Of a stretch of 46,703 bases of DNA, positions 1 to 46,703 are shown one piece after another. Position 1 is the first letter of the stretch, and the number at the start of each line of letters is the position of its first letter. This DNA comes from Chloroflexota bacterium. Its GTDB lineage: Bacteria; Chloroflexota; Limnocylindria; Limnocylindrales; CSP1-4. The stretch lies in contig JAJYNJ010000072.1 of assembly GCA_021786385.1 (NCBI GenBank), forward strand, positions 1 to 46,703, read 5' to 3'. The translations under genes were made by a program, and so were the position numbers. The notes beneath the pieces were generated by a model. It had not been told where the DNA came from, ran no database searches, and was given only the letters and a program-made list of their open reading frames with translations.

Positions 1-1279
1 CGCCGGGCAGGTCGATCCCGGTGGGCGCTCCGAAGCCGAACTGGTGGGCCCAGTACGCCAATCGGTCGATCCCGACGAGCGCCGCCGCCTGGTAGAAGAA
101 GGTGTCGCTCGACTGGGCGTAGGCGCCTGCCACGGTGAGCGGCCCGAAGCCGGCCCCGTTCCAATCCCTGAAGCGCTGTCCGTCGAGGGTCAAGTACGGG
201 TAGGTCGGCAGTGTCTGGGTCGGCGTCAGCTTGCCATCGGCCAGCACCGCGCTTGCGGTGACGAGCTTGTAGGTCGAGCCCGGTGGGTAGATCTCACCGA
301 TCGCGTGGTTGAGGAGCGGGTGGTAGGGGTTGTCCGCCAGGGCCGCGTACGCCTGGGCACTCATCCCCTCCTCGAACGCGTTGTCGTCGTACGTCGGCAG
401 GCTCACCATCGCCAGGACCGCCCCGGTCTGGGGGTTCATCACGATCACGACGCCCTCCTTGAGCCCCGCCGTCTGCAGCCCCCACTGCAGCGCCTGCTGG
501 GCCTGCTCCTGGGTCGTCAGATCGATCGAGAGCTTGAGGGTGTCGCCGGCCTGCGGCTGCGACTGGGTGGCGAGGACCTGGATGGGGCGCCCCGTGGCGT
601 CCCGCTCAACGACCTCGCTCCCGTACGTGCCGCGCAGCTGCGGCTCGTACTCCGCTTCCAGCCCAGCCTGGCCGATCATGTCGCTCGGCAGGTAGCCTTG
701 GGCCCGCAGCTGGCGGAGCTGGTCGGCGTTGATCGGTCCCGTGTACCCCAAGATCTGCGAGAGCAGCGGGCCGTACAGGTAGTTGCGGCGCGAGTCGACC
801 ACCACCTGCACGCCGGGCAGGCTCAAGTGCTCTTCGGCGATGAGCTGCGCGACCGCAGGCGAAACGTCGGTGGCAACCTTGACGCCGTCGAAGACCGCGT
901 TCGCAGCGGCATCGAGCGTCTCGTTGATCTGCGTGGCGGGCAGGTGCAGAAGCTCAGAGAGACGAGCCACGACCGCAGGCCGCTGCGGCCAGGGCAGATC
1001 GGCGGGGATGACCTCCACAGCGAAGGTCGGCACGTTCTCGACGAGCGGCCGTCCGGCACTGTCAACGATGAGCCCGCGCGTCGAGGGGATCGGCTCGAGC
1101 ACGGTCATGTTGGCCTGCGCCTGGCTCCCGTACGAGGGGCCCTGTATGAGCTGCAAGTAGGCCAGGCGGACCGTGAACGTACCCAGGACAAGCACGACCG
1201 TCAGGCCAAAGACCGCGAAGCGGGCGATCGAACGCCGGCGGGCCGGCGTTTCGACGAGGAGGACGCTCCGCGTGTTCAC
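1..1279 (-). CDS. mrdA: Penicillin-binding protein 2 (class B transpeptidase), 3' end outside window
   Basis: This is the membrane-anchored transpeptidase that cross-links peptidoglycan during side-wall elongation. 426 residues are visible; the C-terminus lies beyond the left edge. One membrane segment sits at about residues 17-40, then the pedestal region, then the transpeptidase domain. The SxxK active-site motif is S335-T-Y-K338 within PPGSTYK. An SSD triplet at 390-392 takes the SxN position, as in PBP2 rather than FtsI. The visible part ends in TGIDLPG; the KTG motif is off the window. GTG at 1279 was chosen because it places the membrane segment normally; no good Shine-Dalgarno is seen and the start is uncertain. 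RodA would be expected downstream, outside the window. Confidence 0.9.
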   Translation of the reverse strand, partial: MNTRSVLLVETPARRRSIARFAVFGLTVVLVLGTFTVRLAYLQLIQGPSYGSQAQANMTVLEPIPSTRGLIVDSAGRPLVENVPTFAVEVIPADLPWPQRPAVVARLSELLHLPATQINETLDAAANAVFDGVKVATDVSPAVAQLIAEEHLSLPGVQVVVDSRRNYLYGPLLSQILGYTGPINADQLRQLRAQGYLPSDMIGQAGLEAEYEPQLRGTYGSEVVERDATGRPIQVLATQSQPQAGDTLKLSIDLTTQEQAQQALQWGLQTAGLKEGVVIVMNPQTGAVLAMVSLPTYDDNAFEEGMSAQAYAALADNPYHPLLNHAIGEIYPPGSTYKLVTASAVLADGKLTPTQTLPTYPYLTLDGQRFRDWNGAGFGPLTVAGAYAQSSDTFFYQAAALVGIDRLAYWAHQFGFGAPTGIDLPG

Positions 1280-1430
1280 GGGTGAGTAGCTCGCACGGGA
1301 GCCCGGGACGACGTACGCATCGACGCCTGGAGGATAGCTGGGGAGCCGCAGGAGTGCGTTCCACCCAGTGTTCTTCCCAGCCCCGCGCAGCCCGCCGGCA
1401 CGCGAGCGGCAGGCCGTCCAGAGATCGCAG

Positions 1431-1516
1431 TGCCGAAGGTGGGGTTCGAACCCACACGCCGCTCGCGCGGCAGCGGAGTTTAAGTCCGCCGCGTCTGCCG
1501 GTTCCGCCACTTCGGC
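1431..1516 (-). tRNA. tRNA-Leu (anticodon UAA)
   Basis: The RNA folds with acceptor GCCGAAG/CTTCGGC, discriminator A, a T-arm with GGTTCGAAC, a long class II variable arm, and an anticodon stem GCGGA/TCCGC closing the loop CTTAAAC, so the anticodon is UAA. No CCA is encoded after the discriminator base, unlike the other seven tRNA genes of the window. A TAGACT -10-like box lies at 1525-1530, nine bases upstream of the mature 5' end. Confidence 0.95.
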
Positions 1517-1524
1517 GCGCTGAG

Positions 1525-1530
1525 GAGTCT
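1525..1530 (-). promoter_or_regulatory. Putative -10 box of tRNA-Leu(UAA)
   Basis: TAGACT reads on the minus strand close upstream of the tRNA. The same hexamer occurs upstream of lemA and of the LysM gene. No convincing -35 element is seen. Confidence 0.4.
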
Positions 1531-1586
1531 ATCCGTCGGCCGCGTCACGTGCGGCGGCGAGAGCGGCTCGCGGACTCGAACGCGGC

Positions 1587-2984
1587 ATGGTGCTGTCGGC
1601 CGCGAGGAGCGACGCGCTTCCCCGCGACGTGGCACCATCGGCAGCGATGGCCGTGCTCTCTCCGACGGTTCCGCGCGCCGGGCGCGACCTCCTCGACCGC
1701 GCGCTGGGCTGGTTCGGCGCCAGCATGATCGCGGTTGGTCTTGGGCTCGCCGTCGTGCTGGTCGGCGAGCTTGCGGTGCCCCTCGCAGAGGGCGCTCATC
1801 ACGACTTCCTCGCGTTCTACGCCGCGGGGAAGCTGGTGCTCGACGGACAGGCCGCTAGTCTCTACGACGCCCCCACGCTCACCGCCATTCAGCGCACGAT
1901 CATCCCGACGCCGGTCGGCGCCAACGGGTACATGCCGTTCATCAACCCGCCGTTCGCTGCCGTGGCGTTCGCGCCGCTCGCGGCCCTGCCCGCTCAGGCG
2001 GCGCGTGCTGCTTGGGCGCTGGTCAGCCTCGCGCTGCTGGCAATCGCGGCGGCCCGGATCGCACGCCCCCTGCCGGGCCACGAGCGCGCGGTGGGCGCGC
2101 TCCTCCTCGTGCTGAGCTTCCCGGCCTACCACTCCCTGGCGGAAGGGCAGTGGTCGGCCGCGATGCTGCTGGGCGGGCTCGCGGCGCTCGAGGCCGCCCG
2201 GCGCGGTTCATGGCAGCTGGCGGGGCTGGCGCTGGCGACGTGGTGGCTCAAGCCGCAGCTGATCGCGCTACCGCTCGTCGCGCTTGCCCTCGACCGGCGC
2301 TGGGGGACCGTGGCCTGGTCCGTCCTTGGTGGGGCAGCTCTGACGCTCGCCAGCCTGCCCTTCGTCGGGCTCGGCGTCTACGGCACGTACGTGGGCTACC
2401 TGGTGCAGGTCGGGATCAGCCACTTCACCGGCGCAGGGGCGGTGGCACGCTCGGTCTGGCAGGGGAACCTGGCGACCGCCGAGGGGCTCAACGGTCTCCT
2501 GGTGGGATACTTGGGCCAGGGGTCCGTCGTCTCCGTAGATGCGCTCTGGGGGGCGCTGGTCGCCGGGCTCGTCGGATTGTGGTTGGTCGCGTGCCGGTTC
2601 CAGCGCCCAGGATTCGCATCGCCGTCTGGCCGGCGCATGCTCGCGGCGGGCATCGGGGTCGTCCTGCTCGTGAACCCGAACCTCTTCGTGCAGGACTGCG
2701 TGCTCGTCTTCCTGCTGTTGCCGGCGCTCTGGCCGCTCGCGAGTCCAGGCTACTGGCGCGCGTCCGTCGCGGTCGCGGGCATCGCCGCGGTGACTCTGCT
2801 CGACCAGCCGCTCTCATCGCACCTGTTCACGCTGGTGCTGCTCGGCGTGGTGGTCGCGCTGTGCCTGTCGTCGATCGCGGACGCCCGTCGGCAGGGCTCC
2901 TTGGAGCAACACCCACGGGGCCGTTCGCAGCTGCATGGGGCGCTGAAACGTGGAGGCGACGAGCGGATTCGAACCGCTGAATAG
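1587..2984 (+). CDS. GT87-type (DUF2029) polyprenyl-phosphate-mannose-like glycosyltransferase
   Basis: The 465-residue integral membrane protein has roughly ten hydrophobic segments. An early extracytoplasmic stretch, DFLAFYAAGKLVLDGQAASLYD broken here as DFLAFYAAGKL then VLDG then SLYD, matches the GT87/DUF2029 pattern of an acidic residue followed by FxxYxxG and a later LY. Members use polyprenyl-phosphate sugars to build lipoglycans; the acceptor here is unknown. ATG at 1587 is the furthest upstream start; ATG at 1647 is an alternative, and neither has a clear Shine-Dalgarno. The last ten or so codons run antisense through the tRNA-Cys gene and end inside it, so the annotated C-terminus (GGDERIRTAE) is tRNA-derived sequence. 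It is the only plus-strand gene in this part of the window. Confidence 0.75.
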   Translation: MVLSAARSDALPRDVAPSAAMAVLSPTVPRAGRDLLDRALGWFGASMIAVGLGLAVVLVGELAVPLAEGAHHDFLAFYAAGKLVLDGQAASLYDAPTLTAIQRTIIPTPVGANGYMPFINPPFAAVAFAPLAALPAQAARAAWALVSLALLAIAAARIARPLPGHERAVGALLLVLSFPAYHSLAEGQWSAAMLLGGLAALEAARRGSWQLAGLALATWWLKPQLIALPLVALALDRRWGTVAWSVLGGAALTLASLPFVGLGVYGTYVGYLVQVGISHFTGAGAVARSVWQGNLATAEGLNGLLVGYLGQGSVVSVDALWGALVAGLVGLWLVACRFQRPGFASPSGRRMLAAGIGVVLLVNPNLFVQDCVLVFLLLPALWPLASPGYWRASVAVAGIAAVTLLDQPLSSHLFTLVLLGVVVALCLSSIADARRQGSLEQHPRGRSQLHGALKRGGDERIRTAE

Positions 2985-3026
2985 AGGTTTTGCAGACCTC
3001 CCCCTTAACCACTTGGGTACGTCGCC
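2951..3026 (-). tRNA. tRNA-Cys (anticodon GCA)
   Basis: The cloverleaf has acceptor GGCGACG/CGTCGCC, discriminator U as usual for tRNA-Cys, an encoded CCA, and anticodon stem GAGGT/ACCTC around loop CTGCAAA. It is last in the order Phe-Gly-Gln-Cys. The 3' end of the opposite-strand GT87 gene overlaps it. Confidence 0.96.
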
Positions 3027-3053
3027 CCGCTGACTGCGGCCCGGGCCGGTGGT

Positions 3054-3127
3054 TGGCTGGCCCTCGAGGATTCGAACCTCGGTTCACGGATCCAAAGTCC
3101 GCTGTCCTACCACTAGACGAAGGGCCA
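3054..3127 (-). tRNA. tRNA-Gln (anticodon UUG)
   Basis: The acceptor is TGGCCCT/AGGGCCA, the discriminator is G and CCA is encoded. The anticodon loop CTTTGGA inside stem GCGGA/TCCGT gives UUG. It is the third gene of the four-tRNA cluster. Confidence 0.96.
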
Positions 3128-3158
3128 GCGGTCGTCGAGGGCCGTCTGAGGGAAGAAG

Positions 3159-3234
3159 TGGAGCGGAAGACGGGACTCGAACCCGCGACCCTCACCTTGG
3201 CAAGGTGATGCTCTACCAACTGAGCCACTTCCGC
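3159..3234 (-). tRNA. tRNA-Gly (anticodon GCC)
   Basis: The acceptor is GCGGAAG/CTTCCGC, the discriminator is U and CCA is encoded. The anticodon loop TTGCCAA gives GCC. It is the second gene of the cluster. Confidence 0.96.
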
Positions 3235-3269
3235 TCGATCGTGCCGCCCGGCCATCCGGGCTCGTTGTG

Positions 3270-3345
3270 TGGTGCCGAGAGCCAGAATCGAACTGGCGAC
3301 ACCGCGATTTTCAGTCGCGTGCTCTACCAACTGAGCTATCTCGGC
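3270..3345 (-). tRNA. tRNA-Phe (anticodon GAA)
   Basis: The acceptor is GCCGAGA/TCTCGGC, the discriminator is A and CCA is encoded. The anticodon loop CTGAAAA gives GAA. It is the first gene transcribed in the Phe-Gly-Gln-Cys cluster. Confidence 0.96.
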
Positions 3346-3383
3346 CCGCTGCGCCTCCGGGCGCCACCCCCTCGGCGGCCGAC

Positions 3384-3413
3384 AGGTTAGCACACCCGCC
3401 GCGTTCCAGTCGA
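3384..3413 (-). promoter_or_regulatory. Putative promoter of the tRNA-Phe-Gly-Gln-Cys cluster
   Basis: On the minus strand an extended -10, TGCTAACCT (hexamer TAACCT at 3384-3389), lies about 40 bases before tRNA-Phe. TCGACT (3408-3413), four of six matches to TTGACA, is 18 bases further upstream. The element TGTGCTAAC recurs before the other tRNA cluster at 6651-6661. Confidence 0.5.
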
Positions 3414-4170
3414 GTCCCGGGCGCCTGCCTGCGTGGACGCGCGCCTGCCTGTGGCGCCTGCCCATCTCGTGCCGGGCGCCTGCCTGCGAGCGGCAAACGA
3501 CGTCGTCCGGCGCCGTGCGCCCGCCGCTCACGGTGCTGGGTCCGGCGTCGGGCGGGAGCGGATCGGCCCCACGGTCCGGAGACGCAGCGCACGAGGTCGG
3601 ATCGGCGCTCGGAGTGCTGGGTCCAGCGTCACCCAGTCGCTGCCCACGGCACTCCCCGGCCCGGTGCGCACCGGCGACTCCCTCTCCACGTCAGCAGCGC
3701 GCGACATCGCACGTCATGTCGACACGTGGCGGCTTGGGCGCAGGGTTGGGTACCGGTCCCGCTCGGCCACGGAGCGCGTGATGCACCGTGTGACGCACAA
3801 AGGATCTGGCCGCACCGGGCCAGACGGCCCGGTGGCGCCGCACGGCGCCGGTGTCGTGCCTGACCTACGCGCGGGTCAGGCACGCCGCTCCTCCCCGCCG
3901 GACGGTGTGCCGCGTTCCCCAGGCCGCGTCGGTGTACGTCACGTGCGATTGCGGAGCCTCAGCCCTGACGCCGCGGGAGCGTGCCGCGGGCGGCTCGCAC
4001 AGATCGTGCCCGGCGGGACGCTGCTGGATCGGGCCGCCGGTGCCGTGTTGCCGCCCGTGCGCGGGGCGTCCCCTCGCGGGGATCAAGCCTGACGGGAGCG
4101 CGGGCGCCGTCCGACGCCGCACGAGGAGGAAGCGGACGATCGCGAGCTCGATTGCGGGCTCGTACCAGAG
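3414..4170. other. Intergenic region of about 750 bp with stacked hairpins, no recognised gene
   Basis: Several open frames cross this stretch but they translate to Arg/Pro/Ala-rich sequence with no recognisable domain. The clearest structure is three hairpins in a row at 3813-3883: CACCGGGCC-AGAC-GGCCCGGTG (nine pairs), GGCGCC-GCAC-GGCGCC (six pairs), and GTGCCTGACC with GGTCAGGCAC around an eight-base loop (ten perfect pairs). None is followed by a T-tract. Imperfect direct repeats starting GTGCTGGGTCC occur at 3533 and 3614. A structured RNA is possible, but no SRP, RNase P, tmRNA or 6S signature was found. Confidence 0.4.
3421..3486 (+). repeat. Short direct repeats GCGCCTGCC, four copies
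   Basis: GCGCCTGCC begins at 3421, 3441, 3454 and 3476, and three copies continue as CTG. They lie just beyond the tRNA promoter, outside any recognised gene. No function is evident. Confidence 0.5.
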
Positions 4171-5151
4171 TCAGTCGAGCCCCTGTAACTGCCGGATCGC
4201 CGCCGGGTCGAGAGGCGGTTCGCCGGTGAGCTGGCGCAGCCGGTTGATCCGGTCGACGATCGGTGGGTGCGTCGAGAAGAGCCCCTGCGCACGTGCCTCG
4301 AACTTCTTGATCGGGTTCACGATGTAGAGGTGCTGCGTGGCCCGGTTGGCGGCCTCCAGCACCTCCCGGTCCGAAGCGATCTTCGCCAACGCGCGCTCGA
4401 GCCCGGCCGGGTTCCGCGTCAGCCCCACGCTGGACGCATCGGCAAGGTACTCGCGCTGGCGGCTCACCGCGAGCTGCACGAGTCGGGCGAAGATCGGGGC
4501 GAGGATGGCGAGCACGATCGCGAGCAGGAACAAGACCAGCTGGAGCCCACCACCCCCCTCGCGGTCGTTGCCACGCCGTGGTCCGCCGCCCCAAAACGTG
4601 AAGCGCAGGAAGACGTCGGCCAGGAGGGCGATGCTCCCCACCAGCACCGCCACGAGCAGCGCGAAGCGGATGTCGTAGTTGCGGATGTGGGACATCTCGT
4701 GCCCGATGACACCCTGCAGTTCCTCGCGGTCGAGCTTCTGCAGAAGCCCGCTGGTGATCGCGATCGACGCGTGGCGCGGGTCGCGCCCGGTCGCGAAGGC
4801 GTTGGGGGCCGTGTCATCGATGATGTAGACGCGCGGCGTGGGGATGCCAGCGGCGATCGCCATCTCCTGGACGACGTTGTAGAGCTGGGGCGCCTGTTGC
4901 GGCGTGACCTCGCGGGCGTGCGAGGCGCTCAAGACGAGCGCGTCGCCGCCGAAGTACGAGCCTGCGGTGAGCAGCAGCGAAACGAAGACCGCGCCCAGCA
5001 CCACGACGTAGGCGGTATCCAGGTTGCCGCTGATGCCGTAGCCGATCGCGAACCCCAGGCCCGCGAGCACCAGCAGCACGATCAGGGCCAGCAGGAGCGA
5101 GTTGCGCCGATTGGCGGCTTGCTCGTCGCGGAACGTCGTGCGCGGAATCAC
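4171..5151 (-). CDS. htpX: HtpX-like M48 zinc metalloprotease
   Basis: The 326-residue membrane metalloprotease is of the family that removes misfolded membrane proteins. Two membrane segments lie near residues 18-40 and 45-62, and two more at about 164-182 and 203-222. The zinc motif is H151-E-M-S-H155 and the third ligand is E234 in RQREYLAD. The C-terminal FSTHPPIVDRINRL is typical of the family. GTG at 5151 is preceded by a good AGGGAGGT. It lies 85 bases downstream of lemA in the same orientation, a recurrent HtpX-LemA pairing that suggests a shared envelope role. Confidence 0.92.
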   Translation of the reverse strand: MIPRTTFRDEQAANRRNSLLLALIVLLVLAGLGFAIGYGISGNLDTAYVVVLGAVFVSLLLTAGSYFGGDALVLSASHAREVTPQQAPQLYNVVQEMAIAAGIPTPRVYIIDDTAPNAFATGRDPRHASIAITSGLLQKLDREELQGVIGHEMSHIRNYDIRFALLVAVLVGSIALLADVFLRFTFWGGGPRRGNDREGGGGLQLVLFLLAIVLAILAPIFARLVQLAVSRQREYLADASSVGLTRNPAGLERALAKIASDREVLEAANRATQHLYIVNPIKKFEARAQGLFSTHPPIVDRINRLRQLTGEPPLDPAAIRQLQGLD

Positions 5152-5236
5152 GCGCGATACCTCCCTGGACCGTCGGGCTACGGGCGCCCCGACGCCGGGC
5201 CAGCGATGGGGCCGTGACCCTGCATCCGCGAGATCC

Positions 5237-5806
5237 CTAGCTCAGCGTCAGATCGACCTGCGGCACCTGCTGGGCCTCAGGCTCCGCCTCGAAGAACTCG
5301 CGACGGGTGAAGCCGAGCGGTCCGGCGATCAGCATGCTGGGGAACGTCGCGATCGCCGTGTTGTATTCGAGGACGCTCGCGTTGTAGTTCTGGCGCGAGA
5401 ACGCGATCTGATTCTCGGTCGTGGTGAGCTGCTCCTGGAGCGCGAGGACGTTCTGGTTCGCCTTCAGGTCGGGGTAGTTCTCGACCACGGCAAAGAGCGA
5501 GCGCAGCGTCTGCGTCAGTTGGTTCTCCGCGGCCGCCTGGGCCGCCGGCCCCTGGCCGCCCGCGGCGACCGCGTTGGCGCGCGCCGCGGTGACGTTCTCG
5601 AGCACCTTCTGCTCGAACCCCATGTAGCCCTTTACGGCGTTGACGAGGTTCGGGATCAGGTCGTGGCGGCGTTTCAGCTGCACGTCGATCTGGGCCCAGG
5701 CCTCGTCGACACGCAGCCGGCGCTGCACCAGGTTGTTGTAGAGGAGCATGCCCCCGCCGACGATGACGACGAGGACGACGAGGACAATGAGCGTGACGGG
5801 GTCCAT
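5237..5806 (-). CDS. lemA: LemA family protein
   Basis: The 189-residue protein has one N-terminal membrane helix (about residues 4-24) and a soluble helical bundle. It shows the family signatures VDEAWAQIDVQLKRRHDLIPNL, ENYPDLKANQN and TENQIAFSRQNYN. LemA proteins are thought to expose the bundle outside the membrane; the biochemical function is unsettled. ATG at 5806 follows GGAGGG; upstream in-frame codons do not look like LemA. A TAGACT -10-like box lies upstream near 5862-5867. It is probably co-transcribed with htpX. Confidence 0.93.
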   Translation of the reverse strand: MDPVTLIVLVVLVVIVGGGMLLYNNLVQRRLRVDEAWAQIDVQLKRRHDLIPNLVNAVKGYMGFEQKVLENVTAARANAVAAGGQGPAAQAAAENQLTQTLRSLFAVVENYPDLKANQNVLALQEQLTTTENQIAFSRQNYNASVLEYNTAIATFPSMLIAGPLGFTRREFFEAEPEAQQVPQVDLTLS

Positions 5807-5954
5807 GCAAGATCCCTCCACCGACGGGGTTCGGGCGGCGCCCATCCCCTGGTTACGGTTCAGTCTAGCGATCCCGCGGCGGTCGCGCGGCCTGGGTCTC
5901 GTCATGGCGCCCGAGCGACGACGTCCCCGGCAGGTCGGGGCGCCGACGGTCTGG

Positions 5955-6180
5955 CGCGCCGGCCGCGCGCTCGAGGATGCGCGGCACGAACGAGGCGAGC
6001 CAACGATCGCCCACCACCCCGCTGCAGTCGTGCACGTCATGGCACATGCTGGGGTGATCAGCTCGAAGTCGGCGGCGGGGTCGAAGTGGCTGACGTTCGT
6101 GATCGCCGCGCCGCGGGCGGCATGACCGCTGATCCGAGTGAAGCTGGTGGCGGGCTCGTGCTGGCGGGCGTACAAGCCGG
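5955..6180 (-). pseudogene. Frameshifted remnant of a PF04185-type phosphoesterase (alkaline/acid phosphatase family)
   Basis: Two reading frames join into one recognisable piece. The first gives YARQHEPATSFTRIS, then AAITNVSHFDPAADFELITP (about 6050-6180). One base out of phase it continues SMCHDVHDCSGVVGDRW and LASFVPRILERAA (about 5955-6050). Together they match the middle of bacterial phosphoesterases, whose hallmark is an ITPNLCHDMHDCS-like segment followed by GDxWL and VPxIL. The shift falls within ACCCCAGC near 6050. The N-terminal and C-terminal parts are absent, so about 75 codons remain. The fragment sits between lemA and tRNA-Val and has no upstream signals. The family assignment is from pattern memory and needs a translated search. 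Confidence 0.6.
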
Positions 6181-6272
6181 GGCCGGCCGGTGGCCGCCGC
6201 TCGCAACGGCGCCGTCGGCCACCGGGTGCTCGCGCCTGCACTCCGGCGCCACAGCCCGGCAGGCGGTGGAAG

Positions 6273-6349
6273 TGGTGGGCGGTAGAGGACTCGAACCCCT
6301 GGCATCCTCGGTGTAAGCGAGGCGCTCTGACCAGCTGAGCTAACCGCCC
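6273..6349 (-). tRNA. tRNA-Val (anticodon UAC)
   Basis: The acceptor is GGGCGGT/ACCGCCC, the discriminator is A and CCA is encoded. The anticodon stem CCTCG/CGAGG closes CTTACAC, giving UAC. It is last in the Leu-Leu-Val group. Confidence 0.96.
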
Positions 6350-6403
6350 GCCAAATGAAACGCGGCGCGTACAGACGCCGCGTGGGGGTCACTGGCGAGA
6401 GGG

Positions 6404-6488
6404 TGGTGCCCAGGCCGGGACTTGAACCCGGATGACTTGCGTCATACGCCCCTCAAACGTACGCGTATACCAATTCCGCCACCTGGGC
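6404..6488 (-). tRNA. tRNA-Leu (anticodon GAG)
   Basis: This is a class II tRNA with acceptor GCCCAGG/CCTGGGC, discriminator A, encoded CCA and a long variable arm. The anticodon stem TACGT/GCGTA (one T-G wobble) closes TTGAGGG, giving GAG. Confidence 0.94.
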
Positions 6489-6517
6489 ACGAACACCGCG
6501 AGCACCGTCCGGCAGGG

Positions 6518-6604
6518 TGGTACCGAGGAAGGGAGTCGAACCCATACGCCCTTGCGGGCACTAGCTCCTGAAGCTAGCGCGTCTACCTATTCCGCCACCT
6601 CGGC
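6518..6604 (-). tRNA. tRNA-Leu (anticodon CAG)
   Basis: This is a class II tRNA with acceptor GCCGAGG/CCTCGGT (the first pair is a G-U wobble), discriminator A and encoded CCA. The anticodon stem CTAGC/GCTAG closes TTCAGGA, giving CAG. It is first in the Leu-Leu-Val group. Confidence 0.95.
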
Positions 6605-6621
6605 CCGCTCCCGTCCGGCGA

Positions 6622-8328
6622 TCACTGGCCGGCCGGCTTCGCGAGCCGCCATGTTAGCACATCCCAGAAGCGCTCCCCGGGGTCCGAGACGAGCCGCGGC
6701 GCCGGCCCCTGCACCGTGTCGCGCACCACGTACGGGAAGTCTGCGTACGCCAGCGGCAGGATCGGCAGCTCCTGGGCGAGGTCGGCCTCGACCGCTGCGA
6801 CCCGTGATGCCCGTTGGGCCGGCGGCGCGTACGCCCGCGCCGCCTCGAGCAATGCGTCGAGTTTGACCGACTGGAACCCGCTCAGGTTCGAGCCGCCCAC
6901 CGGGGCCTGCGCGGAGGCGAGCAGCGGATACAGGTCCGCGTCGAGGCCCACGTTCAGGTCGACCACCGCAGCGTCGTAGACGCCCGGCACCAGCTTGTCA
7001 CTCACGGCCTGGTCGGCGGTCAGCACGGTGAAGCGGACCGGCAGCCCGAGCGCCTGCCAATCGGCCGCCACCTGCGAGGCGATCGCGTAGTCGAGCGGGT
7101 TGGTCGCAGCATCGACGGTCAGCAGTTCGACCGACACGGTGCCCTTGGCGCCCGGACGCAGCCACCCCGAGCCCGAGCGCCGCCATCCCGCGGCGAGCAG
7201 CTCCTTCGCGGCGGCGGACCGGTCGTAGGGGACTCTGCCCGCCGCCTGGGGGTTGAACGCCCAGGACGCCGGCGGGACCAGCGTATCGGCTCGCACGCCG
7301 AGCCCACCGAGCTCGGTCCGCACGAGGGCATCGCGATCGATCGCGAGCAGCAGCGCACGCCGCACGTGCGGGTTCTGGAACAGATTGTGCCCAAACCGCA
7401 AGTTGAGCATCACCGCCGTCAGCACGCTGCGCGGGTACCGCACGAGGCGGGTGCCGGGCAGCGCAGCGAGGCGCGTGGCGAGATCAGGCGCAAGGCCGCC
7501 GGCCGCGTCGACAGCGCCATCCTCGAACGCTGCCGCCAGGGCGTTCTGGTCGGAGAAGAGCCGGAGCTCAATCCGCTGGATGTCAGCGGGGGGCTGCCAG
7601 CTCGAGGGATCGGCGGGGAGCGTCGGCGCGCTGGAGGCGGCGGCACTGTTGTCGACGCGCGCGAGGACGGCACCGGACGGGTCGAGCGAGACGAGCCGGT
7701 ATGGCCCGCTCCCGATCGGATGCAGCTCGAACGACGTGGTACCGAGCGCGGCGATCGGCACGTTGTCGAGCAGGTGCGCCGGGAGGATCGGGCTGCGCGC
7801 CGCGAGCGGGAAATCAGCGACCGGGCTCGCGAGCGTGAAGCGCACGTCGAGTCGGTCCAACTCCTGCACGGTCACCCCCTGCCAGGCTCCATCGAGCGGG
7901 CCGTGGTAGCCCGGGTGCTGCGTGGTCAGCACGGTGAAGACCACGTCATCGGCCGTCACGGGCACGCCGTCGTGCCAGGTCGCGCCACCGCGCAGGTGGA
8001 AGGTCCAGGTGCGTCCATCCGCGCTGCCTGACCAACTGGCTGCGAGGCCGGGCACGACGGTCCCGTCCGGCCCCAACCGGGTGAGCCCACTGAAGAGCAG
8101 CGCGTCGACATCGAGCTCAGGGCGCGAGCGCGCAAAGAGCGGGTCGAGCGTGCTGATCGTGCCGACCTCGCCGTCCCGAAACGTCCGCGGCGCCGGCGGA
8201 GGCGCGGTCGTAGGCGCGGACGCAGCCGTGTCGGCCGGCGGGGGCAGGACGATCATCGCACCAGCGCTGGCGACCAGCGCGGCGATCGCCAGCGACAGCA
8301 CGAGCCGGTCCCGACGGGTCATGGTCAT
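6622..8328 (-). CDS. ABC transporter substrate-binding protein, family 5 (oligopeptide type)
   Basis: The 568-residue extracytoplasmic protein has an N-terminal signal or anchor helix (about residues 10-30) without a lipobox cysteine, then a Pro/Ala linker. The SBP_bac_5 fold is shown by GEVGTISTLDPLF, SGLTRLGPDGTVVPGLAASW, FHLRGGATWHDGVPVTADD and LLLAIDRDALV. Such proteins deliver peptides, nickel or similar ligands to ABC permeases. No permease or ATPase gene is adjacent, so it is an orphan here. The start is ATG at 8328, with a second ATG two codons later. Its stop lies only 17 bases before tRNA-Leu(CAG), and its 3' codons carry that tRNA promoter candidate. SecG is encoded just upstream. 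Confidence 0.88.
   Translation of the reverse strand: MTMTRRDRLVLSLAIAALVASAGAMIVLPPPADTAASAPTTAPPPAPRTFRDGEVGTISTLDPLFARSRPELDVDALLFSGLTRLGPDGTVVPGLAASWSGSADGRTWTFHLRGGATWHDGVPVTADDVVFTVLTTQHPGYHGPLDGAWQGVTVQELDRLDVRFTLASPVADFPLAARSPILPAHLLDNVPIAALGTTSFELHPIGSGPYRLVSLDPSGAVLARVDNSAAASSAPTLPADPSSWQPPADIQRIELRLFSDQNALAAAFEDGAVDAAGGLAPDLATRLAALPGTRLVRYPRSVLTAVMLNLRFGHNLFQNPHVRRALLLAIDRDALVRTELGGLGVRADTLVPPASWAFNPQAAGRVPYDRSAAAKELLAAGWRRSGSGWLRPGAKGTVSVELLTVDAATNPLDYAIASQVAADWQALGLPVRFTVLTADQAVSDKLVPGVYDAAVVDLNVGLDADLYPLLASAQAPVGGSNLSGFQSVKLDALLEAARAYAPPAQRASRVAAVEADLAQELPILPLAYADFPYVVRDTVQGPAPRLVSDPGERFWDVLTWRLAKPAGQ
6651..6661 (-). promoter_or_regulatory. Putative extended -10 promoter of the tRNA-Leu-Leu-Val group
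   Basis: TGTGCTAACAT on the minus strand nearly repeats the TGTGCTAACCT before the other tRNA cluster. It lies inside the last codons of the upstream solute-binding protein gene, 47 bases before tRNA-Leu(CAG). No -35 hexamer is apparent. Confidence 0.45.
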
Positions 8329-8353
8329 CCCTAGAGCGAACCCTCCGGGACGC

Positions 8354-8575
8354 TCAGCCGACCAGCCGGAAGACCGTGAGCGAGAAGACCACGAACAGGA
8401 TGGCCAGCAGGATCGTGAACTGGAAGAGCCGTTTCTCGATGCCGCGGCGACTGCGGTAGACCGCCGAGTCGCCGCCGAACGCCGACGACAGCCCCGCGCC
8501 GCGAGCCTGCAGCAGGATGGACGCCATCAGACCGATGCTGACGACGATCTCGGCGAGGGCCAGGATTGGATTCAC
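8354..8575 (-). CDS. secG: Preprotein translocase subunit SecG
   Basis: The 73-residue protein has two membrane helices (about residues 3-22 and 51-70) around a cytosolic loop, LLQARGAGLSSAFGGD, with the Gly/Ala-rich SecG pattern. It accompanies SecYE in protein export. GTG at 8575 was chosen from homology; a longer in-frame extension upstream has non-SecG composition. It is divergent from gpmA and is followed by the solute-binding protein 25 bases on. A TGTTATCCT extended -10 lies at 8619-8627. Confidence 0.92.
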   Translation of the reverse strand: MNPILALAEIVVSIGLMASILLQARGAGLSSAFGGDSAVYRSRRGIEKRLFQFTILLAILFVVFSLTVFRLVG

Positions 8576-8618
8576 AGGGAACGTCGACCTCCGATGCGAG
8601 CGCGTCGCGCGGGGCCGA

Positions 8619-8627
8619 AGGATAACA
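8619..8627 (-). promoter_or_regulatory. Putative secG promoter (extended -10)
   Basis: TGTTATCCT on the minus strand lies 43 bases before the secG start. TTCGGG sits about 17 bases further upstream as a weak -35. Confidence 0.45.
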
Positions 8628-8736
8628 CAGAGACCCGCCTGCCCGAACCGCGGGAGCCGCACCGCGCCTGCCGGGCATCGCAACGGCCGGCAGCCCGCCA
8701 CCCATTCGGCCCGCGACGACGAACGGGCTGCGCCGG

Positions 8737-8742
8737 GATAAT
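8737..8742 (+). promoter_or_regulatory. Putative gpmA -10 box, leaderless arrangement
   Basis: GATAAT is six bases before the gpmA ATG, so transcription would start at or next to the A of the start codon. No Shine-Dalgarno is present. Confidence 0.5.
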
Positions 8743-8748
8743 GCGCCC

Positions 8749-9567
8749 ATGAACGAGAACGTCACCGCCACCACCGTCTCCGCTCCGGAACCGCCGCTCG
8801 CGGGGGGCGCGGCCTTCCGGGTCCTGCTGCTGCGCCACGGCGAGAGCACCTGGAACAGAGAGAACCTCTACACAGGCTGGACGGACGTCGACCTGTCCGA
8901 GCGAGGTCTCGCCGAGGCGCACGAAGCCGGCCGCCTATTGCGCGACGGCGGGTACGTCTTCGACGTCGCATTCACCTCGGTGCTCAAGCGAGCCATCCGA
9001 ACGCTCTGGATCGTGCAGGACGAGCTCGACCGGATGTGGATCCCGGTGACGAAGTCATGGCGGCTCAACGAGCGGCATTACGGCGCCCTCCAGGGCCTCA
9101 ACAAGGCGCAGACCGCGGAGCAGTACGGCGAGGAGCAGGTGCGACTCTGGCGCCGCAGCTACGACGTGCCGCCCCCGCCGCTCGACCCCGCCGACCCGCG
9201 GTTCCCGGGCCACGACCCCCGCTACGCCGACCTCGATCCCGCCGATCTGCCGCGCTGCGAGGCGCTGAAGCACACCGTGGCGCGCTTCCTGCCCTACTGG
9301 CACGGCACCATCGCGCCGGTGATCCGGACCGGCAAGCGGGTACTGATCGTCGCGCATGGCAACAGCCTCCGCGCGCTCGTCAAGTACCTGGACCAGATGT
9401 CCGACGACGCGATCGTCGGACTCAACATCCCGACCGGGGTGCCGCTCGTCTACGAGCTAGACCGCGACCTGCGTCCGGTGCGGCACTATTACCTGGGCGA
9501 CCCCGAGCGGGTGGCGGCGGCGATGGCCGCGGTCGCGGCGCAGGGCCGGGCGACGCCGCAGGCCTGA
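8749..9567 (+). CDS. gpmA: 2,3-bisphosphoglycerate-dependent phosphoglycerate mutase
   Basis: This 272-residue glycolytic enzyme interconverts 3- and 2-phosphoglycerate. The phosphohistidine motif is LLRHGES with H30. Further signatures are [39 protein letters not shown], the insertion [11 protein letters not shown], and [15 protein letters not shown] with the second catalytic histidine. It carries about 20 more N-terminal residues than the E. coli enzyme; the start at 8749 is supported by a GATAAT box six bases before it. It is convergent with tpiA, another glycolytic gene. Confidence 0.96.
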
Positions 9568-9583
9568 GCGAACCGGCGACTCG

Positions 9584-9604
9584 ACCCCCGGGCACGTGGG
9601 GGGT
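9584..9604. terminator. Possible bidirectional hairpin between gpmA and tpiA
   Basis: ACCCCC pairs with GGGGGT around a nine-base loop in the 110-base convergent gap. There is no T-tract on either side, so intrinsic termination is doubtful. Confidence 0.25.
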
Positions 9605-9677
9605 TGCCGCGACATCGCTGGCCGGGACGCGAGCGGCGGCCGATCGGGAGCGCACGACCGCCAAGCGCGTTCTGTGC

Positions 9678-10472
9678 TCAGCGCGCGGCCGCCCGCCTCG
9701 CCGCGGCCGTCGCTGCGGCACGCGCGACGATCCCCGCCATCTCGTCCGGCTTCAGGCTCGCCCCGCCGACCAGCGCGCCGTCGATCGCGGGTTCGGCCAG
9801 GAATTCCGCGATGCTGGCCGCCGTGACGCTGCCCCCGTACAGGACCGGGACGCGCTCCGCCGCGTCGTGCGCCCACCCGCTCTCCTGGAGCGCCCCCCGG
9901 ATCGCCTCGGCCATCGTAGCGGCATCCGCCCCGCGCGCCGTGCGCCCGGTCCCGATCGCCCAGACCGGCTCGTACGCGATGACGATCGACGCCGCACCCT
10001 CGCCGCCGCCCAGGCCGGATGCGGAGAGGGCGCGCGCCACCTGTGCACGGACGACTGCCTCGGCGCGGCCTGCTTCGCGCTCCTCGAGCTGCTCCCCGAC
10101 GCACCAGATCGGGCGCAGGCCCGACTCCAGGCAGCGCGCGAGTTTCCGCCCGATCAGCTCGTCGGTCTCGCACTGGTCCCGACGTCGCTCGGAATGCCCG
10201 ACGATGCACCAGTCGGCGAGCCCTGCCAACATCGCGGCGCTGATCTCGCCGGTGTAGGCCCCGGCGGCCTTGTCGTGGACGTTCTGGGCGCCCACCGCGA
10301 CGCCCGTAGCGGCCAGCGCCTCACGGACCGGCGCCAGGCAGACATAGGGCGGGCAGATCACGCGCACGACGTCGGCGGCGTTCGTCGCGGCGGCGATCGT
10401 GGCAGCCAGGGTGCCGGCATCGGCCGGCGTGCTGTTCATCTTCCAGTTGGCGGCAATGATGATCGGTCGCAT
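9678..10472 (-). CDS. tpiA: Triosephosphate isomerase
   Basis: The 264-residue TIM-barrel enzyme interconverts dihydroxyacetone phosphate and glyceraldehyde 3-phosphate. It begins MRPIIIAANWKMN with the substrate-binding N and K. The catalytic histidine is in IVGHSERR, the catalytic glutamate in AYEPVWAIGTG, and the phosphate loop is VLYGGSV. ATG at 10472 was chosen because it gives the standard N-terminus. An in-frame ATG at 10481 overlaps the whiA stop as TAATG and could add three residues. It is the last gene of the operon starting at secD. GATAAT just upstream also resembles the gpmA -10 box, so a local promoter is possible. Confidence 0.95.
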   Translation of the reverse strand: MRPIIIAANWKMNSTPADAGTLAATIAAATNAADVVRVICPPYVCLAPVREALAATGVAVGAQNVHDKAAGAYTGEISAAMLAGLADWCIVGHSERRRDQCETDELIGRKLARCLESGLRPIWCVGEQLEEREAGRAEAVVRAQVARALSASGLGGGEGAASIVIAYEPVWAIGTGRTARGADAATMAEAIRGALQESGWAHDAAERVPVLYGGSVTAASIAEFLAEPAIDGALVGGASLKPDEMAGIVARAAATAAARRAAAR

Positions 10473-10480
10473 AGCCACCA

Positions 10481-11368
10481 TTATCCCGGCGCGGCGCCCT
10501 GCTGTACTGGGCCGAATGGGGCGTCCACTGCGTCGGGACGGCGTGCCAGACGTTCGATGCGCTCGAGCGCGCGCTGCACCGCGGACCGCGTCACGCCCAG
10601 CTCCGCCGCCAGTTCGCCGAGGGTGGCGTCTGGGCTCGCCAGGCGTGCGCGGGCGACGGCGCGCACGATGGCGCGCTCGCGCGCCAACCGACCGTCGGCC
10701 GTCAGTCGGGCGATCGCATCGAGCTGACGGGCCGCCGCGCCGACGGCACGTTCGAGGTTCGCCGCCTCGGCGTTGAGGAGCCGGTTCAGCTCGCCGCGCA
10801 GCGTACGGGCCACGCCGCGTGCCTCGAGCTCGAGCAATGACGACCCGGCCCCTACCGCCCGCAGGAACGCCGTCACCCGCTCGCCGCTCTTCCAGGTGAC
10901 CACACCCCTCCCCCGTCGCAGCCGGACCGCCGCCGGCAGCCCCATGGTCGCCAGGCGCCGCGCCAGCTCGGGGGCGTCGGACGGAGCGACGACGAACTCC
11001 AGGTGCGTGCGCGCGACACCGAGGCTCAGGGATCCGTGGGCGAGGAAGGTGCCGCGCAGCCAGGCGAGCCGGCAGTGGTCGGCGGCCCGATCCCAGGCGA
11101 ACGCCTCAGGCCCGCCCGAACCGGGACCGAGCCGCACCGCGAGCCGGGCGACCGCGGGCGAATGCGCCTCGCCCGTCGCGGCGCTCCCGAGCCCGGCGCG
11201 TTCCGCGGACCGGCAGCACGCCCGCGTCGGCTCGATCGCCGCGAGCTCGGCGCGGATCGCAGCGACGAGTTCCCGATCGGGATGGGCCGCGCGCGCCCTA
11301 TCCCGTCGGACCCCCGCCGCGGCACCGGTCGGCGGCGTCCCCGAAGCGGGGTGCGCGGCTGGCTTCAC
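10481..11368 (-). CDS. whiA: Sporulation/division regulator WhiA
   Basis: The 295-residue DNA-binding protein is related to LAGLIDADG endonucleases. The central part includes CRLAWLRGTFLAHGSLSL and HLEFVV. The C-terminal helix-turn-helix TLGELAAELGVTRSAVQRAL lies at about residues 245-270. WhiA regulates division or differentiation genes in Gram-positive bacteria. About 35 N-terminal residues are Ala/Arg-rich and may not be conserved. Its GTG start overlaps the yvcK stop as GTGA, so the two are translationally coupled, in the conserved rapZ-yvcK-whiA order. Confidence 0.92.
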   Translation of the reverse strand: MKPAAHPASGTPPTGAAAGVRRDRARAAHPDRELVAAIRAELAAIEPTRACCRSAERAGLGSAATGEAHSPAVARLAVRLGPGSGGPEAFAWDRAADHCRLAWLRGTFLAHGSLSLGVARTHLEFVVAPSDAPELARRLATMGLPAAVRLRRGRGVVTWKSGERVTAFLRAVGAGSSLLELEARGVARTLRGELNRLLNAEAANLERAVGAAARQLDAIARLTADGRLARERAIVRAVARARLASPDATLGELAAELGVTRSAVQRALERIERLARRPDAVDAPFGPVQQGAAPG

Positions 11369-12738
11369 GCCGTGCTCGCGACCCGCAGCTGCGGACGCGC
11401 GCGCCCGTGCTCCTGGAAGATCGCCATCAGCGCGGCCGCGAGCAGCGCCGAATCGTGGCGGTGCGCGTTGGCGGCGTCGACGACGGGCCGCGTCACCAGC
11501 TCGGGCCCACCGCGCACGCCGGTCCAGTCCAACCGCACGGGCTCGCTGCGGTCGCCAGCGGGGCGTGCCGCCGTGAAGTCGTCGTTCGCCAGCACCACGT
11601 CGACTAGGTCGCCCCCCGCGTGGGCCTCGAGCGCCGCCAGGTGCGCTGCCAATCCATAGCCCTCGGTCTCCCCCACCTGCGTGGCGACGTTGCAGACGTA
11701 GCAGCGCAGGGCGCGCGAGGCCGCCACCGCGTCCCGCACCGCGGGGATCAGTAAGCTCGGCAGCAGACTCGTGTAGAGGCTCCCGGGGCCGAGCACGATG
11801 AAATCGGCGTCGGCAATCGCTTCGAGCACCTCGGCCGTCGCCTGCACGTCGGCGGGTGTCACCCAGACACGCTCGATACCGCGCGCCCGCGCGATCGTCG
11901 ACTGCCCGTGCAGCTCCGTCCCATCGGCCAGCCGAGCGTGCAGCGTGAGCGGGAGCGGTGCTGCGGGCACCACCTGCCCGCGCACCGCCAACACGCGGTT
12001 GGACTGGCGCACCCCCTCCTCGAAATCCCCTTCGATCGCGCTCATCGCCGCGATGAGCAGATTGCCGAAAGCGTGGCCGCCGAGCCCAGGGGCGAACGCC
12101 GCGTCCTCGGGAAAGCGGTACTGCAGCAGGCGCGTCATCAGTGGTTCGGCATCCGCAAGGGCGGCGATGCAGTTGCGGATGTCGCCCATCGGGGCGATCC
12201 CGAACTCCGCGCGCAGCTTGCCGGACGAGCCGCCGTCGTCGGCCACCGTCACCACCGCAGTGATATTGCTGGTGTGCTCCTTGAGCCCGCGCAGCAGCGC
12301 AGAGAGCCCCGTGCCGCCGCCGATCGCGACGATGCGGGGGCCCCGCGCCAGGTAGCGTTTCTGGTAGATCACCTCGACCAGCGGGCCAGACGGCTCCCCG
12401 AAGGGCAGCAGGAGCGTGCGGGTCAGCTGCACGACGCCGATGCCGAAGACCACGAGGCCGGCGATCAGCAGCGGGATCGCCCGTGCGCCGTAGGGCAAGA
12501 ACTGCAGCGTCAGCACGTAGACCGGTCCAGCGAGTGGTCCCGGCACGATGATGTCGCGGTAGACCTGCTTGAGCACGAACGCACCGGCCAGGGCAAGCGC
12601 GAGCTCTCCGGCCAGCACCAACGCCAGCCAGCGCTTGACGCCGATGCCCGGCATCAGCCAGTAGCGGAGCCGCCCGCCACGCAGCGTCGGTCCACCCCGC
12701 CGCCGCCCGTTCCGCCTGGATCGACCGACCTCGCTCAC
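11365..12738 (-). CDS. yvcK: Gluconeogenesis factor YvcK/CofD-like protein with membrane N-terminus
   Basis: The protein of about 457 residues belongs to the YvcK/GlmR family, which binds UDP-sugars and links carbon metabolism to wall synthesis. The soluble domain starts at RIVAIGGGTGLSALLRGLKE and contains TVADDGGSSGKLR, GDIRNCIAALAD and LGPGSLYTSLLPSLL. Two hydrophobic segments precede it (LALVLAGELALALAGAFVL and a second around AIPLLIAGLVVFGIGV), which classical Firmicute YvcK lacks. GTG at 12738 has GAGG at the right distance. A GTG at 12765 is also in frame and would overlap rapZ by 20 bases. Confidence 0.92.
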   Translation of the reverse strand: MSEVGRSRRNGRRRGGPTLRGGRLRYWLMPGIGVKRWLALVLAGELALALAGAFVLKQVYRDIIVPGPLAGPVYVLTLQFLPYGARAIPLLIAGLVVFGIGVVQLTRTLLLPFGEPSGPLVEVIYQKRYLARGPRIVAIGGGTGLSALLRGLKEHTSNITAVVTVADDGGSSGKLRAEFGIAPMGDIRNCIAALADAEPLMTRLLQYRFPEDAAFAPGLGGHAFGNLLIAAMSAIEGDFEEGVRQSNRVLAVRGQVVPAAPLPLTLHARLADGTELHGQSTIARARGIERVWVTPADVQATAEVLEAIADADFIVLGPGSLYTSLLPSLLIPAVRDAVAASRALRCYVCNVATQVGETEGYGLAAHLAALEAHAGGDLVDVVLANDDFTAARPAGDRSEPVRLDWTGVRGGPELVTRPVVDAANAHRHDSALLAAALMAIFQEHGRARPQLRVASTA

Positions 12739-12745
12739 GTGCGCC

Positions 12746-13618
12746 TCATGCCCGCTCGAGCTCACGATGCCAGACGCTCACCGTCCCGTAGCCGCGCTCC
12801 ATCCAGCGGCGCTTCAGTTCCTCGGCGATGACGATGGAACGATGGTACCCGCCGGTGCAGCCGATCGCGACGGTCAGGCGCGTCTTGCCCTCCGCCGCGT
12901 AGGCGGGGATCGCGAACTCGAAGAACTCGTCCGCCAGCGCCAGAAAGCGCTGCGCGGCGGGCTGCCCCAGCACGCGTCGGCGCACGGGCTCGGTGAGCCC
13001 GGAGAGCGGCCGCAGTTCCGGGTCGTAGTACGGGTTCTCCATGAACCGCACGTCGAAGACGATGTCCGCCTCGATCGGCAGGCCGTACTTGTAGCCGAAG
13101 CTGACGAGCTGCAGCGTCATGCGGTCCGGTTCGGTCTCGAGCTCCAATGCACCGAAGATGCGCTCGCGAAGCTCGCGCCCCGAGAGGTCGGAGGTGTCGA
13201 TGATCACGTCCGCGCACTCGCGGAGCGGCTCCAGCACCAGCCGCTCCTGGGCGATCGACGCGGCGATCCCGCGCTGGCCACCCAGCGGGTGGCGGTGGCG
13301 AGTTTCGCTGAAGCGCCGCACCAAGACGTCGTCCCGGGCCTCCAGGAAGAAGACCTGGGGTCGCAGGCCGCGCGCCTGCAGCGCGTCCATCATCTCCGCA
13401 AAGGCCGCCGGCGCGTCGCCTGCCCGCACGTCGAGGACGATGGCGACCCGCTCGAAGCGCGCCGGTTCGCGGGCCACCAGCTCCGCCAGGCCGGGCAAGA
13501 ACTCCGCGGGCAGGTTGTCGACGACTGTGTAGCCGAGATCCTCGAAGAGCTTACTGGTGGTGGTCTTGCCGGCACCCGAGAGGCCGGTGATCACCGCGAC
13601 GTGCTGCGACTCGGCCAC
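12746..13618 (-). CDS. rapZ: RNase adapter / nucleotide-binding protein RapZ
   Basis: This is a 290-residue P-loop protein with Walker A GLSGAGKT at about residues 12-19, then VDNLP, a Walker-B-like LDVR, and the C-terminal domain with FGYKYGLP, DVRFMENPYY and VAIGCTGGYHRSIVIAEEL. In E. coli RapZ senses GlcN6P and guides small-RNA decay; in Gram-positive relatives (YvcJ) it sits beside yvcK as here. The start is GTG at 13618, 22 bases after tatC. Confidence 0.95.
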   Translation of the reverse strand: MAESQHVAVITGLSGAGKTTTSKLFEDLGYTVVDNLPAEFLPGLAELVAREPARFERVAIVLDVRAGDAPAAFAEMMDALQARGLRPQVFFLEARDDVLVRRFSETRHRHPLGGQRGIAASIAQERLVLEPLRECADVIIDTSDLSGRELRERIFGALELETEPDRMTLQLVSFGYKYGLPIEADIVFDVRFMENPYYDPELRPLSGLTEPVRRRVLGQPAAQRFLALADEFFEFAIPAYAAEGKTRLTVAIGCTGGYHRSIVIAEELKRRWMERGYGTVSVWHRELERA

Positions 13619-13640
13619 GGACGGATCCCTGCGCCGGGCC

Positions 13641-14435
13641 TCAGCGCCCGGTCCAGCGCACGAGGAAGATGCTGAACTCGAAGAGCACGTACATCACGAC
13701 CCCGAGCACACTGGGGCTGATCGGATCGCCGCCCGGCGTCACCACGACCGCGAAGATCGCGATAGCGAGGATCACCATGCGCCGGTTCTTGCGCAGGCGC
13801 TCCGACGTGATGATGCCGACCTTGCTCAGCAGGACCAGCACGATCGGGAACTCCATGACGAGCCCGAACGCCAGGAAGAGCATCGTCACGAAGCCGAAAT
13901 AGGCCTCGGCGGTGATGAGCGGTTCCAGGACGCCGGGTACCGCGAAGCCGAGCAGGAACGCCGACGCGAACGGCAGCACCACGTACGCGACCGCGACCCC
14001 GATCGCGAAGAAGAGGAGCGCGAGCGGCACCCATGGACGGGCGAGGCGGCGTTCCTCGGGCGTCAGCCCAGGCGCCACGAACCGCCAGAACTGCCACAGG
14101 ATCACGGGCATCGCGAGCACCACGCCGATCACCACCGCGACCTTGAGCTGGATGAAGAACGCGCCGCCGAGGTCGGTGAAGCGGAGGGCCCCCGGAATCG
14201 GCGCCTTCAGGATCTCGATCGCCCGCGGGGCCAGGAAGAGGCCCAGTACGGACCCGACCACGACCGCCAGGATCGAGATGAAGAGACGCCGCCGCAGCTC
14301 CGCCAGGTGGTCGACGAGACTCATCACCGCCTCGTCACCCGCGGCCGGCGCGGGGGACGGTGACGGCGGGGCAGGATCGTGCGGGCCGCCCGTCAGCGCC
14401 AGGTCGCCGGGCCGGACCGCTTCCAGATCAGCCAC
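13641..14435 (-). CDS. tatC: Sec-independent protein translocase TatC
   Basis: The 264-residue protein has six predicted membrane helices after a Pro-rich N-terminal tail of about 38 residues. Family marks are LVDHLAELRRRLF with the conserved acidic residue that reads twin-arginine signals, FVAPGLTPEERR, the helix around MEFPIVLVLLSKVGI, and AVVVTPGGDPISP. It is the receptor core of the Tat exporter. GTG at 14435 lies 24 bases after tatA. The tail before residue 38 is unusual; an internal ATG at residue 38 (MSLVDHLAEL) is a possible alternative start. Confidence 0.95.
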   Translation of the reverse strand: MADLEAVRPGDLALTGGPHDPAPPSPSPAPAAGDEAVMSLVDHLAELRRRLFISILAVVVGSVLGLFLAPRAIEILKAPIPGALRFTDLGGAFFIQLKVAVVIGVVLAMPVILWQFWRFVAPGLTPEERRLARPWVPLALLFFAIGVAVAYVVLPFASAFLLGFAVPGVLEPLITAEAYFGFVTMLFLAFGLVMEFPIVLVLLSKVGIITSERLRKNRRMVILAIAIFAVVVTPGGDPISPSVLGVVMYVLFEFSIFLVRWTGR

Positions 14436-14459
14436 GCGAACGGCTGCTGGGCGCGGCGA

Positions 14460-14795
14460 TCAGGCCCCGGCCTGGGGCTCGCCCGAGCCGGCCGCTGGGG
14501 ACGCCGACGGGAGGGCCGCCCGCTCGCTCGCCGTCTCCGCGCTGGCCGGTGCACCAGGCGCCACGGGGGGCGCGGGCGCAGCCGCGACGGCGGGGGTGGC
14601 CGGAGCCACCGGCGTCGCGGGCGGCCGTGCCGGCACGTCGAGGCGCACAGAGTCCTGGACGTCCGTGGCCGCCTTGCGAAATTCACGGATACTCGAGCCG
14701 AGGCTCTTCCCGATCTCGGGGAGCTTGCTGGGCCCGAGCACGAGCAGCGCGATGGCCAGGACCAGGATGATCTCCATCGGTCCGATGTCAGGCAT
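14460..14795 (-). CDS. tatA: Sec-independent protein translocase TatA
   Basis: The 111-residue protein has one N-terminal membrane helix (EIILVLAIALLVLGPSKLP), the hinge and an amphipathic helix (IGKSLGSSIREFRKAATD). An Ala/Pro-rich C-terminal tail of about 60 residues follows. It forms the protein-conducting part of the Tat system. ATG at 14795 is preceded by GAGGAG. An extended -10-like TGCTACAAT lies at 14840-14848 inside the end of pyrF and may start an internal transcript. Confidence 0.95.
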   Translation of the reverse strand: MPDIGPMEIILVLAIALLVLGPSKLPEIGKSLGSSIREFRKAATDVQDSVRLDVPARPPATPVAPATPAVAAAPAPPVAPGAPASAETASERAALPSASPAAGSGEPQAGA

Positions 14796-14828
14796 GATCG
14801 ACGCGACTCCTCGGCTGATGACCCCCGG

Positions 14829-15704
14829 TCAGGGCTGCGATTGTAGCACCGGCAGGTTGGCGGCCCAGTGGGCTGCGGCGGCGGCGATGGCCACGCCGGG
14901 GTCCGGCGCGCCGCGCGCGGCGGCGGCGATCCCCCGCGACACGTTGACGAGCAGGGCGCCAGCGGGCCGCGTCCCCGCCACGCCGGCAACCGCCCGGCCA
15001 TACGTCAGAGCCGCCTCGGCGTCGCCCCCCTGCGCCCCCACGCCGGGCACCAGGAACGCGAGGTCCGGCGCCGCCTGCCGCAGGGTTGCCATCTCACGCG
15101 GTGCCGTGGCGCCTACGACGAGCCCGACGGTCCCGTAGCGCGCGTTCCAGAGCCGCGCCAGCCGCGCCACCCGCAGGTGAAGCGGCTCCGCCGGCCACGG
15201 TCCGGCCGGATCTGGGGCGACCTCGAGGTCCTGCAGCTCGCCCGCCCCGGGATTCGACGTCCGGCACAGCACGTAGGCGAAGCGCTCCGGCCGCGCAAGG
15301 AACGGCGCGATCGCCTCGCCCCCGAGGTACGGGCTCACGGTGACCGCGTCGGCGCCGAGGAGGTCGAAGAGCGCCACCGCCTGCCGGGCGGCCGTCGAAC
15401 CGATGTCGCCCCGTTTGACGTCCGCGACCAGCGGCACGTCCGGGGGGATCCGCCCCCGCAGCCGCTCGAGCGCCGCGATGCCGGCGCTCCCGAACGCCTC
15501 GAAGAACGCGAGGTTGGGCTTGACGGCGGCCGCGTGCGGGAGGGCCGCCTCGAGCAGCAGCGCGACGAACCGCTCGATGCCCGTCAGATCGGGCCCGAAC
15601 CCATCGGGCAGCGCCGCGGGATCCGGGTCGATCCCCAGGCAGAGCACCGAGCCGACCTGTGCGGTGCGAGCCCCGAGTCGCTCGAGGTACGGAGCGTCTC
15701 CCAC
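14829..15704 (-). CDS. pyrF: Orotidine 5'-phosphate decarboxylase (long, type 2)
   Basis: This 291-residue enzyme makes UMP, the last step of pyrimidine synthesis. The catalytic array lies in VADVKRGDIGST. LCLGIDPDP near the N-terminus and VKPNLAFFEAFG fit the longer PyrF type. FLVPGVGAQGGD closes the phosphate site. GTG at 15704 is nine bases after the upstream gene's stop, with no strong Shine-Dalgarno. No other pyrimidine gene is in the window. Confidence 0.95.
   Translation of the reverse strand: MGDAPYLERLGARTAQVGSVLCLGIDPDPAALPDGFGPDLTGIERFVALLLEAALPHAAAVKPNLAFFEAFGSAGIAALERLRGRIPPDVPLVADVKRGDIGSTAARQAVALFDLLGADAVTVSPYLGGEAIAPFLARPERFAYVLCRTSNPGAGELQDLEVAPDPAGPWPAEPLHLRVARLARLWNARYGTVGLVVGATAPREMATLRQAAPDLAFLVPGVGAQGGDAEAALTYGRAVAGVAGTRPAGALLVNVSRGIAAAARGAPDPGVAIAAAAAHWAANLPVLQSQP
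14840..14848 (-). promoter_or_regulatory. Possible internal promoter before tatA
   Basis: TGCTACAAT, an extended -10 match, is embedded in the last codons of pyrF, 44 bases before the tatA ATG. It may be coincidental codon usage; no -35 is evident. Confidence 0.3.
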
Positions 15705-15713
15705 GGCGATCGC

Positions 15714-17045
15714 TCAGGGCGCGGCCGAGCCCACGGCCGGCGCGCTGCCCGAGGCGTTGCCCGGGAGCCCGCCCGAGGGCGCCGCCGGACTCGTGAGCAC
15801 CGGCAGCGGCACCGGGATCTGGCTCGCCGGGATGAACCAGACCGGCCGCGACGTCCCGTCGAGCTGGCTCTGCGAGGTCAGCGGCTCCTCCCGGGCGATC
15901 GTGAACGCCGGCGCCGTCCCATCGAGCGTGATCAGCTCCAGGTCGATGGTCGTGCCTTGGGCTCGCAGGAACGCGATCTGGTTCCCAGCCGGTGACCAGA
16001 TCGGGGCGAAGCTCCGCGCGTCATGCGTGAGCTGCACGAGGAGCTTGCCGGTGCGGGCATCGAGGATCACCAGGTCGCGTCCGCGGGGGCTGGTCCGGAC
16101 GGCGGCGAGGTAGCGCCCGTCGGGCGACCAGGACGGCTGCGCGTACCCGTTGGTCGTCAGGAAGGCCGCCGTCTTCGTGCGCACCGTGTAGAGCGCGATG
16201 CGCGGCGCGCCGTAGGCGCCGGACTTGTCGTTGTACGTGTACGCGATGACGCGCCCATCGGGGCTCCACTGTGGATCGTTCTGGCCGAGGCCAAAGCCGT
16301 AGTAATACGCCTCGCCGACCCCCAGCCGCGTCACCTGGCCGCCGCCCACCGGCAGCAGCGACAGCGCCACGCTGTCGACGAACGGATTCGGCCAGTCGCT
16401 CACGAGCGCGAACGTCTTGCCATCCGGACTCAACGTCGGCTGCCAGAGCCCGTAGAAGTACTCGCCGCCAGCCGGCAACGCATAGAGACTGCTCTGGATG
16501 GCGGTCGCCGGCGCGCCGGGCGTCGCCGCCATGCGCGAGAGCACGGGGTACTCCAGCGTGTAGTTGACGCGCGATCCGGGGACGCAGCCGCCGGCGGCAA
16601 TATAGGCGCACGGCACCTGGGTCTTCTTCGAGACGACGCGGATGAAGTAGATGGTGTGGCCATCGGGGGACCAAGTCGGCGTCTGGTCGCTGCCGCTGGA
16701 GGTGAGCTGGGTCAGCTGGTCGTCGCCGGTCACGGACCAGATGTTACCGGCCTTCACGAAGAGGATCGAGCCGAGCAGATGCGGCGGCTGAACGGCCACG
16801 GGCGTGTACACCACGACCGGGTTGGGCGTGCGGTTCGCCACGTCACCGGGATTGAGCTTGCGGAGCGGCACGATGCTCGGCAGCGACCCACCCAGCAGCC
16901 CGAAGCTCAACACCGCGACCAGCAGCAGGCCCACGAGCGAGAGCAGCGGCGCGATCCCGGACAGACCGACGCCCGGGATCGCACGGCGCGGCGGTTCCCC
17001 GCGGGGTCGCGGGACCTCGCCGCGCGGCGGCCGTCGCGCGCTCAC
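15714..17045 (-). CDS. TolB-like beta-propeller protein with N-terminal membrane anchor
   Basis: The 443-residue protein has one membrane helix at about residues 30-53 (LLSLVGLLLVAVLSFGLLGG) and an extracytoplasmic domain with PD40/WD40-like repeats: DQTPTWSPDGHTIYFI, QPTLSPDGKTFALV, DPQWSPDGRVIAYTY, QPSWSPDGRYLAAVR, APIWSPAGNQIAFLR. A Pro/Ser/Ala/Gly tail ends it. It is probably a scaffold or sensor outside the membrane; no enzyme motif is seen. Its GTG start overlaps the recJ stop as GTGA. It is unlikely to be TolB proper, because no Tol-Pal genes are near. Confidence 0.8.
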   Translation of the reverse strand: MSARRPPRGEVPRPRGEPPRRAIPGVGLSGIAPLLSLVGLLLVAVLSFGLLGGSLPSIVPLRKLNPGDVANRTPNPVVVYTPVAVQPPHLLGSILFVKAGNIWSVTGDDQLTQLTSSGSDQTPTWSPDGHTIYFIRVVSKKTQVPCAYIAAGGCVPGSRVNYTLEYPVLSRMAATPGAPATAIQSSLYALPAGGEYFYGLWQPTLSPDGKTFALVSDWPNPFVDSVALSLLPVGGGQVTRLGVGEAYYYGFGLGQNDPQWSPDGRVIAYTYNDKSGAYGAPRIALYTVRTKTAAFLTTNGYAQPSWSPDGRYLAAVRTSPRGRDLVILDARTGKLLVQLTHDARSFAPIWSPAGNQIAFLRAQGTTIDLELITLDGTAPAFTIAREEPLTSQSQLDGTSRPVWFIPASQIPVPLPVLTSPAAPSGGLPGNASGSAPAVGSAAP

Positions 17046-18796
17046 GACGGAACGACCCCGGGGGTCGCCCCGGCCGTGGCAGCATCGACGAGTTCGAGCT
17101 GCAGCGACTCGAAGCCACCGTAGGTGCGTGTGCCGAGCCGGCCAACGATGTCGAGCCGATCGCCGGGCGCTACGCGTGCGGCCAAGTCGGCGCGTCCGAA
17201 GGCGATCACGTCGAGCACCTCCCGGCCCTTCGCCAGCGTCAGTTGCACATGCCCGTTCGCCACCGGTCGCACTCGGGTCACAGGCGCCCCTAGCACGGCC
17301 ACGTGCGGCGCAGGGTTGCCGGGTCCCACTGGCTCCAGCCTGGCGAGCTCACGCAAGAGCGGATAATCGATCTCCGCGATAGGCACGGCGAGGTCCAGGC
17401 GCAGCGGGGGCTCGGTCTCCGTCGCGGGTCTCGCACCAGCCAGCGCCAGGAACTCGGCGCGAAAGGCCTCGATCCGCCCCGGACGCAGGTCGCCACCGGC
17501 GGCATCGGCATGCCCACCGAAGCGCACGAAATGCTCGGCGCAGGCCGCGAAGGCGTCCGCCAGGTCGAGGCCCCCCGCGGGTGAGCGGGCCGAGCCGCGC
17601 AACGGCTCTGCCTCGGTCGAGAAGACCACGACCGGACGGCGATGTTCGTCGGCCAAGCGACCCGCGACCAGCCCGATCAGTCCGATCGGCCACGGCCCGG
17701 CGACCACGATCGCCGGCGCCGTACCGGGCTCCCCGACCGCGTCGCGCGCCTCGTCGAGCGCCACGGCCAGCAGGTCGCGGCGGGTTCGGTTCGCTGCTTC
17801 GAGCTGCGCCGCGAGGTTGGCGGCGACCGTCGCGTCCGACGCGAGGAGCAGGTCCGCGGCGAGTGTCGCCTCACCCACGCGCCCGGCCGCGTTGAGGCGA
17901 GGCGCGATCGTGAAGGCAACCACCTCGGCAGCGACGCGCGCGGGCGACACGCCGGCCGCTTCGAGCAGCGCCGCCAGGCCAGGACGCGGATCGCGCCGCA
18001 GGCGCGCGAGACCGAGGCGCACGATGGCGCGGTTCTCTCCCCGGAGCGGCGCCACGTCTGCAATGGTGCCGATGGCGGCGAGGTCCGCGAGGTCGAGCCA
18101 GGTCTCGCGGCCCACGGGCCCGTCGTCGAGCAGCAGCTGCGCAACCTTGAACGCGACACCGGCGCCCGTCAGCTGACGATCCGGATACGCGCTGTCCAGC
18201 CGTTGTGGGTTCACCAGCGCCGCGGCGCCGGGCGCCTGCTCCGGCACATGGTGGTGGTCCGTCACGAGGACGTCGATGCCGCGGCCGGCGGCGAGGGCGA
18301 TCTCGGCCGCGCTGCTCGTCCCGCAGTCCACCGTCACGATCACCGTGCACCCCGTGGCGGCCGCGCGCGCTACGGCCGGCTCGGAAAGGCCGTGCCCGTC
18401 GCCCGAGCGGCTCGGGACATAGGGCTCCACGGCAAGGCCGTAGGCGCGCAGCGCCAGCACCATCACCGCGAGCGCACTGAGCCCGTCCGCGTCGAAGTCG
18501 CCGTAGACCATGGCGCGTTCGCCGCGTTCGCGCGCCAGGACGAGCCGGGACCGCAACCGCGCCGCGTCCGGCAGCAGCGCCGGGTCGTGCAGGGCGGCGA
18601 GCGGCTCCCCCAGGAACGCATCCAGCTGCTCGGGCCGGCCGTACCCGCGTGCGGCCAGGATCTCGAGCAGGCGGCGCGAGACGCCATGCCTCGCCGCCGC
18701 CGCGGCGAGGTCCGCCGGGATCGGGCCGGACTTGGCGAGCGCCCAGGAACGAGTTGGTCGAAGCATTGCCCCGGAGTCTGCCACGGCCGGGTTCAC
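17042..18796 (-). CDS. recJ: Single-stranded-DNA exonuclease RecJ
   Basis: This 584-residue DHH-family 5'-3' exonuclease acts in recombination and mismatch repair. Motif I is D100-F-D-A-D-G105, motif II VDCG at 156-159, motif III D180-H-H-H183 and then VNPQR. The DHHA1 part carries RFGGHADAAGGDL, and a C-terminal OB-like domain ends with YGGFESLQLEL. GTG at 18796 is 22 bases after secF. The gene follows secDF, an order seen in other bacteria, and is coupled by GTGA to the propeller gene. Confidence 0.95.
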   Translation of the reverse strand: MNPAVADSGAMLRPTRSWALAKSGPIPADLAAAAARHGVSRRLLEILAARGYGRPEQLDAFLGEPLAALHDPALLPDAARLRSRLVLARERGERAMVYGDFDADGLSALAVMVLALRAYGLAVEPYVPSRSGDGHGLSEPAVARAAATGCTVIVTVDCGTSSAAEIALAAGRGIDVLVTDHHHVPEQAPGAAALVNPQRLDSAYPDRQLTGAGVAFKVAQLLLDDGPVGRETWLDLADLAAIGTIADVAPLRGENRAIVRLGLARLRRDPRPGLAALLEAAGVSPARVAAEVVAFTIAPRLNAAGRVGEATLAADLLLASDATVAANLAAQLEAANRTRRDLLAVALDEARDAVGEPGTAPAIVVAGPWPIGLIGLVAGRLADEHRRPVVVFSTEAEPLRGSARSPAGGLDLADAFAACAEHFVRFGGHADAAGGDLRPGRIEAFRAEFLALAGARPATETEPPLRLDLAVPIAEIDYPLLRELARLEPVGPGNPAPHVAVLGAPVTRVRPVANGHVQLTLAKGREVLDVIAFGRADLAARVAPGDRLDIVGRLGTRTYGGFESLQLELVDAATAGATPGVVPS

Positions 18797-18818
18797 CGGC
18801 GCTCTACGCGCCGCGCGC

Positions 18819-20030
18819 TCACCGCGCCCCGCGTGCCAGCGCCAGGTTCTGCTGGCGCCGACGATCCTCCCACAGGTGCCAGACGACGAGGATGGGGCTC
18901 GCGTTGAAGATCGACGAGTACGTGCCGGAAATGATCCCGATCAGGAGCGCCAGGACGAACTCGCGGATGCTCGGCGCGCCGATCAGCAGCAGCGCCAGCA
19001 GCGTGATCACAACCGTCATCGAGGTGTTGATCGAACGGCCGAGCGTCTGCAGGATGCTGTGGTTGACGATCGCATCGAACGGCTCGCCCGCGTGGCGAGC
19101 GCGGTTCTCGCGGATCCGGTCGAAGACCACGATCGTGTCGTGCACGCTGAAGCCGATCACGGTCAGCATCGCGGTCACGAAGAGCGAGTCGATCTGCACG
19201 CCGAAGAGCGTGCCCAAGATCGCAAACGTGCCGACCACCACGATCACATCGTGCAGCAGAGCCGCGATGGCCGACACGCCGAACTTGACGTCGTGGAAGC
19301 GGATCGAGACCCAGAGCAAGATCCCGAGGGAGCCCAAGAGCACGAGCAAGATCGACTGCTGGATGAGCTCGGAGCTGATGATCGGGCCCACGGTGGTCTG
19401 CTCGCGGACCTCGGCGATCGGGCCGAACTTGGCCTGCAGCGCCGCCGCGAGTTCCCCGAGCTTGCCCTCTGTCGGCACGGGAATCGCCCCCGGAGTCGCG
19501 CTCGGCGATGGCGCCGCGGCACCCGTGGCCTTGCTCGGCGATGGGCCCGGCGAGCCGCCCGGCGACGCACTGGCGGCAGCCGACGCGGCAGCTGACGTCG
19601 ACGGACGGGCAGACGGCGAGGCCGACGGGCTCGCACCCGGGGATCCGCTGGGACGAGCCGACGGGCTCGTCGAACCGGAGGGGGCGGGCGTCGGGGAGCC
19701 CAGCGAGGCGACCGGCACCGGCGTGGCGATCGGGCTGACCGGCGCCAGGCCGATCGGCTTGGTGCGGATCGTCACGAAACCATCGCTCGACTCCTGGACC
19801 TCCGAGCCGGGCAGCCCCTGGGCGACCAGCACCGCCTGGATGGCAGAGACCGACGGCTGCGGCCCGGCGAAGCGGATCTGCCACTCGGTCCCACCGGTGT
19901 AGTCGATCGAGAATCTCAGCCCGGCGGCCCCGTTGGTGAGCGGCGTCAACAGGATGAAGAAGAGCCCCGGGACGACGATCAGACCGCTCAGCAGGAAAAA
20001 CCAGTTGCGCTTCCCGATGATGTCAAACAC
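18819..20030 (-). CDS. secF: Protein translocase subunit SecF with low-complexity insertion
   Basis: The 403-residue protein has six membrane helices of the RND type. Helix 1 is at about residues 9-30, and the cluster of five follows residue 215. Typical segments are FSIDYTGGTEWQIRF, TVGPIISSELI, GFSVHDTIVVFDRIREN and GIISGTYSSIFNASPILVVW. SecDF uses the proton gradient to pull secreted proteins outward. Residues of about 95-188 in the first outer domain are Ser/Pro/Ala-rich low complexity absent from ordinary SecF (about 300 residues). GTG at 20030 overlaps the end of secD by eight bases. Confidence 0.95.
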   Translation of the reverse strand: MFDIIGKRNWFFLLSGLIVVPGLFFILLTPLTNGAAGLRFSIDYTGGTEWQIRFAGPQPSVSAIQAVLVAQGLPGSEVQESSDGFVTIRTKPIGLAPVSPIATPVPVASLGSPTPAPSGSTSPSARPSGSPGASPSASPSARPSTSAAASAAASASPGGSPGPSPSKATGAAAPSPSATPGAIPVPTEGKLGELAAALQAKFGPIAEVREQTTVGPIISSELIQQSILLVLLGSLGILLWVSIRFHDVKFGVSAIAALLHDVIVVVGTFAILGTLFGVQIDSLFVTAMLTVIGFSVHDTIVVFDRIRENRARHAGEPFDAIVNHSILQTLGRSINTSMTVVITLLALLLIGAPSIREFVLALLIGIISGTYSSIFNASPILVVWHLWEDRRRQQNLALARGAR

Positions 20031-21399
20031 GCGATCGCACCTCGCGGGGTCGGAGACCGCGCGGCGCGGCCGTGACGAACTCCTCCTCGTTCACCGCGAA
20101 GAGCCAGGCCTTCCGCGTCCACTGCCAGCGGACGACGGTGCGCAGGACCGTACGGCTCAGGGTGATCGCCGTGAACATCGAGGTGAGCACGCCGATCATC
20201 AGGACGAGGGCGAAGCCACGGATCACCCCGGATCCGAACCAGAAGAGGATGAAGGCCGTGATTAGGCTCGACACGTTCGAGTCGAAGATCGAGTTCCAGG
20301 CCCGGTTGAAGCCCGCCTCGATCGCAGGGGCGAGCGTCTTGCCCGCGCGCAGTTCCTCGCGCGTGCGCTCGAAGATCAGGATGTTGGCGTCGACCGCCAT
20401 GCCCACCGAGAGCACGAAACCCGCGATCCCCGCGAGGGTCAACGTGACCGGGATCAGCCGGAAGATGGCGAAGACGACCACCGCGTAGTAGACGAGCGCG
20501 AGGACCGCGACCGCGCCGGGCAGCCGGTAGTAGAGGAACATGAAGAGGAAGACGAGCCCGATGCCCAGGATGCCCGCGAGCAGCGTGCGCCGCAGGAAGT
20601 CGGCGCCGAGCGTGGCGGGGACGTTCTGGCTGCTGATCTCCTGCAGCGGGAACGGCAGCGCGCCGTACTGCAGGACCGTCACGAGGTCGTTCATCTGGGC
20701 GGCCGTGAAGTTGCCGGTGATCTGGCCGCTCCCGTCGGTGATGGGGCTCTTGATGTAGGGCGCGGAGACGACCGTGCCGTCGAGGACGATCGCGAAGAAG
20801 TCGCCGACGTGGCTCTGCGACCACTGCGCGAAGATCGTCTTCGCCGGGTCCTTCAGCGTGAACGCGACCGCCCGCTGGTTGGTCGTCGGGTCGAACGAGG
20901 GGTTGGCCGAAGCGATCTGGTCGCCGCCGAACAACGGTTGCAGCGTCGGGTCGATCTTGTCGCCGTCGGCCGGAACAGGCTTGGTGCCAGGGCTCGTGGA
21001 CGTGCCATAGACCGATGGCGGCAAGGGCACGAACGTCAGCTGGCCAGTCGATCCGACGAGCTTCACGACCGCCTGCACGTCGCTCACGCCCGGCAGCTGG
21101 ACCGACACCTGGTTGTTGCCCTTCGTCTCGATCACGGGCTCGGTCGTGCCGGTCGCGTTGACGCGCCGGTCGATGATGCCGACGATCGTGTTGAGGGCCG
21201 AGGCCGTAGGCGTCTTGCCGTTGACGGGCAGCACCTGGTAGTCGACCTCGACGCCCCCCTGCAGGTCGAGCCCCAGGCGCGTCTCGATCTTGTTGTTGGT
21301 GATGGGGTTCTTGGCGCCCGGCGCGAAGGCGAACGAGAAATCCACCGCGAGCGCGAGCAGACCGACGAGGACGATGAGGAGGGGGGTGATCCGGCGCAT
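20023..21399 (-). CDS. secD: Protein translocase subunit SecD
   Basis: The 458-residue partner of SecF begins with a membrane helix (residues 5-24), then LGLDLQGGVEVDYQV, a P1 outer domain, and five helices after residue 270 with FLYYRLPGAVAVLALV, GMAVDANILIFERTREEL and FNRAWNSIFDSN. The start is ATG at 21399, eight bases after a strong TGCTATAGT extended -10, so the mRNA is probably leaderless. It is the first gene of the eleven-gene run to tpiA. Confidence 0.96.
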   Translation of the reverse strand: MRRITPLLIVLVGLLALAVDFSFAFAPGAKNPITNNKIETRLGLDLQGGVEVDYQVLPVNGKTPTASALNTIVGIIDRRVNATGTTEPVIETKGNNQVSVQLPGVSDVQAVVKLVGSTGQLTFVPLPPSVYGTSTSPGTKPVPADGDKIDPTLQPLFGGDQIASANPSFDPTTNQRAVAFTLKDPAKTIFAQWSQSHVGDFFAIVLDGTVVSAPYIKSPITDGSGQITGNFTAAQMNDLVTVLQYGALPFPLQEISSQNVPATLGADFLRRTLLAGILGIGLVFLFMFLYYRLPGAVAVLALVYYAVVVFAIFRLIPVTLTLAGIAGFVLSVGMAVDANILIFERTREELRAGKTLAPAIEAGFNRAWNSIFDSNVSSLITAFILFWFGSGVIRGFALVLMIGVLTSMFTAITLSRTVLRTVVRWQWTRKAWLFAVNEEEFVTAAPRGLRPREVRSRV

Positions 21400-21407
21400 C
21401 GGGCGGG

Positions 21408-21416
21408 ACTATAGCA
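21408..21416 (-). promoter_or_regulatory. secD operon promoter (extended -10)
   Basis: TGCTATAGT (hexamer at 21408-21413) matches the extended -10 consensus and ends eight bases before the secD ATG. It lies in the 62-base gap after the TSUP gene, which has no Shine-Dalgarno for secD. Confidence 0.6.
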
Positions 21417-21461
21417 GGCCCGGGCACCGTCCGTGCCGCCAGCCGGCCGCCCATGCCGGGC

Positions 21462-22214
21462 TCAGCCGGCGAGCATCCGCAGCGCCACGGCCGTGCCCAC
21501 GACGATGATCGCGCCGCGCAGCACGAGCGGCGGCAGTCGGCGGCCGACCGCGGCGCCGATCTGCCCGCCGGCGATCGACCCGGCGGCGACCAAGACGACC
21601 GCCTCCCAGGCGACCGGCGCGAGCAGGACGAAGAGCACCGCCGCGATCCCGTTGACGAAGAGCACCAACAGGTTCTTGAGCCCGTTCAGGCGCTGCAGGT
21701 CGTCCGGCACGAAGATCGCGAGCAGGGCGATCAGGATGACGCCCTGCGCGGCGCCGAAGTAGCCGCCATAGATTCCGCTGACGTACACGAAGAGGGCCAG
21801 CGCCGCCGAATGTTCTACGCCATCGGGGCGGCGACGGGCCAGCGCGCGCGCCAGCCGCGGCTGCAGCGCGACGAGCGCACAGGCGAGCAGGATCAGGAAC
21901 GGGACGACGCGCTCGAACGTGCTGGCCGGGAGCGCCAGCAGCAGGACCGCTCCGGTGGTCCCTCCGGCGACGGCAGCCAGCCCGAGCCGCGCGATCCGCC
22001 CCCGTTGGCCGATCAGTTCTCGGCGATAGCCGACCACGCCGCTGACGCCGCCCGGCACCAGCCCGAGCGTGTTCGACACGTTGGCCACGACGGGCGGAAA
22101 CCCGAACGCCAGCAACGTCGGGAAGGTGATCAGCGATCCCGATCCGACGATCGTGTTGATCGTCCCCGCGGCCACCCCGGCACCAGCGATCGCGACGGCT
22201 TCGAGCGGCGTCAC
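21462..22214 (-). CDS. TSUP (TauE/SafE) family membrane permease
   Basis: The 250-residue protein has about eight membrane helices. Family marks are the N-terminal GAGVAAGTINTIVGSGSLITFP and the repeat-half motif FVYVSGIYGGYFGAAQGVILIALL, with ANVSNTLGLVPG between them. Members export sulfite, sulfoacetate or other small organic anions; the substrate here is not predictable. GTG at 22214 lies 22 bases after uvrC, so it is probably co-transcribed with uvrC, although no functional link is known. Confidence 0.9.
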   Translation of the reverse strand: MTPLEAVAIAGAGVAAGTINTIVGSGSLITFPTLLAFGFPPVVANVSNTLGLVPGGVSGVVGYRRELIGQRGRIARLGLAAVAGGTTGAVLLLALPASTFERVVPFLILLACALVALQPRLARALARRRPDGVEHSAALALFVYVSGIYGGYFGAAQGVILIALLAIFVPDDLQRLNGLKNLLVLFVNGIAAVLFVLLAPVAWEAVVLVAAGSIAGGQIGAAVGRRLPPLVLRGAIIVVGTAVALRMLAG

Positions 22215-22236
22215 GGCGCCGCGACGCAGGACGCGC

Positions 22237-24093
22237 TCATCCCGCCGCCAGCGCCGCGTGGACCCGTTCCGCCAGTCCGACGCCGATCCCTGGCACCGCG
22301 GCGATCTCCTCGACCGACGCCTCGCGGATCCGCCGCAGCGACCCGAACGCGCGCAGCAGGGCCCGCCGCCGCTTGGGACCCAGCCCGGGCAGCTCGTCGA
22401 ACGCGGAGCGCGTCTGGCGCCTGCCTCGCAGGCTGCGGTGGTAGGTGATCGCGAAACGGTGCGCCTCGTCGCGGAGGCGCTGCACGAGGTGGAGCGCCGG
22501 GGAGGTGCCGGGCAGCACGATCGGGTCCCGTGCTCCGGGCAGGAAGAGCTCCTCGCGCTGCTTCGCGATGCCGGCCAGCGGCAGATCGTGGAGGCCCAAC
22601 TCGTCGAGCACCTCCTTCGCCGCCGAGACCTGCCCTTTCCCGCCGTCGATCAGCACCAGTTCCGGCATACGCCAGCGCGCCACGGAGGCCTCCTTCTCCT
22701 CCTCCATCTCGAGGGCCGCGTGCCGGAAGCGCCGCCGCAGCACCTCGCGGTGGCTCGCGAAGTCGTCGGGGCCCGCCACGGTCCGGATCCGGAAGCGCCG
22801 GTACTGGCTCGGCGCCGGCCTCCCGTCGACGAAGACGACCATGCTCCCGACCGTGTCGCTCCCCTGGATCGTGCTGATGTCGTAGCACTCGATGCGGCTG
22901 GGCGTCGCCGGCAACCCGAGCGCGTCGGCCAGTTCCTCGAGCGCCCCGAGCAGCTGGCCGCGATCCGCGAGCCGCCGCGCCTGCTCGCGCGCGAGTGCCT
23001 CCTCCGCGTTGCGCGTCGCAAGCGCCACGAGCTCGCGCTTCTCGCCCCGCTGCGGCACGCGCAGCGCCACGCGACCGCCGCGCCGCTCGGCTAGGAACGC
23101 CTCCAGGTCCGCGGCCTCCGCCGGCCGGAACGGCAGCAGGATCGTCGGTGGCACCGACGCCGCGGACGCGTAGTACTGCTTCACGAACGCCGCCAACACC
23201 TCGTCGTCGGGAAGCTCGGAGCGACTCACGAGCGGGAAGACGTCGCGTCCCACCAGCCGGCCGCCGCGCACGGCGAACAGCTGCACGGCGGCCTCGCCCG
23301 TGCCGCGCGCGAGCCCCAGGGCGTCCTGCTGGGTGCGCGCGTACGTCGCCATCTTCTGGCTCTCGGTGGTCCGCTCGACCGCCCGCAGCTGGTCGCGCAG
23401 GGCCGCCGCGCGCTCGTAGTCGAGCGCCGCCGAGGCCGCGTCCATCTCACGCCGAAGCCGTCGCGTCACCTGCTCCTGGCGCCCCTCGAGGAAGAGCATC
23501 ACCTGTTCGATGTCGCGCCGGTAGGCGGCTTTCGAGATCGCCTGGATGCAGGGGCCCTGGCAGCGCTTGATGTCGTAGAGCAGGCACGGCCGGGGCAGCG
23601 CGCGTTCACCCTCGCGGATCGCGATCGTGCAGGTGCGGAACGGGAAGAGCCGGCGGATCAGGTCCATCGCGCTGTCGACGCTGGTGACCGAGGCGTACGG
23701 ACCGAAGTAGCGGCTGCCGTCCTGCACCAGGCGACGCGTGCGTTCGATACGCGGGAACTCGTCGGCGAGCGTGATCTTGATGAATGGATAGCTCTTGTCG
23801 TCCTTCAGCCGCGCGTTGAAGAAGGGCTGATGGCGCTTGATCAGGTTGGCCTCGAGCAGCAGGGCCTCGCTGACGGTGTCGGTGAGCGTCCACTCGACGG
23901 TGGTGACCTGCTCGACGGAGAAGACGCCGCGGCTCCCGCCCCGCGCGCCGTGGCGCTGCCAGTAGCTGCGCACGCGGTGACGCAGGCTCTGGGCCTTGCC
24001 GACGTACAGGACGTTGCCCGCCGCGTCCTTGAAGAGGTACACGCCGGGATGGTCGGGAAGGCGCGCGAGGGTCGCCTCGAGTTCCGGGGTCAC
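22237..24093 (-). CDS. uvrC: UvrABC excinuclease subunit C
   Basis: This 618-residue subunit makes both incisions in nucleotide excision repair. It has the GIY-YIG domain (DHPGVYLFKDAAGNVLYVGKA, then RVRSYW), the Cys cluster LLYDIKRCQGPC, a UVR helix pair (DYERAAALRDQLRAVE) for UvrB, the RNase H-like 3' domain (ECYDISTIQGSDTVGSMVVF, VLIDGGKGQV) and tandem HhH (LPGLGPKRRRALLRAFGS, VPGIGVGLAERVHAAL). GTG at 24093 is preceded at six bases by TAGCAT, suggesting a leaderless mRNA. No LexA-like box is seen here, unlike uvrA and uvrB. Confidence 0.96.
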   Translation of the reverse strand: MTPELEATLARLPDHPGVYLFKDAAGNVLYVGKAQSLRHRVRSYWQRHGARGGSRGVFSVEQVTTVEWTLTDTVSEALLLEANLIKRHQPFFNARLKDDKSYPFIKITLADEFPRIERTRRLVQDGSRYFGPYASVTSVDSAMDLIRRLFPFRTCTIAIREGERALPRPCLLYDIKRCQGPCIQAISKAAYRRDIEQVMLFLEGRQEQVTRRLRREMDAASAALDYERAAALRDQLRAVERTTESQKMATYARTQQDALGLARGTGEAAVQLFAVRGGRLVGRDVFPLVSRSELPDDEVLAAFVKQYYASAASVPPTILLPFRPAEAADLEAFLAERRGGRVALRVPQRGEKRELVALATRNAEEALAREQARRLADRGQLLGALEELADALGLPATPSRIECYDISTIQGSDTVGSMVVFVDGRPAPSQYRRFRIRTVAGPDDFASHREVLRRRFRHAALEMEEEKEASVARWRMPELVLIDGGKGQVSAAKEVLDELGLHDLPLAGIAKQREELFLPGARDPIVLPGTSPALHLVQRLRDEAHRFAITYHRSLRGRRQTRSAFDELPGLGPKRRRALLRAFGSLRRIREASVEEIAAVPGIGVGLAERVHAALAAG

Positions 24094-24099
24094 ACCCTG

Positions 24100-24105
24100 A
24101 TGCTA
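24100..24105 (-). promoter_or_regulatory. Putative uvrC -10 box, leaderless
   Basis: TAGCAT ends six bases before the GTG start. The same hexamer at the same spacing precedes the DUF6941-like gene at 31823-31828. No -35 match is evident. Confidence 0.45.
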
Positions 24106-24153
24106 GGACATCGGCCAGCGAGGAGCACCGTGCGCGGCGGAGCGGCTCGTCTC

Positions 24154-24288
24154 AGCAGTCGGCGTACGGCCGGGCGACTCGGCAGCAGTCGGCGCGCGGC
24201 CGGTTCTGGCCGACGGCCTGCCGCGCCACGCGGGTGCGCGGCCTGGTCCGCCTGACGCCATACCGGGATTCGCGGGTGCGCGGCCTGG
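24154..24288 (+). repeat. Two pairs of short direct repeats between uvrC and the dehydrogenase gene
   Basis: A 20-base unit, AGCAGTCGGCGYRCGGCCGG, occurs at 24154-24173 and 24184-24203 (period 30). An 18-base unit, CGCGGGTGCGCGGCCTGG, occurs exactly at 24229-24246 and 24271-24288 (period 42). Both pairs are non-coding. Confidence 0.7.
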
Positions 24289-24653
24289 CCGCCCAGAGCG
24301 CTGTTTCCACGATCAGTGAACACGTCACCGGTCACAGGAGCCGCTCGCCGTCCACTAGCTCGTCAGGCCGACCTGGAGCCGCACCGCCCCTGCCTGGCCC
24401 ACGGCACCGCCCGCCTTGCGCCGGAACGGCCAAGGCGTCGGACGCGGTAGACGAGCGCTCGAACGTAGGGCGAGAAGGCCGGCAGCCTTGTGAACCCTGC
24501 TATCGCCCTAGCCCTTGTTCACCGATCGTCGAAAGCTGCATCCGAGCAAGCGGACGGGTATTGCCCGTCGAGGCGCGGCCGGCGCACGACCGGATCGGAC
24601 GCTGGCCGGCGAGAGCGCAAAATGGACGGCCGCGAGCGACACCAGCCGGGAGG
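24289..24653. other. Intergenic region without recognised gene
   Basis: Beyond the direct repeats, nothing recognisable as gene, tRNA or intrinsic terminator is seen up to the end of the dehydrogenase gene. Open frames crossing it are antisense continuations of neighbours. Confidence 0.5.
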
Positions 24654-26177
24654 TTACTCGCGGTCGCCCCGCCAGACGATCTCGTGCCAGGGCTTGCGGG
24701 CGGCACCAGTGAGCTCCAGCGCGACATGCTTGACGATCGTGTATTCCTCGAAGCTGTACTGGCTCATGTCCTTGCCGGTCCCCGAACGCTTGAAGCCGCC
24801 GTGCGGCATCTCGGAGGTGATCGGGATGTGTTCGTTCACCCACACCGTGCCGAAGCGCAGGTCGCGTGCCAGCCGGAGGGCCCGGTGCACATCCCGGGTC
24901 CATACGGAGGCGGCCAGCCCGTAGTCGACATCGTTGGCCAGGCGGACGGCCTCGGCTTCGTCGTCGAATGGGAGCAGCACGAGAACCGGGCCGAAGACCT
25001 CGCGCTGGGTGATCTCGGCATCCTGACGGGCGCCCTCCACGACGGTCGGCAGGTAGTAGGCGCCCTCGGCGAGCGCCGGGTCGTCGGGCACGGTACCGCC
25101 GATCGAGACGCGGGCCCCGGCGTCGACGGCCCGCGCGACGAAGGCCGCTACGCGGTCGCGGTGGGCGCGGCTGACGAGCGGCCCGAGGTCGGTCGTCTCG
25201 GCGAAGGGGTCGCCGACCCGCACGCTGCGCACCCGCTCGAGTAGGAGGGCACGGAAGCGCTCGTACACATCGCGCGCGACGTAGAGGCGCGCCGCCGCCG
25301 TGCAGTCCTGGCCGACGTTGATGAAGCCCGCGGCGATCGCCCCGTTCGCGGCCGCCTCGAGGTCCGCATCGGCGAAGACCACGAACGGCGCCTTGCCCCC
25401 GAGCTCCAGGTGCACGCGCTTCAGTCCCTCCGCGGCGCGACGCATGATCTCGACGCCGGTGCGCGTGTCGCCGGTCAGCGAGACCATGTCGACTTGCGGG
25501 TGGGCGACGAGCGCCGGGCCAACGAGGTCGCCGCGCCCGGTGATCACGTTGAGGACACCATTCGGGAGACCCGCCTCCGTCGCCAGCTCGGCCAGGCGAA
25601 GCGCGGTGAGGGGCGTCAGCGTGGCGGGCTTGAGCACGATCGTGTTGCCCGCGGCGATCGCGGGGAAGATCTTCCAGACCGCCATCTGCAGCGGGTAGTT
25701 CCAGGGCGCGACCGACCCCACGACCCCGATCGGCTCTCGGCGCAGCACGCTCGTGATGCCAGGCATGTACTCGCCAGCGGCCTTGCCCTCCAGAGCCCGC
25801 GCGGCACCCGCGAAGAAGCGGATGTTGTCGAGGCTGCCGGCGAGGTCGAAGTCGCGCGCCATGCGCAGCGTCTTGCCGGTGTTGCGGGCCTCCAGCTCGG
25901 CGAGCTCGGCGGCGTGGGCCTCCACGAGATCGGCGATGCGCAGCAGCACGGCGGCGCGCTCGGCGGGTACGGCACGGGACCACGCGCCATCCTCGAAGGC
26001 CCGGCGGGCGGCCAGCACGGCCCGCTCCACATCCTCCGGTCCACCCTCGGGGACCCGCGCGATCGGGCGTGAGGTGGCCGGATCGAGTACCTCGATCCAA
26101 CCCCGCCGGGCGGCTTGGACGGGCGCCCCGTCGATCCAGATCGGCACGTCGGCCACGTGGGCGCGTATCTCGGCCAT
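24654..26177 (-). CDS. NAD(P)-dependent aldehyde dehydrogenase, aminobutyraldehyde/betaine-aldehyde type
   Basis: This 507-residue ALDH-superfamily enzyme oxidises an aldehyde to the acid. It has the cofactor and transition-state motif [20 protein letters not shown], the general base in [10 protein letters not shown] and the nucleophile Cys in GQDCTAAAR. The C-terminal [29 protein letters not shown] resembles gamma-aminobutyraldehyde and betaine-aldehyde dehydrogenases (shown here only as [20 protein letters not shown]). The exact substrate is uncertain. ATG at 26177 follows GGGAGGGAG. It stands alone, with no transaminase, choline or polyamine gene next to it. Confidence 0.88.
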
Positions 26178-26355
26178 GCTCTCCCTCCCGTTTCCTCTCC
26201 GCCGTACCCCTCGATCTGCGCCGGGCCCTGTCCTTCGCCGTGTCACGGGCCGGGCCCGTCTGCCCGGGAGCGCCCACGCCTCAGCTGGGCGCCCGACCCG
26301 CCGGTTCCGATCGGCGCTCTCGGCCAGATCCGAGGGTACCCTGTCCGCGCCAGCC

Positions 26356-26433
26356 ATGGCATCGCGACCAATGGCATGGCGACCATAGGAGACGCGCGGC
26401 CGACAACGCGCGGCCGACAACGCGCGGCCGAGG
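26356..26433 (+). repeat. Two adjacent short tandem repeats upstream of the UvrD-like gene
   Basis: ATGGCATCGCGACCA and ATGGCATGGCGACCA abut at 26356-26370 and 26371-26385. Then ACGCGCGGCCGACA is repeated at 26392-26405 and 26406-26419, with a partial third copy at 26420-26433. They fill much of the 299-base divergent gap between the dehydrogenase and helicase genes. The rest of the gap holds the dehydrogenase Shine-Dalgarno and no recognised gene. Confidence 0.75.
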
Positions 26434-26476
26434 CGCCGGCAAGCGCGGGTTGAGCGGCGGGTGCGATGATCCCGCC

Positions 26477-28102
26477 ATGCCGTTGCCTGCGGCGGTCGAG
26501 CAGCGCCTGGCCCGTCTCGCCGTGGACCAGCGCGCCGCGGCGACGGCCCCTCACGGCCCCGTCCTCTGCATCGCTCCCGCCGGCAGCGGCAAGACCACGA
26601 CGCTCGTGGCGCGCGTGGCCTGGCTCGTGGCCACCGGCACACCGCCCGCCACGATCTGTGCGGTGACCTTCAACCGCCGGGCCGCCGACGAGCTGGCGGA
26701 ACGCGTAGCCGCCGCGCTGGCCCCGCTGGGACATGCTCCCGACGCGGTCCGTGTGCGCACCTTCCACGCGCTGGGTCGCGAGATCCTGTTCGACGCCGGG
26801 TACCCCGTGGAGCCACTGGTCGACCGCCTCGCGCTGTTGCGCGAGCTGGAGGGCGATCTACCGGCGGCGGTCGTGCGACGCCTCGACGACGGCTTCTCGC
26901 GCCTGAAGCTGGACCTGGCAGTGGAGACCGCAGCGCTCGCGCGCGAGGTGACGGCCGCACAGACGCGAGGCGAGCCGCCCGGACCCGTGGTGCAGGCCTT
27001 CCTGCGCTACGAAGCGGCGCTCGCGGACCGCCATGCGCTCGATTTCGACGACCTCGTGCGGCGGGCACTCGGCGCGCTCGAACGCGCCCCCGACCTGCTG
27101 GAGCGCTGGCGCGAACGGTGCGCTGAACTGCTCGTCGACGAGGTGCAGGATGTCGACCGCAGCCAGCTGCGCCTAGCCTTGCTGCTCGCCGCCCCCGCCA
27201 ACCGCGTCTTTCTGGTCGGCGACGACGACCAGACCATCTACGCCTGGCGCCTGGCCGACGTGCGCCGCGTCCTGGACCTCGCGGCGGCGCTCCCCGGCCT
27301 GCGGCGCGTCGATCTCGTCACCAACTATCGGTGCCCACCGGCCGTCACCGAGCGGGCCGTCCGTCTGGTCGAGCGCAACCCAGAGCGCTTCGCCAAGACG
27401 ATCCGGCCGGGGCGATCGACGGCGGGGCATCTTTTCCTCCTCCCGGACCCGGGCGACGATGTTGCACGCGCCCGCCGCCTCCTGCGCGAGTGGCCCGCGC
27501 CACCCGGTGAGATGCGGGCGGTCCTGGCCAGGACCAACGCCGAGCTTGCGCCCTACGCGGCGGTGGCGCTCGAGTTCGGGATCCCCTACCGCGCCGACGA
27601 CGACGGCCTCGTGCTCGACGACCCCGCGGTCGATGACGTGCTGGGAGCGGCCGCGGACCCCCGCGCCGCGGCGCTGCTCGAGCGGCTCCTGCTCGCCCGC
27701 GCAGCCGTCGGCCCTGACCGCCTTCAGGCGGCGACGGCGCTGCTCGCTTGGGCACCCGGACACCGCAACGCCGCCGCGCTCGCGAGCGCCGTCGCCGATG
27801 CGCGCGCCAGGCGGGCGGCGATCCGCCGCGAAGACGCGCCGTTGCTGCTCGCGACCGCCCACGCGACCAAGGGGCTGGAGTTCGACCACGTCGCGGTGGT
27901 GGGTCTGGACGAGGGCCGCTTCCCGAGCGCGCGGAGCATCGCGGAGTCGGACTGCCCGGCGCGCACGCTCGAGGAGGAGCGCCGGCTCGCCTACGTGGCG
28001 TGGACGCGCGCCCGGCGGTCGCTGACGCTGGTCTACGATCCGGACGCACCGTCGCCGTTCCTGCGGGAGACGTTCAGCGACGCGGAACTGCGGGCCCCCT
28101 GA
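26477..28102 (+). CDS. Compact UvrD/PcrA-like superfamily 1A DNA helicase
   Basis: The 541-residue ATP-dependent 3'-5' helicase is well below the 700-plus residues of UvrD or PcrA. All SF1A motifs are present: Walker [11 protein letters not shown] (GSGKT 36-40), Ia [73 protein letters not shown] and [22 protein letters not shown]. The shortening falls mainly between motifs IV and V, where the 2B domain would be, and at the C-terminus, which lacks the UvrD Tudor tail. ATG at 26477 is chosen for the normal N-terminus; GATGAT lies six bases before it and no Shine-Dalgarno is present. Its partner system is not shown by neighbours. Confidence 0.88.
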
Positions 28103-28154
28103 GAGACGTCACGGTGCGCGCCTGGGCGGCCCAGCGTGGCGGACGTCTGCCCAC

Positions 28155-28649
28155 TCAGTGCACCCGCAGGTCGATCCCGAAGTCCAGGTACGCTCGGAGC
28201 TGCGCGAGCGCCTCCGTCCAGCCTCCCGTCGCCTCGGCGTACGCGTCAAGGAGCGCCGGTTCGGCCACGTCGAACGGCCCATCTTCGAGCGACACGAGCG
28301 TCCCCTCACGCTCGGCGTGCAGCCGCACCGTCACGACGGTCCGCCACGAGTCGTCCGCGAGCCACGGCCAGCGGAACGAGAGCTCCCGGCCCGGGACGAT
28401 CCGGATCATCTCCCACCAAGTCGCGCGATCCGGCCACTGCAGCACGGCACGCGCACCCGGTTCGAGCGATCCTTCGACCGCGAAGGGGAACCAGCACACG
28501 AGCTCCGCCGGCGCCGTCCAGGCCGTGAAGACCCGCGCCGGCGGCGCCGCCACGCGCCGGTTCACATGCACCCACCGCGACTGCGGGGTCCCCGCCGCGC
28601 CCTTCCGCTCCCCTGCCATGGGGACCGCTACGATGCCCTCCCCACTCAC
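28155..28649 (-). CDS. SRPBCC / AHSA1-like ligand-binding domain protein
   Basis: The 164-residue START-fold protein shows VHVNRRVAAPPARVFTAWTAPAELVCWFPF near the N-terminus (shown as PPARVFTAWTAPAELVCWF), ATWWEMIRIVPGRELSFRW in the middle, and the closing helix GGWTEALAQLRAYLD. Members bind hydrophobic ligands or assist Hsp90; the ligand here is unknown. The GTG start at 28649 overlaps the HD gene stop as GTGA. An internal ATG at 28619 could shorten it by ten residues. It is convergent with the helicase gene. Confidence 0.8.
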   Translation of the reverse strand: MSGEGIVAVPMAGERKGAAGTPQSRWVHVNRRVAAPPARVFTAWTAPAELVCWFPFAVEGSLEPGARAVLQWPDRATWWEMIRIVPGRELSFRWPWLADDSWRTVVTVRLHAEREGTLVSLEDGPFDVAEPALLDAYAEATGGWTEALAQLRAYLDFGIDLRVH

Positions 28650-29227
28650 AGCCCAAGTACCTCCCGCACCGTCTTGAGCCCCTCGACGACGTTCGCCACG
28701 TGTTCGGGGAACGGCACGCCGAGCTCGTCCGCGCCCCGGATCAACTGGTCGCGCGGCACCTGGCGAGCGAACCCCCGATCGCGCATCTTCTTCTCGACGG
28801 CGCGCGCATCGACCTCGTCAAGGCTCCGGTTCGGCCGCACGTAGGCCACCGCGATCACGAAGCCACTCATCTCGTCGCAGGCATACACGGTCTTCGCCAG
28901 GAGACTCGTGCGTGGCACGCCGGTGTGATCGCCGTGGCCGAGCACAGCCTCCACCACCTCATCCGGATAGCCGAGAAGGCGCAGCGCGTCGGCACCGCGG
29001 AGCGGATGCGTCTCGGGATAGCGCTCGTAGTCGAAATCGTGAAGGAGGCCCGCTGCCCGCCACATCTCGAGCGCGCGCCCGGTGATCCCGAACCGTTGGG
29101 CACCATACCAGGCGACACACGCCTCGACGGCCAGCCCGTGCCGTCGCAGCGCGTCGCTGGCCGTCCACTCGCAGAGCAGTCGCCACGCGTCGTCGCGCGA
29201 CAGGCTCTGGACGCCGTCGTCGGTCAC
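28646..29227 (-). CDS. HD-domain phosphohydrolase-like protein
   Basis: The 193-residue protein has the metal site H-HD...H..D as MWRAAGLLHDFDYERYPETH followed by LGHGDHTGVPRTSLLAKTVYACDEMSGF (shown in part as GLLHDFDYERY and GHGDHTGVPRTSLLAKTVY). This subgroup of HD proteins is widespread and functionally uncharacterised, probably a hydrolase of nucleotide or phosphate esters. It is coupled on both sides by GTGA overlaps, with the LysM gene upstream and the SRPBCC gene downstream. Confidence 0.85.
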   Translation of the reverse strand: MTDDGVQSLSRDDAWRLLCEWTASDALRRHGLAVEACVAWYGAQRFGITGRALEMWRAAGLLHDFDYERYPETHPLRGADALRLLGYPDEVVEAVLGHGDHTGVPRTSLLAKTVYACDEMSGFVIAVAYVRPNRSLDEVDARAVEKKMRDRGFARQVPRDQLIRGADELGVPFPEHVANVVEGLKTVREVLGL

Positions 29228-29565
29228 GGCGCCGGGATCACCAGCTTCTGCCCGATCTTCAGCACGTTGGGATCCTTGAGCGACGGGTTGGCGGCTTCCA
29301 GCGCCTTGACCGTGACCTTGTAACGCTGGGCAATGGCCCACAGGGTGTCGCCCTTCTTGACGGTGTACGTTCTGCTGCCCGTGGCCGGCGCCACCGACGG
29401 GACCGGCGTCGGCGTCGCCTGGACCGGCGGTGCCACCGACGCCGGCGCGGCCGACGGGAGCGCCTGAGACGACGGAGCGGACGGGCTCGGAGAGGCGGCC
29501 GACCCGCCGCACGCGGCGACCGACGTCAGGAGGGCCACCGCAACCACAGCCGCGCGGACACGCAT
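29224..29565 (-). CDS. LysM-domain lipoprotein
   Basis: The 113-residue protein has a signal peptide with lipobox SVAAC at residues 15-19, then a Ser/Pro/Ala-rich linker to about residue 62. One C-terminal LysM domain follows: TYTVKKGDTLWAIAQRYKV, then LEAANPSLKDP and LKIGQKLVIP. It should be a lipid-anchored surface protein binding peptidoglycan or related glycans. ATG at 29565 follows GGAGG. A TAGACT -10-like box lies at 29626-29631. It is first in the LysM-HD-SRPBCC unit. Confidence 0.88.
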   Translation of the reverse strand: MRVRAAVVAVALLTSVAACGGSAASPSPSAPSSQALPSAAPASVAPPVQATPTPVPSVAPATGSRTYTVKKGDTLWAIAQRYKVTVKALEAANPSLKDPNVLKIGQKLVIPAP

Positions 29566-29635
29566 TGGCTTCCCTCCGCCTCCACCACGCCGCCCGACTC
29601 CGGATCGGGCTGCTGCGCTCCACCCAGTCTAGCCA

Positions 29636-29665
29636 GCGCGTCCAGCATCTGCGCGTCCAGCCTCT
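29636..29665 (+). repeat. 15-base tandem repeat, two copies
   Basis: GCGCGTCCAGCATCT is followed directly by GCGCGTCCAGCCTCT with one mismatch. It lies in the gap between the LysM and MFS genes, next to the TAGACT box. Confidence 0.65.
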
Positions 29666-29704
29666 GCGTGCGCCCGGTCGGCGTCGGTGACGCCGCGCAG
29701 GGCG

Positions 29705-30970
29705 CTACTGCACCGGGCCAGGGCGGCCGTGCCCCAACAGTAACGGCACGCCGACCGCCGCTGCGCCAAGCGCGAGCAGCGCCCCCGCCGCCACGAAGAC
29801 CGCGCCCAAGCCGCCGCCGACGAGCGCCGCCCCGATCGACGGCCCCACGATGCCCGCCACGTAGAGCGGCAGGTAGACGAGGTTCAGCGTGGCCGACCGA
29901 CGCTCCGAGGGCACCTCCACGGCGAGCAGCCCGAAGACCATCGCGGTGACGGCGGCCACGCACGCCGACCACCCCACCGCCACCAGCGCCAGCGCGCCGA
30001 CGGTCGGCATCGCCGGCATCAACACGAGTGCCAGCGCGCCACCCGCGAACGCCACGGCCAACACCGGCCGAAAGCCAAAACGGTCACCAAGCGGCCCCGC
30101 GACCGGCGAGGCAAGCCCGCCCACCAGCGCCGCGGTGCCCGTCACGAGCCCGACGGCGCTGGCCAGCCCGCTCCCCGGCCCGACCACGTGATCCACCAGC
30201 AGTGGCAGGAACGGGTTGGCGATCTGGCGGGCGAAGAACGCGAGCCCGAAGACGAGGAAGAGTCGGCGCACCGCGGGATCCGCCAGCACGCCGCGCACCG
30301 CCCCGTACGCGAGCGACCGGACGGACCCTTGTGGGATGACGTCGGGCCGCACCTCCTGCGACCCGAACGCCAACAGCACTGCGACGGCCACCGAGAGCCC
30401 CGCCGCTAGCCAGTAGACGCTCGCAACGGGCATGCCCAGGACGCCGATCATCAGCCCGCCCAGCCAGGGCCCCACCGCCATGCCGACCGTCGAAGTGGCC
30501 CCGAAGAGCGCGATGGCCGTCCCGAGACGACCGCGTGGCGTGACGTCGCGGATCGCGGCCAGCATCACGCCGGTGTTCCCGAGCTGGAAGCCCACGAGCA
30601 GCAGGCTCAGCCCGAGCTGCCACGGTGTCCGGCTCAGCGCCACGGCCGAGAAGACGATCGCCTCGACGATCGCACTGCGGATGATCACCGCCTTCCGGCT
30701 GTACTTGTCGGCCCAGACGCCCCAGAGCGGCACGATGGGCAGTCCGAGCACGAAGACCAGCGAGCTCAGTACGCCGATCGTTTGGCCGAGCTCCCCCCTG
30801 GGGACGCCCATCCCCTGCAGGTAGAGCAGCATGAACGCGAAGACCTGGCTCACCCCGAACGCCTCGACGAACGAGGCCACGCCGTACAGGACGAGGAGCC
30901 GCACCCACGAGCTGCTCCGCTCCGCCCGCCGCGGCGGCGGAGCTGTCGAGGGCCTGTGCGACGCGATCAC
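29705..30970 (-). CDS. Major facilitator superfamily transporter
   Basis: The 421-residue protein has about twelve membrane helices. The MFS loop motif after helix 2 is GVWADKYSRKAVI, and a second half-motif is GPLGDRFGFRPVL. Overall it resembles drug/proton exporters of the MdtG/tetracycline-efflux type, but the substrate is unknown. GTG at 30970 overlaps the stop of the small upstream gene as GTGA, which fixes the start. No regulator is adjacent. Confidence 0.88.
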   Translation of the reverse strand: MIASHRPSTAPPPRRAERSSSWVRLLVLYGVASFVEAFGVSQVFAFMLLYLQGMGVPRGELGQTIGVLSSLVFVLGLPIVPLWGVWADKYSRKAVIIRSAIVEAIVFSAVALSRTPWQLGLSLLLVGFQLGNTGVMLAAIRDVTPRGRLGTAIALFGATSTVGMAVGPWLGGLMIGVLGMPVASVYWLAAGLSVAVAVLLAFGSQEVRPDVIPQGSVRSLAYGAVRGVLADPAVRRLFLVFGLAFFARQIANPFLPLLVDHVVGPGSGLASAVGLVTGTAALVGGLASPVAGPLGDRFGFRPVLAVAFAGGALALVLMPAMPTVGALALVAVGWSACVAAVTAMVFGLLAVEVPSERRSATLNLVYLPLYVAGIVGPSIGAALVGGGLGAVFVAAGALLALGAAAVGVPLLLGHGRPGPVQ

Positions 30971-31299
30971 GATCCGCGGGTGTGCCTGCGCTCGAGCAGG
31001 AGCAGCAGACGATCGGCGGCGTCCCGCAGCCGGAGCGCGTCGTCGGAGGGCCACGCGTCGAGCACCGAGTCGCGCGCGCCGAACGCGGCGCGCACCCGAC
31101 GGGCCGCGACCAGGAGGTCCGCCCGATCGCCGTCCTCGAACGCGGGCACGTGCGGCTCCAGATAGGCGGCCCAGCGCTCCTGTCCCCGGGCGCGCAGCGT
31201 CGCCACTCCACCACGGACCAGCCGGGCGACCGCCAGCGCGGCCTCGTCAAGGGGCGGGTCCTGCCAGCGCGGCGGACCGGCCTCGCGGCGCGGACTCAC
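30967..31299 (-). CDS. Small conserved-looking protein of unknown function
   Basis: The 110-residue predicted helical soluble protein is rich in Arg, Ala and Leu, with no signal peptide, membrane segment or metal motif. Segments such as WAAYLEPHVPAFEDGDRADL and DDALRLRDAADRLLLLLERR suggest a small helical bundle. I do not recognise the family. Evidence that it is a real gene is the GTGA overlap with the following MFS gene and the otherwise empty space. The start is GTG at 31299; no Shine-Dalgarno is obvious. Confidence 0.55.
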   Translation of the reverse strand: MSPRREAGPPRWQDPPLDEAALAVARLVRGGVATLRARGQERWAAYLEPHVPAFEDGDRADLLVAARRVRAAFGARDSVLDAWPSDDALRLRDAADRLLLLLERRHTRGS

Positions 31300-31357
31300 G
31301 TGGCGGCAGAGGTCGGGATCGGTGCGGCGCCTCGTGGCGTCTCGGCGCGAGGCGGAT

Positions 31358-31816
31358 TCACGCGCGCCCAGTCGGCGGGGGGAACGGCGGGACGACGCCG
31401 CTTCCCGGGGCGACGGTGCTGCGCTCGAGGGTCAGCGTCATCCGCTTCCGCTCCGAACCCCCGATCAGGATCCGTAGCGAGTAGTCACCCGGCTCGGCGA
31501 AGGTCAGGTTCCACAGGTCGAGCGCGAAGGTAACCGAGGTGTCGCCGCCGCCCGCGGACCAACCGTCGGCACGGATCTGTGCCTCGGCCCGCGACAACTC
31601 GGCGCCGTTCGGGGCGAGCAGCACGAAGCGCAGTTCGTGATCTTGCCCCAGTTCCGTAGCGCTGACCGTGAGCCCGATCACCAGCGCGAGATGGGGATGG
31701 ACGAGCGGGAACGAGGGCCCGCCAATGCGAGTCACACCGCCGCCAAGGACGTAGAACTTCTGGCCGGGCCGCGCATCGGCCGCGTCCGCGAGGAACGCAA
31801 AATCGATCTCAGGCAT
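31358..31816 (-). CDS. DUF6941-like conserved protein
   Basis: The 152-residue soluble protein begins MPEIDFAFLADAADARPGQK and continues FYVLGGGVTRI, VHPHLALVIGL and a C2-like or Ig-like beta half (FAEPGDYSLRILIGG). This matches the pattern I recall for DUF6941 proteins of actinobacteria and Chloroflexota, whose function is unknown. ATG at 31816 lies six bases after TAGCAT, so it is probably leaderless. It is transcribed away from uvrA's end, 40 bases downstream of it. Confidence 0.65.
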   Translation of the reverse strand: MPEIDFAFLADAADARPGQKFYVLGGGVTRIGGPSFPLVHPHLALVIGLTVSATELGQDHELRFVLLAPNGAELSRAEAQIRADGWSAGGGDTSVTFALDLWNLTFAEPGDYSLRILIGGSERKRMTLTLERSTVAPGSGVVPPFPPPTGRA

Positions 31817-31822
31817 GCGTGG

Positions 31823-31828
31823 ATGCTA
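31823..31828 (-). promoter_or_regulatory. Putative -10 box of the DUF6941-like gene, leaderless
   Basis: TAGCAT ends six bases before the ATG, with no Shine-Dalgarno between. It is identical in sequence and spacing to the uvrC box. Confidence 0.5.
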
Positions 31829-31856
31829 CCCCGCACCGACACCGCGCCGCCGAACC

Positions 31857-34800
31857 TCATGCCTCGCGCGCCTGAGACGCGGCGGCGCGGCGCGCCGGCG
31901 CCGCCGCGTGGCCCCCCTCGCCGTCCACAACCCGCAGGCCGGTCGGCGGCCGCCCGGCCGCCTCGGCGAACGTCACGTCGGTGAGCGGCACGAGCGGCTC
32001 CCCGCGCAGGACCCGCGCCAGATATTCGCCCGTCGCGGAGGCGGTCACCGCGGCAATCCGCTCCGGCGTCCCTTCGGCGACCACCAGGCCGCCCCGTGCC
32101 CCGCCCTCGGGCCCCAGGTCGACGATCCAGTCGGCCGTCTTGATCACGTCGAGGTTGTGCTCGATGACGATCACCGTGTTGCCCGCGTCCACGAGCCGGT
32201 GCAGCACCTGCAGCAGCTTCTCGACGTCCGCGAAGTGGAGCCCGGTGGTGGGCTCGTCGAGCACATACACCGTGCGCCCCGTCGCGCGGCGCGACAGCTC
32301 GGTGGCCAGCTTGACGCGCTGTGCCTCGCCGCCGGACAAGGTGGTCGCGGGCTGACCCAGGTGGATGTACCCCAGTCCGACGTCGTTGAGCGTTTGCAGC
32401 TTGTGACGGATCGCCGGGACTGCCGAGAAGAGCTCGAGCGCCTCCTCCACGGTCATCTCGAGGACGTCCGCGATCGACCGGCCCCGGTAGTGGACCTCCA
32501 GCGCCTCGCGGTTGTAGCGCTTGCCCTTGCAGACCTCGCACGGCACGTACACGTCCGGCAGGAACTGCATCTCGATCTTGATGATCCCATCGCCCTTGCA
32601 GTTCTCGCAGCGGCCGCCCTTCACGTTGAAGCTGAAACGCCCCGCCCGGTAGCCACGCAGCCGCGCCTCGGGCACCCCCGCGAAGAGCTCGCGGATCGGG
32701 CCGAAGACGCCGGTGTAGGTGGCCGGGTTGGACCGCGGCGTCCGGCCGATCGGGCTCTGATCGATCTCGATCACCTTGTCGACCGCCTCGAGGCCCTCGA
32801 TCCGATCGTGTTCGCCGGGCTCCTCGCGCGAGCCGTAGAGCGCCTTGGCCAGGCCGCGGTAGAGCACCTCCTCCACCAACGTGCTCTTGCCCGACCCAGA
32901 GACGCCCGTCACCACGATGAAGGTGCCGAGCGGAAACGCGACGTCGATGTTGCGCAGGTTGTGGGCGCGCGCACCGCGGACCACCAACGCCCGTCCGTTG
33001 CCGGGGCGGCGCCGCGCCGGGATCGGCACGAACCGTTCGCCCCGCAGATACGCACCGGTCAACGAGCGGGGTTCGGCGATGATCGCCTCCACCGGGCCGG
33101 CCGCCACGACTTCGCCGCCGTGTTCGCCGGCCCCTGGGCCGATGTCGACCACCCAGTCGGCGGTACGGATCGTCTCTTCATCGTGCTCGACCACGATCAG
33201 CGTGTTGCCCAAGTCCCGGAGGCGCGTGAGGGTCGCGATCAGCTTGGCGTTGTCGCGCTGGTGCAGCCCGATCGACGGCTCGTCCAGGATATAGAGGACG
33301 CCCATGAGGCTCGACCCGATCTGCGTCGCGAGGCGGATCCGCTGGGCCTCCCCGCCCGACAGCGTCTGGCTGGTCCGGTCGATGGTGAGGTAATCGAGCC
33401 CCACGTCGACGAGAAACCCGAGCCGCGCGCGGATCTCCTTGAGCACCTGGCGGGCGATGGTCGCCTCGCGCTGCGAGAGGCGCGGCGGCAGCCCGGTGGC
33501 CCACTCGAGCGCCTCCGTCACCGAGAGCGCCGCCACGTCGGCGATCGTCTTGCCGTCGATCGTCACGCTGAGCGCCTCGGGCCGCAGCCGCTTCCCGTTG
33601 CAGGCCGGACAGGGTCGCTCGACCATATAGCGCTCGATCTCGGACTTGACGTACTCCGAGTCGGTCTCACGGTAGCGCCGCTCCAGGTTGGGAACCAGCC
33701 CCTCGAAGGTGGCCTCGTACGAGTTCTCGCCGCGCTCGTGCCGGTAGCGCACCACGACCCGTTCGCCGCGCGGGGCATAGAGCAGGTACTGCAGCGCCTC
33801 CTCCGGCAGCTCGCGGACCGGTACGTCGGTGCGGAAGCCACGCCGCTCGGCGATCTCCTCGATGATCCGGAGCTGCCACGACTGCTCCATGGGCATGCGC
33901 GCCCAGGGCTGCAGCGCGCCCTCGCGGATCGACAAGTCTCGGTCGGGAATGAGCCGCGCCGGATCGATCTCGAGGCGCACCCCGAGTCCGGTGCAGGCGG
34001 GGCAGGCACCATGTGGCGAGTTGAACGAGAAGCTGCGGGGCTCGAGCTCCTCGAGGATCGTCCCGTCGAACGGGCAGCTGTAACGTTCGCTGAAGCGCTG
34101 CTCCTCGAACGTCCCCGGCTCGGCCGGCGCGACCACCATGACGCCCTCGCCCAGGCGGAGCGCGGTCTCGACCGAGTCGGCCAGGCGCGCCTGGTCGGGG
34201 TTCGGATGGTCCGGCCCGTACGGGACGCCGTCCGGATCGGCCCGGCGGACGACGAGGCGATCGACCACGACCTCGATGGTGTGCCGCTTGTACTTGTCGA
34301 GGCTGCGGACCTCATCGAGGTCGAGCAGTTCGCCGTCGACACGGACGCGGACGAACCCCTGCTTGCGCGCGGCCTCGAAGACGCGGTCGCCTTCGGTCTT
34401 GCGATCCTTCACCAGCGGACCCAGGATCAGCAGGCGGGTGCCGTCGGGCAGGGCCTGAATCCGGTCGACGATCTGCGGCACGCTCTGGCGCGTGATTTCG
34501 CGCCCGCAGGCCGGGCAGTGCGGGTGGCCGACGCGGGCGAAGAGGAGCCGCAGGTAGTCGTAGACCTCGGTGACGGTGCCGACCGTCGAGCGCGGGTTCC
34601 GACCGGCGCCCTTCTGGTCGATCGAGATGGCGGGGCTCAGGCCGTCGATCTGGTCGACGTCCGGCTTCTCGATCTGCCCCAGGAACTGGCGGGCGTACGC
34701 GGAGAGGCTTTCGACGTACCGACGCTGCCCCTCGGCATAGATCGTGTCGAAGGCGAGGCTGGACTTGCCGCTTCCCGACAAACCGGTGATCACGATTAGC

Positions 34801-34880
34801 CGGTCGCGCGGCAACTCGACCGTGATGTTCTTGAGGTTGTGCTCGCGGGCACCGCGAACGACCAGGAGCTCCTGCGGCAT
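31857..34880 (-). CDS. uvrA: UvrABC excinuclease subunit A
   Basis: This 1007-residue damage-recognition ATPase has two ABC modules. Walker A1 is GLSGSGKSS (33-41), signature 1 [19 protein letters not shown], Walker A2 [10 protein letters not shown], signature 2 [15 protein letters not shown]. Zinc finger 2 is CENCKGDG followed later by [10 protein letters not shown]. In zinc finger 1 the first pair is C269-P-F-D272 instead of CxxC, while the second pair C293/C296 is intact. Another pair, [10 protein letters not shown], is present near residue 122. ATG at 34880 lies eight bases after TACACT. A LexA-like box overlaps the -35 position, so SOS control is likely. It is downstream of lysA but has its own promoter. 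Confidence 0.97.
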
Positions 34881-34888
34881 ACCGCGTC

Positions 34889-34924
34889 AGTGTAGCCGCC
34901 AGCAGTCATTTCGAACAGATGTGC
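34889..34924 (-). promoter_or_regulatory. uvrA promoter with LexA/DinR-like SOS box
   Basis: The -10 TACACT (34889-34894) ends eight bases before the ATG. The box GAACAGATGTGC (plus-strand reading, 34913-34924) covers the -35 position. With flanks it matches the DinR/LexA consensus CGAACRNRYGTTYC at 12 of 14 positions. The same 12-mer stands before uvrB. Confidence 0.6.
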
Positions 34925-34949
34925 GAGTGCGCGGGCGGCGCGGTCTGCT

Positions 34950-36296
34950 TCACCAGCTGGGGATCCGTTGACGTTCGACCAGGTCTGACGGGTCGAGCCG
35001 TGGTCGCACGAGGACGGCTCGGCCACCGCTGGCTGCCACCTCGGCCGGTCCTGGATGAGAGAGGAACCAGGGCATCGATTGCGTGAATCCGTATGCGCCC
35101 GTGTCGAGGAAGGCCACGAGGTCCCCGGGCGCGGGGCGCGGGAAGGCATCCGCCCGCCCCAACACGTCGAGTCCGGTGCAGAGCGGGCCGGTGAGGACCA
35201 CCGGCACGGACGCTCGATCCGCAGGTCCGTCGGACGTGACCAGCCGCATGCGGTGTGCCCGGCCCGGGAGCGCGGGTGCCAGGAGATGGTTGATGCCGCC
35301 ATCGAGGATCGTGACGTAGCGGCCATCGAGCCGCTTGACGTCGACCACACGGGCGAGGTACGCGCCGGCCGGTCCGGCAAGGTAGCGTCCCGGCTCGACC
35401 AAGATCCGCAGCGCCTCCAGAGCGGGGTCGGCAGCCGCATCACGCAACACGCGTGCCACCCCGGCCGCGAACACGGCGAGGTCCAGCGGCGTGTCTCGCT
35501 CGCCATACGGAATCCCGAGCCCACCCCCAACGTCGACGAGCCGCAGCGGGAACCCTGCGGCGTGGGCCAACCGGCGTCCGGCCGCCACAGTGCGCCCGAC
35601 GTGGTCGACGAGGACGCGTGCGTCGAGCACGGCCGACACGGTGAAGGCGTGCACGCCGAGCGGGTCGAGGTGCTCGGCCTCGACCGCGCGACGCGCCGCT
35701 GCGAGCGCATCCTCCCCGTCCATGCCGAACACCTGCCCGGCACCATGTCCACGGCCAGCGCCCGAGTCGCCCGGGTCGGCGACGCGGAACAGGAGCCGCG
35801 CGCGTCGATCGGCGCGCGTCAGTGCCTCGATGCGCGCGACCTCGCCCGGCGAATCGACCGCGATCGCGCGCACGCCGAGCTCCACGGCCCGACGTAGGAG
35901 CGCGTCGCTCTTGCCGGGCCCGGTGACGACGATCGACGCAGGGGCGATCCCCGCATGCAGGGCCGCGGCGAGCTCGCCCTCCGACGAGACGTCGGCCCCG
36001 ATGCCGGTAGCGCGCAGACGGGCGATGACCGCGAGGGATGGGTTGGCTTTGACCGCGTAGGCGACGTCGACCTGGTCGGGCAACGCCGCGCGCAGCCGCG
36101 CCGCGCGGCGGGCCAACGCGTCGAGGTCGTAGACGTAGAGGGGCGTGCCAAACCGCTCGGCAAGCGCGCGGGGATCGCAGCCGGCCAGCTGTTCGGCCTG
36201 CCAGACCTCGTCGGGCGTCTCGTGGCTGGCGCCGGCGGCATCGGTTACGGGGTCCTGCACCGGCGTCTCGCCCGTCGCCGGACGATCGCCCCTCAC
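34950..36296 (-). CDS. lysA: Diaminopimelate decarboxylase (PLP-dependent, fold III)
   Basis: This 448-residue enzyme of the last lysine step converts meso-diaminopimelate to lysine. The PLP lysine is in [13 protein letters not shown]. Further marks are [39 protein letters not shown] and the active-site Cys of the partner subunit in [12 protein letters not shown]. Related PLP decarboxylases of other substrates share this pattern, but the operon context argues for LysA. The GTG start at 36296 overlaps the dapD stop as GTGA; about 38 residues precede the usual N-terminus. It is the last gene of dapB-dapA-dapD-lysA. Confidence 0.92.
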
Positions 36297-37150
36297 CGGA
36301 GCGCTCCCTCGATGGCCGTCCGGGCCGCGGTCGACGTGTCGCGCCGTTTCACGATCGCCGCGCACTGCAGCCCGATGCCGTGCTCGGCGGCGAACTCGCC
36401 GGCAGCCGACCGAGTGGCTGGCACCACGACCGCTCCGGGCGGCACGACGAGCGGCGCCTCCGGCGTTCCTTGCAGGAGGCGGCCTTCGACCAGGTCGTAG
36501 AGCCGGCTCGTGCCCGTCAGGATCACGCCCGCCGCCAGGACGGCGCCCCGCCCCACGAGGACCCCGTCGAAGAGACCGCACTGCGCCCCCACGAACGCCT
36601 CGTCCTCGACGATCACGGGACGCGCGTTCGGCGGCTCCAGGACGCCGCCGATCTGGGCCCCGGCCGCGAGATGGACGCGGGACCCGATCTGCGCGCACGA
36701 GCCGACCAGCACGTGGGAATCGACCATGCTCCCCTCCCCGACCCAGGCGCCGATGTTGATGAACGACGGCGGCATCACGACGACGCCAGGACCCAAGTGC
36801 GCGCCGGCGCGCACGCTGGTGCCGCCCGGCACCACGCGCCACGGCCCGTCGGCGAGGCGCTTAGTGGGCAGCCGCGACCGGTCGCGGAACTGCAACAGGC
36901 CGTCGAGCTCCCAGCTGCGCGTGGCCGGGTCCCGGAAGAGTGCCAGCAGCGCTTCGCGCAGCGCTACGTCCACACGCCATCCATCGGGGGCTCCCGGATC
37001 GGGCCACGCCGCCCGCCGCCGCCCCGCATCGAGGTCGTCGAGGAGCTGCTGCGCGGCGGCAGCGTCGGCCGCCGCCGCCGCGGCCCCAGCCACCTCCGCG
37101 GCCCCAGCCACCTCCGCGGCCCCGGCCGACCCGCCCGCCTCGGCGGTCAC
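36293..37150 (-). CDS. dapD: 2,3,4,5-tetrahydropyridine-2,6-dicarboxylate N-succinyltransferase
   Basis: This 285-residue left-handed beta-helix acyltransferase opens the succinylase branch of lysine synthesis. Its hexapeptide domain contains VVVMPPSFINIGAWVGEGSM, VDSHVLVGSCAQIGSRVHLA, AQIGGVLEP and VIVEDEAFVGAQCG, all in the DapD order. The N-terminus is Ala-rich and encodes an exact 18-base tandem repeat. GTG at 37150 overlaps the dapA stop as GTGA. The next enzymes, DapC and DapE, are not in the window. Confidence 0.93.
   Translation of the reverse strand: MTAEAGGSAGAAEVAGAAEVAGAAAAAADAAAAQQLLDDLDAGRRRAAWPDPGAPDGWRVDVALREALLALFRDPATRSWELDGLLQFRDRSRLPTKRLADGPWRVVPGGTSVRAGAHLGPGVVVMPPSFINIGAWVGEGSMVDSHVLVGSCAQIGSRVHLAAGAQIGGVLEPPNARPVIVEDEAFVGAQCGLFDGVLVGRGAVLAAGVILTGTSRLYDLVEGRLLQGTPEAPLVVPPGAVVVPATRSAAGEFAAEHGIGLQCAAIVKRRDTSTAARTAIEGALR
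37082..37117 (+). repeat. Exact 18-base tandem repeat inside dapD
   Basis: GGCCCCAGCCACCTCCGC is repeated twice head to tail. On the coding strand it gives the repeated AAEVAG in the N-terminal Ala-rich stretch of DapD. Confidence 0.8.
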
Positions 37151-38175
37151 GCTGCGCCTCCGCCCACCGCGACGACGTCGGTCGCCCCCACCGGCGTCGC
37201 GCTCGCGGCCGGCGTCGTCGCCAGCAACCCCATCTCGCCCAGCAGCGCCGCCAGCCGGTTGCGCGCCGGTGCGTCGAGCGGCAACAGGGGCAAGCGCAGA
37301 CGGTCCTCGATGAGCCCCATCATCGACAACGCAGCCTTCACCGGCACCGGGTTCGGGCCACCCCGGAAGTTGGCGCGGAAGAGCGGCAGCCAGCGGTCGT
37401 GGAGGCGCCGCGCGAGCGCCCAGTCGCCGGATCGCGCAGCCGCGCAGAGCGCCACCATCTCGGCCGGGATCTCGTTCGACGCCACGCTGATCACGCCCTC
37501 GCCGCCCATCGCCAGGACGGCGAGAGTCCATGCGTCATCGCCCGCCATCACCGCGAACCCAGCGGGTCGGTCACGGATGATGGTCGCGATCTGCTCCAGG
37601 TTCCCCGAAGCTTCCTTCACCGCCACGATGCGCGGGTGCTCCGCGAGACGCAGCGTCGTCTCCGCCTCGACATTCGAGCCTGTGCGCGACGGCACGTTGT
37701 AGACGACGACCGGGAGCCCGCCTTCGTCGGCGACCGCCGTGAAGTGCGCAGTCAGCATGCGCTGGTCCGGCCGGTTGTAGTACGGGGCCACCACCAGCGC
37801 GGCGTCCGCGCCGAGTTCTGCGGCGCGCCGCGTGGCCCGGATCGTGGCGGCCGTGTCGTTGGTGCCGGTCCCGGCCACCACCGTGACGCGGCGTTGCGCG
37901 GCGGCGAGCGTCGCGGCCTCGACGGCGGCCGAGATCACGCGCTCGCGTTCCGCTGGGGTGAGGGTCGGCGATTCGCCGGTGGTGCCACAAGGCACGAGCC
38001 CATCGATACCGGCGCGGATCTGCCAGGCCACCAGGCGCTGGAGCGCGGCCTCGTCGAGCGCACCGTCGGCGTCGAACGGCGTCACGAGCGCCGTGAACGC
38101 GCCGCTGATCTGCGGCGCGGAACGCGCACGGTCGGGGTCTGGGGGAACGGGTTGCGGGCGGAATCCGGCGTTCAT
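37147..38175 (-). CDS. dapA: 4-hydroxy-tetrahydrodipicolinate synthase
   Basis: This 342-residue TIM-barrel aldolase condenses pyruvate with aspartate semialdehyde. Marks are GAFTALVTPFDADGALDE, GLVPCGTTGESPTL with the Thr-Thr-Gly-Glu pyruvate site, VVAPYYNRPDQ with the catalytic Tyr pair, YNVPSRTG, and the Schiff-base lysine in IVAVKEASGNLEQ. It is about 45 residues longer than usual, mostly in an Ala/Val-rich C-terminal tail and a 30-residue N-terminus. ATG at 38175 follows GAGGAG at good spacing; a GTG at 38199 is less likely. It follows dapB by 70 bases. Confidence 0.95.
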   Translation of the reverse strand: MNAGFRPQPVPPDPDRARSAPQISGAFTALVTPFDADGALDEAALQRLVAWQIRAGIDGLVPCGTTGESPTLTPAERERVISAAVEAATLAAAQRRVTVVAGTGTNDTAATIRATRRAAELGADAALVVAPYYNRPDQRMLTAHFTAVADEGGLPVVVYNVPSRTGSNVEAETTLRLAEHPRIVAVKEASGNLEQIATIIRDRPAGFAVMAGDDAWTLAVLAMGGEGVISVASNEIPAEMVALCAAARSGDWALARRLHDRWLPLFRANFRGGPNPVPVKAALSMMGLIEDRLRLPLLPLDAPARNRLAALLGEMGLLATTPAASATPVGATDVVAVGGGAA

Positions 38176-38245
38176 CGTGCGTCTCCTCGAGTACGCCACA
38201 CCCTGATCCGGCGTGGGCTGGGGGTTACTCGCATGGGTCGGGGCG

Positions 38246-39058
38246 TCAGCGCGCGGCCACGGCCGCGACGCTCGCTGTCAACTCGGTCGGCGCCGGCACC
38301 CCGGCGGCCGAACGTCCAGCGACGAGTTCGTCAACCACCTCGTCGAAGGAGTGGAGCCCGGGTGCGCGGGGCGTCGCCAGCAGCCATTCGGCCGCCGCGA
38401 TCGCCCCCAACGCATAGGCCGAGCGGTCGCGGGCCGTGAGCCGCAACTCCACCGTTTCGCCGGGCGCGTCGAAGCCGACGAGGTGCATCCCCGGGGCCGA
38501 TCCAGCACGGATGCTGCCGACCTCGAGCTCGTCGGGGCGCAGCGGGCCGCTGCGCGCCCGATCGGCCAACTGGCGCTTGACGGGATGCGCGGCCAGGATG
38601 CGCCGGGAGAGCTCCAGCGCGGTACCCGACGGTCGATCGGCCTTCCCCTGCCGATGCCACTCGAGCACGTACGGGTCATACGCGGGCAGCGCTCCGAACA
38701 TGTGCGTCGCCAACTCCACGAGGCGCGCCAGCAGGTTGACGCCTGGACTGAAGCTCGGGGCTGCGACGGCCGCCGCCCGGTGCTGGTTCAGGAGCGCCGT
38801 CAGCTCCGCCGGGGTCACCGTCCACGCCGTGGTGCCCACGACGAAGCGCCGGCAGCCGCCGGCCAGCGCGGCCGCCAGGTTCGGCAGCACGGCAGCGCCG
38901 CGGGAAAACTCGAAGGCCACGTCGACCCCCTCGAACGCGCCGGGCGGGTGGGTGGTATGCGGCCGTCCGAGCACCGCACAGACCTCGTCTCCGCGCTCGG
39001 CGAGTCCCGCCGCCAGCGCCCTGCCCATCGGCCCGTCACCCAGCACGATCGCACGCAT
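38246..39058 (-). CDS. dapB: 4-hydroxy-tetrahydrodipicolinate reductase
   Basis: This 270-residue NAD(P)H enzyme takes the second step of the diaminopimelate branch. The Rossmann start is MRAIVLGDGPMGRALAA, with G at 7, 9 and 12. FEFSRGAAVLPNL and VVGTTAWT follow. The catalytic segment is YVLEWHRQGKADRPSGTALEL, shown by EWHRQGKADRPSGTAL, in which the usual HH pair reads WH. ATG at 39058 follows GAGGAGG, which can be hidden in a small hairpin. First gene of the lysine operon, behind the leader described at 39118-39302. Confidence 0.94.
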   Translation of the reverse strand: MRAIVLGDGPMGRALAAGLAERGDEVCAVLGRPHTTHPPGAFEGVDVAFEFSRGAAVLPNLAAALAGGCRRFVVGTTAWTVTPAELTALLNQHRAAAVAAPSFSPGVNLLARLVELATHMFGALPAYDPYVLEWHRQGKADRPSGTALELSRRILAAHPVKRQLADRARSGPLRPDELEVGSIRAGSAPGMHLVGFDAPGETVELRLTARDRSAYALGAIAAAEWLLATPRAPGLHSFDEVVDELVAGRSAAGVPAPTELTASVAAVAAR

Positions 39059-39066
39059 CTTGCCGT

Positions 39067-39080
39067 CCTCCTCTCGGAGG
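39067..39080 (-). promoter_or_regulatory. Hairpin over the dapB Shine-Dalgarno
   Basis: In the RNA, CCTCC (39080-39076) and GGAGG (39071-39067) can pair around GAGA, a GNRA tetraloop. The GGAGG is the dapB ribosome-binding site, so the fold would mask it. Confidence 0.5.
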
Positions 39081-39117
39081 GGCCTAAGGCTGGAGATCCG
39101 ATCCGTCCGGACACACG

Positions 39118-39151
39118 AAAAAGCCGCGGACCACCTGCTGGGTTCCGCGGC
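39118..39151 (-). terminator. Intrinsic terminator in the dapB leader (attenuator)
   Basis: GCCGCGGA (39151-39144) pairs with TCCGCGGC (39130-39123), with an inner ACC/GGT extension, followed by TTTTT (39122-39118). It is 60 bases before the dapB ATG and is the only hairpin with a U-tract that I found in the window. It lies inside the transcript of its own operon, which indicates attenuation. Confidence 0.75.
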
Positions 39152-39156
39152 CCTTC

Positions 39157-39205
39157 GGGACCTCCGTGCCTGGAGGCCCCGTTCGTCGTCTGACGCGAAG
39201 CCTCC
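39157..39205 (-). promoter_or_regulatory. Competing hairpins between leader ORF and terminator
   Basis: GGGGCCTCC (39180-39172) pairs with GGAGGTCCC (39165-39157) in nine pairs with one G-U. Alternatively, GGAGGC at the leader stop codon (39205-39200) pairs with the GCCTCC part of the first arm (39177-39172). The two folds exclude each other. A further candidate antiterminator pairs GCGGCCC of the leader ORF (39232-39226) with GGGCCGC of the terminator arm (39153-39147). Confidence 0.5.
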
Positions 39206-39264
39206 TAGGCCCGTGCCTCCCGGCAGGGCCGCCAGAGCTTCGCCTTCAGCGCGACGTGGTTCAT
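39205..39264 (-). CDS. Putative leader peptide of the lysine operon
   Basis: ATG at 39264 opens a 19-codon frame, MNHVALKAKLWRPCREARA, ending in TAG. It has AAG lysine codons at positions 7 and 9 and three arginines. No Shine-Dalgarno precedes it, but the -10 TATCGT ends nine bases upstream, so the transcript would begin within a few bases of the ATG. Its last seven codons (39226-39207) can fold on themselves through GGCCCTGCC and GGCACGGGCC. It lies upstream of a terminator and of genes that make lysine, the layout of ribosome-mediated attenuation. The peptide matches no leader that I recognise, and two lysines are few for a classical leader. Confidence 0.5.
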   Translation of the reverse strand: MNHVALKAKLWRPCREARA

Positions 39265-39273
39265 GATGTGCGG

Positions 39274-39302
39274 ACGATACCGGCTGCCGGGCCGGCTGTC
39301 AA
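39274..39302 (-). promoter_or_regulatory. Promoter of the dapB-dapA-dapD-lysA operon
   Basis: On the minus strand, a perfect TTGACA (39302-39297) is followed by exactly 17 bases and TATCGT (39279-39274). This is the best sigma-70-type promoter in the window. The expected start point falls at about 39264-39269, at or next to the leader ATG. Confidence 0.8.
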
Positions 39303-39545
39303 CGCGTGGCCGCGGCGGCCAGAGGTCGCGCTGGACGCGTGCCCGCGGCGGCCAGCGCCCTGCCCAACGCCCTGCCGTGCGGCCGCAGCGGCCCAGACCG
39401 TGCACTTCACGTGCCATCGTCACGCGCGATCGGATCGACGGGACCCGGGCCCGCCACACCAGTCCGCGGCCAGCGGGGCCACCCCCTGGCCGCAGCGGCC
39501 CGAGCCTGCGTCTGTACGGGCCGCCTGCGGCCCGGGACCGAGCCC
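39303..39545. other. Intergenic region upstream of the dap promoter
   Basis: No gene is recognised. Short duplicated blocks occur, CGCGGCGGCCAG (near 39309 and 39349) and GGCCGCAGCGGCCC (near 39382 and 39488). GGGCCG-CCTG-CGGCCC near 39519-39534 could form a hairpin after the UspA gene, without a T-tract. Confidence 0.4.
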
Positions 39546-40007
39546 CTATACGCGCACCAGCAGCACCGGGCACGGCGCGTGGTCCACCACGAAACGCGAG
39601 ACATGCCCCAGGCTGTGTGGGGCGGCAGGGGTCCGAACGTCACCCGGTCGGGCCGCGACCACCACCAGCGACGCGCTGAGCTCACGGGCGCGCGCCACGA
39701 TCTCCTGTTCGGGCCGCCCTCGCCGGACTGCAGTCGCGGCCGGCTGCCCCAGCGCCGCCGCTGCCCGTTCCAGGATCACCGTGCTGCCGCGCCCTTCGAC
39801 GTCGCGCACGCGCGCGTCGAAGTCTGGCGGGCGCGGATGCCCCGGCCGGCGCGCGAACTGCATCCCCAGTTCCCAGGCCGGCGCTTCGTCGATCACGTGG
39901 AACAGCTCCACCGCGGCGTCGGACGGGAGCAGCCGGCGCACGCCCTCCCAGAACGGCTCGCTCTCCGCCCCGGCCACCGCCACCAACACCACTGCGCGTT
40001 CGGACAT
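39546..40007 (-). CDS. UspA-type universal stress protein
   Basis: This 153-residue single-domain protein of the UspA fold shows an early beta strand AVVLVAVAG, a middle GRPEQEIVARARELSASLVVVAA, and the C-terminal nucleotide-loop equivalent HSLGHVSRFVVDHAPCPVLLVRV (shown as GHVSRFVVDHAPCPVLLV). The glycine-rich ATP loop is incomplete (AARPGDVRTP...LGHVS), so ATP binding is uncertain. ATG at 40007 has GAGGGGAGG before it. It lies 25 bases after the ArsB/SLC13-type permease and is likely co-transcribed with it. Confidence 0.85.
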   Translation of the reverse strand: MSERAVVLVAVAGAESEPFWEGVRRLLPSDAAVELFHVIDEAPAWELGMQFARRPGHPRPPDFDARVRDVEGRGSTVILERAAAALGQPAATAVRRGRPEQEIVARARELSASLVVVAARPGDVRTPAAPHSLGHVSRFVVDHAPCPVLLVRV

Positions 40008-40032
40008 CGTCCCCTCCCCTCGGAGCAGCGCC

Positions 40033-41295
40033 CTACCGGAGCAGGGCCACCATCAACAGCGTCGACACGATCAGGATGGGCGGGGTGGTGAGGAGGCCGA
40101 CCCGTAGGTAGTCGATCGGCCGCACCTCCAGGCCGCGCTCGCGGAGGATCAGCAACCAGAGCACGGTGGCGAGCGAGCCGACCGTCGTCAGGTTCGGCCC
40201 GAGGTCGGCGCCGATGATCGTGCCGTAGGCGGCTGCCTCGCGGACGCTCCCCGCTAGGTGCGCCCCGTTGATGCCACTCACCATCACGAGCGTCATGGGG
40301 ACATTGTTGACGAGGTTGGAACCCGCGGCCGCCACCAGGCTGGCGGCGATCCCCGCCAGCGCGGGCGAGCCGCTCGCCCAGGTGAGCACGGAGCCCACGA
40401 CGCGCCCGACCACACCGAGCCGCTCGAGCGCCGTGACGAGCACGACCATCCCGCCCACGTAGCCGAGGATCGGCCAGCTGACGCCCTCGAGCGGCCGCGG
40501 ATAGAGCCTCCCGGCCGCAGTGGCCTCGAGCGCGAGGAGCAGCACGAACCCTGCGCACGCCACCACGCCCAGCGGCGCGCCGAGCAGCCCTCCGACGAGG
40601 AACGCCGCCGCGACGATGGCCAGCCCCGCCCAGACGCGGGGCACCCGCGCGCCGCCTGGGTCGGCGCTGCCGGATGGCAGACGACGCGGCACGTCGTGCC
40701 GGAAGCGCCAGACGAGTGCCGCGCCGGTGAGCCCCGCCGCGGCGAGGGCAGCCGGTTCGATGGACCGCAGGTAGTGTGGCAGCGGCAGCCGCAGCCCATC
40801 GAGCACCAGCAGGTTCACCGGGTTGCTCACCGGCAGGATCAGCGACGCCGCGTCGGCGATGAACGTGCACGCCAGCACGTAGGGTAGGGCGTCGATCCCG
40901 AGGGTCACCACGAGCCCGTAGACCACCGGCGTCAAGATGAGGGCGGTGGCGTCGTTCGACAGGAACGCGCTGATGGCCACGCCAAGCCCGATCACGGCCA
41001 TCAGCAGCCGCAGTCCGCTGCCGGCGGCAAGCTGCTCCGCCAGCACAGCAGCCCGCACGAAGAAGCCGCTTCGTTCGGCGACGGCGGCGAGGCCCGTCAT
41101 CCCCACGAAGAAGGCGAACACGTTCCAGTCCGCGGCGACCGCCCGCGCCGCCTCCGCGGCACCGACGAGGCCGAACCCGATCGCGATCACCGCACCGGCG
41201 ACGGCGGAGGCCCACTCGGGGATGCCGCGGGGCCGTGTGATCGTGGCTGCGACCACGGCCAGGAAGAGGACCGTGCCGAAGAGGGCCGGCAACAC
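40033..41295 (-). CDS. ArsB/SLC13-like anion permease
   Basis: The 420-residue membrane protein has about eleven to twelve helices of the ion transporter superfamily. Marks are FAFFVGMTGLAAVAERSGFF, AFLSNDATALILTPVV and the related second-half SNLVNNVPMTLVMVSG, the paired SNDATA/NNVP hairpins expected of ArsB and SLC13 carriers, plus GADLGPNLTTVGSLATVLW. Arsenite, dicarboxylate or sulfate are possible substrates; no ars gene is near. GTG at 41295 has TACGCT six bases before it, which suggests a leaderless mRNA. It is divergent from the DJ-1 gene. Confidence 0.87.
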   Translation of the reverse strand: MLPALFGTVLFLAVVAATITRPRGIPEWASAVAGAVIAIGFGLVGAAEAARAVAADWNVFAFFVGMTGLAAVAERSGFFVRAAVLAEQLAAGSGLRLLMAVIGLGVAISAFLSNDATALILTPVVYGLVVTLGIDALPYVLACTFIADAASLILPVSNPVNLLVLDGLRLPLPHYLRSIEPAALAAAGLTGAALVWRFRHDVPRRLPSGSADPGGARVPRVWAGLAIVAAAFLVGGLLGAPLGVVACAGFVLLLALEATAAGRLYPRPLEGVSWPILGYVGGMVVLVTALERLGVVGRVVGSVLTWASGSPALAGIAASLVAAAGSNLVNNVPMTLVMVSGINGAHLAGSVREAAAYGTIIGADLGPNLTTVGSLATVLWLLILRERGLEVRPIDYLRVGLLTTPPILIVSTLLMVALLR

Positions 41296-41301
41296 GCCGG
41301 G

Positions 41302-41307
41302 AGCGTA
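41302..41307 (-). promoter_or_regulatory. Putative -10 box of the ArsB/SLC13-like gene, leaderless
   Basis: TACGCT ends six bases before the GTG start and no Shine-Dalgarno intervenes. Confidence 0.45.
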
Positions 41308-41370
41308 CCCGAGAGGCGCCCGGGGCGCCGCCGGCCGGCCCGCTCACGCGCGTACCGGCCGGCCAGCGCC

Positions 41371-41465
41371 TAGAATCGCGGGTGTCCGCGCCGGCCGACG
41401 GAGCCCATCGCGAGCCCGGAGGAGCCCATTTCCCCGCCCGGCGCTCCGCCGGGCCCGCGTAGGGT
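41371..41465 (+). promoter_or_regulatory. Possible promoter and 5' leader hairpin of the DJ-1 gene
   Basis: TAGAAT, five of six matches to the -10 consensus, lies at 41371-41376. A seven-pair hairpin, CCCGGCG-CTC-CGCCGGG, is at 41437-41453 and a second -10-like TAGGGT is at 41460-41465. Either box could serve the gene starting at 41494. From the first, the 5' leader would be about 110 bases and include the hairpin. Confidence 0.35.
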
Positions 41466-41493
41466 ACGCGCGCGGTCGATGAGGAGGTCACAG

Positions 41494-42030
41494 ATGCGGC
41501 TCGAGGGAATGCGCATTGCGGTGCTCGCCGCGGAAGGCGTCGAGGATCTTGAGTATTGGGTCACCGTGATGCGCCTGCGTGAAGAGGGCGCGCGCGTGAC
41601 GAGCGTCGGCGTGGCGCCGGGGACCGTGCACGGCAAGCATGGACTGCCGGTGACGGTCGAGGCCGCCGCCGCGGATCTCGATGCCACGACGGTGGACGGG
41701 CTCGTGGTGCCCGGCGGCTGGGCGCCCGACAAGCTCCGGCGTGACGCCGCGGTGACCGATCTCGTGGCAGCGGTCGACGCGGCCAGGAAACCGATCGCGA
41801 TCATCTGCCACGGCGGCCTGGTGGCGATTTCGGCGAAGATCGTGGCGGGCCACCGGGCCACCGGGTCGCAGGGGATCAAGGACGACCTGGCGAACGCCGG
41901 CGCCACCTGGGTGGACGAGCCGGCCTTGCGGGACGGCCACATCGCCTGGGGGCGCGTGGTGGACGACATTCCCGCGTTCCTGCGCGAGACCGTCGACCTC
42001 TTCGCCGAGCACCGCGCGCGCCGGAGCTGA
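41494..42030 (+). CDS. DJ-1/PfpI family protein
   Basis: This 178-residue class I glutamine amidotransferase-like protein begins MRLEGMRIAVLAAEGVEDLEY, with the conserved Glu in the VEDLEY region. GLVVPGGWAPDKLRRD and the nucleophile elbow AIICHGGLVAISA with its Cys follow, then VAGHRATGSQGIKDDL and ATWVDEPAL. Relatives include the YhbO/PfpI stress proteins reported as chaperones or deglycases. ATG at 41494 follows GAGGAGG. Its 3' end faces the end of uvrB, 40 bases away. Confidence 0.92.
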   Translation: MRLEGMRIAVLAAEGVEDLEYWVTVMRLREEGARVTSVGVAPGTVHGKHGLPVTVEAAAADLDATTVDGLVVPGGWAPDKLRRDAAVTDLVAAVDAARKPIAIICHGGLVAISAKIVAGHRATGSQGIKDDLANAGATWVDEPALRDGHIAWGRVVDDIPAFLRETVDLFAEHRARRS

Positions 42031-42070
42031 ACCGGGAACGGACCGGCCCGCGACGGCGCCGCCGCGGGCC

Positions 42071-44470
42071 TCAGCGGCGCCGCCGCGGCCGCTGGCCGGT
42101 CCGACGGATCACGTTGGGCGTCACGCGGTGGTCCCACGTCTGACGATCTAGCCACTTGGCCTGCCAACCACCGGCCTCTTCGTGTTCGTCGCGGATGCCG
42201 GGGAACCAGTCGGAGGCAGTCCCTTCGTCGCTCGCGGTGCCGTCCCCGCCGGCCAGGGCGAGCGACGGTTCTTCGGCCGCGCGGAGTACCTCGACGGAGG
42301 CGACGCCGACACCGTGCGCGTCGATGTCACGTTCGGCGCGTGCCCGTCGGCCCGCGCGTTCGGCGCCACCACCTGGCACGCCACTCGGGGCCGCCGCCCG
42401 GCCACCTCGCCCGCTGGCCCGACCTTCCACCCGCGCCGCCCGTTCCGCGGCCCGCTCCACCTGCAGTGACGCATCCTCCTCGAGCACCCGGAGCCGGATC
42501 TGCTGGATCTCGTCCCGGATCGCGGCGGCCTTCTCGAACTCGAGCTCGCGCGCCGCGGCACGCATCTCGGCCTCCATGCGGGTCACCAGCTCGTGTATCT
42601 GCTCGCGGCTCATCTCAGAGAGCTCGCGCCCACCGCCCGCCGACGCGACGTACGCGCCGGGCGCCTCGGCCACCGCACGCAACCGGTCGTTGAGGTCGTG
42701 TACCTCCTTCACGATGGTCGTGGGTTGGATGCCGTGCTGTTCGTTGTACGCCTGCTGGATCCGCCGCCGCCGCTCCGTCTCCTCGATCGCAACGCGCATC
42801 GAGTGCGTGATCGTGTCGGCGTACATCACCACCTCGCTGCCGGTGTTGCGGGCGGCGCGCCCAGCCATCTGGATCAGCGACCAGGCGCTGCGCAGGAACC
42901 CTTCCTTGTCGGCGTCGAGGATGGCGACCAGGGTCACCTCGGGCAGATCGATCCCCTCGCGGAGCAGGTTGATCCCGACCAGCACGTCGTAGACGCCCAG
43001 GCGCAGGTCGCGCAGGATCTGGACCCGCTCGAGCGTGTCGATCTCGCTGTGCAAATAGGCCACCTTCACACCCAGATCGCGCAAGTACTCCGCAAGGTCC
43101 TCGGCCATCTTCTTGGTGAGCGTGGTGACCAGTACCCGTTCGCCGCGCGCGACCCGCCCGTGGATCCGGTCGAGCAGATCGTCGATCTGGCCGCGGGTCG
43201 GCCGCACCTCGATCGGCGGGTCGACGATCCCGGTGGGGCGGATCAGCTGCTCCACGACCTGCTCGCTGCGCTCGAGTTCCCAGGCGCCAGGCGTCGCGCT
43301 CATGTAGATGACCTGGTTCAAGTGCGCTTCGAATTCTTCGAAGGTGAGGGGTCGGTTGTCGAGCGCCGACGGCAGCCGAAACCCGAAGTCGACCAGGATC
43401 TCCTTGCGCGTGCGATCGTTCTTGTACATCCCGACGACCTGCGGGATGGTCATGTGGCTCTCGTCGACGATCAGCAGCCAATCCGGCGGGAAGTAGTCGA
43501 GCAGCGTCCAGGGACGCGATCCGGCGGGGCGCCGAGCCAGGTGGCGGGAGTAGTTCTCGATCCCGGAGCAAAAGCCCAGCTCGCGCATCATCTCGAGGTC
43601 GAAGGTCGTACGTTGGCGCAGGCGGGCCGATTCGAGCGCACGCCCCTCGGCATCGAGCTGCGCACAGCGCTCCTCCATCTCGGCCTCGATGTCGACGATC
43701 GCGGCCTGCAGCTTGTCGGCGGGGGTCACGTAGTGCGAGGCCGGGTAGATCGCGACCTCACTGCGCTCGGCCAGAACCTCGCCGGTGAGCGGATCGATCT
43801 CCACGATCCGTTCGACCTGATCGCCGAAGAACTGCACGCGCACCACGAAGTCGTCGTAGGCGGGCTGTACCTCGAGGGTGTCGCCGCGAACGCGGAACCG
43901 GGCGCGCTGGAGCGCCTGGTCGTTGCGCTGGTACTGCAGGTCCACGAGTTGGCGCAGGACGCCGTCGCGGCGGTATTGTCCGCCGACGCGCAGCCGGATG
44001 ACGGTCGCGCCGTAATCGACCGGGGCGCCCAGGCCGTAGATGCAGCTGACGGACGCCACGATGATGACGTCGCGTCGCTCGAAGAGGGCGCGGGTGGCGG
44101 CGTGGCGGAGCTTGTCGATCTCGTCGTTCCGGCTCGAGTCCTTTTCGATATAGGTATCGCTGCGCGGCAGGTACGCCTCGGGCTGGTAATAGTCGAAGTA
44201 GCTGACAAAGTACTCGACGGCGTTCTCGGGAAAGAACTCCCGGAACTCGCTGTAGAGCTGCGCGGCCAGCGTCTTGTTGTGAGCCAGCACCAGCGTCGGC
44301 TTCTGGTGGCGCGCGATCACGTTCGAGATCGTCCAGGTCTTGCCGGACCCGGTGACCCCCAGCAGCGTCTGGTGCTTCATGCCGTGCGCGAGCCCCTCCG
44401 CCAGGCGCTCGATCGCCTGCGGCTGGTCGCCGGTCGGTTGAAAGGGGGCCACGAGCTGGAACGGAGGCAT
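42071..44470 (-). CDS. uvrB: UvrABC excinuclease subunit B with long C-terminal extension
   Basis: This 799-residue damage-verifying helicase-like subunit has Walker [11 protein letters not shown], the beta-hairpin region [20 protein letters not shown], motif II-like VDESHM, and the later helicase motifs [20 protein letters not shown] and QMAGRAARN. The UVR domain is [20 protein letters not shown]. About 129 residues follow it, first Arg/Gly/Ala-rich and then ending in [21 protein letters not shown]. coli UvrB stops at the UVR domain. ATG at 44470 was chosen over an in-frame GTG at 44476, because TAGTAT ends only three bases before the GTG, whereas it stands nine bases from the ATG. A LexA-like box covers the -35 position. 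Confidence 0.96.
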
Positions 44471-44479
44471 GGCCACAGG

Positions 44480-44513
44480 ATACTAGCCGAGAGACATACT
44501 AGAACAGATGTGC
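44480..44513 (-). promoter_or_regulatory. uvrB promoter with LexA/DinR-like SOS box
   Basis: The -10 TAGTAT (44480-44485) ends nine bases before the ATG. GAACAGATGTGC (plus-strand reading, 44502-44513) overlaps the expected -35. It is identical to the uvrA box and fits the Cheo-box consensus at 12 of 14 positions. Confidence 0.6.
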
Positions 44514-44582
44514 CGTTTGTGCGTGGTTGCGCCGGCCGGCGCCCACGCCGGGCGGACAGGCCAGGGGCCTGCCACAGTTCCC

Positions 44583-45239
44583 TCAGCCGCGGCGCGCCAG
44601 CACCTCCCGGAGCGCCTCCTCGACCACGCGCCGCACTTCGGGCTCCGGCCCATCCGTGCGAAGCCGTCGCACCGGCAACCCCGGCGAATCCGAGGCGAGC
44701 CGTTCCAGGAGCCGCCCGGCCAGGTCCCCTTCCTGCGCCGCGATCCGCCGCTCGGCGTCGTCGGGCGCCATGCCCCGCCCGGCCAGGCGTGCTCGCTGCA
44801 TCTCCGGGCTGCAGTCCACGATCCAGACCAGATCGCAGGCCGCCGCGATGCCCGACTCGACCAGCTTGATCGCCTCGATCACTACGAACGGAACGCCCGC
44901 GGCCGCCGACCGGTCCAGCTCCTGCAGCAGCCGCTCGCGCACGAATGGGTGCACGATCCGCTCCAGATCGGCCAGCGCGGCCGGGTCCCGGAACACGATC
45001 GCGGCCAGTGCCGCGCGGTCGAGCGACCCGTCGGCCGCGAAGACACCGTCCCCGAACCGCCGCCGGATGCCCGGCAGCGTCGCCGCGCCGAGCGCCGTCA
45101 CTTCGCGGGCCAAGACGTCGAGGTCGATGCGGCGCCCGCCCATCTCCGCCAGCCAACCCGCCACGGTCGACTTGCCGCACCCGATCGGCCCGGTCAATCC
45201 GATCCGCAGCGGCCGCGGTGGCGAGCCGGTGGTGGTCAC
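44583..45239 (-). CDS. coaE: Dephospho-CoA kinase
   Basis: This 218-residue P-loop kinase performs the last step of coenzyme A synthesis. Walker A is IGLTGPIGCGKST at about residues 13-25. It has DLDVLAREVTALG for the substrate site (DxD), IVHPFVRERL, and VWIVDCSPEMQRARLAGRG with the lid. GTG at 45239 overlaps the ABC-F stop as GTGA, which sets the start. It is followed by uvrB about 110 bases on, which has its own promoter. Confidence 0.94.
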   Translation of the reverse strand: MTTTGSPPRPLRIGLTGPIGCGKSTVAGWLAEMGGRRIDLDVLAREVTALGAATLPGIRRRFGDGVFAADGSLDRAALAAIVFRDPAALADLERIVHPFVRERLLQELDRSAAAGVPFVVIEAIKLVESGIAAACDLVWIVDCSPEMQRARLAGRGMAPDDAERRIAAQEGDLAGRLLERLASDSPGLPVRRLRTDGPEPEVRRVVEEALREVLARRG

Positions 45240-46703
45240 CGCGGCGCGCGCTCCTCGAGCGCCAGCCACGCGTCTTCCGCCGCGGACAACGCGCGGTCGA
45301 CGTCCGCCAGTTCGCTGGTGAGCCGACGGAGCTCCACGAAGTTGGCCTGCACCGCTGGATCGGAGAGGGCGAGCTCCAGGTGGCTCTTCCGAAGTCCGAG
45401 GCGCGTCAGGTCGGCCTCGAGACTGCCGCGCTGCCGCCGATACGCATCCTTGGAGAGGGGTGGCAGCCGATCGGCACGCGCGGCGTCCGATCCGCTAGGC
45501 GACGTCGATGGCGCGTTGCCCCGCACGTCGGCACCGTCGCCCCCGGGCGCGCGGCGCCACCCGCGCGGACGCCCAGTCGCCGCCGATGGACCGCGACCTC
45601 GTGGTGCCGGCGCCCCGCGATCCGCTGGCGTCGCCACCGTCGGTCGGGCCACGTACCGTCGCGTCGCCGCCTGCAGCGCCTCCTCGACGCTCCAGCCGGC
45701 CGCCACCGCAGCCCGCCACTCGCGCCACCCCTCATCGAACGCAACGGCCGTGCCGGGTTCGCCCGCACGCCCCGGCTCGACGATCCAGAGCGCGCGGCAT
45801 GTGGCCTCGAGCAGCCGCCGGTCGTGCGACACGATCAGGAGCGTCGCGCTCGACTCACGCAGGAACGACTCCAGCGCCTCGCGTGCCGGGATGTCCAGGT
45901 GGTTGGTCGGCTCGTCGAGCAGCAACAGGTTCGCCGGACCGATGCCGAGCAATGCCAGTTCGAGCCGGGAGCGTTCGCCGCCAGAGAGCTCCGCGACCGG
46001 TTTGAAGACGTCATCGCCGCGGAAGAGGAAGCGCGCGAGATACCCGCGCGCTTCGCCAGCCGGCAGGTTGGTCCGCTCGAGGACGGCGTCGAGGACCGTC
46101 TCCCCTGGGTACGCCGCCTCGCGCAGTTGCGCCAGATGGGCGAGCTGCACGCCATGCCCGATCCAGACCACTCCGTCGAGCGGAAAGAGTTCGCCAGCCA
46201 CCGTGCGCAGCAAGGTCGTCTTGCCCGCCCCGTTGGGCCCCACGATTCCGATCCGGTCGCCGCGCCGGGCCTCCAGGTGCGGGACACGCAGGACCGGGGT
46301 CGCGGTGGTCGAGCCCGCCGTCGGCGGAAATCCCAGAATGGCATCGCGGAGCGCCACCACGACCTCCCCCGAGCGGACGGGCCCGCCACCGGCCAACGCC
46401 TCGCTCGGCAGGCGTAGGCGCGGCGCTTCGCCCGGCGCGAGCACCGGATGGATCGCCGCGAGCCGCCGCTCGTGCTCGTGCATCTTGGTGTAGTTGCGGT
46501 GGCTGCGGTACCGCTGGATCAGCTCGAGCTCATGCGCCGTCGCGTCCTGCGTCGCTTCGGCCTGCCGACGCAGCTGCGCATCGCGCGCGGTGGCCTGGGC
46601 TGCGTACGCGCTGTAGGTACCGCGAAAGCTCTCGAGCCGCCGGTCGCGTAGCTCCCAGATGCGGGTCACGACCGCGTCGAGGAATGCCCGATCGTGCGAG
46701 GCG
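45236..46703 (-). CDS. ABC-F family ATPase, 5' part outside window
   Basis: The C-terminal 488 or so residues are visible; the gene enters from the right edge. The first readable residues, SHDRAFLDAVVTRIWELRDR, are the H-loop end of the first ATPase domain, followed by the interdomain linker with TYSAYAAQATARD and HRNYTKMHEHERR. The second domain has GPNGAGKTTLLRT, LSGGERSRLELALL, LLLLDEPTNHLD and IVSHDRRLLE. A long Arg/Pro/Gly-rich spacer and a C-terminal coiled coil (near LTRLGLRKSHLELALSDP and LTSELADVDRALSAAEDAW) end it. ABC-F proteins act on the ribosome, relieving stalling or giving antibiotic protection; the subfamily is not determined. It is coupled to coaE by GTGA. Confidence 0.93.
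   Translation of the reverse strand, partial: ASHDRAFLDAVVTRIWELRDRRLESFRGTYSAYAAQATARDAQLRRQAEATQDATAHELELIQRYRSHRNYTKMHEHERRLAAIHPVLAPGEAPRLRLPSEALAGGGPVRSGEVVVALRDAILGFPPTAGSTTATPVLRVPHLEARRGDRIGIVGPNGAGKTTLLRTVAGELFPLDGVVWIGHGVQLAHLAQLREAAYPGETVLDAVLERTNLPAGEARGYLARFLFRGDDVFKPVAELSGGERSRLELALLGIGPANLLLLDEPTNHLDIPAREALESFLRESSATLLIVSHDRRLLEATCRALWIVEPGRAGEPGTAVAFDEGWREWRAAVAAGWSVEEALQAATRRYVARPTVATPADRGAPAPRGRGPSAATGRPRGWRRAPGGDGADVRGNAPSTSPSGSDAARADRLPPLSKDAYRRQRGSLEADLTRLGLRKSHLELALSDPAVQANFVELRRLTSELADVDRALSAAEDAWLALEERAPR

Follow-up and report, generated by a model that had tools for sequence, protein, structure and literature searches.

Ribosome-mediated attenuation of the trp/his type is a long-known class of regulatory mechanism. 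The control of lysine genes in bacteria is known as the territory of riboswitches (or T-boxes), and L-box and S-box riboswitches and T-boxes control in other phyla the same pathways as those considered here. Attenuators have been described for trp, his, leu, thr, ilv, and phe (PMC1183508), and as of 2010 leader peptides were known only from Proteobacteria, Actinobacteria, and Firmicutes, the last being new in that work (PMC2965389). The his attenuator has an additional hairpin, placed after the first one and ahead of the terminator, that limits read-through once the ribosome has been released (PMC1183508). The trpL attenuator of Sinorhizobium meliloti has a leaderless ORF, and SEP5 of the same bacterium is a possible Thr/Lys leader peptide in front of an aspartate pathway gene (PMC10117765). 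In Actinobacteria, no RNA element was found before lysine or methionine operons, and the mycobacterial cys operons were reported to have Cys leader peptides without any terminator or conserved hairpin being found, for which Rho was suggested (PMC1262725).

The locus analyzed here is the 147-nt leader between a promoter and the dapB gene on the minus strand of a 46,703-nt stretch of Chloroflexota DNA (hereafter the window). We consider it very probable that this leader is a ribosome-mediated transcription attenuator sensing charged lysyl-tRNA. Its antitermination logic, as modeled by folding, is that of a classical attenuator to which one more hairpin has been added, like the his leader of Salmonella and E. 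coli: a leader peptide with control codons is followed by three hairpins in the terminated state, which are re-paired in the antiterminated state. The differences from the his attenuator are that two or three spaced Lys codons replace the run of His codons, that the ORF itself contains the 5' half of the antiterminator, at a distance of 5 nt from the control codons, and that it is predicted to be leaderless; no sequence similarity was noted. With the trp attenuators, the leader shares the small number of control codons and the U-tract terminator and, in the rhizobial case, the leaderless ORF, whereas the amino acid, the phylum, and the pairing scheme are different. The mycobacterial cys leaders resemble the Cys-slot paralogues described below in having an ORF with Cys codons ahead of cysteine genes, but here the terminator and the antiterminator are explicit and common to Lys and Met leaders. 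SEP5 likewise has Lys codons in a 5'-UTR ORF; however, its codons form a mixed Thr/Lys cluster, it is alphaproteobacterial, and no attenuator structure is reported in the passage describing it. In contrast to the L-box, S-box, and T-box systems, the leader contains an ORF with control codons rather than an aptamer or a specifier loop.

The first gene under the leader is dapB, encoding 4-hydroxy-tetrahydrodipicolinate reductase (38246-39058, minus strand; PF05173, 1.7e-25), and the remainder of the lysine operon consists of dapA, dapD, and lysA (34950-38199, minus strand; start codons only approximate). The dapA and dapD products exceed the cut-offs of TIGR00674 and NF008808, respectively. The scores of the dapB and lysA products are below the NCBIfam cut-offs (TIGR00036, 97.8 bits versus 122; TIGR01048, 274 bits versus 298), but their Pfam domains and the operon context leave little doubt about these sequence-based assignments. 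The minus strand also carries, upstream of the leader (39546-41295), genes for a universal stress protein and an ArsB/CitMHS-type transporter, which have no evident connection to lysine.

The promoter, the 19-codon ORF, its AAG codons 7 and 9, and the U5 terminator, all named in a preliminary description of this DNA, can be read directly between 39302 and 39118. The promoter (39302-39274) consists of TTGACA (39302-39297), a 17-nt spacer, and TATCGT (39279-39274), and is the only sigma-70-like site found by the promoter scan in the region 33000-43000, where 0.2 are expected. The leader ORF (39264-39205) starts with ATG at 39264-39262 and encodes MNHVALKAKLWRPCREARA, each of the leader peptides quoted here being followed by a stop codon. 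The ATG follows the end of the -10 hexamer by only 9 nt, which makes a leaderless ORF probable, and the mRNA is predicted to have no 5' leader or nearly none. In related leaders, a strong promoter-like site was observed in 26 of 58 cases (mean 1.6 and maximum 4 in shuffled sequences), and the distance from the end of the -10 hexamer to the start codon is 9-11 nt in 24 of the 26 leaders with a recognizable promoter.

The control codons (39246-39238) are two AAG triplets, codon 7 (39246-39244) and codon 9 (39240-39238), that occupy slots -5 and -3 when codons are numbered backward from the CGG of the motif NNG-CGG-CCC. Segment a, GCGGCCC (39232-39226), the 5' half of the antiterminator, lies within the ORF, 5 nt past the last Lys codon. 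Hairpin 1 (a:b; 39230-39208), GGCCCUGCC GGGA GGCACGGGCC, is present in the minimum free energy (MFE) structure without a ribosome and in the consensus structure, and in this genome the Lys-codon stretch also pairs, as the lower stem, with bases after 39204. The alternative helix 2:3 (39210-39168), inferred from the MFE structure with a ribosome masked at codon 7, pairs GCCUAGGAGGC (39210-39200) with GCCUCCAGGC (39177-39168). Hairpin 2 (39181-39156), obtained by folding, pairs CGGGGCCUCC (39181-39172) with GGAGGUCCCG (39165-39156); it is located where the his attenuator has its extra hairpin, and its role is inferred by analogy (PMC1183508). Segment d, GGGCCGC (39153-39147), belongs to the 5' arm of the terminator and is the alternative partner of segment a. 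The intrinsic terminator (39151-39118) comprises GCCGCGGA (39151-39144), a loop, UCCGCGGC (39130-39123), and U5 (39122-39118). The MFE of the whole leader is -88.9 kcal/mol (z -6.0), and none of 200 shuffled sequences was as stable. A simple terminator scan of the 33-43 kb region listed four other, weak sites, the leader terminator not being among them. The interpretation does not depend on the statement of the preliminary description that this is the only hairpin with a U-tract found in 46.7 kb.

Rfam searches of the window at gathering and relaxed thresholds gave no match, including to the L-box aptamer and the T-box, and a search of nine related loci also gave none, in agreement with the initial view that neither known type fits the locus. 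The sequence GGTGGTCCGCGG at 39135-39124 resembles a T-box motif; it is part of the 3' side of the terminator and is not conserved. A T-box interpretation based on AGGTGGTCCGCGG on the same side was dropped for lack of conservation and of Stem I.

To compare the alternative structures, the leaders were folded up to the position just before the 3' arm of the terminator, while a ribosome-sized mask was moved codon by codon, at equilibrium. In the dapB leaders, the mean probability of the a:d pairing is 0.32 without a ribosome, 0.88 when a ribosome occupies the first Lys codon, and 0.92 when it is one codon before the last Lys codon; it is 0.22 on the last Lys codon, 0.00-0.05 on the following codons, and at most 0.01 from two codons on. 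Across three ribosome footprints, the value at slot -5 is 0.86-0.95, and the choice of footprint shifts the edge by one codon. The profile of 73 Met/Cys leaders (see below) is like that of the Lys leaders, with 0.82-0.86 at slots -5 and -4 and 0.00 from slot -1. Thus, in these models alone, the antiterminator excludes the terminator and is exposed with the ribosome on the control codons. In about one third of leaders, a:d dominates even without a ribosome. With the ribosome at the stop codon, the equilibrium mean of a:d is about 0.4-0.8, depending on the footprint, so that low basal read-through would need fast release and re-formation of hairpins 1 and 2; by inference, kinetics would have to prevent a:d pairing at this stage.

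For the window itself, the unstalled fold consists of hairpin 1, hairpin 2, and the terminator in a row, all of them compatible. The two upstream hairpins (39230-39208 and 39181-39156), which were first thought to be mutually exclusive, are thus predicted to form together, and together with the terminator. The stalled fold is one long rod, in which 39232-39225 pairs with 39154-39147 and encloses helix 2:3 (39210-39200 with 39177-39168). This re-pairing of three consecutive hairpins in the antiterminated state was seen for the window by folding only.

The named relatives of the locus are records of "Chloroflexi bacterium" and "Candidatus Limnocylindrales bacterium". Searched with blastn, 62 of 107 genomes of the family of the window have the leader before dapB; a covariance model, R1, built from 27 diverse leaders raised this to about 64 of the 107 and added G071 and G171, which belong to another family of the same class. 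Among 400 genomes of the phylum, the covariance model gave no match at E<=0.01 outside the class; two out-of-class model matches, in G213 and G280 (L257 and L258), proved false, lacking the cassette and preceding unrelated genes, and the weak matches L260, L262, L270, and L271 were likewise judged false.

We aligned 60 distinct dapB leaders from the start codon through the terminator. In essentially all relatives, an ORF starting with ATG (rarely GTG) reads through this motif in an unchanged frame. Each dapB leader has two to four Lys codons; slot -3 holds Lys in 60/60 and slot -5 in 56/60. The distance from the last Lys codon to GCGGYCC is 5 nt in 59/60 leaders; the exception is G071 (L021), which has one extra base downstream of the Lys codons, so that the frame changes there and the RNA motif is intact. 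The RNA from the Lys codons to the terminator is strongly conserved, and the peptide stretch WRPCREAR is kept in most dapB leaders. A terminator was found in nearly all leaders; by eye, L038 is without a recognizable 3' arm. The Lys leader of G071 has a GTG start and lies (G071:C5:140094-140251, minus strand) about 380 nt from a divergent Met leader (140632-140751, plus strand). A very divergent dapB leader, L025 (G018:C160), encodes VITSWLKRRKQRSPAEAVGR from a GTG start and has a terminator with U5 and little of the GGGCCGC arm.

The ORF codons before the slot drift without a preference for synonymous changes, and in the coding-selection test on the leader peptide the substitutions outside the control slot are spread evenly over codon positions; nothing points to selection on the peptide sequence, and constraint appears limited to the slot and the RNA. 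Free drift of the other ORF codons is expected if the control codons alone matter. Segment a shows the opposite of what coding selection would produce: CGG and CCC do not vary at their fourfold degenerate third positions, and the first base of CCC is replaced by U in eight leaders, a change of Pro to Ser that keeps a G-U pair. Drifting codons and frozen third positions together suggest that the Lys codons are what counts in the peptide, and that the downstream stretch acts as RNA. The slot Lys codons are AAG in 133 of 137 cases, and thus a nucleotide motif and a Lys codon cannot be separated using the dapB leaders alone.

The pairing of GCGGCCC with GGGCCGC, proposed in the preliminary description as the antiterminator, is indeed the conserved one: each of its first seven pairs is kept in 93-100% of 136 leaders. 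Watson-Crick pairs occupy 911 of 952 a:d cells, compared with a shuffle mean of 910, so there is no excess, the helix being too invariant for covariation. The pairing counts are slightly low, since segment d was anchored automatically and the anchor was misplaced by one position in L057 and incorrect for a few Met/Cys leaders. Two-sided compensation in a:d was read by eye in L042 (GCGGCCU with AGGCCGC) and L057 (GCGGUCC with GGACCGC), and the terminator stem, the best-supported consensus helix, has two-sided changes at four of its pairs. With so little variation in the helices, covariation gives only weak evidence; the compensatory changes in the aligned sequences are consistent with an attenuator, but they are few and do not prove it. 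An alignment of relatives had been set beforehand as the test of the initial proposal: conservation of the ORF, the Lys codons, and the a:d pairing was confirmed, but a:d covariation did not rise above that of shuffled alignments. The refuting condition set with the proposal, a lack of conserved helices or of the ORF among relatives, was thus not fulfilled. With the Lys slot, spacing, frame, and pairing kept in the 60 leaders, a lysine leader-peptide attenuator before dapB-dapA-dapD-lysA, as originally suggested, remains the best reading of the locus.

Stronger evidence than covariation is provided by codon-swapped paralogues. Among the second-tier matches of the first covariance model, some 33 encode Met-slot leaders, such as MNHTCVSWNMCMRWRPRRAEDGV, that share GCGGCCC, GGGGCCGC, and the terminator type with the Lys leaders and have Met at slots -5 and -3. 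Most of them precede metY, encoding O-acetylhomoserine sulfhydrylase (TIGR01326 and PF01053, well over the cut-offs), and Met is found at -3 in 46/46 leaders preceding this gene. A mixed covariance model, which was then used, revealed a third kind with a Cys slot, MDSSRFTCLCPRRPRRRR and its relatives, located before a serine O-acetyltransferase gene (cysE/epsC; matches to TIGR01172 and NF041874, the latter above the cut-off); Cys occupies -3 and -5 in 6/6 leaders before cysE/epsC. The genome of the window itself has two further cassettes: L163 (G000:C60:3232-3367, plus strand), encoding VSQIAVAPNMCMRWRPRRAEEGV with a Met slot before metY, and L206 (G000:C52:14378-14505, minus strand), encoding MSHQPRACVCMCRRPRRPEDGV, which contains Cys codons and precedes a NirA/sulfite-reductase-like gene. 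Met-slot leaders also occur before OsmC-like, carbonic-anhydrase-like, ABC transporter ATPase, and threonine synthase genes.

Across the Lys, Met, and Cys leaders, segments a and d and the terminator are constant, and the slot codon tracks the downstream pathway. In our judgement, this change of the slot codon with the pathway is decisive evidence for ribosome-mediated sensing, and on the genomic evidence it is difficult to account for a swap matched to the pathway by anything other than ribosome-mediated transcription attenuation. It is likely that Limnocylindria use one cassette with a constant antiterminator and terminator and an exchangeable two-codon slot for Lys, Met, or Cys as a sensor for several pathways, whose specificities arose by duplication and codon swap; shared ancestry of the cassettes, rather than convergence, is inferred.

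Several individual cassettes have unusual contexts. The leaders before threonine synthase (thrC), L223 and L263, have a Met slot (M-A-M); a control of thrC by Met codons may perhaps relate to the shared homoserine branch. L266 (G034:C121:5492-5587, minus strand) encodes MACCCCRRRPRSREDVVRKD, with four Cys codons, before a gene for a small membrane protein, putatively of the DUF4395 kind. On G045:C253, tandem cassettes (L023 and L195) are arranged as a Met-slot leader and a carbonic-anhydrase-like gene followed directly by a Lys leader and dapB.

A strongly conserved RNA stretch from the Lys codons to the terminator, with a very stable fold, would also be expected of a new lysine-binding riboswitch, in which the RNA itself senses lysine and the ORF is incidental. 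We regard this as very unlikely, given that the frame and the start of the ORF are kept, that the slot codon is what changes with the pathway while a, d, and the terminator do not, and that Rfam provides no riboswitch match. It is still harder to credit that the end of the nascent peptide, WRPCREAR or RRPRR, stalls the ribosome on a ligand, even with WRPCREAR retained in so many dapB leaders: the L021 leader of G071 retains the Lys codons and the RNA, but its insertion frameshifts precisely this stretch, the Pro to Ser changes are tolerated if the pairing is kept while third positions are frozen, and the paralogue peptides end differently.

The near-universal terminator could in principle be a constitutive partial terminator of conserved shape, with translation being irrelevant, but this leaves the ORF, the invariant Lys slot, and the Met/Cys swap unexplained, and we give it hardly any credence. 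We hold the same view of attenuation with the reversed sign, where a ribosome at the stop codon frees segment a and plentiful lysine raises read-through. Equilibrium folding does pair a:d at the stop codon too; however, such a response is contrary to the need of a biosynthetic operon, a:d is highest with the ribosome stalled at the Lys slot, and in the usual kinetic scheme release and hairpin re-formation counter it (PMC1183508).

Under attenuation by a ribosome that senses charged lysyl-tRNA, the (nearly) leaderless 19-codon peptide would be translated while the leader RNA is transcribed. When lysine is sufficient, the ribosome would pass the Lys codons and cover segment a; after its release, hairpins 1 and 2 would re-form, segment d would pair with the 3' arm of the terminator, and transcription would stop at about 39118. 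Under lysine shortage, the ribosome would wait at codon 7 (or 9), leaving a exposed and keeping hairpin 1 from forming its lower stem; this would let helix 2:3 form, a would pair with d, and the terminator would be precluded, so that RNA polymerase would continue into dapB-dapA-dapD-lysA. The parts, their conservation, the fixed codon slot, and the pathway-matched swap are visible at the level of sequence, and the exclusivity of the pairings is established in folding models; in the absence of RNA-seq, ribosome profiling, and genetics, translation of the ORF, the kinetics, the shortage of lysyl-tRNA as the signal, and derepression as the sign of the response are inferred.

Like the preliminary description, which knew of no lysine leader-peptide attenuator of this form, we found no lysine or methionine leader-peptide attenuation described in the open literature searched, subscription attenuator surveys being outside its scope. 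Within the searchable open literature, lysine and methionine attenuation, a shared cassette with exchangeable codons, and the occurrence in Chloroflexota all appear to be undescribed. If true, Lys and Met attenuators in Chloroflexota would widen the known lists of amino acids and phyla. The cassette with its two-codon specificity would represent a natural codon-swap experiment on the duplication of attenuators and the change of their specificity, and it may offer a compact and predictable part in which changing two codons changes the sensed amino acid.
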